Source: an uncultured Ruminococcus sp. (GTDB taxonomy: Bacteria; Bacillota; Clostridia; Oscillospirales; Acutalibacteraceae). From it: a stretch of DNA of 47,265 bases. A program made the translations under genes and the position numbers. Position 1 is the first letter of the stretch. Each line of letters starts with the position of its first letter. Positions 1 to 47,265 of this stretch are shown piece after piece. A model generated the notes under the pieces. The model was not told where the DNA came from and ran no database searches. It saw only the letters and a program-made list of their open reading frames with translations. The stretch spans positions 48,496 through 95,760 of the forward strand of contig CACXAO010000007.1 of NCBI GenBank assembly GCA_902765625.1. Direction: 5' to 3'.

Positions 1-127
1 AAAGCGGCACGACAGCTCCCCTTGTAGGGGAGCCTTTAAACGTCTGCCTAAAATTTGACAATCCATTATGAATTGAAACTGGTTTTTCGACAAGCCCAAG
101 CCTCCCTTAGTAAAGGAGCCTTTTTTT
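1..127. repeat. fragments of palindrome-ended MITE-like repeats
   Basis: Two short hairpins are visible. One around 13-36 has a CTCCCC / GGGGAG stem. The other, at 104-127, has a CTCCCTT / AAAGGAG stem followed by a T run. Both match the end hairpins of the longer elements at 4611-4813, 22276-22475 and 44461-44697. The first is cut by the window edge. No gene is visible here. The T run of the second hairpin supplies the stop codon of the neighbouring minus-strand gene. Confidence 0.55.
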
Positions 128-911
128 ACCTGAAACCTCTCGACCGCATGACCGAAACGATCGTCTGAACATTCGCATCCTCGTACTCGTTGAGGCTGCT
201 CTCGTCGAAATCGGAAGGCGAGATCGTGCCGTGGTACCAGCTTTTTGAGTTGAAGTACGCCTGAATCGACGGTGTGTCAAACTTTCTTCCGTGGCGCGCG
301 TAAATTTCGTTGAGCGCAAGCGTGAGCTTGTCCTTTGACATGAAGGTCAGCTCGAGCTTGCTGATGTAGCGCGAATCGGAGCCGCTGAGGATGTAGTCGC
401 CCGAGCTGCCCGAGGAGCTTTTGCCCGACGACGAGGACGACGATGACGAGGACGACTTGGATTTTGTTGTCGAAGGCGCGGTGGTGTCGGGCTGATCGGT
501 GCCCTTGGATATGATAACGGCGACCTTCTCGGAGTCCTTTATCATCGTGCCGGGTTCGGGGAACTGACTGATAACGTGGTCGGTTTCGACCTCCTCGCTG
601 TATTCGCGTCTGATCTCGAACCTCGTGCCGGCGTGATTGAGCGCGGCGTAGGCGTCGTTCGCGCTCATGCCCACAACGTCGGGAACCTCCCATTCGGGTT
701 CGGCGGTGGTAGGCTCGGCGGTGGTCACGGCAACGGTGGTGACCTCCTCGGTAGTCGGCGCGGTGGTCTCGGCGGTGCCGAATACGTGAATGCCCAGCGA
801 ATCGCCGAAAAGCGCCAGTCCGACGGCGCAGCTGAGCAGCAAAATAAACACGATTATCAGCACAAATAACGCGATCAACAGTTTTTTCGATTTGCCTTGG
901 TTGTTTTCCAT
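126..911 (-). CDS. membrane-anchored PASTA and YARHG domain protein
   Basis: A 261-residue protein with a short basic N-terminus and one membrane helix (about residues 10-36). A Thr-rich extracellular linker follows, then one PASTA domain (about 74-137, beginning EVPDVVGMS). A Ser-rich linker leads to a C-terminal YARHG domain (about 175-258) with the signature EIYARHGRKF and a later WYHG. PASTA domains bind peptidoglycan stem peptides or beta-lactams, so a wall-sensing or wall-binding role is inferred. No kinase domain is attached and none lies nearby. I chose ATG at 911 because GGAGG at 919-923 sits 7 nt upstream; the GTG at 917 is too close to that site. The stop codon lies on the edge of a repeat hairpin, so the extreme C-terminus may have been reshaped by the repeat. 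Confidence 0.85.
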   Translation of the reverse strand: MENNQGKSKKLLIALFVLIIVFILLLSCAVGLALFGDSLGIHVFGTAETTAPTTEEVTTVAVTTAEPTTAEPEWEVPDVVGMSANDAYAALNHAGTRFEIRREYSEEVETDHVISQFPEPGTMIKDSEKVAVIISKGTDQPDTTAPSTTKSKSSSSSSSSSSGKSSSGSSGDYILSGSDSRYISKLELTFMSKDKLTLALNEIYARHGRKFDTPSIQAYFNSKSWYHGTISPSDFDESSLNEYEDANVQTIVSVMRSRGFR

Positions 912-970
912 AGCCACGCCTCCACTTTTTATGGCATTATTGTACCTTTTTCCGCAGAAAATGTCAATAG

Positions 971-1238
971 GGTAGTTGGTAGTTGGTAGTTGGTAGTTGG
1001 TAGTTGGTAGTTGGTAGTTTTTAGTTGGTAGTTGGTAGTTTTTAGTTGGTAGTTGGTAGTTGGTAGTTGGTAGTTGGCAGTTGGTAGTTGGTAGTTGGTA
1101 GTTCGTAGCGACAGCCCTTGTGGCTGTCAGTAGTTGGTAGTTGGTAGTTGGTAGTTGGTAGTTGGTAGTTTTTAGTTGGTAGTTGGTAGTTGGCAGTTGG
1201 TAGTTGGTAGATTTTAGTTTGTAGTTGGTAGTTGGTAG
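971..1238 (+). repeat. heptanucleotide tandem array (TAGTTGG)n
   Basis: The 440-bp gap between two divergent genes is mostly a tandem array of TAGTTGG with occasional CAGTTGG and TTTAGTTGG variants. It is interrupted at about 1104-1128 by a small hairpin (GACAGCC / GGCTGTC). It contains no gene. The stop-free minus-strand frame across it is a by-product of the 7-nt period. Confidence 0.95.
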
Positions 1239-1296
1239 TGACGCCCCAAAATTCCTGCAAATTCTTGAAATTACCTATAGATAATTGTCGAATTAT

Positions 1297-1306
1297 GTGG
1301 TATAAT
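1297..1306 (+). promoter_or_regulatory. extended -10 promoter for the fakA-like operon
   Basis: TGG followed by a perfect TATAAT at 1301-1306 forms an extended -10 element about 45 nt upstream of the start codon at 1352. No good -35 hexamer lies at 17 nt, which is typical of extended -10 promoters. Confidence 0.6.
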
Positions 1307-1351
1307 GGTTTCGTTTGGAGAATTTCCGCAATAATTCAGCAAGGAGTTATT

Positions 1352-2998
1352 ATGAATACCAAGGCTATTAACGGAGTAATGTTCGCCGCGATGGTCAAAA
1401 ACGGCGCGGCTTCACTAAAAAATAAGGTCAAGGAGGTCAACGACCTCAACGTGTTCCCGATTCCCGACGGCGACACGGGCGACAATATGTTTCTGACGAT
1501 CGACGCAGGCGTAGTTGCGCTTGCGGCTGAAACTCCCTCGGTGGGCGAGGCTTCGCGTCTTGCCGCAAACGGAATGCTTCTCGGCGCGCGCGGCAACAGC
1601 GGCGTAATTCTCTCGCGTATCTTCGCAGGAATAGCGCGCGGTCTTGAGGGCGTCGACGAGGCTGACGTGCGCACCTTCCACAAGGCGATGGAGAGCGGCG
1701 TGAAGGAGAGCTACAGCGCGGTCTCCGTTCCCGTAGAGGGCACAATCCTCACCGTCTACCGCGACGCGGTGCGTTACGCCGGCACGCGCATCACGGACGG
1801 CACCACCATGGAAAACTACTTTGAAGATCTTCACTTCGAGCTTTGCCGCTCGCTTGAGCGCACCCCCGATCTGCTCGACGTGCTCAAGGAGGCAGGCGTT
1901 GTCGACAGCGGCGGCGCAGGCTTCATATATATCGCGGAGGGCATGGCTCGCGCGCTTTCGGGCGAGATGACCGAGCTTGCCGAGACCGCAGCCGCCAGAA
2001 AGAACGTTGACCTCAACGCCTTTACCGAGGACAGCGTGCTTGAGTTCGGCTACTGCACCGAGTTTCTTCTCCGTCTGCAGCGCGCAAAGGTCGATATCGA
2101 CAATTTCGACGTCGAGCCGCTTATCGAGTGGCTCAACAGCGTGGGCGATTCCGTTGTCTGCTTCAGAGAGGGCAGCGTGGTTAAGGTTCACGTCCACACC
2201 ATGAAGCCCGGCGACGTGTTCAACCACGTTCAGCAGTACGGCGAGTTCCTCACCGTCAAGGTCGAGAACATGACCCTGCAGCACAACGAGGCTCACGGCG
2301 GCGAGAGCTTTAAGTCGCGAATCGAAAAGCCCAGAAAGCCCTTCGGCATCGTCAGCGTTGCGGCAGGCAAGGGCATCAGGGAGACGTTCATGAACCTCGG
2401 CTGCGACGTTGTTGTCGACGGCGGTCAGAGCATGAACCCCTCGGCTGAGGATATGATTTCCGCCTTCGAGCAGATCAACGCCGACGTAATCTACGTTTTC
2501 CCGAACAACTCAAACATCATCCTCACCGCGAATCAGGCGGCTGAGATATACACAGGCTCCGACGTGCGCGTCGTTCCGAGCAAGACCATCGGCGAGGGCT
2601 ACGCGGCTATCTCGATGCTCGACACCGAGGCCGGCGACACCGACGCGGTCATCGAGTCGCTCAAGGAGATCATCGCAGGCGTTGTAACGGGCACCGTTTC
2701 GCGCGCTGTCCGCGATACCGAGATGGACGGCGTGAGCGTTAAAAAGGACGACTACATCGGCTTTGTGGGCGACACGATCTACATCGACTCTCCCGACAGA
2801 ACCGAGGCGGCTCTCGGACTTGCCGAGAAGATGAACGCCAAACGCTACGACATTATGCTCGTCTGCTGCGGCAGCGACGTTACCGCTCTCGAGAGCGAAA
2901 AGCTGCGCAGCGAGCTTTCTGCGGCATACCGCCGCACCGAGGTTGTTATGATAGACGGCGGCCAGCCGATTTATGACTATATTATTATATTGGAATAA
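1352..2998 (+). CDS. fakA: FakA-like fatty acid kinase (DAK2 / DegV-partner kinase)
   Basis: A 548-residue protein of the DAK2-domain kinase family (YloV / FakA). The N-terminal DhaL-like ATP-binding domain (about 1-200) carries the metal-binding motif PDGDTGDNM near residue 36 and the nucleotide-binding stretch GARGNSGVILS. A middle domain and a C-terminal FakB-docking domain follow. Family length is about 550. FakA phosphorylates a fatty acid held by a FakB (DegV) protein to give acyl-phosphate. Start ATG 1352 is preceded by AAGGAG at 1341-1346; an upstream in-frame extension lacks a ribosome site. The next two genes encode a DegV protein and an acyl-phosphate acyltransferase, which strongly supports a fatty-acid role. 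Substrate specificity cannot be read from the sequence. Confidence 0.9.
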   Translation: MNTKAINGVMFAAMVKNGAASLKNKVKEVNDLNVFPIPDGDTGDNMFLTIDAGVVALAAETPSVGEASRLAANGMLLGARGNSGVILSRIFAGIARGLEGVDEADVRTFHKAMESGVKESYSAVSVPVEGTILTVYRDAVRYAGTRITDGTTMENYFEDLHFELCRSLERTPDLLDVLKEAGVVDSGGAGFIYIAEGMARALSGEMTELAETAAARKNVDLNAFTEDSVLEFGYCTEFLLRLQRAKVDIDNFDVEPLIEWLNSVGDSVVCFREGSVVKVHVHTMKPGDVFNHVQQYGEFLTVKVENMTLQHNEAHGGESFKSRIEKPRKPFGIVSVAAGKGIRETFMNLGCDVVVDGGQSMNPSAEDMISAFEQINADVIYVFPNNSNIILTANQAAEIYTGSDVRVVPSKTIGEGYAAISMLDTEAGDTDAVIESLKEIIAGVVTGTVSRAVRDTEMDGVSVKKDDYIGFVGDTIYIDSPDRTEAALGLAEKMNAKRYDIMLVCCGSDVTALESEKLRSELSAAYRRTEVVMIDGGQPIYDYIIILE

Positions 2999-3011
2999 GG
3001 AGAGAATAAAA

Positions 3012-3899
3012 ATGAGAAAGATCAAAATCGTCACCGATTCCTGCTCAGACCTCAAAAAGTCGATCAGAGATAAGTACGACATCGACTATCTGCAGATGTT
3101 CACCGTCCGCGACGCAAAGGAAACTCCCGCCAGCCTTGACTGGGAGTACTACAGCCCCAAGGAGCTTTACGATACCATCCGCGGCGGCAACCGCGTCACC
3201 ACAACTCAGGTTCCCGCCGTCAACTTTGAGAAGGGCTTCAAGCAGTTCCTCGACGAGGGCTTCGATATTGTCTACATCGCCTGCTCATCAAAGCTCTCCG
3301 GCTCCGTCAATACCGGCAGAAAGGTTGCCGAGGAAATGCTCAGGGACTATCCCGACGCCAAAATCCGCTGCGTGGATTCTCTCAACGCCTGCGGCGGCGA
3401 GGGTCTTGTAGCCGTAAAGGCGGCTCTCCTGCGCGACGAGGGTCTTTCCGCTGACGAGATCGCCGACAAGCTCGACGAGGTCAGGAACAACGTCAACCAG
3501 TTCGTAACCGTTCATTCGCTCAACGCGCTCAAGGCAGCCGGCAGAGTAAAGGCTTCCTCCGCGTTCTTCGGAAACCTCCTCGGCGTTAAGCCCATCCTCG
3601 TTTCCGACAAGAACGGCGACAACATTGCCATAAAGAAGGTAAAAGGCCGCTACAACTCCCTTGAGGAGATCGTAAACCTCACCGCCAAGGCCATTATCCC
3701 CGAGGACAACGAGTTCATCTACGTCGTTCACGCCGACTGCGAGGACGAGGCTAAAGAGGTCGAGAAGCTCCTCCTCGAGAAGCTCCCCGGCGTTAAGGTC
3801 GAGATCGGCTACATCGGACCCATCATCGGCGCGTCCATCGGCGCTGACGCTATCGGTATTTTCAGCTGGGGCAAGAGCTGCGAGAGGTTCACGGCATGA
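3012..3899 (+). CDS. DegV family fatty-acid-binding protein (FakB-like)
   Basis: A 295-residue EDD-fold protein. Visible family motifs are IVTDSCSDL near the N-terminus, TTTQVP (the T-[ST]-Q-P-like lipid-pocket loop, here with V before P), CSSKLSGS (phosphate or carboxylate-contacting Ser loop) and ALKAAGRV. In the characterised system FakB binds a fatty acid and presents it to FakA for phosphorylation. Start ATG 3012 has AAGGAG just upstream, 13 nt after the kinase stop codon. Its position directly between the kinase and PlsY makes it the likely acyl carrier of this operon. Which fatty acid it prefers is unknown. Confidence 0.88.
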   Translation: MRKIKIVTDSCSDLKKSIRDKYDIDYLQMFTVRDAKETPASLDWEYYSPKELYDTIRGGNRVTTTQVPAVNFEKGFKQFLDEGFDIVYIACSSKLSGSVNTGRKVAEEMLRDYPDAKIRCVDSLNACGGEGLVAVKAALLRDEGLSADEIADKLDEVRNNVNQFVTVHSLNALKAAGRVKASSAFFGNLLGVKPILVSDKNGDNIAIKKVKGRYNSLEEIVNLTAKAIIPEDNEFIYVVHADCEDEAKEVEKLLLEKLPGVKVEIGYIGPIIGASIGADAIGIFSWGKSCERFTA

Positions 3900-4531
3900 T
3901 GATGACGGTCGTACTCGCTGTTTCGGCGGTAGTTTCGTACCTCATGGGCGGCCTCAACGGCGCGATAGTCGCCTCAAGGCTGTTCCATCACGAGGATATC
4001 CGCGAAAAGGGCAGCGGCAACCCCGGATTTACCAACTACAAGCGCGTTTACGGCAACGGTCTTGTTACATGGCTCGTGCTGATCTTCGACGTGGTAAAGA
4101 CGATGTTCGTCGTGTCAATCACCGCGTGGGTGATGTGGGCGTACTTTGACCGGTGGCAGTTCGGTGCGCAGTTCTCGGGACTTTGCGCGATGCTCGGCCA
4201 TTGCTTCCCCGTTTGGTATAAGTTCAGGGGCGGCAAGGCGTTCATGGCAGGCTTCGCGACGATCTGGTTCGTCGACTGGCGCATGACGCTCATGGCTATG
4301 GCGCTGTTCTTAGTCGTTCTCTTCACACTCAAATATATGTCGGTCGCCTCGTGCACCGCGTCGATCTTCTGCCCGATCATCCTGCCGTTCCTCGGCGTTG
4401 CCAATATCTGGGTCGAGATCCTCGCTATCGCAGGCGCCGCGCTGATTATCCTCCGTCACCACGAGAATTTCGCAAAGCTCCTCAGAGGTGAGGAAAGCAA
4501 GTTCTCGCTCAAGAGCAAGGCGAGAGGTTAA
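3896..4531 (+). CDS. plsY: PlsY-like acyl-phosphate:glycerol-3-phosphate acyltransferase
   Basis: A 211-residue polytopic membrane protein. It carries the PlsY loops: GSGNPGFTN (family GSGN-x-GATN), GHCFPVWYKF and RGGKA (family GGKG). PlsY transfers an acyl group from acyl-phosphate to glycerol-3-phosphate, the first step of phospholipid synthesis. The GATN and GGKG loops are slightly changed (GFTN, GGKA), so this is either a divergent PlsY or a paralogue. The start overlaps the stop of the DegV gene by 4 nt, implying translational coupling. With the two genes before it, it forms a complete route from exogenous fatty acid to lysophosphatidic acid. Confidence 0.85.
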   Translation: MMMTVVLAVSAVVSYLMGGLNGAIVASRLFHHEDIREKGSGNPGFTNYKRVYGNGLVTWLVLIFDVVKTMFVVSITAWVMWAYFDRWQFGAQFSGLCAMLGHCFPVWYKFRGGKAFMAGFATIWFVDWRMTLMAMALFLVVLFTLKYMSVASCTASIFCPIILPFLGVANIWVEILAIAGAALIILRHHENFAKLLRGEESKFSLKSKARG

Positions 4532-4557
4532 TAGTCGGCAGATTAATTACAATAACA

Positions 4558-4601
4558 AAGCTGTCGTTCAGGACTTCAAAGTCCCGGACGGCAGCTTTTT
4601 T
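4558..4601 (+). terminator. rho-independent terminator after plsY
   Basis: A long hairpin with arms AAGCTGTCGTTCAGGAC and GTCCCGGACGGCAGCTT around a TTCAAA loop, followed by a T run. It lies 26 nt after the plsY stop codon. Confidence 0.85.
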
Positions 4602-4610
4602 GCGCGGATT

Positions 4611-4813
4611 AAAAGCCTCCCTTAGTAAGGGAGGTGGCACGGCATTTATGCCGTGACGGAGGATTTACATGGCAGGCGTTTTCCAAACACAGAGAGCATA
4701 TCCCGATAAATCGCAGCGTCTGACTAACTCAAAAAAACCGGTTTGGCAGAAAGCGCGTTGCAGGTAAATCCTCAGTCAGCTTCGCTGACAGCTCCTTTAC
4801 AAAAGGAGCCTTT
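4611..4813 (+). mobile_element. MITE-like repeat element, about 200 bp, copy 1
   Basis: The left end carries a CTCCCTTAGTAAGGGAG palindrome, then GTGGCACGGC..GCCGTGACGGAGGATTTA. The right end carries TAAATCCTCAGTCAGC, a TCAGCTTCGCTGA hairpin and CTCCTTTACAAAAGGAG. The two ends are imperfect inverted repeats of each other. The whole element, including the internal stretch around GATAAATC and GGTTTGGC, is found again in reverse at 22276-22475. No open frame of note lies inside. The features fit a non-autonomous mobile repeat. Confidence 0.75.
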
Positions 4814-4832
4814 TTCGGAGCGAAGCGACCCA

Positions 4833-4880
4833 AAACTACCAACTACCAACTAACCAACTACCAACTAAAAACTACCAACT
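4833..4880 (-). repeat. short heptamer array (CCAACTA on plus strand)
   Basis: About six degenerate CCAACTA / TAGTTGG units, reading TAGTTGG on the minus strand. They follow a TTCGGAGCGAAGCGACC motif at about 4815-4831 that is also found beside the MITE copy at 22493-22509. Confidence 0.85.
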
Positions 4881-4919
4881 AAAAAAAACCAGAGGCTTGG
4901 CGAAATGCCAAACCTCTGA
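4881..4919 (-). terminator. rho-independent terminator of pckA
   Basis: Read on the minus strand, an 11-bp stem (CAGAGGTTTGG / CCAAGCCTCTG, one mismatch) is followed by eight T residues. It lies about 70 nt beyond the pckA stop codon. Confidence 0.8.
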
Positions 4920-4931
4920 CAAAGAGCAAAT

Positions 4932-4981
4932 TTAACTCTCAACTCTTAACTCTCAACTCTTAACTCTTAACTCTCAACTCT
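4932..4981 (+). repeat. second heptamer family (AACTCTC / AACTCTT)n
   Basis: Seven tandem units of 7 nt alternating AACTCTC and AACTCTT, placed between the pckA stop and its terminator. The same family recurs at 9320-9378, 22511-22550, 29159-29190 and 37487-37590. Confidence 0.85.
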
Positions 4982-4987
4982 GAAAAA

Positions 4988-6601
4988 TCAAAGCTTGGGG
5001 CCTGCCTCAACGAGAGCCTTGCCGGCTTCGTTGGTGGTGTACTTGTCGAAGTTCTTGATGAATCTTGCGGCAAGATCCTTAGCCTTCTCGTCCCACTCTG
5101 CGGGATTAGCGTAGGTATCTCTGGGGTCGAGGATGCCGGTGTCAACGCCGGGCAGCTCGGTGGGAACCTCAAAGCCGAAGTAGGGGATAGTCTTGGTGGG
5201 AGCGTTCTTGATGTCGCCGCCGAGGATAGCGTCGATGATGCCGCGTGTATCCTTGATGGTGATTCTCTTGCCGGTACCGTTCCAGCCGGTGTTTACGAGG
5301 TACGCCTTAGCGCCGCTCTTTTCCATTCTCTTGACGAGCTCCTCGGCGTACTTTGTGGGGTGCAGCTCGAGGAACGCCTGACCGAAGCAGGCGGAGAAGG
5401 TGGGAGTAGGCTCGGTGATACCGCGCTCTGTGCCTGCGAGCTTAGCTGTAAAGCCGGAGAGGAAGTAGTACTGAGTCTGCTCGGGAGTGAGGATGGATAC
5501 GGGAGGCAGAACGCCGAACGCGTCTGCGGAAAGGAAGATTACGTTCTCTGCGGCAGGACCCGAGGAAACGCCGTTTACGTTCTTTGCGATCTTCTCGATG
5601 TGCTCGATGGGGTAGGAAACGCGGGTGTTCTCGGTAACGCTCTTGTCGTCGAAGTCGATGGAGCCGTCCCCGCGAACGGTTACGTTCTCGAGCAGCGCGT
5701 CTCTCTTGATAGCGTTGTAGATGTCCGGCTCGCTCTCCTTGTCAAGGCCGATAACCTTAGCGTAGCAGCCGCCCTCGAAGTTGAACACGCCGTTGTCGTC
5801 CCAGCCGTGCTCGTCGTCGCCGATAAGCAGACGCTTGGGGTCGGTGGAGAGGGTGGTCTTGCCGGTGCCCGAAAGACCGAAGAAGATAGCGGTGTTCTTG
5901 CCTTCCATGTCGGTGTTCGCGGAGCAGTGCATTGAAGCGATGCCCTGGAGCGGCAGGAAGTAGTTCATCATCGAGAACATACCCTTCTTCATCTCGCCGC
6001 CGTACCATGTGTTGAGGATAACCTGCTCGCGGCTTGATACGTTGAAGAGAACGGCGGTTTCGGAGTGGAGACCCAGCTCCTTGTAGTTCTCGACCTTAGC
6101 CTTTGAAGCGTTGTAAACAACGAAGTTCGGCTCAAAGCTCTCAAGCTCCTCTGCGGTGGGCTTGATGAACATGTTCTCAACAAAGTGAGCCTGCCAAGCA
6201 ACCTCCATGATGAAGCGGACAGCCATGCGTGTGTCCTTGTTTGCGCCGCAGAAAGCGTCTACAACATAGAGCTTCTTGCCGCTGAGCTCGTCGAGAGCGA
6301 GCTTCTTGCAGGCTTCCCATGTGGACTCGGAAGCAGGGTGGTTGTCGTTGGGATATTCGGGAGTAGTCCACCAAACGGTGTCCTTGGACTTCTCGTCCAT
6401 AACGATGAACTTGTCTTTGGGCGAACGGCCGGTGTAAACGCCGGTCATTACGTTAACAGCGCCCAGCTCGGTCTCAACGCCGACGTCGAAGCCCTCGAGA
6501 GAGGGATCGGTCTCGTCCTTGAAGAGCTGTTCGCATGAGGGATTGTGAACGATTTCAGCGACACCTGTGATGCCGTACTTGGTTAAATCAATGTTTGCCA
6601 T
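4988..6601 (-). CDS. pckA: phosphoenolpyruvate carboxykinase (ATP)
   Basis: A 537-residue ATP-dependent PEP carboxykinase (family length about 535-540). Substrate-side residues lie in [10 protein letters not shown] (about 56-65). The kinase-1a loop GLSGTGKTT is at about 242-250, and GDDEHGW with the metal-binding Asp is at 261-267. The enzyme interconverts oxaloacetate and ATP with PEP, CO2 and ADP. In anaerobic gut fermenters it often runs in the carboxylating direction on the way to succinate; the direction here is inference. Start ATG 6601 has AAGGAG at 6610-6615, 8 nt upstream. It is a single-gene transcript with its own promoter and terminator. Confidence 0.97.
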
Positions 6602-6636
6602 AGTGCATACTCCTTCTAATATAAGATTACAGATAC

Positions 6637-6666
6637 ATGATACCATAGCAAAGCGGCGGTTGTCAA
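6637..6666 (-). promoter_or_regulatory. sigma-A promoter of pckA
   Basis: On the minus strand a perfect TTGACA (6661-6666) and TATCAT (6637-6642) are separated by 18 nt, with TGG just before the -10 box (extended -10). Confidence 0.75.
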
Positions 6667-6828
6667 TATTGGCGCACGTACAAATAAACCGCATAAAATG
6701 CAGTTTTTTCAGCCAAAAATTTCAAAAAGGACGGTTTTGGAGGTGAGTTTGCGGCAAAAATGAATTATCGCGGCTCAAATTCCGCAAAAATCACCGCGAA
6801 AAGCACATTGTCAAAAATCAGACAATAT

Positions 6829-6857
6829 TTGACGAATGCCGGGATACGTGTTATACT
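6829..6857 (+). promoter_or_regulatory. sigma-A promoter of the lipoprotein gene
   Basis: TTGACG (6829-6834) and TATACT (6852-6857) with 17-nt spacing, 30 nt upstream of the start codon. Confidence 0.75.
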
Positions 6858-6886
6858 GATTGTAAATTACCGAAAGGGTGAGAAAT

Positions 6887-7261
6887 ATGCGTAAAATTAT
6901 CGCGTGTTTTTTGATTTGCGCCGCCGTGATACTTTGTTTTGCAGGCTGCGGCTCGGGCGATAACTCGAAGATAGTCGGCAAATGGGAGGCGACGAAGGTA
7001 AAGCTCAACGGCGAGATGATAAACTTTTCAGAGCTTGAAACGGAGAACAAGGAGTTCAGCTTTGAGTTCCGCGAGGACGGCAGCTGTCGCGCGGTGCTCG
7101 GAGGAATCGAGAACAACGGCAGCTACACCTTCAACCACACCTCGGTCGACATCGTCTACGGCGGCAAGGAGGAAAAGCTGCGTTACGACAGCGGCGTTCT
7201 GACGCTGACCTTTTATTACAACAACGAAACGACGTCATATATGTTCACGAAGGTTGAATAA
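6887..7261 (+). CDS. small lipocalin-like lipoprotein
   Basis: A 124-residue secreted lipoprotein. A lipoprotein signal peptide ends in the lipobox FAGC at about residues 18-21, followed by GSG. The mature part begins IVGKWEATKV and has alternating beta-strand patterns ending TTSYMFTKVE. This is the look of the lipocalin-like / copper-resistance-like small barrel domains common in clostridial lipoproteins. The ligand is unknown. ATG 6887 is chosen over the in-frame GTG at 6878 because the purine-rich AAAGGG lies about 8 nt before the ATG. It has its own promoter. Confidence 0.75.
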   Translation: MRKIIACFLICAAVILCFAGCGSGDNSKIVGKWEATKVKLNGEMINFSELETENKEFSFEFREDGSCRAVLGGIENNGSYTFNHTSVDIVYGGKEEKLRYDSGVLTLTFYYNNETTSYMFTKVE

Positions 7262-7305
7262 AAACTGAATTTCTGCCCACAATAACCTCACAGGAGGTAA
7301 TTGAC

Positions 7306-7479
7306 ATGACAGAAAAAGAACTTTTGTATGTACAGGACGCGCTCGGCCACGAGCAGTATTTCAAGACCCAGTGCCGCGACACCGCCTCAAGGATTCAGGA
7401 CGGCGAGCTGAAGCGGTTTGCGCAGCAGCTTGAGCAGAAGCACAGCGAGATATTCCGGAGCTTTCTGGGATTACTTTAA
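7306..7479 (+). CDS. small CotF-related protein
   Basis: A 57-residue protein beginning MTEKELLYVQDALGHEQ and ending FRSFLGLL, predicted mostly helical. AGGAGG at 7292-7297 lies 8 nt before the ATG. It precedes a CotF-domain gene by 12 nt. Small helical proteins of this kind are commonly paired with coat F proteins in clostridia, so it is probably an accessory coat protein. That assignment rests largely on context. Confidence 0.65.
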   Translation: MTEKELLYVQDALGHEQYFKTQCRDTASRIQDGELKRFAQQLEQKHSEIFRSFLGLL

Positions 7480-7491
7480 GGAGGTCTTGAG

Positions 7492-7746
7492 ATGAACGAC
7501 AGAGATTTGATGGAAAACATGCTCATGCTCGAAAAGGGCGCGTGCGATCTGTTCATGCACGGAACGATCGAGTCGTCGAGCACAGACGTGCACCAGACGT
7601 TCAACACCTCGCTCAACGCGTCGCTGCGGCTGCAGGACGAGATCTACTCCAAAATGCAGGCAAAGGGCTGGTACCCTACCGAACAGGTACAGCAGTGCAA
7701 AATCAACGAGGTAAAGCAAAAATTCACACAATCGGCACAGGCATAA
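7492..7746 (+). CDS. CotF-like spore coat domain protein
   Basis: An 84-residue helical protein starting MNDRDLMENMLMLEKGACDL. Its C-terminal pattern LQDEIYSKMQAKGWYP is characteristic of the coat F family. Family members form a helical bundle and are found in the spore coat of bacilli and clostridia. AAGGAGG at 7478-7484 lies 7 nt before the ATG. The small gene upstream is almost certainly co-transcribed. It suggests a sporulating ancestry or capacity, although coat F homologues also persist in lineages not known to sporulate. Confidence 0.7.
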   Translation: MNDRDLMENMLMLEKGACDLFMHGTIESSSTDVHQTFNTSLNASLRLQDEIYSKMQAKGWYPTEQVQQCKINEVKQKFTQSAQA

Positions 7747-7747
7747 A

Positions 7748-7792
7748 AACCAAAGCGGACGTAAGGGATTCCCTTACGCCCGTTTTTGGTTT
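7748..7792 (+). terminator. long hairpin terminator, copy 1
   Basis: Nested arms AACCAAA / TTTGGTT, CGGAC / GCCCG and GTAAGGG / CCCTTAC, with a T run inside the 3' arm. It begins 2 nt after the CotF stop codon. An identical 45-nt copy is at 8851-8895. Confidence 0.75.
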
Positions 7793-8104
7793 TAGTTGGT
7801 AGTTGGTAGTTGGGTAGTTGGGTAGTTGGCAGTTGGTAGTTGGCAGTTGGTAGGTGGTTGTTGGCAGTTGGCAGTTGGGTAGTTGGTAGTTGGCAGTTGG
7901 CAGTTGGTAGTTGGGTAGTTGGTAGTTGGCAGTTGGTAGTTGGCAGTTGGTAGTTGGTAGTTGGTAGTTGGCAGTTGGTAGTTGGGTAGTTGGTAGTTGG
8001 GTAGTTGGTAGTTGGTAGTTGGTTGTTGGCAGTTGGCAGTTGGGTAATTGCAATTTGGCAGTTGGTAGTTGGGTAGTTGGCAGTTGGCTGTCAGCAGTTG
8101 GCAG
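7793..8104 (+). repeat. heptanucleotide array, about 310 bp
   Basis: Units TAGTTGG and CAGTTGG, with extra G making 8-nt units in places. It ends in GCAGTGAATTATAAATCGGG at 8101-8120, a near copy of the junction at 9284-9300. The gap between CotF and the toxin gene holds nothing else apart from the promoter. Confidence 0.95.
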
Positions 8105-8143
8105 TGAATTATAAATCGGGTGCGGACAGCGCGCAAAAAACCG

Positions 8144-8172
8144 TTGACACACCCTATTTAATAGGGTATAAT
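8144..8172 (+). promoter_or_regulatory. consensus promoter with palindromic operator, toxin-antitoxin operon
   Basis: Perfect TTGACA (8144-8149) and TATAAT (8167-8172) with 17-nt spacing. A perfect inverted repeat ACCCTATTTAATAGGGT fills 8151-8167, exactly between the two boxes. A repressor bound there would block RNA polymerase. In HigBA-type modules the antitoxin usually autorepresses through such sites, so the antitoxin is the likely ligand. Confidence 0.85.
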
Positions 8173-8194
8173 AGTAGTGGAAAGCGGTGAGAAT

Positions 8195-8536
8195 ATGACG
8201 AGGGAATTTGTGATGCTGCCTGAGTTTGACAGAAAGTGGAAAGAATTGGGACTTACCGACAGGGAGCTTAAAGCCTTGCAGGAGGAACTGACGATCAATC
8301 CTCAAAAGGGAGATTTGATGCAGGGAACGGGCGGCTTGCGAAAAATCCGCGTCGCGTTTGAGGGAAGAGGAAAAAGCGGCAGCGCAAGGGTCTGCTATGT
8401 CGATTTCGCCGTTTACGAGCGTATTTATCTGATAACCGCGTATGCAAAGGACGAGAAGGATAATTTATCCAAGGCTGAGCGGAACGAAGTTAAAAAGCTG
8501 ATACACATTTTGGAAGCAACGATTGACAGGAGTTGA
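8195..8536 (+). CDS. RelE/HigB-type toxin
   Basis: A 113-residue protein of the RelE/ParE-like superfamily. Visible features are an N-terminal FDRKWKEL helix, then GDLMQGTGGLRKIRVAF and a conserved-looking GSARVCYVDF strand. The C-terminal YLITAYAKDEKDNLSKAE is typical of the HigB-like (COG4737) branch. Such toxins usually cleave mRNA on the ribosome. ATG 8195 is preferred over GTG 8177 because the upstream GTG lacks a ribosome site and would lie within the likely transcript start region. The stop is 4 nt before the antitoxin start, so the two are co-expressed. Confidence 0.85.
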   Translation: MTREFVMLPEFDRKWKELGLTDRELKALQEELTINPQKGDLMQGTGGLRKIRVAFEGRGKSGSARVCYVDFAVYERIYLITAYAKDEKDNLSKAERNEVKKLIHILEATIDRS

Positions 8537-8540
8537 GAAC

Positions 8541-8852
8541 ATGAGCGTATACGAGAGCATAATCAAAGGACTGAGCGAAGCTGTTGAATACGAAAAGGGC
8601 AGCGGCAAGGCACGGATCACGAAATGCACGGTGAATCCGGCGCCGGAATTTACCGCGCAGGAAATAAAAGATATCCGCCTGAGCTTCGGAATGACCCAGC
8701 TCACCTTTGCAGAGGTAATGGGGGTATCCGTAAAGACGGTCGAAGCATGGGAAGCCGGCACAAATAAGCCGATCGGTTCGGCAAGGCGGTTTCTGGGAGT
8801 ATTGAAAGCGGAGCCTGAATTGCTGTCAAGGGTCAATATAATTTCTGCATAA
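8541..8852 (+). CDS. XRE-family (HigA-type) antitoxin
   Basis: A 103-residue protein. An N-terminal toxin-binding region is followed by a helix-turn-helix at about residues 45-85 (FTAQEIKDIR, SFGMTQLTFAEVMGVS, TVEAWEAGTNKP). This matches the HigA / antitoxin XRE family. CAGGAG at 8527-8532 lies 8 nt before ATG 8541. The order toxin-then-antitoxin is typical of HigBA modules. It should neutralise the upstream toxin and repress the operon at the palindrome in 8151-8167. Confidence 0.87.
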   Translation: MSVYESIIKGLSEAVEYEKGSGKARITKCTVNPAPEFTAQEIKDIRLSFGMTQLTFAEVMGVSVKTVEAWEAGTNKPIGSARRFLGVLKAEPELLSRVNIISA

Positions 8853-8895
8853 CCAAAGCGGACGTAAGGGATTCCCTTACGCCCGTTTTTGGTTT
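8851..8895 (+). terminator. long hairpin terminator, copy 2
   Basis: Identical over 45 nt to 7748-7792, and likewise placed at the stop codon of the preceding gene (the stop TAA overlaps its first two bases). Confidence 0.75.
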
Positions 8896-9286
8896 GGTAG
8901 TTGGGTAGTTGGTAGTTGGGTAGTTGGCAGTTGGTAGTTGGTAGTTGGGTAGTTGGTAGTTGGTAGTTGGTAGTTGGTAGTTGGGTAGTTGGCAGTTGGT
9001 AGTTGGGTAGTTGGTAGTTGGGTAGTTGGGTAGTTGGTAGTTGGCAGTTGGCAGTTGGTAGTTGGGTAGTTGGCAGTTGGTAGTTGGTAGTTGGTAGTTG
9101 GGTAGTTGGCAGTTGGTAGTTGGGTAGTTGGCAGTTGGTAGTTGGGTAGTTGGCAGTTGGTAGTTGGTAGTTGGTAGTTGGTAGTTGGTAGTTGGCAGTT
9201 GGTAGTTGGGTAGTTGGCAGTTGGTAGTTGGCAGTTGGTAGTTGGGTAGTTGGTAGTTGGGTAGTTGGCAGTTGGTAGTTGGCAGT
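8896..9286 (+). repeat. heptanucleotide array, about 390 bp
   Basis: The longest array in the window: TAGTTGG and CAGTTGG units interspersed with 8-nt GTAGTTGG units. It contains no gene; the PTTNYQL-type frames on the minus strand are artefacts of the 7-nt period. Confidence 0.95.
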
Positions 9287-9378
9287 GAAATATAAATCGG
9301 GTGCGGGTGTCCCGCCCAAAACTCCACTCTCCACTCTCCACTCTAAACTCTAAACTCTCCACTCTAAACTCTCCGCTC
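9287..9378 (+). repeat. junction motif and (ACTCTCC / ACTCTAA) array
   Basis: ATAAATCGGGTGCGG followed by a small GGTGTCCCGCC segment and then tandem ACTCTCC / ACTCTAA units up to the helicase stop codon. The first ~50 bp are nearly identical to 37450-37498, where the same order (TAGTTGG array, junction, ACTCTCC array) occurs. Confidence 0.85.
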
Positions 9379-11967
9379 TCACATAACCGCTCTCTTGCTT
9401 CTGACGCCTTTGTTCTGAGCCATGAGCGAGTTTTTGCGGCAGCGCATCAGCGCGGCTCTGCCTTTTTCGCTGCGCGTGTAGACCACCTGCATCTTGCTTT
9501 TGAGGAGAGAGGCGAGGATCTCGGCGTTCTCTTTCTTGTTGCCGACCGCCGAGGGAACCGCCATGCTGTTAATACCGCTGTCGTCGCCCATGAGCACGTA
9601 GCGCGGATTGTCGATCGGCGAGAGCAGCTCGCCCAGCGCTTGGGAGTAAACCTGCTTTTCGCGGTTGGTGCCGCCCTTGAGAGCGGCGTACAGCCTGCCG
9701 TTCTCGTCAAAGACCTCGCACCTGCAGTCGCGCGAGGTGATAACGCCCACCCTTTTGAGGGTTTCGAGAACCGCGTCCGAGACCGTGCGGAACGTCGCGA
9801 GCGGCGTGGAGCCTGCGCCTGCCTTTTTGAACAGAGATATGCACACGGGCACGCCGACAGCCGCGATGATAAGCATAATTATCATCCTGATCCAGACCGG
9901 AACGAAGAGCATCGCCGTGACGATGAGCGCGAGCAGTCCGAAGAATACCGCCGCGAGGATCGCCGAGGTCAGATTGCCGCCGCCGAGCTTGATGGGAACG
10001 CCCTCGGTTTCTACCGCGTCGCTGACCTCGGGTTTTTGGGTCGGGGTCGCGCGGTAGGAGACCTCCCAGCTCTTTTTCATGCGTTCGCGGTCTGCGGCGA
10101 GGGCGAGGGTGGCGGCGTTGAGCTGCGGCACGGTCTGCGCGTTGAACGGCGGTTTGATGATATCGAGCCTGTCGGTGCCGCTCTCGATGACGCGGCTGCT
10201 GTAGGCAGGCGCCATAAAGCAGTCGAAGCGGCGGCTGACGGTCGTCCAGTCCGCGCCGGAGGGCTTGTCGCTGACGGTCGGGTCGAGGGTGACGAGGTGG
10301 AAGATATTCGAAGCCTTCTGGGGGTCGTTCTTGTCGGTGCGGATGGCTCTGCCGCGCATCTGGTTCGAGAGCATGAAGCTGCCGACGAAGCTCGCGAGGA
10401 TGAGCGAGTTTATGCAGGGCGAATCCCAGCCCTCGCCGAGCAGCGCCTTGGTGCCGACGAGGATCTGGAACAGCCCCATGTTGAACGCCTCGGTGATGAG
10501 CGAGACCTTGTTTTTGTTGGAGCCTTGGAACTGCACCTTGATGTAACCCACGCCGTCGATTGCGGTTGACGAGAAGCCCACGGCGGCTTTTTTGGCAAGC
10601 TCCTTTATCTGCGGAAGGATTTTGTCGGGCAGGATGACGAGGGTGCCCGAGAGAAGCGCGACGTCTGCGCTGCAGCTGCGGCGAACCTGCTCAAAAATCG
10701 GCACCGTGCCCATTGCGGTGAGCTTTTCGTCGCTTCCGACGACGGAGACGAGGTCTTTTTTGATGTAGTCGGTCAAAATCAGCATTCTCAGGCACTGACC
10801 GAGGTTGTTCATCTCGCTCTGCGCGATTTGGGCAATGCTGTCGAGCTTGCCGATAGACGAGATCAGCGCCTTTTCGACAGCGGCGTTGTTTTCGATGCAG
10901 ACGCGTCCGCGGTCGAGCATCATTCGGCTTTCGAGCCTGCCGCGAAGCTCGTCGCTGCGTTCCCTGCCGAAGATTTCGGGGCGGTCGATGATAAGCTGCA
11001 TGGCGCGCTCAAGGTCGTCGGAGCTGAGCCTTTGGTCGGAGTAGTCGGCAACGAGCCGCTGCGCCTGAGAGTTCAGCTTCACGCCCGACACAGCCGCCGC
11101 CATCAGCAGCGAGGCAAACTGCTCCGGACGCTCGTAAATATGCTCCTCAAAATTCGCCCATTTAAATAGTATACCCGATTCCTGAACCGCCTGCGCGAAT
11201 ATACCGCTTTTCAGCTCCGCTTCAGCCTGAGCCGCCGCCTTTGCGCGCCGCTCGCTGATCATTTGCAGCTCCTCCTGCGTCGGGTAGTTGAAAATAACGT
11301 AGTCCTGGTGCGGACAGAGCGTCTTTTGCGCGACGAGGTCGGGCACGAAGATCTCCTCGTCGATGTCGCCGCAGAGGTCGTGGTAGCGCTTCCATTCCGC
11401 GCCCTTTGAGTCGTAGGGAGGTGTGGCTGTCAGCGCGATTAGCGTAACGTCGCCGCCGAGCTTTTTGAGAAAGCCCTCGAGCGCGCGCTGCCATTCGCTG
11501 CGCAGGTGGTGCGCCTCGTCAAGGCAGACGGTCTTAACGCCTGCCGCCCTGATTGTTTTCATCAGGTCAAAGCCGCTGAAATCCTCGGTTTCGCCTGTTT
11601 CGTCGTCGCGGTCGTCTAGGTCGAGCTTGTTGACCGCCGCGTGAAGCGCCTGATAGGTGACCGAGGTGATGAGCGACGGCGTTTTGAGGTCGTACGAAAC
11701 GAAGTCGTCCGCCTTTGCGCCCTCGGGCATAAACGCGCCCTCGAACCTCTCGCCCCACTGCTGGCGGATGATGACGGACGGCGAGAGCACAACCGCAGGC
11801 TTGCCGAGGCCGCGGATAAGCTCAAGTCCGAGAATGGTTTTGCCGCTGCCGGGAGCGGCGACGATATGTATTTTACGGTCGGCGAGATGGCGGTTGGCGT
11901 TTTGGAGAACGCGCGCCTGATAGTCGCGGAAGGTGCCGTGAAAGCTTACGCCGGAGAAATCTTTCAT
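9379..11967 (-). CDS. SF2 DEAH helicase with C-terminal membrane segments
   Basis: An 862-residue protein. RecA-like domain 1 has Walker A APGSGKT (about 38-44), DEAH (150-153, in CLDEAHHLRSEW) and TATP. Domain 2 has GTKALLGEGWDSP (motif V) and QMRGRAIR (motif VI, about 535). This matches the ResIII/DEAD superfamily-2 group. About residues 665-710 form two strongly hydrophobic helices, followed by a soluble C-terminal region of about 150 residues (CRCEVFDENGRLYAALKGG, PRYVLMGDDSG). A helicase tethered to the membrane is unusual. ATG 11967 has TTGGAG 7 nt upstream; the earlier TTG at 12000 has none. Function is not known. Neighbouring the toxin-antitoxin pair, a defence role is possible but unproven. 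Confidence 0.8.
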   Translation of the reverse strand: MKDFSGVSFHGTFRDYQARVLQNANRHLADRKIHIVAAPGSGKTILGLELIRGLGKPAVVLSPSVIIRQQWGERFEGAFMPEGAKADDFVSYDLKTPSLITSVTYQALHAAVNKLDLDDRDDETGETEDFSGFDLMKTIRAAGVKTVCLDEAHHLRSEWQRALEGFLKKLGGDVTLIALTATPPYDSKGAEWKRYHDLCGDIDEEIFVPDLVAQKTLCPHQDYVIFNYPTQEELQMISERRAKAAAQAEAELKSGIFAQAVQESGILFKWANFEEHIYERPEQFASLLMAAAVSGVKLNSQAQRLVADYSDQRLSSDDLERAMQLIIDRPEIFGRERSDELRGRLESRMMLDRGRVCIENNAAVEKALISSIGKLDSIAQIAQSEMNNLGQCLRMLILTDYIKKDLVSVVGSDEKLTAMGTVPIFEQVRRSCSADVALLSGTLVILPDKILPQIKELAKKAAVGFSSTAIDGVGYIKVQFQGSNKNKVSLITEAFNMGLFQILVGTKALLGEGWDSPCINSLILASFVGSFMLSNQMRGRAIRTDKNDPQKASNIFHLVTLDPTVSDKPSGADWTTVSRRFDCFMAPAYSSRVIESGTDRLDIIKPPFNAQTVPQLNAATLALAADRERMKKSWEVSYRATPTQKPEVSDAVETEGVPIKLGGGNLTSAILAAVFFGLLALIVTAMLFVPVWIRMIIMLIIAAVGVPVCISLFKKAGAGSTPLATFRTVSDAVLETLKRVGVITSRDCRCEVFDENGRLYAALKGGTNREKQVYSQALGELLSPIDNPRYVLMGDDSGINSMAVPSAVGNKKENAEILASLLKSKMQVVYTRSEKGRAALMRCRKNSLMAQNKGVRSKRAVM

Positions 11968-12276
11968 AGTATCGCTCCAATCGAATAATTTTGCAGACAA
12001 ATCCGATAATCTGTCGTAATTTATAGTATATCATAAATTCGTCAAAATATCCAATGCGCTATTGGGGATTTTTTTGTTAATTTTCTTTTTTGTAATTCTT
12101 ATACGGAATTATAAAATGTTGTTTTTGATTATAATTATTCTTGAGTATATATCGAAAAGTCACCAAATTACGCCTAAATTTGTTAACTTTTTTGACAATA
12201 TGCAGGAGTAAGGCAGGATATTTATACATATTTGTATGAAGATTTTGTCGGCATTTTATAAGAAGGAGGAATTTAT
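11968..12276. other. AT-rich divergent intergenic region
   Basis: About 310 bp of unusually AT-rich DNA between the minus-strand helicase and the plus-strand pilus locus. On the minus strand, TGATATACT near 12028-12036 is an extended -10 candidate for the helicase. On the plus strand, TTGACA at 12192-12197 has only a weak -10 candidate (about 19 nt away). The pilus gene is preceded by AAGGAGG at 12263-12269. No gene is visible. Confidence 0.5.
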
Positions 12277-15200
12277 TTGCAACACAGCAAACACACAGGC
12301 TTTAATCTTAAACGCAAGATAACGGCCTCACTTCTGTCACTGGCAATACTTGGCACAGGTACCGTGCCTCTTGTCAGCACGGTTGTTGCGGCGGCTGCGG
12401 AGGACGACGGTTCGGTCGGGGCAAACGCTCCGGTGATTGCTGTCGGAAACACTGATGAAAACAAAGATGTTTTCTGGGCAAACGCCAAGTACTACGACTA
12501 TCTGACAGACAACGAAGTCTCAGGCGGCTGGCTTACGGGACTTACCCAGTCCGGTACCGGTCACTGCGGCTCTGATGACGACTGGTATCCGTTCAAGAAG
12601 TTCAACAGCTTCATCAGTGGAATTGCTTCCGGCTCAAACTGGAGCAAGCCGCTGTATTTCGGCAACTTCTACAACGACAACGACGGTCCCTACGCTACCA
12701 GCGATCACAACGGACCCTATACCAGTGCAAAAGACGGTCTCACAAACTTCCGTCATTCACCCAACAACTCCCAGAAGGGCGTAGTGGGTCATGATTCGAA
12801 GAAAAAAGAGAGCGGCGTTGAAACCACCGGTATCGACGAGGAGCACCAGAGCTATCAGGGTCTGGTCGACAGCACCCTCAAAAACGGCAATCTGACCGTT
12901 GGAGGCGGCACCGTTGCTCCGTATTTCCAGGCAAACGACACATACGTAAAGGAATTCCAGAGCTCCTTCCCGTTCAGGCAGGAGGTTCACTCTGACTATA
13001 CCAAGTACATCTTCCAGTCCTCGACCGGCAGCAACAACGAGAACGCGGCTGATAACGTTTACTTCGATTGGAACGGCACCACCCCCACGGCGGTAAACTA
13101 CAGCTACGGTACAAATCACGCCGTTAAGGACGGAAAGCGCTACTTCATGTGGAAGGAAAACTCCGGTTACGGTATCTATCCTTTCAACAAGGTAGGCGAG
13201 GAGAAGAGCGGTCAGACCAACGGCTATCTCTATATTTCCGTAAGAAACAGTGAAGTTCACTGGGATCTCGGAATGAACAAGGATCCCTATGTATACTGGA
13301 ACGACAACAGAGTCTTATGGCCCGGAACCAAGATGGAATGGGTCAGAGACGAGGACGGCGGAGATAATAAGGTATACAAGATCAAGATCCCCGACGGATT
13401 AAAGAATACCGGTTTTGTCGTTAACAACGGCAACGGCGGCGGCTCCAACCAGACTGTCGACGGTTCATACGACCTCCTCAAGTGGGGCTGCGCAACCGTT
13501 AAGGGCAGCGGTCAGGGCGAGAAACACAATCTTGAGGGCTGGCCGACAGCTGAGTCCGGCGCAGGTATCAACGAGTATACCTACAACACAGAGAAGCTCG
13601 ACCACGGCTTCGGTATCCACCTCACGGTACCCTTCCGCGTACCCAAGGGCGGCGTTGCGGCAGACGGCACGAAGATCACCTTCGACTTCGCCGGCGACGA
13701 CGACCTCTGGATGTTCATTACCGATAACACGACCAAAAAATCTCAGCTTGTGCTTGATATGGGCGGCAACCACAAGAAGAGCGTAGGTCAGGTAGACTTC
13801 AAAAACAAGCAATCAACCGTTAACGCTTACAACGGTCAGAAGGACAGCGCAAAGAGCTTTGAATTCGACTACAGCCACACCTACACCATGGACGTATTCT
13901 ACATGGAGCGCGGCATGATCGAGAGCAACTGCGATATGTCCTTCACCATGACTCCTCTCGGCAACAACGTAATCGTTACCGAGAAGATCAACACCACCGA
14001 CGTTAACCCCGGTCTGGTAAACGACGTTACAGCGCTCAGCGATTTCACCTTCACTCCCTCTGAGGGTTCGGCAGACTGGACAAACGGTCTGAGCTACACC
14101 ACAGGCGAGGTTGAGTACAACAAGCTGTATGTACAGATCGACGAGTCCAAGCTCGGCACATGGAAGAACCCCAAGTGCTCCTTCGAGGGTATCTACAGCT
14201 CCGCGGCTAAGGATATGACCTACGACTCCGCCAAGAGCGCGTATGTGCTCGATATCCCGTACGGTTCCAGAACCGTCACGATCAATACCGACGGCGGCAG
14301 CGTAACGGGCACATATCAGGATCTCATGGGCGGCGCGCTCTGCATCACCAAGGATGACGACGACAATGTAGTGATCGAATCCATGGAGGACGTTCCCGCC
14401 GACGCAGGCTTCAACCTCTTTGAGAATACGGAGAACCACTCCAAGTCCGGAAAGACCTCCGTAGATCTGGGAAGCTCGCAGTCATTCATGGTTCCGAACT
14501 TCTACCACATCAACGACAGCCTCAACGTTGTACAGACGAGAAAGAACAGCGTTCTCAAATATACAACCGATTACACCTTCAACAACAACACCAACGGACA
14601 GAACATCGGTTCCGGCAGCTACGGCACGGATAAACCGACTGTCACCTCCGCAAGCGGTTACCTCTCCAACAACGGAACAGGCTCCGGCGATCCCTTCGAG
14701 TTCGCTGAGATCCAGGCTGACTTTGTCAACACCCCCGATGTTGCGGACGTAAAGATCAGCAAGGAGACCGTTGACTTCCTCGGCAAGCGTCTTGCTAAGG
14801 GCGATCTGGGTCAGAGCGATTCTTTCCCGATCACCGTAAAGATCGATTTCGGCGGCTCAGGCTACTACGACTTCGATTACACCGTCAAGAACGGAAACGA
14901 TACCTCTGAGGGTACGGCAAACGCAGGCAAGCTGAATATCCGCGACGGCGACGAGATCACCATCCCGAACGTTCCCGTAGGCTCCACCGTTACCGTTTCC
15001 GAGACTCTCACCGACAACTTCGACAAGAAGGAAATCTCGAAGGAGAGCTTTGAGGTAACAGAGAACGGCGGCAGCACCGCTATCACAAATACCCGTAAGC
15101 CTCCCGAGGACACCGAGGATCTTATCAATGTATTCAAGACTATCTACCTTGAAAACAATAAGTTTGATAACGCTACTCTCGGCGAAGGCTTCAACTTTGA

Positions 15201-17496
15201 GCTTTACTACGTTGACGACAACGAGCAGGAGCACCTTGTAAAGCAGGGCGACAAGGATTTCATCACAATCCTGAATCCCGAGCAGGCTAATGACTCAGGC
15301 TCCTTCAATAAGCTTACCTTCTCCGTAAAAGAGGAGAATAAGGACAAGGAAGCTAAGGGTATCTTCTACGTAGATCCCTCAAACTTCGCGAACAGCGGCA
15401 ACAAGTCGTTCACCTTCAGGGTCAAGGAAGCTCTTACCGCTGATCAGGAGAAGTATATCGGCAGCGACGGACATGATGATCAGGATGTAACGATCACTGT
15501 TTACTACGACAAGAAGAACAACGTCCTCACCACTACCGAGCCGTCTCAGGATCCTTCGGTAATGCCGAACGACACCTGCTTCGAGAACCCCTACAAGTCA
15601 GGCGACCTTCTCATCACCAAGACAATCACTCACGAGGACGGATCCGAGCCTGACGAGCATGATCTCGGCAAGGAGTTCACCCTCAACCTTCAGTTTACCT
15701 ACAACACCGCTACCTTTAAAAAGGGTCTTCCGCTCTATTACTACTACAACGATCCCGACGGAGGAAGCGCAGACCCCATTCAGCTGACAGACAATAAGGT
15801 TACGCTCAAGCACGGCAGACAGGTTCTTATTCCCGGACTGCCCGTCGGAACAAAGGTTGCGATCGTAAGTGAAGACGGAACCGGCTCCGAGTACACCCCG
15901 AGCTTTGAACCGTCAAGCGGTATGGTTGAGATCACAGAGCAGGGCACTGTTCCGATCAACCTCGACGTTGAGAACAAGCGTCAGGCTCCCGGCTCCGCTA
16001 CCGTAAAGGTCAACAAGACCTTCGAGAACGAGGCTATCGCCGCAAAGGCAGGCGTAACAGTCGACCAGTTCTCCTACAAGCTGACCGAGACCGACTCCTC
16101 CTACAAGCCTCTCGTTGACGAGACCGGCAAGGAGAAGAACACTCAGACAGTTACCGGCAAGTCATACAGCATCGACTTTGCGCCGATCTCATTTGACCTC
16201 AAGGGCACACGCTACTTCACGGTAACCGAGCTTGTCGCGGATATTCCCGATGTAGTCTTTGATACAAAGACCATTTACGTTGATATCACAGCCGACGACG
16301 ACCTCACAACAACTGTCAAGTATCACGACGGCACAGGCGCCGTTATCGAGCCGACCTTTGCCAACAGTTTCCGGACAGGCGAGGTAACCTTCAATAAGAC
16401 CGTTATCGACAAGGACGCTAACGCGGTTGACGAGGACGCAACAGAGTTCCCCGCAACCATCAAGATTCAGTATCCCGTTGACGACGAACCCACGGTTCAG
16501 ACCTTCGTTCTCAAGGACTACGACAACAGCGATGCAGACGCAGAGCCTGTTGTTACAACCGTTACCGACGGCAATATCACCATCAAGCATAACCACACCT
16601 ACGTAATCGGCGATCTGCCTCTCGCAACACAGGTTGAGATCACCGAGACCGATTCCAAGGGCTATCTCGCATATTACGTTCCCAAACAGGTAATGATCGC
16701 GACTGAGGCAACCAACGCCACAGCAGGCGGCAGCAACGACTACATCTCCGACGGCAGCGGCGACGGCTCGGGAATTACGCCTCCGGCTCTCAGCGAAGTC
16801 ACCGTATTCAACCAGAAGGTTGAGCTTCCCGTCAACATCGCTGCCAAGAAGAATGCAGAGGGCTTCGCGCTCGAGGGCAAGGACTTCGCGTTCACCCTCA
16901 AGGGCGAGGGCGTAATCCAGACCAAGTCCAACGACAAGGATGGCAACATAGCCTTTGATACCATCAACTTCGAGGTTCGTTCCGACGACAAGAAGTCAGG
17001 CAACAACACTGTTGTTATCAAGCCCGGCGACTTCAAGGACGGAGCCACCGTAACCAAGACCTACGAGATCGCCGAGACTCCCGCAAAACTCGCGCTGATC
17101 AGGCAGGACGATACCAAGTTCACAGCTACCGTTACCGTAACAAGAACTCCCGTTCAGGGAACCGGCGGCATGTACACCTACGCGGCGGCTGTCACCTACT
17201 CGGAGGCTGTCACCTACACCCCGGCAGAGCCCGTCTTTACCAACACATGGAAGAAGGGCCCCGTTACAATCACCAAGAAGGTTCTCGATTCCGACGGCGC
17301 GGATATCACCTCGACCTGCACCGAGACCTTCAGGATCAACCTCACCTATACTTATCCCGCCGACTACACAGGCGACACAACACAGTTCCCGGCTTCCGTA
17401 TCGCTCAACAAGGCTAACGGCTTCACAGCGACCATCAACGACCTGCCCTACCAACGACCTGCCCTACAACACGGGCGTAGCGGTCAAAGAGGCTGA
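12277..17496 (+). CDS. giant pilus/adhesin protein, 5' part (frameshifted)
   Basis: TTG start with AGGAGG 7 nt upstream and a signal peptide (about 1-42). Near residues 335-400 is a CBM26-like starch-binding pattern (YVYWNDNRVLWPGTKMEW, FVVNNGNGGGSNQTVDG). Residues about 430-560 carry a fibro-slime domain (TFDFAGDDDLWMFI, LDMGG.H, FYMERG). From about residue 820 come strictly alternating domains of two kinds: a DUF7601/DUF5979-like type (ITKTV, DGxEF) and an FctA/Spy0128-like isopeptide linker type. Each ends in a N-rich strand such as ENKRQAPG. At 17436-17467 a 16-bp tandem duplication shifts the frame, and translation stops at 17496 after 1,739 residues, without any wall anchor. The remainder continues at 17468. 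As read, the product would be secreted and unanchored. Confidence 0.85.
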   Translation: MQHSKHTGFNLKRKITASLLSLAILGTGTVPLVSTVVAAAAEDDGSVGANAPVIAVGNTDENKDVFWANAKYYDYLTDNEVSGGWLTGLTQSGTGHCGSDDDWYPFKKFNSFISGIASGSNWSKPLYFGNFYNDNDGPYATSDHNGPYTSAKDGLTNFRHSPNNSQKGVVGHDSKKKESGVETTGIDEEHQSYQGLVDSTLKNGNLTVGGGTVAPYFQANDTYVKEFQSSFPFRQEVHSDYTKYIFQSSTGSNNENAADNVYFDWNGTTPTAVNYSYGTNHAVKDGKRYFMWKENSGYGIYPFNKVGEEKSGQTNGYLYISVRNSEVHWDLGMNKDPYVYWNDNRVLWPGTKMEWVRDEDGGDNKVYKIKIPDGLKNTGFVVNNGNGGGSNQTVDGSYDLLKWGCATVKGSGQGEKHNLEGWPTAESGAGINEYTYNTEKLDHGFGIHLTVPFRVPKGGVAADGTKITFDFAGDDDLWMFITDNTTKKSQLVLDMGGNHKKSVGQVDFKNKQSTVNAYNGQKDSAKSFEFDYSHTYTMDVFYMERGMIESNCDMSFTMTPLGNNVIVTEKINTTDVNPGLVNDVTALSDFTFTPSEGSADWTNGLSYTTGEVEYNKLYVQIDESKLGTWKNPKCSFEGIYSSAAKDMTYDSAKSAYVLDIPYGSRTVTINTDGGSVTGTYQDLMGGALCITKDDDDNVVIESMEDVPADAGFNLFENTENHSKSGKTSVDLGSSQSFMVPNFYHINDSLNVVQTRKNSVLKYTTDYTFNNNTNGQNIGSGSYGTDKPTVTSASGYLSNNGTGSGDPFEFAEIQADFVNTPDVADVKISKETVDFLGKRLAKGDLGQSDSFPITVKIDFGGSGYYDFDYTVKNGNDTSEGTANAGKLNIRDGDEITIPNVPVGSTVTVSETLTDNFDKKEISKESFEVTENGGSTAITNTRKPPEDTEDLINVFKTIYLENNKFDNATLGEGFNFELYYVDDNEQEHLVKQGDKDFITILNPEQANDSGSFNKLTFSVKEENKDKEAKGIFYVDPSNFANSGNKSFTFRVKEALTADQEKYIGSDGHDDQDVTITVYYDKKNNVLTTTEPSQDPSVMPNDTCFENPYKSGDLLITKTITHEDGSEPDEHDLGKEFTLNLQFTYNTATFKKGLPLYYYYNDPDGGSADPIQLTDNKVTLKHGRQVLIPGLPVGTKVAIVSEDGTGSEYTPSFEPSSGMVEITEQGTVPINLDVENKRQAPGSATVKVNKTFENEAIAAKAGVTVDQFSYKLTETDSSYKPLVDETGKEKNTQTVTGKSYSIDFAPISFDLKGTRYFTVTELVADIPDVVFDTKTIYVDITADDDLTTTVKYHDGTGAVIEPTFANSFRTGEVTFNKTVIDKDANAVDEDATEFPATIKIQYPVDDEPTVQTFVLKDYDNSDADAEPVVTTVTDGNITIKHNHTYVIGDLPLATQVEITETDSKGYLAYYVPKQVMIATEATNATAGGSNDYISDGSGDGSGITPPALSEVTVFNQKVELPVNIAAKKNAEGFALEGKDFAFTLKGEGVIQTKSNDKDGNIAFDTINFEVRSDDKKSGNNTVVIKPGDFKDGATVTKTYEIAETPAKLALIRQDDTKFTATVTVTRTPVQGTGGMYTYAAAVTYSEAVTYTPAEPVFTNTWKKGPVTITKKVLDSDGADITSTCTETFRINLTYTYPADYTGDTTQFPASVSLNKANGFTATINDLPYQRPALQHGRSGQRG
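17436..17467 (+). repeat. 16-bp tandem duplication causing frameshift
   Basis: CAACGACCTGCCCTAC occurs twice in immediate succession (17436-17451 and 17452-17467). Removing one copy restores a single open frame from 12277 to 20782, encoding INDLPYNTGVAVKEAD at the join, as expected for that domain type. It is a direct cause of the frame break. Confidence 0.95.
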
Positions 17497-20400
17497 TTCC
17501 AAGGGCATGACTCCCACCTACGAGCCTGCCGATAAGTCCGTAACCGTAGGCGACAACACCGCTGAAATCAAGGTTACCAACAAGCGTCAGGCGCCCGGCG
17601 CAACCAGCTTCCCCGTTAAGTTCACAAAGCAGTTCAAATACGGCACCCTCGAGGGCAACGATTTTGAGTTCAAGATCACCGACGGCGATCCCATCACAGA
17701 CAAGACCGCCAAGAACGACAAGAACGGCGTTGCAGACTTCGGCACGGTAGATGTTAAGTATGTCAAGACGGCACAGGAGCCCGAAGGCACAACCGTCTAC
17801 CTCACCGACGACGATTTTGACGCTACCGGCGTCGCGACGCTCACCTTTACCGCTAAGGAAACCGACGCGCACAAGGCAAACGTATTCTACGATCAGGAAT
17901 CCGTTACCTTCGTACAGAAGATCAAAAAGACAGTCACCGCTGCTCAGACCACCCTCTCGCTTGATAACAGCTACTACGAGAAGGGCAACGCGTCCAACCT
18001 CACCGAGGGCAAGTTCGTCAACGAGTACAAGGGCGACATCAAGATCAGCAAGACTATCGAAAACGTTTCCGAGGCTCAGAAGGAAAAGACCTTCACAGCC
18101 GACGTTGAGATCAAGCTTGTAGGCGCAGACGGCAAGCTCAGCGAAAAGTTTGAGAAGATCCCGTACAGCTACACCTACACCGACGAAGGCTCCGCAAGAC
18201 CCGTTACGACCAATCCCACCACCGAGCTTGAGCTCAAGCACGGCAGAGTATTCACCCTCTCGGGCATCCCGATGGGTTCAGTCATTAAGGTTACAGAGCG
18301 CGCGGACGCCAAGTACACCCCGAGCTACAACACCACCGAGGCTAAGGTAGGCGAGACCGCAGAGATCATCGTTACCAACACCCTCAATACTCCCGGTGAG
18401 GCTAAGCTCGACGTTTACAAGACCTTCTCCGAGAACGCCTTAACCGCAGGCGTCAACAAGGAGTCCAAAAACAACAAGTTCTCCTTCACCATGACAGGCG
18501 ACAGCGAAAACGCTGTTCTCAAGGACTACAGCTCCACCGTAGTTCTCAGCAGCTACAAGGACGGTCTGCTTGTCGGCAAGGGCACATTCGATAAAATCAC
18601 CTTCCCGTCCAACTACGCTTACGGCAGCGGCACCGAGGTCAAGTTCCATGTTGTTGAGAACGCTCAGATCGAGGGCAACGACGGCAATATCATCTACGAC
18701 AAGTCAGAGTATGATGTTGTTTACACCGTTTCGCTCGGCGAAGAGGGAATCCGGATCAGCGATCCCGTGATCACAAAGGGCAACGCGCCTGCCGAGACCG
18801 TTTCGTTCCAAAACGATTATCCCGTAGGCAAGGTGCAGATCCTCAAGTCCGTCAAGGACTTCGACGGCACCGACCTCGAGGCGTTCAAGGCAGAAAGATT
18901 CCCGATCAAAATTACGATCACAACACCCGACGGCAATGTGACCGAGGATACCACCAAGACCATCAGCGCTGCCGACAGTCTGGATCCCGAAAAGGTTCTC
19001 ACAATCGACAAGCTTCCTTACGGCACCACCGTTAAGGTTGAAGAGACCGACGCCAAGGGCATGACCTCTTCTGTCGACAAGCCCGAAGTTACGGTTGACG
19101 AGAACACTCCGGCACAGACAGTCACAGTCACCAACACCCGTACCAAGCTCACTCCCGCAAAGGCTGCTCCTTATGTGAACAAGACAGTCAAAGGCTCCGA
19201 CATCTCGCTCTACAACGAGAAGTTTGATTTCGAGCTCAGCGGCAACGGCGTCACTCCGCTCACAGCGAAGAACAACGCTCAGGGCAAGGTACAGTTCGGC
19301 GATATCAACTTCCGTCTCAAGAAGGCAGCTTCCGACAAGACCGAAGGCAACACCATCGTTATCGACAGATCCGCGTTTGCAAACAGCAAGACCATCCCCT
19401 TCACCTTCACCGTCAAGGAGACCACCGCGGACACCGACGATATCAAGACAGACAAGACAGAAAAGACCGTAACCATCAAGGTTACACTTGACGATTCAGC
19501 GATCGACGAGGTCAAGCTCACCGCTGCGTTTGATGACACGGCTGTTCCCACCTTCACCAACGAGAAGTACGGCAGAGTCAAGGTTACAAAGAAGGTTCTC
19601 GATATCAACAATACCGAGATCAAGCCCGACGTAAACTTCGGCTTTGAGCTTTACAACGGCAACACCAAGGTAGACAGCTTCACCATCAACGTAAGCAAGA
19701 CCGACACGGAATCCTACACCTCAGCCTACTTCCCCGTAGACACCGTGCTCACCGTAAAGGAAACCAATCCCAACGGCTTCAACTGCACAAAGGATGTGCA
19801 GACGATCACGGTTCTTGACGAGGCTCAGAACGAAATTCCCGTTGTTAACTTCGATAACAAGCGTCCGCAGCCCGGCGAGGTCAGCAAGGAGTTCAGCGTA
19901 AACAAGGTTGCTCAGGGCTACAAGCTCTCAAGCGGCGACTTCAGCTTCACCGCTAAAGGCCCCAACGGCTTTGACGAGACCGTAGCCAACGACGTAAACG
20001 GCAGCGCGAACTTCAGCAAGATCACATTCAAGTACACAACAGGCGAAGAACAGAATACAGCCACCACCATTTATCTCCGCGACAAGGACTTCAAAGACGG
20101 TCCTGCGAAATTCAAGTACACAATCACAGAAAATGACGGCGGCAATAATGACATTATTTATGATCTCAACACTGTAGTAGAGGCAGTTATCACCGTTGAA
20201 ATGAACAAGGTAAGCGAGAGCGAGATCGACCTCGTTGCAAGCCTTGCCTACACCGGCGGCAACAACACCTTTACCAACCCCGTCCGCACGGGCAGTGCGA
20301 AGATCATCAAGAAGGATCAGGAAGATAATCCCGTTGACGGCGTTGAGTTCACCCTCTACAAGGTAAGCTCCGACAACCTCAGCAGACAGCAGGTTCTTGA

Positions 20401-20782
20401 GGACGGCGTTGTACAGGGCAGAACCACAACCAGCGGCGGCGAGGCAGTCTTTGAAAACCTCGACCTCTACGTTGACGGCAACCAGACGCTCAGCGATCCC
20501 GAGTATCAGTGGTACTGCTTCGCAGAGACCGATCCCGGCGACAGCCACAACCTCAACAGTGAGCTCAAGTTCTTCCGCATTCCTACCGAAGGCGTATACG
20601 ATGTAGAATACACCTACATGAACGGCAAGATCACCTCACCCATCTCGGGCGGCGACGGCATGTTCACATTCAAGCTGGTTGGTTCAATCCTTCTTGCACT
20701 TGCTTCCGCTATGCTTGCAGGCTATGTATTCTTTGTAAAGAAGTCAGACAAAAAATCAGCGCGTTACAGCGTAAAGAAATAA
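17468..20782 (+). CDS. giant pilus/adhesin protein, 3' part (frameshifted)
   Basis: In-frame continuation of the adhesin after the duplication, about 1,104 residues; the first ATG is at 17507 but has no well-placed ribosome site. It continues the alternating domain pattern (boundaries at VTNKRQAPG, FVNEYKG, VTNTLNTPG, FQNDYPVG, VTNTRTKL, FTNEKYG, FDNKRPQPG, FTNPVRTG) and ends in a SpaA/Cna-B-like domain (SAKIIKKDQEDNPVDGVEFTLYK). The C-terminus has a sorting-signal layout: SPISGG, a membrane helix, then a basic tail (KKSDKKSARYSVKK). The motif is not a canonical LPXTG. Joined to the 5' part it would make one protein of about 2,829 residues, probably the ancillary or tip pilin of the locus. 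Confidence 0.8.
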   Translation, partial: NTGVAVKEADSKGMTPTYEPADKSVTVGDNTAEIKVTNKRQAPGATSFPVKFTKQFKYGTLEGNDFEFKITDGDPITDKTAKNDKNGVADFGTVDVKYVKTAQEPEGTTVYLTDDDFDATGVATLTFTAKETDAHKANVFYDQESVTFVQKIKKTVTAAQTTLSLDNSYYEKGNASNLTEGKFVNEYKGDIKISKTIENVSEAQKEKTFTADVEIKLVGADGKLSEKFEKIPYSYTYTDEGSARPVTTNPTTELELKHGRVFTLSGIPMGSVIKVTERADAKYTPSYNTTEAKVGETAEIIVTNTLNTPGEAKLDVYKTFSENALTAGVNKESKNNKFSFTMTGDSENAVLKDYSSTVVLSSYKDGLLVGKGTFDKITFPSNYAYGSGTEVKFHVVENAQIEGNDGNIIYDKSEYDVVYTVSLGEEGIRISDPVITKGNAPAETVSFQNDYPVGKVQILKSVKDFDGTDLEAFKAERFPIKITITTPDGNVTEDTTKTISAADSLDPEKVLTIDKLPYGTTVKVEETDAKGMTSSVDKPEVTVDENTPAQTVTVTNTRTKLTPAKAAPYVNKTVKGSDISLYNEKFDFELSGNGVTPLTAKNNAQGKVQFGDINFRLKKAASDKTEGNTIVIDRSAFANSKTIPFTFTVKETTADTDDIKTDKTEKTVTIKVTLDDSAIDEVKLTAAFDDTAVPTFTNEKYGRVKVTKKVLDINNTEIKPDVNFGFELYNGNTKVDSFTINVSKTDTESYTSAYFPVDTVLTVKETNPNGFNCTKDVQTITVLDEAQNEIPVVNFDNKRPQPGEVSKEFSVNKVAQGYKLSSGDFSFTAKGPNGFDETVANDVNGSANFSKITFKYTTGEEQNTATTIYLRDKDFKDGPAKFKYTITENDGGNNDIIYDLNTVVEAVITVEMNKVSESEIDLVASLAYTGGNNTFTNPVRTGSAKIIKKDQEDNPVDGVEFTLYKVSSDNLSRQQVLEDGVVQGRTTTSGGEAVFENLDLYVDGNQTLSDPEYQWYCFAETDPGDSHNLNSELKFFRIPTEGVYDVEYTYMNGKITSPISGGDGMFTFKLVGSILLALASAMLAGYVFFVKKSDKKSARYSVKK

Positions 20783-20798
20783 TTAAAAAGGAGAATAA

Positions 20799-22202
20799 AT
20801 GATGAAAACCACAAAAAGAGTTATCGCCATTGTTATCGCGGCTCTCATGCTCGCAGCAATGATCCCCCTTACCATGGCATCCGCAGCAAAAACCTACAAG
20901 ATCAACGTTACCAGCACCAAGGAAGGCTTTGCTTTCAACATCTACAAGGTTGCTGATATCAACGTAGAAGAAGGCACATACTCAAGCGACTATGACAGCA
21001 TTCTCGCAGCTCTCAAGCAGGGCAACACCCAGACAGCTCTCACAGCAGCCGACGGTATGGATTTCTCATCCGCAACACCCGTATTCACCTACACCACCGA
21101 GGACACCGGCGTTAAGAACGTTGACGTAGCTCCCGGCGTATACTATGTAAAGTGCACCGATCACCCCGACACCGTTACCGAGGTTCAGAACCGCATGATC
21201 CCCGTTCCCTACTATGAGGACGGCAACTGGAAGACCTATGACGATGTTATCGATCTCGCTTCCAAGATCAACGTAAATCCCGTAGTTCACAAGTACATCG
21301 TTGAGGGCGAAGACCTCACCGACCGCACTGTAGTTGCTATCGGCGACACCGTAGACTTCCGTCTTACCGCTACCGTAGCAGGTTCCGTTGACAAGAAGGT
21401 TGACACCTATTCCATCATCGATACCATGGAAGAGGGCATCACCTACACAGCAAACTCCGCAAAGGTTAAGCTCGTTAAGACCGGCGTAGAAGACAGAATC
21501 CTCTCCGCCGGCACCGAGTTCACCGTTGATCCCGCTAACGACGGCAAAACAGATTCCTTCCGCGTAAACATCGACAAGAGCGTACTTGAAGGCAACGAGT
21601 TCTACGCTTACAGCACCGTAGTAGTAGATTTCAAGGGCGTTCTCAACGAGAAGGCTAAGATCGGCAAGACCGGCAACGAGAACCACGACGACCTCGAGTA
21701 CACCAACGCAGGCGAGACCGAAGTTCAGTTCGTACCCGGCGACACCGTATACGTATTCACCATGCAGATCGACGTTGAGAAGATCGACGCTGCAACAGGC
21801 GAGGCTATCAAGAACAACCCCGCTGAGTTCACCGTATTTGCCGAGGACAAGACCACTGTAGTTGCAAAGGGCGACACCGACAACGACGGTAAGATCTCCT
21901 TCAAGGGTCTCAACAAAGGCACCTACTATGTACAGGAGACCAGAGCTCCCCAGGGCTACAACCTCAACACCGCTCAGTACGAGATCAAGCTCGTTCCCTC
22001 CCTCGTAGATGAAGGCGGCAAGGTTGTAATGAACCTTGACCTCACAAAGGGCACAACCAACACCATCAAGGTAGAGGATACCAAGTCCGTACTGCCCATC
22101 ACCGGCGGCAACGGCACAATGATCTTCATGATCATCGGCGGCAGCATGATCCTTCTCGCAGGCGCTCTCCTCGTAGTAGTAATGAAGAAGAGAAGCAAGT
22201 AA
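20799..22202 (+). CDS. LPXTG major pilin (SpaA-type fimbrial backbone)
   Basis: A 467-residue protein with a signal peptide (about 1-29, ending MASAAKT). A first pilin domain is followed by an isopeptide-forming fimbrial domain (about 165-320). A C-terminal prealbumin-like SpaA domain carries the E-box YYVQETRAPQGYNL, whose Glu catalyses the Lys-Asn isopeptide bond. The sorting signal LPITG is at 432-436, followed by GG, a membrane helix and MKKRSK. The sortase would polymerise it through a lysine in the VVHKY region, which is a guess. AAGGAG precedes two consecutive ATG codons (20799, 20802); the second has the better spacing. It lies 16 nt after the giant adhesin, so both are one operon. 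No sortase gene is present in the window. Confidence 0.9.
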   Translation: MMKTTKRVIAIVIAALMLAAMIPLTMASAAKTYKINVTSTKEGFAFNIYKVADINVEEGTYSSDYDSILAALKQGNTQTALTAADGMDFSSATPVFTYTTEDTGVKNVDVAPGVYYVKCTDHPDTVTEVQNRMIPVPYYEDGNWKTYDDVIDLASKINVNPVVHKYIVEGEDLTDRTVVAIGDTVDFRLTATVAGSVDKKVDTYSIIDTMEEGITYTANSAKVKLVKTGVEDRILSAGTEFTVDPANDGKTDSFRVNIDKSVLEGNEFYAYSTVVVDFKGVLNEKAKIGKTGNENHDDLEYTNAGETEVQFVPGDTVYVFTMQIDVEKIDAATGEAIKNNPAEFTVFAEDKTTVVAKGDTDNDGKISFKGLNKGTYYVQETRAPQGYNLNTAQYEIKLVPSLVDEGGKVVMNLDLTKGTTNTIKVEDTKSVLPITGGNGTMIFMIIGGSMILLAGALLVVVMKKRSK

Positions 22203-22241
22203 TCAAACAAAACCCTCTTTTCGGCTGAATAGCTGAATACC

Positions 22242-22276
22242 CAAGCCGGCGCGGCAACGCGTCGGCTTGATTTTTT
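22242..22276 (+). terminator. rho-independent terminator of the pilus operon
   Basis: A 12-bp stem (CAAGCCGGCGCG / CGCGTCGGCTTG, one wobble) with a GCAA tetraloop and a following T run, 40 nt after the pilin stop. Confidence 0.9.
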
Positions 22277-22475
22277 AAAGGCTCCTTTAGTAAAGGAGCT
22301 GTCAGCGAAGCTGACTGAGGATTTATGCACCGCGCTTTCCGCCAAACCGATTTTTCTGAGATATTAAAACGCTGTGATTTATCGGGAGATGCTTTCCGAA
22401 CTTGGAAAACACCTGCCGGGTAAATCCTCCGTCACGGAGTAAACGCCGTGCCACCTCCCTTGCTAAGGGAGGCAT
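22276..22475 (-). mobile_element. MITE-like repeat element, copy 2 (reverse)
   Basis: The reverse complement aligns end to end with 4611-4813: the same palindromic ends, the same GGAGGATTTA borders, and the same internal GATAAATC and GGTTTGGC stretches, with scattered differences. It sits directly after the pilus terminator. A TTCGGAGCGAAGCGACC motif follows at 22493-22509, as beside copy 1. Confidence 0.75.
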
Positions 22476-22510
22476 TTGATCGCCCGAATACATTTCGGAG
22501 CGAAGCGACC

Positions 22511-22550
22511 CTCAACTCCACTCTTAACACTCCACTCTCAACTCTCTCAA
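22511..22550 (+). repeat. ACTCTCA/ACTCCACTCT-type short array
   Basis: Degenerate CTCAACT, CTCCACT and ACTCTTA units in tandem, the same family as 4932-4981 and 9320-9378, just upstream of the MBOAT promoter. Confidence 0.75.
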
Positions 22551-22557
22551 AACCCTC

Positions 22558-22586
22558 TTGACTATCACCGCGGTTTACGGTAAAAT
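22558..22586 (+). promoter_or_regulatory. sigma-A promoter of the O-acyltransferase operon
   Basis: TTGACT (22558-22563) and TAAAAT (22581-22586) with a 17-nt spacer, 45 nt before the start codon. The same hexamers and spacing are used before nagB. Confidence 0.7.
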
Positions 22587-22631
22587 AACCATGTATGACC
22601 ATAAACAAAATCCTCATAAGGAGATGATTGC

Positions 22632-24026
22632 TTGGTATTCTCAAGCCTGGTGTTTCTGTTTGCCTACCTCGTGGTAACGCTGCTGATCTACTACGCAGTG
22701 CCGCGCGCCGCGAGAAACATCTTCCTGTTCTTCATCAACCTGCTTTTCTACGGCTGGGGAGAGCCGATGCTGGTATTCCTGATGGTGTTCAACATCTTCT
22801 TCAACTACCTCGGCGGCTTTTTGGTGGACAAGTTCCGGCAGGACAAGAAGAAAAAGAAGCTGTTTCTGATTCTCACCTGCGCGCTTGATATCGGCATTCT
22901 CGCCGTGTTCAAGTACACGGGACTGATCGTCGACACCGTCAACCTGCTTCCCTTCCTCAATATACCGACGGTCGAAATCAGCCTGCCCATCGGCATCAGC
23001 TTCTACACCTTCCAGACCATGAGCTACGTAATCGACGTCTACCGCGACGACGCGCCTGTTTCAAAGAGCTTCATCAACTTCGGAACCTACGTCGCGCTGT
23101 TTCCGCAGCTCATCGCGGGACCCATCGTCCGCTACCGCGACGTAGCCTATCAGCTTGAGCACCGCCGCGAAACCCTCGACCGCTTTACAAAGGGCGTAAA
23201 GCTGTTTTGTATCGGACTGGGCAAAAAGGTGCTCATCGCAAACCAGATGGGCGCGCTCACGACAGCCATGTTTTCGAATACGGAGGAAAACGGCGTTCTC
23301 GGCACATGGGTCGGAATCCTCGGCTATACCTTCCAGATTTACTTCGACTTCTCGGGCTATTCCGATATGGCTTGCGGTCTGGGCAATATGTTCGGCTTTG
23401 AGTTCCTCAAGAATTTCAATTATCCCTATATTTCTACCTCCATCACCGACTTCTGGAGGCGTTGGCACATTTCGTTGTCAACTTGGTTCAAGGAATACGT
23501 TTACATTCCTCTCGGCGGAAACCGCAAGGGCGTTCGCCGTCAAATCATCAACCTGCTTATCGTCTGGGGGTTGACGGGACTTTGGCACGGCGCTTCGTAC
23601 AACTTCATTTTCTGGGGTCTTTACTACGGACTGCTGCTCATTCTCGAGAAGTTCGTCCTCAAAAAGTTCCTCGATAAGCTGCCCGTTGTGCTCCGCCACG
23701 TCTACACCCTCTTTATCGTCATGATCGGCTGGGGTCTGTTCTACTTTACCGACGTGGGTCAGCTCTTCGGCTTCCTCGGCGACCTCTTTAACTTCGGCAA
23801 CGGCGCAATCAGCGAGAGCGCGCTCAATATCACGCTCAGCTATCTGCCCGTACTTGTCGCCGCGGGCGTCGCAAGCACTCCGCTTGCCTCGAGCCTGTAC
23901 GCGAAGGTCAGCCAAAGGAAGTATATCTGGATCGCGGAAACCGCGTTTTGCGCCGTCGTTCTGTTCGTCAGCACGGCGAGCCTCGTTCAGCAGAGCTACA
24001 ATCCCTTCCTGTATTTCAGATTTTGA
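22632..24026 (+). CDS. MBOAT family O-acyltransferase (AlgI/DltB-like)
   Basis: A 464-residue polytopic membrane protein of the membrane-bound O-acyltransferase family. Key motifs are DFWRRWHISLSTWFKEY (about 272-288) and GLWHGASYNF with the conserved His at about residue 319. Such proteins move acyl groups, usually acetyl, across the membrane onto extracellular polysaccharide or wall polymers. Start is TTG 22632 with AAGGAG at 22618-22623, spacing 8. The next gene encodes the DHHW partner 19 nt downstream, the usual two-component arrangement. The polymer that is modified cannot be deduced from the window. Confidence 0.92.
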   Translation: MVFSSLVFLFAYLVVTLLIYYAVPRAARNIFLFFINLLFYGWGEPMLVFLMVFNIFFNYLGGFLVDKFRQDKKKKKLFLILTCALDIGILAVFKYTGLIVDTVNLLPFLNIPTVEISLPIGISFYTFQTMSYVIDVYRDDAPVSKSFINFGTYVALFPQLIAGPIVRYRDVAYQLEHRRETLDRFTKGVKLFCIGLGKKVLIANQMGALTTAMFSNTEENGVLGTWVGILGYTFQIYFDFSGYSDMACGLGNMFGFEFLKNFNYPYISTSITDFWRRWHISLSTWFKEYVYIPLGGNRKGVRRQIINLLIVWGLTGLWHGASYNFIFWGLYYGLLLILEKFVLKKFLDKLPVVLRHVYTLFIVMIGWGLFYFTDVGQLFGFLGDLFNFGNGAISESALNITLSYLPVLVAAGVASTPLASSLYAKVSQRKYIWIAETAFCAVVLFVSTASLVQQSYNPFLYFRF

Positions 24027-24045
24027 CAGATAGAGGAGAATCGTA

Positions 24046-25323
24046 ATGAAACACACGCCTCAGTCAATTCAAAATAAAACCGACTACGAACAAACCCGTA
24101 TTTTCCGCTGCGAAACCGAGCGTAAGGACCCGATGGAGCTTTCGGCGCGCATTTACCGCGAGAGCGAGCCTGTTGTCAACACACAGAGCGGCAAGCTGCG
24201 ATTTGCGCCGGCAGCGCTCTTTGTGGCGTTCATCTTCGGGCTTGCGATATGGTTCATCTTCAACCCCAAGCTCGACTACAGCTCTTCCGAAAAGCGTTAT
24301 CTGCAAAAGTTCCCCGAGGTCAGCCTTTCGAGCGTATCGAGCGGCGAGTTCGGAACGGAGTTCGAGAGCTACTTTGCCGACCATTTTCCGGCGCGCAACC
24401 TCTGGGTGGGCTTCAACGCCTACTACGCCCTCGGCACCGGCAACAACGGCGCGGCAGGCGTTTACAACTGCAGCGACGGCTATCTGATCAACAAGCCCGT
24501 TTCGGTCAAGAACAATGTCGACAAGAACATCTCGGCGGTCATCGATTTCAAGCAGAACCTCGGCAAAATCCCCGTCACCGTCATGCTTGCTCCGTCGACC
24601 GGCTACGTCGCGTCCGACAAGCTGCCCGTTATCCACGACCGCTACAACGACGACCGCTACATCAACAACGCTAAGAGCGATCTCGCCGAGAGCGGCATAA
24701 GCTTCGTCGACCTGCGCGACAGCTTTAAGGAAGCCTACGAAAACGGCGAGCAGCTCTACTACCGCACCGACCACCACTGGACTACCGCCGGCGCGTACCT
24801 CGGCTATACAAAGCTCTGCGCCGCGCTGGGCAAAAAGCCGATAGCGAAAACCGACCTCAACGTTGAGATTTACCCGAACTTCTACGGCACAACCTACTCG
24901 ACGAGCGGCTTCTGGCTTACCGGCCCCGACGAGATTCAGGTCTGGAGCAACCCGAAGAACACGACGAACATCAAGGTGAAAATCACCGACGGCACCGAGA
25001 CCAAAACGAGCGATTCGCTCTACTTCTACAGCCACCTCAGCGAGGACGACAAGTACCCCGTTTTCCTCGACGGCAACCACGCAATAACCGAAATCACCAA
25101 CTCCAAGGCTCCCGAGGGTACGATTTTGCTCGTCAAGGACAGCTTCAGCCACAGTCTTGCGCCGTTCCTCGCGGAAAACTACCGCAAGGTCATCCTCGTC
25201 GATATGCGCTACTACAAGCTCAGCGTCTCAGACCTCGCGAAGAGCGAAAAAGCCGAAAGGGTAGTGGTGCTCTACGGAATCGACAACTTCGCAACCGACA
25301 CCGATCTGGTCTGGGTGAGCTAG
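24046..25323 (+). CDS. DHHW family protein (AlgJ/AlgX-like O-acetylation partner)
   Basis: A 425-residue protein with a cytoplasmic N-terminus of about 45 residues, one membrane helix (about 47-68) and an extracellular SGNH-like domain. The catalytic DHHW motif is at about residues 242-245. GTTYST and VKDSFSHS correspond to the other conserved blocks (the latter holds the candidate nucleophile Ser). It would complete the transfer of acyl groups delivered by the MBOAT partner. AGGAG lies 8 nt before ATG 24046. The last codon overlaps the stop of the convergent gene: both use the palindrome CTAG at 25320-25323. No terminator separates the two. Confidence 0.9.
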   Translation: MKHTPQSIQNKTDYEQTRIFRCETERKDPMELSARIYRESEPVVNTQSGKLRFAPAALFVAFIFGLAIWFIFNPKLDYSSSEKRYLQKFPEVSLSSVSSGEFGTEFESYFADHFPARNLWVGFNAYYALGTGNNGAAGVYNCSDGYLINKPVSVKNNVDKNISAVIDFKQNLGKIPVTVMLAPSTGYVASDKLPVIHDRYNDDRYINNAKSDLAESGISFVDLRDSFKEAYENGEQLYYRTDHHWTTAGAYLGYTKLCAALGKKPIAKTDLNVEIYPNFYGTTYSTSGFWLTGPDEIQVWSNPKNTTNIKVKITDGTETKTSDSLYFYSHLSEDDKYPVFLDGNHAITEITNSKAPEGTILLVKDSFSHSLAPFLAENYRKVILVDMRYYKLSVSDLAKSEKAERVVVLYGIDNFATDTDLVWVS

Positions 25324-26015
25324 TAGCCCTCGAGGCGGTTGATTTCCTCAAGCTCGTCTATGTCGTAGCTCGAACGTGTCGGCGGCGACTCGGCAGGGTC
25401 GTAGCTCCCCTCGAGAATACGCGCGATGTTGTCGGGCTTCATGATCCAGTCGAAGGTGGCCTTCCACTCGTTTTTGCCGCCTCCGCAGAGAAAGTCCGAA
25501 CGAGCCGCGCGCTTGAATAACCCGACAAAGCCCTCGCCGTCCAGCAGCGGCAGGGCTTGTTTTATGCGTTCGGCTCTCCTGCTTGTAAGCCGCTTGACCT
25601 TGGGGAGACGCTCGCATATCCCGTTGAACTGAGAAAGCACACTCTCACAAAAGGCAGCGTCAGCTTCTTTTTCACTGTGAGTGTCTTTTTCTTTATCTTC
25701 TTCATCTTCTTTTTCTTCTTCTTTTTCTTTTTCTTCTTGTATGCGGTCGCATGCGCTCGCATAACGCTTATTTGCGTTCCTGCGGTTTTGCTCGCAAAGC
25801 TTTGAGTAATTATCAAACTCCCTGTCCAGATTGTTTTTGAGAAGCGAGAAGAAAAGCTTCAGCGTGAGGTCGTCAAAATCAGGCTCCGCACCGCGGTTTG
25901 CGTAGGCAAAAAGCGCCTTTACGAGCATTCCTGCCTGCGTGTCCGAGAGCATTTCAAACTGAGTTTCGTTGCTCAGATACATATGAAAATAGTTAGGAAG
26001 CTTGTTGTCGGTCAT
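25320..26015 (-). CDS. DUF6291-like phage replisome-type protein
   Basis: A 231-residue protein. The N-terminal domain (LPNYFHMYLSNETQFEMLSD, LLKNNLDREFDNY, NRRNANKRYA) fits the DUF6291 family found in phage and ICE replication modules. A highly charged Glu/Lys/Asp tract follows at about 95-120. The C-terminal domain (LTSRRAERIKQAL, NEWKATFDWIMKPDNIARILEG) resembles the C-terminal part of phage replication proteins. No other phage gene is nearby, so it seems an isolated remnant or domesticated copy. ATG 26015 has AAAGGGGA at about 8 nt; the upstream GTG 26033 has no such site. The Glu/Lys tract comes from a purine-rich microsatellite at about 25680-25740. Confidence 0.75.
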   Translation of the reverse strand: MTDNKLPNYFHMYLSNETQFEMLSDTQAGMLVKALFAYANRGAEPDFDDLTLKLFFSLLKNNLDREFDNYSKLCEQNRRNANKRYASACDRIQEEKEKEEEKEDEEDKEKDTHSEKEADAAFCESVLSQFNGICERLPKVKRLTSRRAERIKQALPLLDGEGFVGLFKRAARSDFLCGGGKNEWKATFDWIMKPDNIARILEGSYDPAESPPTRSSYDIDELEEINRLEGY

Positions 26016-26054
26016 AAAAAAATCCCCTTTCACTTATACCGCGAAAGGAGGAAA

Positions 26055-26076
26055 AATTGCATAGTTTTATGCAATT
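26055..26076. repeat. perfect 9-bp inverted repeat
   Basis: AATTGCATA and TATGCAATT are separated by GTTT, upstream of the minus-strand gene at 25320-26015 and of the plus-strand gene at 26147. It could be an operator or a small hairpin. On the minus strand it is followed by a T-rich stretch. Confidence 0.7.
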
Positions 26077-26146
26077 CAGTTGGCAGTGATTTAAAGCCGA
26101 ATAAACCGCCGCCTTTCTGTCAATACTTATCTCAGAGGTGAAGAAA

Positions 26147-26572
26147 ATGAACGATATCGATATGCTGAAATGTATCGCGCAGAACGCCGAGATGGGCTGT
26201 CAGGGAGTGACGGCGGTACGTAAACGAATCGACAACAAGGCGGTTGACGATCTGCTTCTGACGCAGCTCACGCGCTACGGAAAGATATTTCACGCGGCAG
26301 GGCAGATGCTTCGCAACCGCGGCGAGAGCGTGCACCACATCAGTCCCGTTGCAAAGACGATGACGCGGCTCAGCGCGCAGATGGACCTGCGCCGCGACAG
26401 CACGCCGTCGCACGTTGCCGAGATGATGATCAAGGGCAGCACGATGGGCGTCAACAAGCTCGTACACAACCTGCGCGAATACGACCGTGCCGACTCGTCG
26501 GTGACTCTGCTCGCCAAAAAGCTCCTCGACACCGAGGAGGAACACATCCGCGAGCTCAGAGCGTTCGTGTGA
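26147..26572 (+). CDS. helical-bundle protein of unknown function
   Basis: A 141-residue all-helical protein: MNDIDMLKCIAQNAEMG, then GKIFHAAGQMLRNRG, and an end resembling ferritin-like bundles (LLAKKLLDTEEEHIRELRAF). Related proteins in clostridia are annotated as hypothetical or DUF2383-like. No clear metal-ligand set can be assigned. ATG 26147 is preferred over GTG 26138 because AGAGGTGA lies 7-8 nt before it. It is monocistronic, ending in a bidirectional terminator. Confidence 0.7.
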   Translation: MNDIDMLKCIAQNAEMGCQGVTAVRKRIDNKAVDDLLLTQLTRYGKIFHAAGQMLRNRGESVHHISPVAKTMTRLSAQMDLRRDSTPSHVAEMMIKGSTMGVNKLVHNLREYDRADSSVTLLAKKLLDTEEEHIRELRAFV

Positions 26573-26581
26573 CAGCAAAAA

Positions 26582-26609
26582 AACGGAGGGCATTGCGCTC
26601 TCCGTTTTT
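26582..26609 (+). terminator. bidirectional terminator
   Basis: Stem ACGGAGGGC / GCTCTCCGT flanked by an A run on the left and a T run on the right. It can serve both the gene before it and the convergent GH13 gene. Confidence 0.85.
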
Positions 26610-26615
26610 GTGGGT

Positions 26616-26770
26616 ATTAGTTGGTAGTTGGTAGTTGGTAGTTGGTAGATGGTAGTTTGGTAGTTGGTAGTCGGGTAGTTGGTAGTTGGTAGTTGGGTAG
26701 TTGGTAGTTTGGTAGTTTGGTAGTTGGGTAGTTGGTAGTTTGGTAGTTGGTAGTTGGGTAGTGGGTAGTC
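26616..26770 (+). repeat. heptanucleotide array, about 155 bp
   Basis: TAGTTGG units with GTAGTTTGG and GTAGTTGGG variants between two convergent genes, ending only a few bases before the GH13 stop codon. Confidence 0.95.
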
Positions 26771-26774
26771 GTCC

Positions 26775-28304
26775 TCAGCTCTCCAAAAGGAGGAAGCTCT
26801 GCGGCTGCATTTTGATTTTGCCGTCCTTGATTTCAGCCTGACCGATTTTGTAAACAACGTCGCCGTCGTAGCGCGTGTCGATTTCAAAGTACTCGGAGGT
26901 GGGGTTGAAGTACATAACGAGGCTGCCTCTGCGGTATGCAAATGCGAGGCTCTCGCCGCTCGTCATGAATTCAAGCTCGCCGTTGCCGTGGAGGTCGGCG
27001 TACTTATGGCGCAGCGCGATGAGGTCGGTCACGACGCGGTAAATGCTGTCGGGATCGTTTTTCTGATTCTCAACGGTGGGCGCGTCGTCGCTCTTGTCAA
27101 CGGGCAGATAAGGCTCGTCGCTGGTTGAGAAGCCGAGGTTCTTGCCTGCGCACCACTGCATGGGAGTACGCGAGCCTGTGCGCGAGAAGCCGCCCTCCTT
27201 GCTGACCAGATCAGCCTGATAGCGCATTCCCAGCTCGTCGCCGTAGTAGAGGAAGGGCACGCCGGGCATGGTGAAGATGAAGGCGTTGACGAGCTTGATC
27301 GCCTGCTTGTCGAGGTAGGCGGTAACGCGCGGCATGTCGTGGTTGTTGGTCATAAAGCAGATGTAGCCGTTCTCCTTGGTGTGGTTGTAGCGCGGCAGGT
27401 ACTCGTCGGTAAAGGGCTTGAGCCTGCCCTTGCCGTTCTTGTTGAACACCGCCATGTCGCCCCATTCGCCGAATCGGAAAAGACGCGAATAGCCGTTGCC
27501 GTAGTGGTCGAGGTAGAAGTCCATGTGGAAGCCGGAGTCGTTGATGGAGCGCTCAGGCCAGCACCATTCCGAAACGAGCGCGCACTCGGGGTATTCCCTG
27601 TCCATCATGTCGCGGACGCCGCGCCAGATGCGCGAGGTAGCGATTTTGTCGTCGTCGTTTTTGACGAGGGAGTCCGCCATGTCGACGCGGAAGCCGTCAG
27701 CGCCCTTGTCGAGCCAGAAGCGCATGATATCCTTGATCGCCTCGACGGTAGCCTGACAAGCCGGGTCGCCCGCGGGAAGCTGCCATTCGGGATGGCTGAC
27801 CTCGTAGAAGCCGTAGTTGAGCGCAGGCTGCGAGCTGAAATAGTTGACCATGTAGTTGCCGTTGCGCTCGCAGATGCCGCACATCATGCGGTACTCGGGC
27901 GGAGCGTCCCAGACGGTCTTTGTGAAGATGTAGCGGTCGGAGAACTCGTTCTTCGCCGCCTTTTTTGCCTCCAGAAACCACGGATGCTGATCGGAGGTAT
28001 GGCCGGGAACGAGGTCGAGCAGAACCTTGATGCCCTTGGCGTGGGCGCATTCAAAGAGCCGCACCAAATCCTCGTTGGTACCGTAACGGGGAGCGACCTT
28101 TTTGTAGTCGCGCACGTCGTAGCCGGCGTCCATAAACGGAGAGTCGTAAACGGGATTGAGCCAGAGCGCGTTGCAGCCCAGCTCCTTAACATAGTCGAGC
28201 TTCTCGATGATACCCTGCAAATCGCCGATACCGTCGCCGTTGCTGTCGTAAAAGCTCTGTGGATAGATTTCGTAAAATACCGCGTCATTCAGCCAAGTAG
28301 GCAT
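26775..28304 (-). CDS. GH13 alpha-glucosidase / alpha-amylase family enzyme
   Basis: A 509-residue cytoplasmic enzyme (no signal peptide). Residue blocks: YEIYPQSF and the Ca-site-like DSNGDGIGDLQG (19-30); DLVPGHTSDQHPWF (region I, His in GHT); GFRVDMADS with nucleophile Asp208; SEWCW with acid/base Glu246; NNHDMPR with His322/Asp323. This pattern fits the oligo-1,6-glucosidase / maltodextrin-degrading branch of GH13, so it probably splits maltooligosaccharides or isomaltose inside the cell. Exact specificity is open. ATG 28304 has AAGGGTGG 5-6 nt upstream. It has its own promoter and a shared terminator. Confidence 0.92.
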   Translation of the reverse strand: MPTWLNDAVFYEIYPQSFYDSNGDGIGDLQGIIEKLDYVKELGCNALWLNPVYDSPFMDAGYDVRDYKKVAPRYGTNEDLVRLFECAHAKGIKVLLDLVPGHTSDQHPWFLEAKKAAKNEFSDRYIFTKTVWDAPPEYRMMCGICERNGNYMVNYFSSQPALNYGFYEVSHPEWQLPAGDPACQATVEAIKDIMRFWLDKGADGFRVDMADSLVKNDDDKIATSRIWRGVRDMMDREYPECALVSEWCWPERSINDSGFHMDFYLDHYGNGYSRLFRFGEWGDMAVFNKNGKGRLKPFTDEYLPRYNHTKENGYICFMTNNHDMPRVTAYLDKQAIKLVNAFIFTMPGVPFLYYGDELGMRYQADLVSKEGGFSRTGSRTPMQWCAGKNLGFSTSDEPYLPVDKSDDAPTVENQKNDPDSIYRVVTDLIALRHKYADLHGNGELEFMTSGESLAFAYRRGSLVMYFNPTSEYFEIDTRYDGDVVYKIGQAEIKDGKIKMQPQSFLLLES

Positions 28305-28343
28305 AAGAACCACCCTTTCAGTAATAAAATTTTGTACACTTTT

Positions 28344-28372
28344 ATTGTATCAAATAAGGCGGCGTTTGGCAA
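28344..28372 (-). promoter_or_regulatory. sigma-A promoter of the GH13 gene
   Basis: Minus strand TTGCCA (28367-28372) and TACAAT (28344-28349), 17-nt spacing, with TGA directly before the -10 box. Confidence 0.7.
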
Positions 28373-28394
28373 TCGTTTTTCCAAGAAAAATCAC

Positions 28395-28423
28395 TTGCGC
28401 GGACAGATTTTTTGGCATAGAAT
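28395..28423 (+). promoter_or_regulatory. probable promoter of the mecA-like gene
   Basis: TTGCGC (28395-28400) and TAGAAT (28418-28423) with 17-nt spacing, 30 nt upstream of the start codon. The -35 box is weak. Confidence 0.55.
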
Positions 28424-28452
28424 GAGGTGTATGACGACAGGAGGGTGTTTGT

Positions 28453-28995
28453 ATGACAGTCAACAGGCTCAGCGGCAACCGCGTGCTTATCATTTTGGAA
28501 CAGGACGAAATGCGCGACCTCGCGCTTGACCTCGACAACGTGGGTTCGGGCAGCCGCTCGCTCACCGCGCTTTCAACGCTCAGCCGCACCGCCTGCAGGC
28601 GCGAGGGTATTGACGAGGAAGGCCGGCGGCTCAAGGTCGAGGCGATGTCGCTGGGCGAGAGCTGCTATCTGCTCGTCACGGTGGGAGCGGCAAAGAGGTA
28701 CAAAACCAAGCCGCGCGCGGTGTGCTACCGGTTTTGCCGCGTCGGAGATATGACCGACTGTCTTGCCCAGCTCTGCCGCGCGGGATTTGTGCTGCCGCGA
28801 AGCGCGCTGTATACCTATCAGAGCGAATACTACCTCGTCCTCAGCTACCCGGCGCTGCCTAAGCGCGTGAGGATTCTGCTCAGCGAATACAACGCCGCGC
28901 GCTGCAAACGGCTGACGGCGGCGTACCTCGGCGAACGCGCAAAGCCGCTCTGCCAAAGATGCGCCGTTCAGACCGTAGGAGGAAGGTTTGTGTAG
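28453..28995 (+). CDS. mecA: MecA-like adaptor protein
   Basis: A 180-residue protein. The N-terminus (MTVNRLSGNRVLIILEQDEM) is typical of the MecA family. The C-terminal half (RFCRVGDMTDCLAQLC, SEYYLVLSYPALPKRVRILLSEY) matches the ClpC-binding domain pattern. MecA delivers unfolded or specific substrates to ClpCP, including competence and sporulation regulators. It is shorter than Bacillus MecA (about 218), mainly in the linker. ATG 28453 follows AGGAGGGTG. It is probably monocistronic. The symbol reflects the family rather than proven orthology. Confidence 0.8.
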   Translation: MTVNRLSGNRVLIILEQDEMRDLALDLDNVGSGSRSLTALSTLSRTACRREGIDEEGRRLKVEAMSLGESCYLLVTVGAAKRYKTKPRAVCYRFCRVGDMTDCLAQLCRAGFVLPRSALYTYQSEYYLVLSYPALPKRVRILLSEYNAARCKRLTAAYLGERAKPLCQRCAVQTVGGRFV

Positions 28996-28998
28996 GGG

Positions 28999-29190
28999 CT
29001 AAGAGTTGAGAGTGGAGAGTTAAGTGAATGGCGGGCGCTGCCCGCACCCGATTTGTATTGCATTCCGTATACCTTTGGCTTTAAAAGGTTACGCGCAATA
29101 TTGATTCAGTCGGGCACCGATTTTTCTTATCAACCGCTCTATCCGCTCGACCTTCACTCCACTCTCAACTCTAAACACTCCACTCTCCAA
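28999..29190. repeat. intergenic repeat remnants
   Basis: A short GAGAGTT-type array (29002-29024) is followed by an inverted copy of the junction motif (CCCGCACCCGATTT at 29040-29053). A related CGGGCACCGATTT is at about 29114-29126, and an ACTCTCAACTCTAAACACT array at 29158-29190. These are pieces of the same repeat families as 9287-9378. No gene is visible. Confidence 0.7.
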
Positions 29191-29197
29191 AAAACGC

Positions 29198-29226
29198 TTG
29201 CATTCCTCTCTGCTGTGTGATAGAAT
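29198..29226 (+). promoter_or_regulatory. sigma-A promoter of the dockerin protein gene
   Basis: TTGCAT (29198-29203) and TAGAAT (29221-29226), spacer 17 nt, 20 nt before the start codon. Confidence 0.65.
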
Positions 29227-29246
29227 AAAGGGGAGGGGTGATTTGC

Positions 29247-30728
29247 ATGAAAAATCGTAAACATATCTTAAAAATTAGTTCAATCTTCTTGACCGCCGCC
29301 ATGCTGCTCAGCTCAATGGGCGCGGCTGCCTTCGCCGCAGAGAAAACTCCTGCCGGCACTATCGACAAGCTTGCCACAAACGGAAGCAGCTTCCTTTCGT
29401 CAAGCGATAAAGCAGGCGCACTTGAGGCTGTGCGCGACGGCGTGTTGAATTATCAGTCGAATATCGATATCAAGGATTACCGTATCAAGGCTGAGGACGC
29501 AGGTCTTTTGCTCGACGCGGTAAAAAGCTGCTACCCCGAGACGTTCTGTCTGGCGCAGACTGTTTATGTTTCTCCTACCCAGATAGGCGGCGTGTCGTAT
29601 ATCAGCTCAGTAATTCCCCAGTACCAGACGTCCTCCGCCGAGGAGTACAACACAATGCTCAGCGCGTTTTACGCAAAGGCTGACGAGTACCTTTCTCTCG
29701 TCGACGACTCCATGAACGACTTCACAAAGGCGGTCGTCCTTCACGACGCCATCGTCATGAACAGCGAATATTACATTACAAAGGACGGCGTCAGCGCTAC
29801 TCCCTATACCCTCATGGTCGAGGGCTGGGGCAAGTGCGAGGACTATTCGCGCGTTTACGCCTACCTGCTCGCCCAGACCGGCATAAAGAGCGAACTCGTC
29901 GATTCCGACAGCATGAACCACGAGTGGATCAAAATTCAGCTCGAAGGCAAGTACTACGAGGTCGACGTTACATGGGACGACCCCGTTTCGAGCAAGGATA
30001 AGCTTGATGCCCCGGGCAGAGTGAGCCACGACTACTTCCTTTTCAGCAACTCAAGCTTCCCCAATCACTCAGGCTACTACGAGCTTAATCCCTCCGCCGA
30101 CACCACCTACGACGAGTACTATATCCATAATATGGATTCGCAGCTCTGCATGGTGCGCGGTTCGCTCTACGGCATTTACTGCGCGTCGGGCGTGGTCGAA
30201 ACCAAGCTTGTGAGCTACAACGCGGCAAACGAGCTCACCACCGTTTATGATCTCGGCGCTGCGGTTGAGAGCGCCGAGGGCTTCTGGGCAAGCCACTGGA
30301 GCGCAGGCGACGGCTACTACTACACTTCGTCCTACGCTAACCTCTGTACATACGACGGTCTGCTCTATTACAACATGCCCAAGGGCGTTTACGTCTTTGA
30401 CGCGGCGACCAACACCAACCTCAAGCTCGCCGCCTACAACGGTACAAATCCGCTTTACGGTCTCAAGATCGCCGACGGCAAGCTCTACGGCGACGACGCG
30501 CAGGAACCCGGCTACTCCGGCACCCTTGTTGAGGTTGCGGACTGTCTGAAGATGGGCGACGTTGAGGACGACGGCATTCTCAATATCATCGACGCGACCC
30601 AGATCCAGCGCAAGCTCGCCGACTTCATCAGCTTCGACGATTTCGGAAACCTCAAGGCTGATTTCAACCACGACGGCATCATCAATATCAACGACGTAAC
30701 CGCAATTCAGGTTGCTATCGCTCAGTAA
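29247..30728 (+). CDS. secreted transglutaminase-like protein with type I dockerin
   Basis: A 493-residue protein with a signal peptide (about 1-32, ending AAAFAAEK). A transglutaminase/protease-like domain (about 140-270) has the catalytic Cys in GWGKCEDYSRVYAY, the His in NHEWIKIQ and the Asp in VDVTWDDP. A middle region rich in Tyr and Trp repeats (YYYTSSYANLC, LYYNMPKGVYVF) resembles a beta-propeller or DUF5050-like segment. A C-terminal dockerin has two Ca-binding repeats (DVEDDGILNIIDATQIQ and DFNHDGIININDVTAIQ). The dockerin should plug it into a cohesin scaffold at the cell surface. The substrate is unknown: peptide cleavage or cross-linking are both possible. ATG 29247 follows the purine-rich GGGGAGGGG; GTG 29238 is too close to it. 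Confidence 0.9.
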   Translation: MKNRKHILKISSIFLTAAMLLSSMGAAAFAAEKTPAGTIDKLATNGSSFLSSSDKAGALEAVRDGVLNYQSNIDIKDYRIKAEDAGLLLDAVKSCYPETFCLAQTVYVSPTQIGGVSYISSVIPQYQTSSAEEYNTMLSAFYAKADEYLSLVDDSMNDFTKAVVLHDAIVMNSEYYITKDGVSATPYTLMVEGWGKCEDYSRVYAYLLAQTGIKSELVDSDSMNHEWIKIQLEGKYYEVDVTWDDPVSSKDKLDAPGRVSHDYFLFSNSSFPNHSGYYELNPSADTTYDEYYIHNMDSQLCMVRGSLYGIYCASGVVETKLVSYNAANELTTVYDLGAAVESAEGFWASHWSAGDGYYYTSSYANLCTYDGLLYYNMPKGVYVFDAATNTNLKLAAYNGTNPLYGLKIADGKLYGDDAQEPGYSGTLVEVADCLKMGDVEDDGILNIIDATQIQRKLADFISFDDFGNLKADFNHDGIININDVTAIQVAIAQ

Positions 30729-30740
30729 AACCAAAAAAAT

Positions 30741-30773
30741 AAAAGGTCGGCTTTTGCAGCCGGCCTTTTTTTT
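30741..30773 (+). terminator. bidirectional terminator
   Basis: Stem AAGGTCGGCT / AGCCGGCCTT with A-rich left and T8 right flanks, between convergent genes. Confidence 0.9.
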
Positions 30774-30818
30774 GGTATCAGACGCCGCCAAAATGGTGGT
30801 AAAAAGCAACGTCCTTCG

Positions 30819-31238
30819 TTAAAAACTGAGAATCGTCATGATCACCGTCAGTATGCCCCAGCACACCGAAATGCCGGCAAGTCCCATTGAAACCGCGATC
30901 CGCGCAGTGAAGCCGATGCGCATACGCCGCGCCGCCGAGAAGGTCATGAAGCCGAACACCATCGATACGAGCGAAACGGCAAACCCCGCAAGCGCCGGGA
31001 TGATCGTGTACTCGCCGAGAAATACGAGCAGCGACACCGCAATGCCTGCAAGCGCAAGGGTAATCGTCAGCGACGACATTTTCGAAATCTGATCACGGTG
31101 AGCAGCGTCCTCAATAGCGTCGAGGGCGGACATATGCGTTCTGTCGGAAAACAGCACCAAACGTTCCTGAACCGCGTTTCCGCAGACGGGGCAGCGTTCC
31201 TTGTCGGCGACATCGGTGCCGCAGTGCTTACAAATCAT
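30819..31238 (-). CDS. zinc-ribbon membrane protein, unknown function
   Basis: A 139-residue protein. An N-terminal zinc ribbon (MICKHCGTDV, CPVCGNAV: two Cys-x2-Cys pairs) is followed by a short linker and three hydrophobic helices (about 55-75, 77-100 and 110-138). This layout is common among small clostridial membrane proteins of unknown role. AAGGAGG lies 7 nt before ATG 31238. Confidence 0.8.
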   Translation of the reverse strand: MICKHCGTDVADKERCPVCGNAVQERLVLFSDRTHMSALDAIEDAAHRDQISKMSSLTITLALAGIAVSLLVFLGEYTIIPALAGFAVSLVSMVFGFMTFSAARRMRIGFTARIAVSMGLAGISVCWGILTVIMTILSF

Positions 31239-31270
31239 TGCAATGCCTCCTTTTAGATTTATTTACCATA

Positions 31271-31298
31271 ATTATAACTTTTTACATATTAAAAACAA
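31271..31298 (-). promoter_or_regulatory. probable promoter of the zinc-ribbon gene
   Basis: Minus strand TTGTTT (31293-31298) and a perfect TATAAT (31271-31276), 16-nt spacing. Confidence 0.6.
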
Positions 31299-31339
31299 GA
31301 AATAACTTGCGGTAACGGTCACGAATTGTTGTATTTTTC

Positions 31340-31368
31340 TTGTAAAATTTTCGCGGAAGTGGTATAAT
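31340..31368 (+). promoter_or_regulatory. sigma-A promoter of the metF-metH operon
   Basis: TTGTAA (31340-31345) and TATAAT (31363-31368), 17-nt spacing, with TGG before the -10 box. The leader to the metF start is about 65 nt. I saw no SAM or cobalamin riboswitch in it. Confidence 0.75.
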
Positions 31369-31441
31369 AAAAGGAATTTAACCCGGCGTGAAAAACCGCG
31401 CCGTCAGCCTGACCACCGATAAACCAAAAGAGGGAATAAAT

Positions 31442-32305
31442 ATGAAAATCACATCCTTATTTGAAAACAAGAGCAGGACGGTCTTTTCGTTCGAGGTCTT
31501 TCCTCCCAAAAAAACCTCGCCGATCGAGTCCGTCTACGGCAAGCTTGAGGAAATCTGCGCCCTGAAGCCCGATTTCATCAGCGTTACCTACGGCGCAGGC
31601 GGCACAGGCGGCCACAGCCGCACCTGCGAGATCGCCTCCAAAATCAAGCACGGCTTCGGCGTTGAGTCCGTCGCCCACCTCACCTGCGTCAACAGCTCAA
31701 GGGCTGACATCGACGCCACTCTCGAGGACTTCCGCAAAAACGGTATCGAAAACATCCTCGCGCTGCGCGGCGATTTCGTCGACGGCGTTGAGCCTAAGCA
31801 CGACTTCCGCTACGCCTCCGAGCTTTGCGGATACATCGCCCAAAAGGGCGGCTTCGACATCGCGGGCGCCTGTTACCCCGAGGGTCACGTCGAGGCTAAG
31901 GACGAGGTCGCGGACATTCTCAACCTCAAAAAGAAGGTCGACGCAGGCGCGACTCACCTCATCAGCCAGCTTTTCTTCGACAACGCGAGCTACTACCGCT
32001 TTATCGAGCGAATGCGCATTGCCGAGATCAGCGTTCCCGTCGAGGCAGGCATAATGCCCGTCACCAACAAGGCGCAGATCGAGCGCATGGTATCTCTCTG
32101 CGGCGCGAGCCTTCCCTCAAAGTTCACAAAGGTCATGCAGCGCTACGAGAGCCGTCCCGAAGCCCTCCGCGACGCGGGCATCGCCTACGCGGTCGAGCAG
32201 ATCGTCGACCTCATCGCAAACGGCGTCGACGGCATCCACCTCTACACCATGAACAATCCCTACGTTGCGCGCCGCATTACCGAGGCGGTGTACAAGCTTT
32301 TATGA
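31442..32305 (+). CDS. metF: methylenetetrahydrofolate reductase
   Basis: A 287-residue FAD-binding TIM-barrel enzyme of the MetF family. Visible blocks are FSFEVFPPK with the catalytic Glu, SVTYGAGG, HLTC, LALRGD, SQLFFDN and EAGIMPV. It reduces 5,10-methylene-THF to 5-methyl-THF, the methyl donor for MetH. ATG 31442 follows AGAGGGA; an upstream GTG at 31388 lacks a ribosome site. The next gene overlaps by 4 nt (ATGA), and metH follows, so the methyl supply and methionine synthesis form one operon. Confidence 0.95.
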   Translation: MKITSLFENKSRTVFSFEVFPPKKTSPIESVYGKLEEICALKPDFISVTYGAGGTGGHSRTCEIASKIKHGFGVESVAHLTCVNSSRADIDATLEDFRKNGIENILALRGDFVDGVEPKHDFRYASELCGYIAQKGGFDIAGACYPEGHVEAKDEVADILNLKKKVDAGATHLISQLFFDNASYYRFIERMRIAEISVPVEAGIMPVTNKAQIERMVSLCGASLPSKFTKVMQRYESRPEALRDAGIAYAVEQIVDLIANGVDGIHLYTMNNPYVARRITEAVYKLL

Positions 32306-32955
32306 TAAACATCACGCGCGTCAACAGGGAAGAGGCGCTGCGGTATCTCGGAGGCGCAGGCGAGCCCGACAGCCGTATGCTCGCGCTTCTCGACGAAGCC
32401 GAGGACGGGCTGCTCAAAGCCGCAAAGCCGAAGTACCTCTGCAAAATCGTTGAGCTGCCGTGCGAATGGCTGCTGCGCGGCGGGGATATCAAAAAACACC
32501 TCGGCGGCTGCGAAAAAGCGGCTGTGATGTGCGCCACTCTCGGCGCGGAGGTCGACAGGCTTATCAGGGTAAGTCAGATTTCGGATATGCCGCGCGCAGT
32601 TGTGCTCGACGCTCTCGCCGGAGCGATGATCGAGCAGGTCTGCTGCGAGGTCGACCGCATTCTGTCAGAGAAGCTGCCCGAAAGCTTCTTCACCTACCGT
32701 TTCAGCCCGGGCTACGGCGATTATCCTATAGAAATGCAGCGCGAATACCTGCGTTTTCTCGACGCGCCGCGAAAAATCGGTCTGGGCATGACCGAGAGCT
32801 TTTTGCTCACCCCAACAAAATCCGTCACAGCGGTGGCAGGAATCTCAAGCGCGCCGGTGCCTCGCGGCAGACGCGGCTGCGCTGTTTGCAGCATGCAAAA
32901 AACCTGCGCCTACCGAAGAAAGGGGTCTCACTGTGGATTTCAGAACCTTACTTAA
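32302..32955 (+). CDS. stand-alone methionine synthase reactivation-domain protein
   Basis: A 217-residue protein related to the C-terminal AdoMet-binding activation domain of MetH. Key region: YRFSPGYGDYPIEMQREYLRFLDAPRKIGLGMTESFLLTPTKSV, which holds the SAM-binding R-x-SPGYG-type motif. A Cys-rich tail follows (GCAVCSMQKTCAYR). In full-length MetH this domain donates a methyl group to rescue oxidised cob(II)alamin. Here it is a separate gene just before a MetH that lacks the domain. It overlaps both neighbours (4 nt with metF, 23 nt with metH), which argues for tight co-expression. Confidence 0.9.
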   Translation: MINITRVNREEALRYLGGAGEPDSRMLALLDEAEDGLLKAAKPKYLCKIVELPCEWLLRGGDIKKHLGGCEKAAVMCATLGAEVDRLIRVSQISDMPRAVVLDALAGAMIEQVCCEVDRILSEKLPESFFTYRFSPGYGDYPIEMQREYLRFLDAPRKIGLGMTESFLLTPTKSVTAVAGISSAPVPRGRRGCAVCSMQKTCAYRRKGSHCGFQNLT

Positions 32956-35326
32956 TACAAAAGAATTTATTTTGCTCGACGGCGCGATGGGCACGATGAT
33001 TCAGAAGAGCGGCGCGAAGTACGACCACTCTCCCGAAACCCTCAATCTCACCTCGCCCGGGCTTATCGCGTCCTTTCACCGCGCGTATGTCGACGCCGGC
33101 GCGGACGTTTTATATACCAACACCTTCGGTGCGAACGCCTACAAGCTCGAGGGCAGCGGCTGCACCGTGGCAGAGATAATCGGCGCGGCTGTCGGCAACG
33201 CAAGGTCAGCCGCCGGGGGAAGGGCGCTCGTCGCGCTCGACATAGGTCCCGTCGGTATGCTCTGCGAGCCTGCAGGCACAATGACCTTTGAGCAGGCGTA
33301 CGGCTACTTCAAGGAGCAGATCGAGGCAGGCGGCGACGCAGATCTGATAGTCTTTGAGACGATGACCGACCTGCTCGAGCTGAAAGCGGCTGTCCTCGCC
33401 GCGAAGGAGAACTCCGACAAGCCCGTAATCGCCACCATGACCTTTGAGCGCGACGGCAGAACCTTTACGGGCGTGTCGCCTGCGGCGTTCGCGTTAACCG
33501 CAACGGGTCTTGGGGTTGACGCGCTCGGCGTAAACTGTTCCCTGGGTCCCGACGAGCTTGAGCCTGTCGTCGCCGAGCTGACAAGGTACACCGACCTGCC
33601 TCTCGTCGTCAAGGCAAACGCCGGTCTGCCCGACCCAAACAGCAACGAATACAATATTTTACCCGACCGCTTTGCCGAATGCGTACAGGCGCTTTTGCCC
33701 TGCGGAGTCAAAATCGCGGGCGGCTGCTGCGGCACCACGCCGGAGTATATCGCGAAGCTCGGCGAAATGCTCTCGTCAAATAAATACACCCCCGTGCCGC
33801 GCACAGCGGATTCAGCCGTGTGCAGCGCAAGCACCGTCGTCGAGATAAACGCGCCGCGAATCATCGGCGAGCGTATCAACCCGACCGGCAAAAAGATATT
33901 CAAGCAGGCGCTCGTCGACAACAACATCGACTACATTCTCTCGCAGGCTCTCGTCCAGCTCAAGGGCGGCGCAGAGCTGCTCGACGTGAACGTCGGCCAC
34001 CCCGAAATCGACGAAAAAAGCATGATGGTTCGCGTTGTCAAGGCTATCCAGAGCGTGTGCGACGCGCCGCTGCAGATAGATTCCACAAAGCCCGAGGTGC
34101 TCGACGCGGGTCTGCGCAGCTACAGCGGCAAGCCCATCGTCAACTCCGTAAACGGCGAGGAAAAGAGCCTTTCGCAGGTGCTTCCCCTCGTCAAAAAGTA
34201 CGGCGCGGCTGTCGTGGGACTCACCTTGGACGAAAACGGCATTCCCAAAACCGCCGAGGGTCGTTTTGAGATAGCCAAAAAAATCGTGGAGCGCGCCGAG
34301 GCTCTGGGTATCGACAGGCGCGACGTGTTCATCGACTGCCTCACCCTCACCGTTTCAGCCGAGCAGGAGGCGTGCCGCCAGACTCTCGAGGCGCTTCACC
34401 GCGTCAAAACCGAGCTTGGCTGCAAAACCGTCCTCGGCGTTTCGAACATCTCGTTCGGACTTCCGAACCGCGGACTTGTAAACAGCACCTTCCTCACGAT
34501 GGCGCTCGAGCAGGGTCTTGACCTGCCCATCCTCAACCCGAACATCGAGGTGATGTCGGGTGCGGTGCGCGCCTTCCGCGTGCTTTCGGGCTACGACAAG
34601 AACGCAAACGACTTCGTCGCCGCCTACAACGACGCGCCTGCCACTCCTGCCGCACCTGCCGCAAAGCCGCAGCAGGGTACCGCCGACCTCTTCACCGCCG
34701 TCTACAGCGGTCTGAAAAACGAGGGAGCCGCCGCCACAAAGCTGCTTCTCGAGAAAGAGGACGCGATGGAGATCGTCAACCAAAGGCTGATTCCCGCTCT
34801 CGACAGGGTTGGCGCGGACTTTGAGAACAAAAAAATCTTTCTTCCGCAGCTGATCCAGAGCGCAAACACCGCTCAGGCGTGCTTTGACGTGATAAAGTCC
34901 CACCTCGCCAAATCGGGCGGCGCGGGCGTTAGCAAGGGCAAAATCATCCTCGCCACCGTCAAGGGCGATATCCACGACATCGGCAAGAACATCGTCAAAA
35001 CCCTGCTCGACAACTACGGCTACACCGTCGTTGACCTCGGCAGAGACGTAGACCCTCAGCTCGTCGTCGATACGGCTGTGGAGCAAAATATCACGATGGT
35101 CGGTCTCTCGGCGCTCATGACCACCACCCTCAAGAGCATGGAGGACACCATCGCGCTTATCCGCCGCACAAGGGAGCTGCAAAACCCCGACGGCTCCAGC
35201 CGCGTCACGGTATTTGTGGGCGGTGCGGTTCTGACAAAGGACTACGCCATGAAAATCGGCGCGGACTACTACTGCCGCGACGCCAAGGAGAGCGTAGACA
35301 CTGCAAAGCTTGTCTTTGGAAAATAG
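32933..35326 (+). CDS. metH: cobalamin-dependent methionine synthase (without activation domain)
   Basis: A 797-residue protein. The homocysteine-binding domain (about 1-290) has zinc ligands in NCSLG and GGCCGTTPEY. The pterin-binding methyl-THF domain (about 305-560) carries INPTGKK, DVNVGHPEID and NSVNGEE. A B12 cap follows, then the B12-binding domain with GDIHDIGKN, whose His681 ligates cobalt. It transfers methyl from methyl-THF to homocysteine. The activation domain found in the 1,200-residue E. coli enzyme is absent; the gene before it supplies it. Start is GTG 32933 with AAAGGGG 7 nt upstream, inside the previous gene. No clear terminator is seen after it. Confidence 0.95.
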   Translation: MDFRTLLNTKEFILLDGAMGTMIQKSGAKYDHSPETLNLTSPGLIASFHRAYVDAGADVLYTNTFGANAYKLEGSGCTVAEIIGAAVGNARSAAGGRALVALDIGPVGMLCEPAGTMTFEQAYGYFKEQIEAGGDADLIVFETMTDLLELKAAVLAAKENSDKPVIATMTFERDGRTFTGVSPAAFALTATGLGVDALGVNCSLGPDELEPVVAELTRYTDLPLVVKANAGLPDPNSNEYNILPDRFAECVQALLPCGVKIAGGCCGTTPEYIAKLGEMLSSNKYTPVPRTADSAVCSASTVVEINAPRIIGERINPTGKKIFKQALVDNNIDYILSQALVQLKGGAELLDVNVGHPEIDEKSMMVRVVKAIQSVCDAPLQIDSTKPEVLDAGLRSYSGKPIVNSVNGEEKSLSQVLPLVKKYGAAVVGLTLDENGIPKTAEGRFEIAKKIVERAEALGIDRRDVFIDCLTLTVSAEQEACRQTLEALHRVKTELGCKTVLGVSNISFGLPNRGLVNSTFLTMALEQGLDLPILNPNIEVMSGAVRAFRVLSGYDKNANDFVAAYNDAPATPAAPAAKPQQGTADLFTAVYSGLKNEGAAATKLLLEKEDAMEIVNQRLIPALDRVGADFENKKIFLPQLIQSANTAQACFDVIKSHLAKSGGAGVSKGKIILATVKGDIHDIGKNIVKTLLDNYGYTVVDLGRDVDPQLVVDTAVEQNITMVGLSALMTTTLKSMEDTIALIRRTRELQNPDGSSRVTVFVGGAVLTKDYAMKIGADYYCRDAKESVDTAKLVFGK

Positions 35327-35356
35327 CACATTTTCAACAGCGCGCAATATCTGCTG

Positions 35357-35385
35357 ATTGACATTTTTCTGTACGAATGATACAA
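35357..35385 (+). promoter_or_regulatory. sigma-A promoter of the dehydratase gene
   Basis: TTGACA (35357-35362) and TACAAT (35380-35385), spacer 17 nt, with TGA directly before the -10 box. Confidence 0.8.
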
Positions 35386-35428
35386 TAATATTTTAGAACA
35401 GTGTTATCCGAAAGAGGGGTTTCTCGGA

Positions 35429-37312
35429 TTGAAAGGAAAGTATAATTACCGCAAGGTGGTGCTGCTGCTTGCGGACATATTCATCATAATCACAAGCGGA
35501 GTGCTGCTCAACTACGCGCTCTCGCTGATCGGCTGGATAGGACCCGAGAGCAGCAAGGGTCTGCTCTACTACATGATCGTCAACATCCTCACCTGCGTGC
35601 TCTCGCTCGTCGTCTGCGGCGCGTACACGCGGCTGTGGCGTTACTTCAACATCAAGGACTATATAATATGCGGCGCGGCAATGGCAGGCGGCTTCACAAT
35701 CGGCTTTTTGCTGCTGTTCCTGCTTGGCAGGCGGCCGAGGCTGATATTCTGGGGTCTGTTCTTTTTGACCGCGACCGTCGGAATACTGCTTTTCCGCTAC
35801 CTGTTCAAGCGGACGTTTATTGACCTGACGGGAATCGGCTACCGCGAAAACGCCACGCGCACCCTCATCGTCGGCGCGGGTCAGGCAGGCAGAATGATTC
35901 TCCGCGAGATTCAGAACGCCGATTTTGACGAGAACAATCCGTCCAAAAATCTTCTCGCCGTCGGTTTTATCGACGACGACATCTTAAAGCAGGGCACAAA
36001 AATAGACCGTCTGCCCGTTCTCGGCACCTCGCCCGAAATCGAGCGCATCTGCGCCGAGTACAAGATACAGACGATCATCGTCGCGATACCCTCCTGCGAG
36101 GAGGACGAGAAGCGCAAGATACTCAACTTCTGCTCCAAGACCGACTGCGACATCAAGGTCATCCCGTACCTCAGCGAGCTGCTTTTCGGCGACGGCAACG
36201 ACCTTATCGCGCAGGCTAAGGAGATCAAGATCGAGGATTTGCTCGGCAGAAAGCCCATTGAGTTTGACCGCAAAAAGATACGCGATTTCATCAGGGGCAA
36301 GGTCTGCATGATAACGGGCGGCGGCGGTTCGATCGGAAGCGAGCTTGTGCGTCAGATCGCGGCATACGAGCCTGAGCAGATAATCATTATCGATATCTAC
36401 GAGAACAACGCCTACGACATTCAGCAGGAGCTTGTGCTGGAGTACGGCAGCGAGCTTAACCTCGTCACCCTCATCTCGTCCGTCCGCGACTACGACAAGA
36501 TGGAGCTTATCTTCCGCAAGTATCACCCCGAGCTTGTTTTCCACGCGGCGGCTCACAAGCACGTTCCGCTGATGGAGACCGTTCCCGAGGAGGCGGTCAA
36601 GAACAACATCTTCGGCACCTTCAACGTCGCGAAGCTTTCGCAGGATTACGGCGTTAAAAAGTTCGTTATGATCTCGACCGACAAGGCGGTCAACCCGACC
36701 AACGTCATGGGTGCGACCAAGCGCGCCTGCGAGATGATAATTCAGTACATGGCGCAGAATTCGACCCAGACGGAGTACGTGACAACGCGCTTCGGCAACG
36801 TCCTCGGCTCAAACGGTTCGGTCATTCCGCTTTTCCGCAGACAGATCGAAAGCGGCAACCCCGTCACCGTCACCCATCCCGACATAATCCGCTACTTCAT
36901 GACCATTCCCGAGGCTGTATCGCTCGTCCTCGAGGCAGGCGCTATGGCTAAGGGCGGCGAGATATTCGTGCTCGACATGGGCGCGCCGGTCAAGATCACC
37001 ACCCTCGCAGAAAACCTCATCCGTATGTACGGCAAGGTTCCCTACAAGGACGTTCCGATCGTCTTTACGGGACTCCGCCCGGGCGAGAAGCTCTTTGAGG
37101 AGCTGCTGATGGACGAGGAAGGTCTGAAATCGACCGCGAACAAAAAGATATTCATCGGCAACCAGATCGAGATAGACCCCGGCGAGCTTCACAAAAAGCT
37201 CGATATGCTGAAAAAAGCGGCGAACGACAACGACTCCGAAAAAACAGTCGAGCTGCTCGCGGAGCTGGTTCCGACGTTCCACCACAACGGTACAGAAAAG
37301 GCAGAGGCGTAA
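35429..37312 (+). CDS. membrane-anchored nucleotide-sugar 4,6-dehydratase (CapD/EpsC/PglF family)
   Basis: A 627-residue protein. Four N-terminal membrane helices (about 8-135) lead to a first Rossmann-like CoA-binding-type domain (TLIVGAGQAGRMI). An extended SDR dehydratase domain follows with NAD motif GGGGSIGSEL (about 295-304) and HAAAHKHVPLME. Its catalytic block STDKAVNPTNVMGATKR is the Thr-Asp-Lys variant typical of PglF/FlaA1-like enzymes. The likely reaction is UDP-GlcNAc to UDP-4-keto-6-deoxy sugar, feeding capsule, glycan or glycoprotein synthesis. TTG 35429 follows AAGAGGGG. Lying next to the UDP-GlcNAc precursor operon is suggestive. A terminator overlaps its stop codon. Confidence 0.9.
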   Translation: MKGKYNYRKVVLLLADIFIIITSGVLLNYALSLIGWIGPESSKGLLYYMIVNILTCVLSLVVCGAYTRLWRYFNIKDYIICGAAMAGGFTIGFLLLFLLGRRPRLIFWGLFFLTATVGILLFRYLFKRTFIDLTGIGYRENATRTLIVGAGQAGRMILREIQNADFDENNPSKNLLAVGFIDDDILKQGTKIDRLPVLGTSPEIERICAEYKIQTIIVAIPSCEEDEKRKILNFCSKTDCDIKVIPYLSELLFGDGNDLIAQAKEIKIEDLLGRKPIEFDRKKIRDFIRGKVCMITGGGGSIGSELVRQIAAYEPEQIIIIDIYENNAYDIQQELVLEYGSELNLVTLISSVRDYDKMELIFRKYHPELVFHAAAHKHVPLMETVPEEAVKNNIFGTFNVAKLSQDYGVKKFVMISTDKAVNPTNVMGATKRACEMIIQYMAQNSTQTEYVTTRFGNVLGSNGSVIPLFRRQIESGNPVTVTHPDIIRYFMTIPEAVSLVLEAGAMAKGGEIFVLDMGAPVKITTLAENLIRMYGKVPYKDVPIVFTGLRPGEKLFEELLMDEEGLKSTANKKIFIGNQIEIDPGELHKKLDMLKKAANDNDSEKTVELLAELVPTFHHNGTEKAEA

Positions 37313-37329
37313 AGCTTCTGTCTTTTTTT
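37300..37329 (+). terminator. terminator overlapping the stop codon
   Basis: Stem GGCAGAGG / CTTCTGTC (two wobbles) with the TAA stop codon in the loop, followed by seven T residues. Confidence 0.65.
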
Positions 37330-37449
37330 AGTTGGTAGTTGGTAGTTGGTAGTTGGCAGTTGGGTAGTTGGGTAGTTGGTAGTTGGGTAGTTGGTAGTTG
37401 GCAGTTGGTAGTTGGCAGTTGGTAGTTGGGTAGTTGGTAGGTGGTAGTT
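37329..37449 (+). repeat. heptanucleotide array, about 120 bp
   Basis: TAGTTGG and CAGTTGG units with occasional 8-nt variants, starting at the T run of the terminator. Confidence 0.95.
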
Positions 37450-37590
37450 GAAATATAAATCGGGTGCGGGTGTCCCGCCCAAAACTCCACTCTCCACTCT
37501 AAACTCTCCACTCTCCACTCTAAACTCTCCACTCTCAGCTCTAAACTCTCCACTCTCAGCTCTTAGCTCTAAAGCTCTCCGCTCTCCACT
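37450..37590 (+). repeat. junction motif and (ACTCTCC / ACTCTAA) array
   Basis: ATAAATCGGGTGCGG and a GGTGTCCCGCC segment, then about 100 bp of ACTCTCC, ACTCTAA and ACTCTCAGCTCTAA units. The first 50 bp match 9287-9337 almost base for base. Confidence 0.85.
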
Positions 37591-37597
37591 AATCTCC

Positions 37598-37626
37598 TTG
37601 ACTTTTGCCGCTGTTTGTGTTAAAAT
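37598..37626 (+). promoter_or_regulatory. sigma-A promoter of the nagB-glmM operon
   Basis: TTGACT (37598-37603) and TAAAAT (37621-37626), spacer 17 nt. Transcription would start near 37633, where a perfect 7-bp hairpin (GTTTACC 37633-37639 / GGTAAAC 37651-37657) would cap the 5' end. The leader is about 280 nt and contains the ribozyme. Confidence 0.75.
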
Positions 37627-37725
37627 TGCTATGTTTACCGTGGGAAAGTAGGTAAACCCGACATTGCGGTGCGGTTTGCATAAAAACGCGCCTCAAACGC
37701 ATAAAATAGTTCCTGCGAAAGGAGG

Positions 37726-37886
37726 ATATTCGGGCTATTAGCGCCGGGACCGTAACAGGTTGACGAGGTATGGCGGTTATCGAAAGATTCGGCGGATGCC
37801 GTCACGGCTCGGTGAGTCGTAAGAGAGAAACCAAAAAGCAGAATCAAAACTGTAACAAAGCGTCTCTCACCACCGAAAAAGAATAT
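37726..37886 (+). ncRNA. glmS-type glucosamine-6-phosphate ribozyme upstream of nagB
   Basis: The conserved core of the glmS ribozyme is readable in order: AGCGCC with the cleavage site between A37740 and G37741; the P2 arm leading to GTTGACGAGG; GGTTATCGA; TTCGGCGGATGCC, whose GGCGG can pair with GCGCC; and the 3' support region with TCGTAAG and AACAAAG. The P2 loop is short. Flanking ATATTC (37726-37731) and GAATAT (37881-37886) can close the fold. In known cases this RNA cleaves its own mRNA when GlcN6P binds, and the cut message is degraded. Here the first gene after it is nagB, 28 nt downstream, not glmS. Confidence 0.9.
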
Positions 37887-37913
37887 GAGATTAAGAAAAT
37901 GGAGATTTAAGAT

Positions 37914-38705
37914 ATGAGAGTTGTAATTCAGGATAACTATGACAAGATGTGCAAATGGGCTGCAAACTACATCGCAGACAAAATCAAGGCTCACAAGGAG
38001 GACCGTCCCTTTGTGCTCGGACTTCCCACCGGTTCCTCGCCCATCGGCGTTTACAAGGAGCTTTACACGATGAATCAGGCAGGCGAGCTTTCGTTCGCGA
38101 ACGTCGTCACCTTCAACATGGACGAGTACCTCGGACTTCCCCGTGAGCACGACCAGAGCTACTGGTACTTTATGCACGACTACTTCTTTGACCACCTTGT
38201 CGACATGAAGCCCGAGAACATCAATATTCTCAACGGCATGACCGACGACCCCGAGGGTGAATGCGCGCGCTACGAGGAGAAAATCGCTTCCTACGGCGGT
38301 ATCGACCTCTTTATGGGCGGCATCGGCGTTGACGGCCACATCGCCTTCAACGAGCCCTTCACAAGCCTTGCTTCGCGCACCGGCGTGAGAAACCTCACCA
38401 CCGACACCAGAATCGTTAACTCGCGTTTCTTCGGCAACGACCCCGAGGCTGTGCCCTCTCAGGCGCTCTCCGTAGGCGTAGGCACCGTTACCGATTCCAA
38501 GGAGGTTCTCATCCTCATCAACGGCCACAACAAGGCGAGAGCTCTTGCCGCTACCGTTGAGGGCAGCGTCAGCCACAAGTGGACCTGCTCCGCACTTCAG
38601 ATGCACAACGGCGCTATCATCGCCTGCGACGAGGCTGCCTGCGGCGAGCTGACTGTCGACACCTACAAATACTTCCTCGACATCGAGAAGAAGGAGAGAC
38701 TTTAA
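37914..38705 (+). CDS. nagB: NagB-type glucosamine-6-phosphate deaminase/isomerase, probably biosynthetic
   Basis: A 263-residue NagB with all catalytic residues: Asp70 (FNMDEY), Asp140-Gly-His142 (GVDGHIAFNE) and Glu147, matching E. coli Asp72, Asp141, His143 and Glu148. The phosphate loop GLPTGSSP is at 36-43. E. coli-like allosteric residues are changed: Arg158 is Gly157, Lys160 is Arg159 and Ser151 is Thr150. NagB interconverts GlcN6P + water and fructose-6-phosphate + ammonia. The upstream GlcN6P ribozyme and the two anabolic genes that follow argue that it works in the synthetic direction. GGAG at 37901-37904 serves ATG 37914. The stop overlaps the next start by 1 nt. Confidence 0.93.
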   Translation: MRVVIQDNYDKMCKWAANYIADKIKAHKEDRPFVLGLPTGSSPIGVYKELYTMNQAGELSFANVVTFNMDEYLGLPREHDQSYWYFMHDYFFDHLVDMKPENINILNGMTDDPEGECARYEEKIASYGGIDLFMGGIGVDGHIAFNEPFTSLASRTGVRNLTTDTRIVNSRFFGNDPEAVPSQALSVGVGTVTDSKEVLILINGHNKARALAATVEGSVSHKWTCSALQMHNGAIIACDEAACGELTVDTYKYFLDIEKKERL

Positions 38706-39367
38706 TGTATACTATCAAAGATATGTATGATCTCGATCATACCTTAGCGAAGGATTATCTTTCGCAGTTCACCTATCCGTGGGAGGCGCTCAAGGGTATC
38801 AAGGACTTTATCCTCGAGCTCGGTCCCACCCTCGGCGACGACTACGAGCAGAGAGCAGAGGGCGTTTGGGTTCACAAGACCGCAAAGGTTTTTGAGTCCG
38901 CATACCTCGGCGCACCCTGCATCATCGGACCTGAAACAGAGGTAAGACACGGCGCGTTCATCAGAGGCTCGGCTCTCGTCGGCGCAAACTGCGTTGTCGG
39001 CAACTCCGTTGAGCTCAAGAACGTCATCCTCTTCGACCACGTTCAGACCCCTCACTACAACTACGTAGGCGACTCCATTCTGGGTTACTTCTCCCACATG
39101 GGCGCAGGCTCGATTACCTCGAACGTAAAGTCCGACAAGAAGCTCGTCGTCGTTCACAACGGCACCGAGCACATCGAAACCGGTATCAAGAAGTTCGGCG
39201 CAATGCTGGGCGACTATGTTGAGGTAGGCTGCAACGCCGTATGCAACCCCGGCACCGTTATCGGCAGACATTCAAGCGTTTATCCCACCTCATGCGTCCG
39301 CGGCGTTATCCCCGAGAACTGCATTTTCAAGAACAGCGGCGTTGTTATAGAAAGGAAGGCTGACTGA
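38705..39367 (+). CDS. left-handed beta-helix acetyltransferase, GlmU C-terminal type
   Basis: A 220-residue protein with hexapeptide repeats (about 55-205). The block HYNYVGDSILG (His at about residue 119) aligns with the GlmU acetyltransferase motif HLTYLGDAEIG that holds its catalytic His. GAGSITSN corresponds to GAGTITCN. It probably acetylates glucosamine-1-phosphate to GlcNAc-1-phosphate. The uridyltransferase half of GlmU is missing; an N-terminal helical stretch of about 50 residues replaces it. It is coupled to nagB (TAATG) and to glmM (TGATG). AGGAG lies about 8 nt before the start. Confidence 0.85.
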   Translation: MYTIKDMYDLDHTLAKDYLSQFTYPWEALKGIKDFILELGPTLGDDYEQRAEGVWVHKTAKVFESAYLGAPCIIGPETEVRHGAFIRGSALVGANCVVGNSVELKNVILFDHVQTPHYNYVGDSILGYFSHMGAGSITSNVKSDKKLVVVHNGTEHIETGIKKFGAMLGDYVEVGCNAVCNPGTVIGRHSSVYPTSCVRGVIPENCIFKNSGVVIERKAD

Positions 39368-40716
39368 TGGGCAAGTATTTCGGAACAGACGGCTTCCGCG
39401 GCGAAGCAAACAAGAATCTGACCTTTGAGCACGCTGTGCAGATCGGCCGTTTCCTCGGCTGGTACTACGGCGCAAATCAGGGCAAAAAGGCAAAGGTTGT
39501 TATCGGCAAGGACACCCGCCGTTCATCCTATATGTTTGAGTACGCGCTGTGCACAGGCCTTATGGCGAGCGGCGCAGACGCTTATATCATGCACGTAACC
39601 ACAACCCCTTCGGTTGCGTACATCACAAGAATCGACGATTTTGACTGCGGCATCATGATCTCCGCTTCTCACAACCCCTTCTACGACAACGGCATCAAGC
39701 TTCTCAACAGCAAGGGCGAGAAGATGGAGGAGGAGACCCTGCTCAAGGTAGAGGACTACATCGACGGCAAGCTCGATATCCCCGTTGCCCACAGAGCCGA
39801 GATCGGCAGAACCGTCGACTACGTAGAGGGCAGAAACCGCTACATCGGCTACCTCATCTCGATGAGCAAGTACAGCTTCAAGAACGTCAAGGTAGGTCTT
39901 GACGTTGCAAACGGCGCGTCGTGGCAGATCGCCAAGGGCGTATTCGACGCTCTCGGCGCAAAGACATATGTTATGAACAACAACCCCGACGGCTTCAACA
40001 TCAACACCGACTGCGGTTCCACCCACATCGAGCACCTGCAGAAGTTCGTTGTTGACAACGGCCTCGACGTCGGTTTCGCTTACGACGGCGACGCTGACCG
40101 CTGCCTTGCCGTTGACGAGAAGGGCAACGTTGTAACGGGCGACCACATCATCTATATGTACGGCTGCTACATGAAGGAGAGAGGAAAGCTCCAGAACAAC
40201 AAGGTCGTTGCGACGATCATGAGCAACTTCGGTCTGTTCAAGGCTCTCGACAAGGCGGGCATTGAGTACGACAAGACAAAGGTCGGCGACAAGTATGTTT
40301 ACGAGAACATGATGCAGACCGGCAACAAGATCGGCGGCGAGGAGTCGGGACACATCATCTTCCCGACCTACGCGACAACGGGCGACGGCATTCTGACCTC
40401 GCTCAAGCTGATGGAGGTAATGCTCGCAAAGGAGAAGCCCATGAGCGAGCTTGCAGCGCCGATGGTAATGTATCCGCAGGTTCTCAAGAACGTGAGAGTA
40501 GCTTCCAAGCCCGACGCCAAGAACGACCCCGACGTACAGGCTGAGGTCGGGAAGGTAGCGGCTGCGCTGGGCGAGAACGGCAGAATCCTGCTCAGAGAGT
40601 CCGGCACAGAGCCCGTTATCCGCGTAATGGTAGAGGCAGGCTCCGACGAGGAGTGCGAGAAGTACGTAGATCAGGTAATCGACGTTATCCGCGCAAAAGG
40701 CCACATCGTAGGCTGA
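39367..40716 (+). CDS. glmM: phosphoglucosamine mutase
   Basis: A 449-residue alpha-phosphohexomutase of the GlmM branch. It has FGTDGFRG at the N-terminus, the active-site phosphoserine loop ISASHNPFYDNG (Ser101), the metal loop DGDADR, the sugar loop GGEESGH and the phosphate loop RESGTEP. It converts GlcN6P to GlcN1P, the step between the products of the two genes before it. Length is normal for GlmM. The start overlaps the acetyltransferase stop by 1 nt; AAAGGAAG precedes it. The operon ends in a strong terminator 5 nt downstream. Confidence 0.96.
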   Translation: MGKYFGTDGFRGEANKNLTFEHAVQIGRFLGWYYGANQGKKAKVVIGKDTRRSSYMFEYALCTGLMASGADAYIMHVTTTPSVAYITRIDDFDCGIMISASHNPFYDNGIKLLNSKGEKMEEETLLKVEDYIDGKLDIPVAHRAEIGRTVDYVEGRNRYIGYLISMSKYSFKNVKVGLDVANGASWQIAKGVFDALGAKTYVMNNNPDGFNINTDCGSTHIEHLQKFVVDNGLDVGFAYDGDADRCLAVDEKGNVVTGDHIIYMYGCYMKERGKLQNNKVVATIMSNFGLFKALDKAGIEYDKTKVGDKYVYENMMQTGNKIGGEESGHIIFPTYATTGDGILTSLKLMEVMLAKEKPMSELAAPMVMYPQVLKNVRVASKPDAKNDPDVQAEVGKVAAALGENGRILLRESGTEPVIRVMVEAGSDEECEKYVDQVIDVIRAKGHIVG

Positions 40717-40721
40717 TATAG

Positions 40722-40756
40722 AAAAAAGGTCTGACTTAAAGGTCGGACCTTTTTTT
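40722..40756 (+). terminator. rho-independent terminator of the nagB-glmM operon
   Basis: Stem AAAGGTCTGAC / GTCGGACCTTT with a TTAAAG loop, an A run before and seven T residues after it. Confidence 0.9.
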
Positions 40757-40828
40757 GTGCGCAGAGATGAAAGATAAATCAACTCAACTCTGAACACGCA
40801 ACTCTCCTCAAAAAATCCCAATTTCCTC

Positions 40829-40857
40829 TTGCGTGACGTGACAAAATATACTATAAT
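40829..40857 (+). promoter_or_regulatory. sigma-A promoter
   Basis: TTGCGT (40829-40834) and a perfect TATAAT (40852-40857), spacer 17 nt, 46 nt before the start codon. Confidence 0.7.
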
Positions 40858-40903
40858 AATTATGTATGTAAATTTATCCGTATTATTATGGAGGAATGGG
40901 AAT

Positions 40904-43183
40904 ATGAAAGGGAAAATCGTCAGGAGACTTGCGGCGGCAGGACTATCCGCAGTTGTAGCGGCAAGCGCGGCGGCGCCGGTGTTCGCAGCCGATAAAAGCT
41001 ACAAAATTTCCGCAATCAGCGATATGAATATCACGCTGCCCGACAATATAACGGTGATCGACCGCGACGCGCCCGACAGCGCCGAGTATTTTAAGCTGTT
41101 CGGGGTCGACTACAACACCGTGATGTCGCAGATGAACTCAAACAACGTCTATCTGCAGGGCATGGACAATACCGCCTCGCTGACCGTGACCGTCAGCATG
41201 AGCCGGAGCGCCGATTCGCAGGAGATAGAGAACTACAACCTCCTCAGCTCAGAGCAGCTCGGCGAGCTTGGCAGGAATTTTCTCGGTCAGCCCGAATATA
41301 CGGCGTGCCGCGTTGACGACGCAGGCAAGGCGGTCACGTGGCTGAACTTCGACACGAGCATCGGCGGAGTCAAGGCGTACCTCGCAAACACGGTCTACGA
41401 CGGCATGAGCATCAACGTCACCGTGCAGCGTTCGGGTGCCGACGCGACCGAGGAGGACTACACCCTGTTCACCACGGCGGTGTCGAGCGTGCACTTCGGC
41501 AATCAGGGCTTTTTGCAGAAATACTGGATGTGCTTCGCGATAGCAGCGGCGGCGCTGATGGTAATACTGGTGCTGATGATCCTGATAATCCGCACGGTGC
41601 GCTCGATCAAATCCAAAAAGAAGCTCGAAAAGGAGAACGACAAGATCCTCGAGGAGCTTTCGGGCAAATATTCTCGCCGAAACGCGGGGAAGCCCGTTCA
41701 GGAAACCGGCGATAACCCGGCCGCCACCAAGGTCATTCCCGTTCAGAACAAGAAAAGCCGCGCTGCCGAACCTGCGCCGCAGCCCCTGAGAGAGGAAGCG
41801 CAAACGCCCGGCGACGCGCGTGAATACGACCCCGACGAGCCGCGCAGTAAATTCACCGACGCGCAGCTTGCCGAGATACTCGGCGAGGAGTTCGCGACCG
41901 ACGAGCCTGCCGAATACGCCGCGCAGCCCGTTTCAGCGCCCGAAGCCGTTCAGGTCTACGAGGAAATCGCCGGGGAAGAAGCTCAGGCGGTTCAGGAGAG
42001 TATTGACGACGTGCCGCAGCCCGAGCCTGAGCAGGAACCCGTTACGGAAGCGGTTCCGACAGACGTTGAGGACGACGAGGACGACGAGGACGATTTCTTT
42101 GCAGGCGCGACCTTTACCGACGGAGTGGAGGAAGATATCTACGAGCCCGAGGCGTTCGGCGACGAAGTACCCGATGAGGCTGAGGAGCCTGTAAAGACCG
42201 CGGAGCCTGACGCGCCCGGGGACGTTGAAACGGAAGAATCGGAAGAAGCTGAAGAAGCTGAAGAAGTTGAAGCGGCGGAGGAAATAGAGGAAGCCGCACA
42301 GACGATAGAAGCCGCAAGACCGGCGCGCGTTGAACCCGAACCCGTCGACGAACCGGTTGAGGAAGCGGAGGAAGAACCCGAAGAACCCGGCGAGCCGGTC
42401 GAGGAAGAAGCGGAGGAAGAGGAAGAAGAGGAAGAAGAGGAAGAAGAAACCGAAGAAGCGGAGCAGACCCGGCCGTCGGACGACGGGGAGCCTGACGAGC
42501 TTGAGGAATACATGAACGACGAGGTGCTCGTCCGCGAGAACGCCAAGTCGAATAAATTCAAGGACAGCAGCGACTTCTTTGACGAAGCGCCGCGCAAGAG
42601 CATGGGCGTGCTCAACAGCCGCGACATAGCCGACGCGGAGGAATACGACGTTATCGGCGAGGAAGAAAAACGCGCCGAGGCGGTCAAGCGCGACGCGCCC
42701 GCAAAGAAGAAAACCAAAAAGAAGAAGGGCGGCGGCTTCAAAAAGTTCGCGGCAGGCTTCTTCGGCGGCTTGAAATACTTCTTTGTGCACTGCGGCTACT
42801 TCATCATAAACGTGAGCCGCGCGATAAAGCGCAGGCATAAGATGAAAAAGCGCAAAAAGGCTGAGGAGGAGCGCCGCAGACGCGCACGCGAGCGCGCGGC
42901 AAAGCAGCGCGCAATGGCGGCTCAGCGCGAAAGACAGCAGAGAGAAAACGGCGGACTCGTTCAGGTTCACAGCCGCGACGACCGCAGACCGCCGAGCAGC
43001 GCTCAGCGCAGACCCTCGGGCAGTCAGCAGCGCAGACCGTCGGGCAGCACGCAGCGCAGACCCTCAGGCAGTCAGCAGCGCAGACCGTCGGGCAGTCCGC
43101 AGAAGCGCAGACCTTCGGGCAGTCCGCAGAAGCGCAGACCTTCGGGCAGTCAGCAAAAGCGCAGACCGCCCGAGAGAAGATAG
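40904..43183 (+). CDS. secreted-domain / acidic / basic-tail membrane protein of unknown function
   Basis: A 759-residue protein. Signal peptide about 1-28 (ending APVFAADK). An extracellular domain of about 185 residues follows, with no family I can name. One membrane helix (about 215-238, CFAIAAAALMVILVLMILII) leads to a long cytoplasmic part. That part is first extremely acidic and probably disordered (about 290-530, including an unbroken Glu run), then strongly basic (about 600-680, KKKTKKKKGGG, RRHKMKKRKKAEEERRRRARERA). It ends in seven repeats of RRPSG-type units (RRPSGSQQ, RRPSGSPQK). The charge-split tail suggests self-interaction or binding of a polyanion such as RNA, DNA or wall polymer. 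The pyrC start is 8 nt after its stop, so they are co-transcribed. ATG 40904 follows GGAGG (spacing 9). Confidence 0.8.
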   Translation: MKGKIVRRLAAAGLSAVVAASAAAPVFAADKSYKISAISDMNITLPDNITVIDRDAPDSAEYFKLFGVDYNTVMSQMNSNNVYLQGMDNTASLTVTVSMSRSADSQEIENYNLLSSEQLGELGRNFLGQPEYTACRVDDAGKAVTWLNFDTSIGGVKAYLANTVYDGMSINVTVQRSGADATEEDYTLFTTAVSSVHFGNQGFLQKYWMCFAIAAAALMVILVLMILIIRTVRSIKSKKKLEKENDKILEELSGKYSRRNAGKPVQETGDNPAATKVIPVQNKKSRAAEPAPQPLREEAQTPGDAREYDPDEPRSKFTDAQLAEILGEEFATDEPAEYAAQPVSAPEAVQVYEEIAGEEAQAVQESIDDVPQPEPEQEPVTEAVPTDVEDDEDDEDDFFAGATFTDGVEEDIYEPEAFGDEVPDEAEEPVKTAEPDAPGDVETEESEEAEEAEEVEAAEEIEEAAQTIEAARPARVEPEPVDEPVEEAEEEPEEPGEPVEEEAEEEEEEEEEEEETEEAEQTRPSDDGEPDELEEYMNDEVLVRENAKSNKFKDSSDFFDEAPRKSMGVLNSRDIADAEEYDVIGEEEKRAEAVKRDAPAKKKTKKKKGGGFKKFAAGFFGGLKYFFVHCGYFIINVSRAIKRRHKMKKRKKAEEERRRRARERAAKQRAMAAQRERQQRENGGLVQVHSRDDRRPPSSAQRRPSGSQQRRPSGSTQRRPSGSQQRRPSGSPQKRRPSGSPQKRRPSGSQQKRRPPERR

Positions 43184-43191
43184 GAGTATAG

Positions 43192-44454
43192 ATGAAAACT
43201 GTAATAAAAAACGCAGCGGTCGTATCGCCTGCCGACGGGCTTAACGGCTGCCTCGATATTCTGATAGAGAACGGCAAAATCGCCGCGGTGGGCGAAAACC
43301 TCACAGCCGAAAACGTGATCGACGCGACGGGTCTGACCGCCGTTCCCGGTCTTGTAGATATGCACGTCCACCTGCGCGACCCCGGACAGACCGAAAAGGA
43401 GGACATCCTCACGGGCTGCCGCGCGGCTGCCGCAGGCGGAGTAACGAGCCTTCTCGCAATGCCGAACACAAATCCCACCACCGACAGCCCCGAAACCGTG
43501 CGCTGCATCCTCGATAAGGCTAAGAACGCCGACGCGAGGGTCTATGTTGCGGCGAGCGTGACGAAGGGGCTTAAAAGCGAGGAACCCACCGACCTCGACG
43601 CGCTCAGAGAAGCCGGCGCGGTGGGTCTGAGCGACGACGGACGTCCCGTTGTCAACACCGCTTATCTCAGAAACGCAATGAACCGCGCGCCAAAGCTCGG
43701 CATGACGGTCGTTGCGCACTGCGAGGACTTGTTCCTTGCGGACGGAGGAAAGATGAACGAGGGCGAAATCTCGGCGCAGCTCGGAGTCAAGGGAATCCCG
43801 GCGGCGGCTGAGGACTGCGGCACAGCGCGCGAAATCGCTCTTGCTGCAGCGGACGGCGTTCCGATCCACATCTGCCACGTCAGCACCGCAACGAGCGTTG
43901 CGCTTATCCGCGACGCAAAACGCAGAGGCGTGAAGGTCACAGCCGAGACCGCGCCGCATTACTTCTCGCTCACCGAAAGGGAGCTGCTCAAACGCGACGC
44001 CGATTACCGCATGAATCCGCCGCTGCGCACAGAAGCGGACGTAAAGGCGATAACCGAAGGTCTTCTCGACGGCACCCTCGACGCGGTGGCAACCGACCAC
44101 GCGCCGCATACGCCCGGGGAAAAGGCGGACTTCGTCAAGGCTCCCAACGGCTCGATAGGCATGGAGACCTCGTTTGCCGCATCGCACACGTTCCTCGTCA
44201 AAACAGGGCTTATGAGCCTTGAACAGCTCGTCTGCAAAATGAGCGTGAACCCTGCGAAAATCCTCGGTATCCCGGCAGGAACCCTCGCAGTCGGCGCAAA
44301 CGCAGATATCGCCCTCATCGATCTGAACGAGGAATGGACGGTCGACGCAGACAAGCTTCACGGCAAAAGCAAAAACACCCCCTTCAAGGGCATGAAGCTC
44401 ACAGGCAGGGTCAAAATGACCATCCTCGGAGGAAAAACCGTTTTTGAGAGCTGA
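43192..44454 (+). CDS. pyrC: dihydroorotase
   Basis: A 420-residue class I dihydroorotase. It has the zinc motif DMHVHLRDPG (His58, His60, Arg62), later His ligands in VAHCED and HICHVST, MPNTNPTTD (substrate contact), and the catalytic Asp in ATDHAPHTP at about residue 302. It closes carbamoyl-aspartate to dihydroorotate in pyrimidine synthesis. AGGAG at 43182-43186 overlaps the stop of the previous gene. pyrF lies 1.6 kb downstream, separated by a repeat element and an aldolase gene. I saw no PyrR attenuator. Confidence 0.96.
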   Translation: MKTVIKNAAVVSPADGLNGCLDILIENGKIAAVGENLTAENVIDATGLTAVPGLVDMHVHLRDPGQTEKEDILTGCRAAAAGGVTSLLAMPNTNPTTDSPETVRCILDKAKNADARVYVAASVTKGLKSEEPTDLDALREAGAVGLSDDGRPVVNTAYLRNAMNRAPKLGMTVVAHCEDLFLADGGKMNEGEISAQLGVKGIPAAAEDCGTAREIALAAADGVPIHICHVSTATSVALIRDAKRRGVKVTAETAPHYFSLTERELLKRDADYRMNPPLRTEADVKAITEGLLDGTLDAVATDHAPHTPGEKADFVKAPNGSIGMETSFAASHTFLVKTGLMSLEQLVCKMSVNPAKILGIPAGTLAVGANADIALIDLNEEWTVDADKLHGKSKNTPFKGMKLTGRVKMTILGGKTVFES

Positions 44455-44460
44455 GAGCTA

Positions 44461-44697
44461 ACGGCTCCCCTTGAGGGGAGCTGTCGCGCCGCTTCAAGCG
44501 GCGTGACTGAAGGGTGGAGGACAAAGGCGGATTCGTTATTATTCAATCATCGTTTTGTAAAGTATCATCTTCCGAGCCCACCCTTCCGACTCGGCATAAA
44601 TGCCGAGCCACCTTTCTTTAGCAAGAACGGCAACCCTTTTGTCGCTTCGCGACATTTCCCCTAACAGGGGAATCACCTCAAAGGGGAGGCTTTAAAT
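44461..44697. mobile_element. MITE-like repeat element, diverged copy 3
   Basis: The left end is a CTCCCCTTGAGGGGAG palindrome followed by a GCCGCTTCAAGCGGC hairpin. Inside are CTCGGCATAAATGCCGAG and TGTCGCTTCGCGACA hairpins. The right end is CCCCTAACAGGGG and AAAGGGGAGGC, roughly inverted to the left end. It belongs to the same general design as 4611-4813 but with a different core. The rest of the gap to 44790 shows no gene; GCGGGCACCGATTT at 44754-44767 is a relic of the junction repeat family. Confidence 0.65.
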
Positions 44698-44790
44698 AAC
44701 CAAACCTATGACAGAGAATAGCAACGTAAAAAATTAAAATACGCAGACAGACGCGGGCACCGATTTATGACGATACACCGCGCTGTCTAC

Positions 44791-44816
44791 ACGGAGGTAA
44801 AAAACGGAGGTAAAAA
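44791..44816 (+). promoter_or_regulatory. tandemly duplicated ribosome binding site
   Basis: ACGGAGGTAAAAA occurs twice in tandem (44791-44803 and 44804-44816); the last A of the second copy begins the aldolase ATG. The second copy provides the working GGAGG. Confidence 0.85.
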
Positions 44817-45796
44817 TGGCACAGAAAGGTAATCTTTTGTCCGTCAGACAGGACATACGAGTTGTTGACGCTACTATTCGCGACGGAGGTCTTTGCAACG
44901 ATTTCCGCTTTTCGGATAACTTTGTACGCGATTTGTATAAGGCTAATCTCAAGGCCGGCGTGGACTACATGGAGTTCGGCTATAAGGCGAGCAAGGAGAT
45001 TTTTGACGAGGACGACTTCGGCAAGTGGAAGTTCTGCAACGACGACGATATCCGCGCAATTATCGGCGAGGGCAGCCCCAAAATGAAGGTCGCAGTTATG
45101 GCTGACGTCGGCAGAACCGACTTTGAGACCGACATCATCCCCAAAAACGAAAGCCCCATCGACCTCGTTCGAATCGCGACATATATCAATACCATCCCTG
45201 CCGCGGTCGAGATGATCGAATACTGCGCAAAGCAGGGCTACGAAACCACTATCAATATCATGGCGGTATCGAAGGCGAGAACGGAGGATATCAAAACCGC
45301 GCTCGAAATTCTCGGTCAGACCCCTGTTTCGTGCTTCTATATCGTAGACAGCTACGGCTCTCTCTATCCCGAGGAGGCTCGCCGCCTTGCCGAGATGTAC
45401 GGAGAAATCGCCGACAGGTACGGCAAGCTCACCGGCATTCACGCACATAACAACCAGCAGCTCGCCTTCGCCAATACTATCGACGCGATGGCGTTCGGCG
45501 CAAGCTACCTCGACGCGACCGTCAACGGCATGGGCAGAGGTGCAGGCAACTGCGCGCTTGAGCTGCTTCTCGGCTTCCTCAAAAACCCGAAGTACAAGGT
45601 CAACCCAATCATCAGGTTCGTTCAGGAGAATATGAACAAGCTCCGCGAGGAGGGCGTTAAGTGGGGTTACGACATTCCCTATATGCTCACAGGTCAGTAT
45701 AACACCCATCCGCGTCCGGCTATCCAGTTCGTCAGCGACAACCGCGAGGATTACTATAAGTTCGCTAACGACCTTTATGATATTATTAATAGTTAG
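44816..45796 (+). CDS. HMGL-like aldolase catalytic-domain protein
   Basis: A 326-residue TIM-barrel protein of the HMG-CoA lyase / 4-hydroxy-2-oxovalerate aldolase superfamily. It has the catalytic RVVDATIRDGG (family LxDxTLRDG) near residue 18, VDSYGSLYP, and the metal ligands HAHNNQQLAFAN followed by DATVNGMGRGAGN. The family cleaves or forms carbon-carbon bonds next to a keto acid. The substrate here is unknown; close relatives are often seen beside polysaccharide or nucleotide genes. A heptamer array begins right after its stop codon. It could be co-transcribed with pyrF. Confidence 0.85.
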   Translation: MAQKGNLLSVRQDIRVVDATIRDGGLCNDFRFSDNFVRDLYKANLKAGVDYMEFGYKASKEIFDEDDFGKWKFCNDDDIRAIIGEGSPKMKVAVMADVGRTDFETDIIPKNESPIDLVRIATYINTIPAAVEMIEYCAKQGYETTINIMAVSKARTEDIKTALEILGQTPVSCFYIVDSYGSLYPEEARRLAEMYGEIADRYGKLTGIHAHNNQQLAFANTIDAMAFGASYLDATVNGMGRGAGNCALELLLGFLKNPKYKVNPIIRFVQENMNKLREEGVKWGYDIPYMLTGQYNTHPRPAIQFVSDNREDYYKFANDLYDIINS

Positions 45797-45918
45797 TAGT
45801 TGGTAGTTAGTAGTTGGCAGTTGGCAGTTGGCAGTTGGCAGTTGGTAGTTGGCAGTTGGTAGTTGGTAGTTGGCAGTTGGCAGTTGGTAGTTGGCAGTTG
45901 GCAGTTGGTAGTTGGTAG
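45797..45918 (+). repeat. heptanucleotide array, about 120 bp
   Basis: TAGTTGG and CAGTTGG units directly after the aldolase stop codon. CCCTTGCGGCTGTCA follows at 45919-45933, matching the interruption in the first array (1110-1124, CCCTTGTGGCTGTCA). A GACAGGGACAAGCCCTGTC hairpin lies at about 45960-45978. Confidence 0.93.
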
Positions 45919-46019
45919 CCCTTGCGGCTGTCATTCAGCAAAGACAGGCGATCACCCATGACAGGGACAAGCCCTGTCGCTACGGAATAACTAAAAATAT
46001 AAAAAATTGAGGTAAAATA

Positions 46020-46952
46020 ATGGCTTTTGACAGACTTATTGAGAAGATTATAGAAACCCGGAATCCTACCGTCGCGGGACTTGACCCTAAGCTCGATTAC
46101 GTTCCCGCTTCGATCAGGAACGCCTGCTTCGAGAAGTACGGCAAAACTCTTGAGGGCGCAGCTGCCGCTCTGCTTGAGTTCAATAAAAGGCTTATCGACA
46201 GCATTTGCGACATCGTTCCCGCGGTCAAGCCGCAGGCGGCGTATTACGAGATGTACGGCTGGCAGGGCGTTAAGGCTCTCGCCGAGACCATCGCCTACGC
46301 TAAGGCGAAGGGTATGTTCGTCATCACCGACGGCAAGCGCAACGACATCGGTACCACCATGGAAGCCTACGCCACCGCCCACCTCGGCTCTACCGACGTT
46401 GCAGGCGAGAGCGTTGAGGCGTTCGGTGCAGACGCGCTCACCGTAAACGGCTACCTCGGCACCGACGGTATCAAACCCCTCGCGAAAATCTGCGCCGGGT
46501 GCGACAAGGGCATCTTCGTCCTCGTCAAGACCTCCAACCCAAGCTCCGGCGAGCTTCAGGACATGAAGCTCGAAAACGGCGCGACGGTTTATGAGCAGAT
46601 GGGCAGAATGTGCGAGAGCTGGGGCGCTGACCTTATGGGAAAATACGGCTATTCGGCTGTGGGCGCTGTCGTCGGCGCGACTTACCCCGGGCAGCTCGCC
46701 GAAATGCGCGAAAAGGCTCCGCATACGTTTTTCCTCGTTCCCGGCTACGGCGCTCAGGGCGGCGGCGCTGAGGACGCCAAGAACGCCTTTGACAAGAACG
46801 GCCTCGGCGCGATAATCAACTCGAGCCGCGGAATCATGTGCGCGTGGAAAAAGCAGGGTCTTACCGAGGAGGACTTCGCCGAGGCGGCGAGAGCCGAGGC
46901 GATCAGAATGAAGGACGATATCCTCAACACGATCGGCGAAATTAAATATTAA
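46020..46952 (+). CDS. pyrF: orotidine-5'-phosphate decarboxylase
   Basis: A 310-residue enzyme of the longer PyrF branch (about 270-310 residues) found in clostridia and actinobacteria. It has GLDPKLD at the N-terminus, the catalytic DGKRND (Asp104, Lys106, Asp109), VKTSNPSSGE, and the C-terminal phosphate-binding VPGYGAQGG and NSSRGI. It converts OMP to UMP, the last step of de novo pyrimidine synthesis. GAGG is about 8 nt before ATG 46020. A terminator follows 8 nt after the stop. Confidence 0.96.
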   Translation: MAFDRLIEKIIETRNPTVAGLDPKLDYVPASIRNACFEKYGKTLEGAAAALLEFNKRLIDSICDIVPAVKPQAAYYEMYGWQGVKALAETIAYAKAKGMFVITDGKRNDIGTTMEAYATAHLGSTDVAGESVEAFGADALTVNGYLGTDGIKPLAKICAGCDKGIFVLVKTSNPSSGELQDMKLENGATVYEQMGRMCESWGADLMGKYGYSAVGAVVGATYPGQLAEMREKAPHTFFLVPGYGAQGGGAEDAKNAFDKNGLGAIINSSRGIMCAWKKQGLTEEDFAEAARAEAIRMKDDILNTIGEIKY

Positions 46953-46960
46953 TGACAGAC

Positions 46961-46988
46961 AGGCGCTCCGAAAGGGGCGCCTTTATTT
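46961..46988 (+). terminator. rho-independent terminator of pyrF
   Basis: Nine-bp stem AGGCGCTCC / GGGGCGCCT with a GAAA tetraloop and a T-rich tail. Confidence 0.85.
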
Positions 46989-47079
46989 TGAGTTGAGCGG
47001 AGAGTTAAGGGTTAAGATTTGAGTTGATGCGCCGTAATAACAAATACTACCAACTACCAACTAATTAACTGCCCAACTT
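46989..47079. repeat. short mixed repeat block
   Basis: GAGTTGA / GAGAGTT units (46989-47025) followed by CTACCAACTACCAACTAATTAACT (47047-47070 region). These are small representatives of both heptamer families in the orientation opposite to most others. Confidence 0.7.
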
Positions 47080-47097
47080 ATGTTAATTTTTTAACTA

Positions 47098-47126
47098 TTG
47101 ACAATCCCTGTTTAAAAGCGTATAAT
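47098..47126 (+). promoter_or_regulatory. consensus promoter of serC
   Basis: Perfect TTGACA (47098-47103) and TATAAT (47121-47126) with a 17-nt spacer, about 74 nt before the start codon. Confidence 0.85.
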
Positions 47127-47199
47127 CATATGGTAAAATAGGGCAGTATGGGGTTATATACCGCAGTTCGCTCAAGTAATAAAAAGGGAGTTTTAGACA

Positions 47200-47265
47200 A
47201 TGGCAAGAGTTTACAATTTTTCCGCAGGCCCGTCCATGTTACCCGAGTCTGTACTTAAAAAAGCA
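47200..47265 (+). CDS. serC: phosphoserine aminotransferase, N-terminal fragment (cut by window end)
   Basis: Only 22 residues are inside the window. The block YNFSAGPSMLPESVL is diagnostic of the SerC family N-terminus. SerC transfers an amino group from glutamate to 3-phosphohydroxypyruvate in serine synthesis. AAGGGAG lies 9 nt before ATG 47200. Confidence 0.88.
   Translation, partial: MARVYNFSAGPSMLPESVLKKA

Follow-up and report, generated by a model that had tools for sequence, protein, structure and literature searches.

Organisation of the nagB locus

The window, i.e. the whole stretch of DNA that was analysed (47,265 nucleotides), contains an operon comprising nagB, an acetyltransferase gene and glmM, which is preceded by a ribozyme and by a dehydratase gene. 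The features of the locus are as follows.

35429..37312, + strand: PglF/CapD-like sugar-nucleotide 4,6-dehydratase (PF02719, 400.5 bits; synteny)
37598..37626, + strand: promoter-like boxes TTGACT-17-TAAAAT, second hexamer preceded by TG (consensus match only)
37729..37878, + strand: glmS ribozyme (RF00234), predicted to cut at 37740/37741 (Rfam, 63.5 bits; 27 genus copies)
37914..38705, + strand: nagB, glucosamine-6-phosphate deaminase/isomerase, 263 aa (TIGR00502, 376.8 bits, cut-off 236.9)
38705..39367, + strand: acetyltransferase (AcT), left-handed beta-helix, GlmU C-domain type (TIGR03992, C-terminal part)
39367..40716, + strand: glmM, phosphoglucosamine mutase (TIGR01455, 537.8 bits, cut-off 447.55)
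40721..40756, + strand: hairpin and T run resembling a terminator, at the operon end (-20.6 kcal/mol, z -5.49)

The profile matches and the 1-base overlaps at the nagB/AcT and AcT/glmM junctions (TAATG and TGATG) agree with the gene order claimed in the original prediction. The operon NagB shares MDEY and DGHIAFNEP, motifs which we take to have catalytic (active-site) roles, with the NagB of E. coli, which is among its PDB relatives. The best NCBIfam model for AcT is TIGR03992, which is matched with its C-terminal part only, at 137.1 bits, below the cut-off of 292.1. AcT has one domain and scores 48.9 bits against 366.85 for the GlmU equivalog model TIGR01173, so it does not classify as a bifunctional GlmU; a separate nucleotidyltransferase is encoded on contig C8 of the source genome. 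We propose that AcT is a GlcN-1-P N-acetyltransferase. As the operon carries the sole glmM above cut-off, the single PF01182 (nagB-family) match and the best GlmU C-domain match of the source genome, it looks like a housekeeping operon.

The promoter-like site, which starts at the left edge of the originally delimited region, matches 10 of 12 consensus positions, and the scan returned 2 such sites in the region against 1.7 from shuffled sequences, i.e. about as many. The hairpin after glmM is missing from the list of a consensus terminator scan.

A glmS ribozyme in the leader of nagB

The RF00234 match covers model positions 1-167 with an E-value of 2.1e-12, and its score is well above the gathering score of 37; the proposed check with the Rfam glmS model confirmed the ribozyme. 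It is the sole Rfam match in the window at gathering thresholds and the single RF00234 match in the source genome (E <= 0.001). The ribozyme core had been placed at 37726-37886, within a few bases of the Rfam boundaries. The cut site predicted there coincides with A(-1)/G1 of the motif AGCGCC, and PMC7125110 gives A(-1)G1 as the cleavage dinucleotide.

In all 27 aligned genus copies, the elements AGCGCC, GAYGAGG, ATCGA and TCGGCGGAT are present and stems P1, P2 and P2.2 are paired, with compensatory (two-sided) changes in P1 and P2. The usual context of this family, which is unrelated to its fold, is the leader of glmS; here the downstream gene is nagB. The Rfam match and the conservation across these copies confirm, at the sequence level, that the RNA in the nagB leader is a genuine glmS ribozyme, and we infer that GlcN6P would trigger its cutting. 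Within the genus, the ribozyme is present in exactly the 26 of 60 genomes which have a nagB orthologue with its start, and in none of the 34 others.

Position of glmS in the genus

The original prediction had asked for a search of the whole genome for glmS and for a second ribozyme; the former was found and the latter was not. Contig C12 of the source genome encodes a GlmS of 608 aa starting with MCGIVGYVG (TIGR01135, 772.8 bits). This glmS has no RF00234 match in the genome search (E <= 0.001), and a glmS with its own ribozyme, named beforehand as counter-evidence, was thus not encountered. A stray contig as the source of glmS was rejected, as the tree places this GlmS among the proteins of nagB-positive congeners. 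Of the 26 genus genomes that carry the ribozyme-nagB operon, 23 have a glmS above cut-off.

A dehydratase gene precedes glmS in 20/20 nagB-less congeners examined, versus 0/20 nagB-positive ones. In one of these nagB-less congeners, a galE-like ORF, recognised by eye, lies between the two genes. In the source genome, it is the ribozyme-nagB operon that lies behind the dehydratase gene, and glmS is located between glutamine synthetase and ammonium-transporter genes. The dehydratase is visible upstream of nagB in 9/27 genus loci, with flanks of at most 1.5 kb. Judged by gene order, the swap of glmS by the ribozyme-nagB operon is positional.

GSIII, Amt or P-II genes occur in the glmS region of 14/22 nagB-positive genomes examined versus 0/20 nagB-less ones, and the remaining 8/22 have no nitrogen gene near glmS. 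The nagB-positive count covers 22 of 26 genomes; G206 is outside it, as are G173 (a 3,078-base contig), G184 and G191 (contig-edge pieces), whose glmS pieces have no nitrogen-gene matches. The nagB-less count covers 20 of the 34 genomes without a nagB orthologue; outside it are six without glmS above cut-off, seven others, and G201, in which neither the dehydratase nor a nitrogen-gene match lies within 4 kb of glmS. A broken-looking glmS in G182 was considered as a natural knock-out and rejected, since it shows an N run and a missing stretch and an assembly fault is as likely. The nagB-positive genomes form a single clade in the GlmS tree, which means that few events underlie the synteny counts. 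A single gain of the module in this clade is probable.

The location of glmS among glutamine synthetase and ammonium-transporter genes lends unexpected circumstantial support to the original idea that ammonia would favour the operon. Passages of PMC5552732 on the GSIII-2/amtB cluster of Prevotella ruminicola conflict: induction is placed at limiting ammonium in one and at non-limiting ammonium in others, so a cluster of this type need not signal low nitrogen.

Direction of the NagB reaction

NagB enzymes are mostly catabolic. With regard to the operon NagB, one alternative is that it deaminates GlcN6P, either as an overflow valve or in glucosamine scavenging, and that the operon just groups GlcN6P enzymes. 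The presence of glmS in the source genome is compatible with this, since NagB then need not make GlcN6P. The NagB of Akkermansia, which has no GlmS, also points in this direction: according to PMC5902328, its Km values for ammonium and Fru6P are 41 mM and 5.5 mM, and amination in vivo was judged unlikely. By analogy, this enzyme is a counter-precedent for an aminating NagB.

Nevertheless, nagA, which would mark a catabolic nag operon, is above cut-off in 0/60 genus genomes, compared with 7/14 controls. The best nagA score in the source genome (88.9% complete) is 24.7 bits against 225.65, and weak matches in 30/60 genus genomes reach at most 34.5 bits against the same cut-off. Moreover, loss of the mRNA at high GlcN6P would close the drain when it is needed, and the operon occupies the glmS slot behind the dehydratase. 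We therefore regard a deaminating NagB as unlikely. Destruction of the mRNA at high GlcN6P fits a biosynthetic NagB, as had been argued originally, and the net direction would be toward GlcN6P synthesis.

No sequence mark of a reversed direction was found in NagB. Changes at the allosteric loop of E. coli NagB were rejected as a biosynthetic mark, since all of the best 80 of 589 relatives have them, with or without a ribozyme.

The ribozyme at related loci

Among the best 80 of 589 confirmed related nagB stretches, 38 loci have the ribozyme. The ribozyme stands ahead of whichever gene opens the operon, which is nagB in 30 of these 38, AcT in 7 and glmM in 1. A ribozyme-nagB operon is also carried by the relative Ruminococcaceae bacterium P7, at locus L058. 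For 27 of the 38 named loci the assignment rests on the core pattern, which recovered 35/38 Rfam-found loci; L121-L134 were screened by this pattern alone, without Rfam. Class-wide, glmS is still the usual partner of the ribozyme, being present in the region at 143/150 places. In the NagB tree, 23/62 rows of the module clade have no detected ribozyme. Hidden weak ribozymes in seven ribozyme-less module loci were rejected, with no RF00234 match up to E 5, as was plasmid carriage of the module: 24 plasmid records match, none covering 80% of the query.

The 8/38 loci with AcT or glmM first could indicate that the ribozyme serves to control GlmM and AcT, with nagB as a passenger. This would also account for G563, whose ribozyme-AcT-glmM locus is free of nagB and glmS for the following 3 kb, and for G123, where the ribozyme directly follows glmM and neither nagB nor glmS is nearby. 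However, in 7/38 ribozyme loci nagB is accompanied by neither AcT nor glmM, L069 among them, which ends 0.7 kb past nagB. The congener G201 has kept AcT-glmM and the promoter-like boxes and has lost both the ribozyme and most of nagB, and no genus genome without a nagB orthologue has the ribozyme. In addition, if GlmM were the sole enzyme cut back at high GlcN6P, the GlcN6P level would rise further. A passenger nagB thus appears even less likely than a deaminating one.

The original version, in which GlmS is missing and NagB replaces it as the sole GlcN6P synthase, could apply to G206 (80% complete), which has nagB and no glmS above cut-off, and to four congeners with another, divergent NagB (36-37%) directly behind glmM and neither glmS nor nagA above cut-off, but it is refuted for the source genome by its canonical glmS, for which the tree makes a stray contig unlikely, and is very improbable.

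Proposed role and comparison with known systems

We consider it likely that the operon is a biosynthetic module from Fru6P to GlcNAc-1-P, under ribozyme feedback and operating beside a glutamine-dependent GlmS. NagB would convert fructose-6-phosphate and ammonia to GlcN6P, GlmM would convert GlcN6P to GlcN-1-P, and AcT would convert GlcN-1-P to GlcNAc-1-P. The leader ribozyme would bind GlcN6P and cut the mRNA, which would reduce synthesis when GlcN6P is plentiful. The claim of a GlcNAc-1-P supply operon is supported in that the ribozyme leads the genes encoding this route and nagA is absent above cut-off.

The nagB module occupies the position held by glmS in sister species, with glmS kept without a ribozyme and, in 14/22 members examined, close to genes for glutamine synthetase, ammonium transporters or P-II. 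Each cell would then have two GlcN6P synthases, one ammonia-fed and under product feedback, the other glutamine-fed and tied to nitrogen assimilation, and NagB and GlmS may divide the labour by nitrogen supply. More tentatively, and with nearly as much to be said for it as against it, NagB with its ribozyme may have taken the housekeeping place of glmS, glmS may have moved to the nitrogen genes, and the ribozyme-first module may pass between Bacillota families with its gene order shuffled.

The locus resembles the glmS ribozyme-glmS system of the Bacillus subtilis type (RF00234) in its RNA model, core motifs, cut site, leader position and expected GlcN6P feedback. In contrast, NagB is here first downstream, two more pathway genes follow, and the organism's own glmS is ribozyme-free. 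With the NagR-controlled catabolic nagAB operon, it shares a NagB family enzyme; however, nagA is absent above cut-off in the genus sample, nagB is joined to glmM and an acetyltransferase gene, and control is by a ribozyme, which is expected to respond oppositely.

Archaeal GlmD and the Giardia isomerase are known for ammonia-dependent GlcN6P formation. PMC5902328 likewise mentions aminating activity, citing Giardia. The proposed backward use of the deaminase reaction is common to these enzymes and the operon NagB, which differs in being bacterial, ribozyme-controlled and beside a retained GlmS.

GDH and GS-GOGAT are a pair of ammonia- and glutamine-using enzymes. The proposed split of one reaction into an ammonia-fed and a glutamine-fed branch is similar, although it concerns an amino sugar rather than an amino acid and its ammonia branch would be under RNA feedback. 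Among the papers listed in the literature searches, none reports a glmS ribozyme before nagB by title or start of abstract; the McCown distribution papers might mention one.

The locus suggests that cell-wall sugar may be made by a route fed with ammonia and held in check directly by its product. If this is true, NagB would be a second enzyme under glmS ribozyme control and would serve bacteria as a GlcN6P synthase that uses ammonia under physiological conditions. The nagB genes of such operons would be labelled as catabolic in annotations, and the enzyme switched off by glmS-ribozyme activators studied as antibacterials would vary between bacteria. For the organism itself, the supply of cell-wall precursors would be coupled to rumen or gut ammonia.

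Organization of the operon

The Rfam search of the window returned a full-length glmS ribozyme (RF00234) at 37729-37878 with 63.5 bits, and the nagB start lies 35 bases 3' of its end, in agreement with the original prediction of such a ribozyme in the nagB leader. The order is ribozyme-nagB-AcT-glmM, in which AcT is a left-handed beta-helix acetyltransferase, and the single-base overlap that had been predicted is observed at both gene junctions. The limits of the unit are marked by a strong terminator-like hairpin 3' of glmM and by the following site.

37598-37626, + strand, promoter-like site from a consensus scan (no more than chance by the scan's own control)

Tandem repeats form two arrays at 37329-37590, one of the 7-base unit TAGTTGG and one of CTCCACT; they lie between this site and an upstream gene for a PglF/CapD-like sugar-nucleotide 4,6-dehydratase. 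Further away, 17507-22202 encodes pilin-like surface proteins with FctA, SpaA and LPXTG anchor domains.

In the established pathway, Fru6P is converted to GlcN6P (by GlmS in textbooks), then to GlcN-1-P by GlmM and to GlcNAc-1-P by the acetyltransferase. NagB run backwards would catalyse the first step, from Fru6P to GlcN6P. Based on this pathway and on families assigned by profile search, we infer that the three operon proteins form one pathway from Fru6P to GlcNAc-1-P, with NagB reversed. Profile and structure-relative searches place AcT, which has a single domain, among the relatives of the GlmU C domain, and the best match to the GlmU N-domain in the genome is a separate nucleotidyltransferase on contig C8. 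In the assembly, which is 88.9% complete, the operon holds the only glmM over the cut-off (the curated/gathering score of the model), the only nagB-family match and the best GlmU C-domain match; contig C16 has a further C-domain match that is partial and scores lower (30.8 bits). The ribozyme RNA and each enzyme belong to known families. Outside the main glmS-ribozyme surveys, the literature search found no report of the ribozyme-nagB-AcT-glmM combination, of a positional replacement of glmS or of a link between glmS and nitrogen genes.

Association of the ribozyme with nagB

Within the genus, the ribozyme is present in 26 of 60 sampled genomes (25 over the cut-off), at 28 places. At 27 of these nagB lies 3' of the ribozyme, the remaining place being a contig edge without a match. 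Exactly those 26 genomes carry a close orthologue of nagB that includes the gene start; the other 34 comprise one with a nagB fragment at a contig edge (G153), one with a remnant (G201), four with a divergent NagB and 28 with none. In G201, the dehydratase gene and the same promoter-like boxes are followed by the nagB remnant (approximately residues 25-47 and 248-263) and an intact AcT-glmM, and the ribozyme is absent between the boxes and AcT-glmM (locus L205, 1340-1500). This locus looks like a natural deletion of the ribozyme and most of nagB. Genome G563 exhibits a ribozyme-AcT-glmM locus (L368; wider cut L385, 3051-5273), and the 3 kb 3' of its glmM contain no match to nagB or glmS. This favours an alternative in which the ribozyme controls GlmM and AcT, and nagB is a passenger; we consider that alternative quite unlikely.

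The 27 aligned genus copies (the 28 places minus the one at a contig edge) all keep the four core motifs. P1, P2 and P2.2 are paired in every row, with two-sided changes in P1 and P2; the pair 37775/37800 is G-C in 11 rows, A-U in 15 and G-U in 1. The outer stems are mostly paired in the 19 rows aligning there, 37810/37814 being the weakest (12/18).

Across the class, the ribozyme was found in 148 of 391 surveyed genomes, at 150 places. A glmS homologue is present in the region at 143 of these (142 of the 148 loci retrieved, and G134), and 9 of 12 ribozyme places in the family sample are 5' of glmS, making nagB a minority partner. Ribozyme-nagB pairs, for which the original prediction proposed a survey, exist in the class, but glmS is the usual partner. 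The other seven places are this window, the nagB loci L373 and L382, the AcT-glmM locus L368 and three without a match. In L382 (G344, 580-2352), the ribozyme scores below the cut-off; nagB breaks off after residue 111, and a transposase-like ORF (DDE_Tnp_1, 32.1 bits) follows it. A ribozyme match in G123 (L026, 1501-1652) begins a few bases past the glmM stop codon and is followed by a repeat that resembles a terminator and carries a T run (seen by eye); no glmS or nagB match is present in the following 1.5 kb, and this may be a 3' UTR ribozyme or a relic.

Beyond these surveys, we analysed named loci encoding a NagB with 71-98% identity; these are the best 80 of 589. The ribozyme was detected at 38 of these best 80, by core pattern or Rfam; the first gene after it is nagB in 30, AcT in 7 and glmM in 1, and at seven of the 38 loci nagB is accompanied by neither AcT nor glmM. 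Among the matches listed, L077, L089, L105 and L116 also carry glmS within or beside the cluster. In the NagB tree of the matches listed, in which most inner branches are weak, 62 rows, 39 with the ribozyme, separate from 19 without it (support 89). The ribozyme-bearing rows listed are named Oscillospiraceae, Lachnospiraceae and Erysipelotrichaceae, which points to a transfer of the module, but the rows are mainly MAGs, in which single names may be binning errors. No ribozyme was detected in two members of the 62-row group, L098 (Spirochaetales) and L108 (Anaerolineaceae). As no ribozyme was detected at the loci named for other phyla, the spread is proposed only for families of Bacillota.

Position of glmS

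The genome encodes a GlmS of 608 aa (772.8 bits), so the replacement of GlmS by NagB that had been predicted does not hold here. A glmS with its own ribozyme elsewhere, previously named as contrary evidence, was sought in a genome-wide RF00234 search: glmS is present and has no ribozyme match. It lies 65 bases 3' of a type III glutamine synthetase (GSIII) gene and 5' of an ammonium transporter (Amt) with a P-II tail. All 20 nagB-less genus genomes read have a dehydratase homologue 5' of glmS, one with a galE-like ORF between, and none has GSIII, Amt or P-II genes in the glmS region. Of 20 nagB-positive genus genomes, none has the dehydratase close to glmS; of 22, 14 have nitrogen genes in the region around glmS, in several arrangements, one of which includes two additional glutamine synthetases together with two ANTAR regulators. 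The dehydratase is 5' of ribozyme-nagB in the window and, among 26 further nagB loci of the genus (flanks of 1.5 kb or less), at 8. Fisher tests on this synteny count each genome as an independent observation, which exaggerates the evidence. Because the nagB-positive genomes read form one clade in the GlmS tree (support 99), glmS was likely displaced once and later rearranged. G198 carries glmS twice, once on contig C63 and a second time in a GSIII-glmS-Amt-PII arrangement (L434).

Probable function of NagB

No nagA over the cut-off was found in the 60 genus genomes, 30 of which show weak sub-threshold matches, so the standard breakdown of GlcNAc-6-P is seemingly not encoded. In four genomes, G165 (99% complete), G174, G189 and G204, no glmS or nagA exceeds the cut-off, and the gene immediately 3' of glmM encodes a NagB of a different type; this is an independent pointer to a biosynthetic NagB. 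In G165 (L384, 2040-3662), the glmM ORF exhibits an N-terminal helix-turn-helix (HTH_3, 56.4 bits) and is immediately 5' of the shorter nagB of another type. The absence of GlmS is no proof of amination, since Akkermansia, which lacks GlmS, depends on a supply of GlcNAc: under physiological conditions, no amination by its NagB takes place (PMC5902328).

For the operon, we consider it probable that NagB is biosynthetic and makes GlcN6P. Destruction of the mRNA at high GlcN6P would make homeostatic sense if the net effect of the operon is to make GlcN6P. For Prevotella ruminicola, passages of one source (PMC5552732) disagree on the nitrogen state that induces such a cluster. The neighbourhood of glmS, with its genes for glutamine synthetase and an ammonium transporter, suggests that one enzyme is fed by glutamine and serves one nitrogen state, and that the other is fed by ammonia and serves another. 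Taken jointly, such a nitrogen split between two GlcN6P synthases and the spread of the module are a possible, still tentative, reading.
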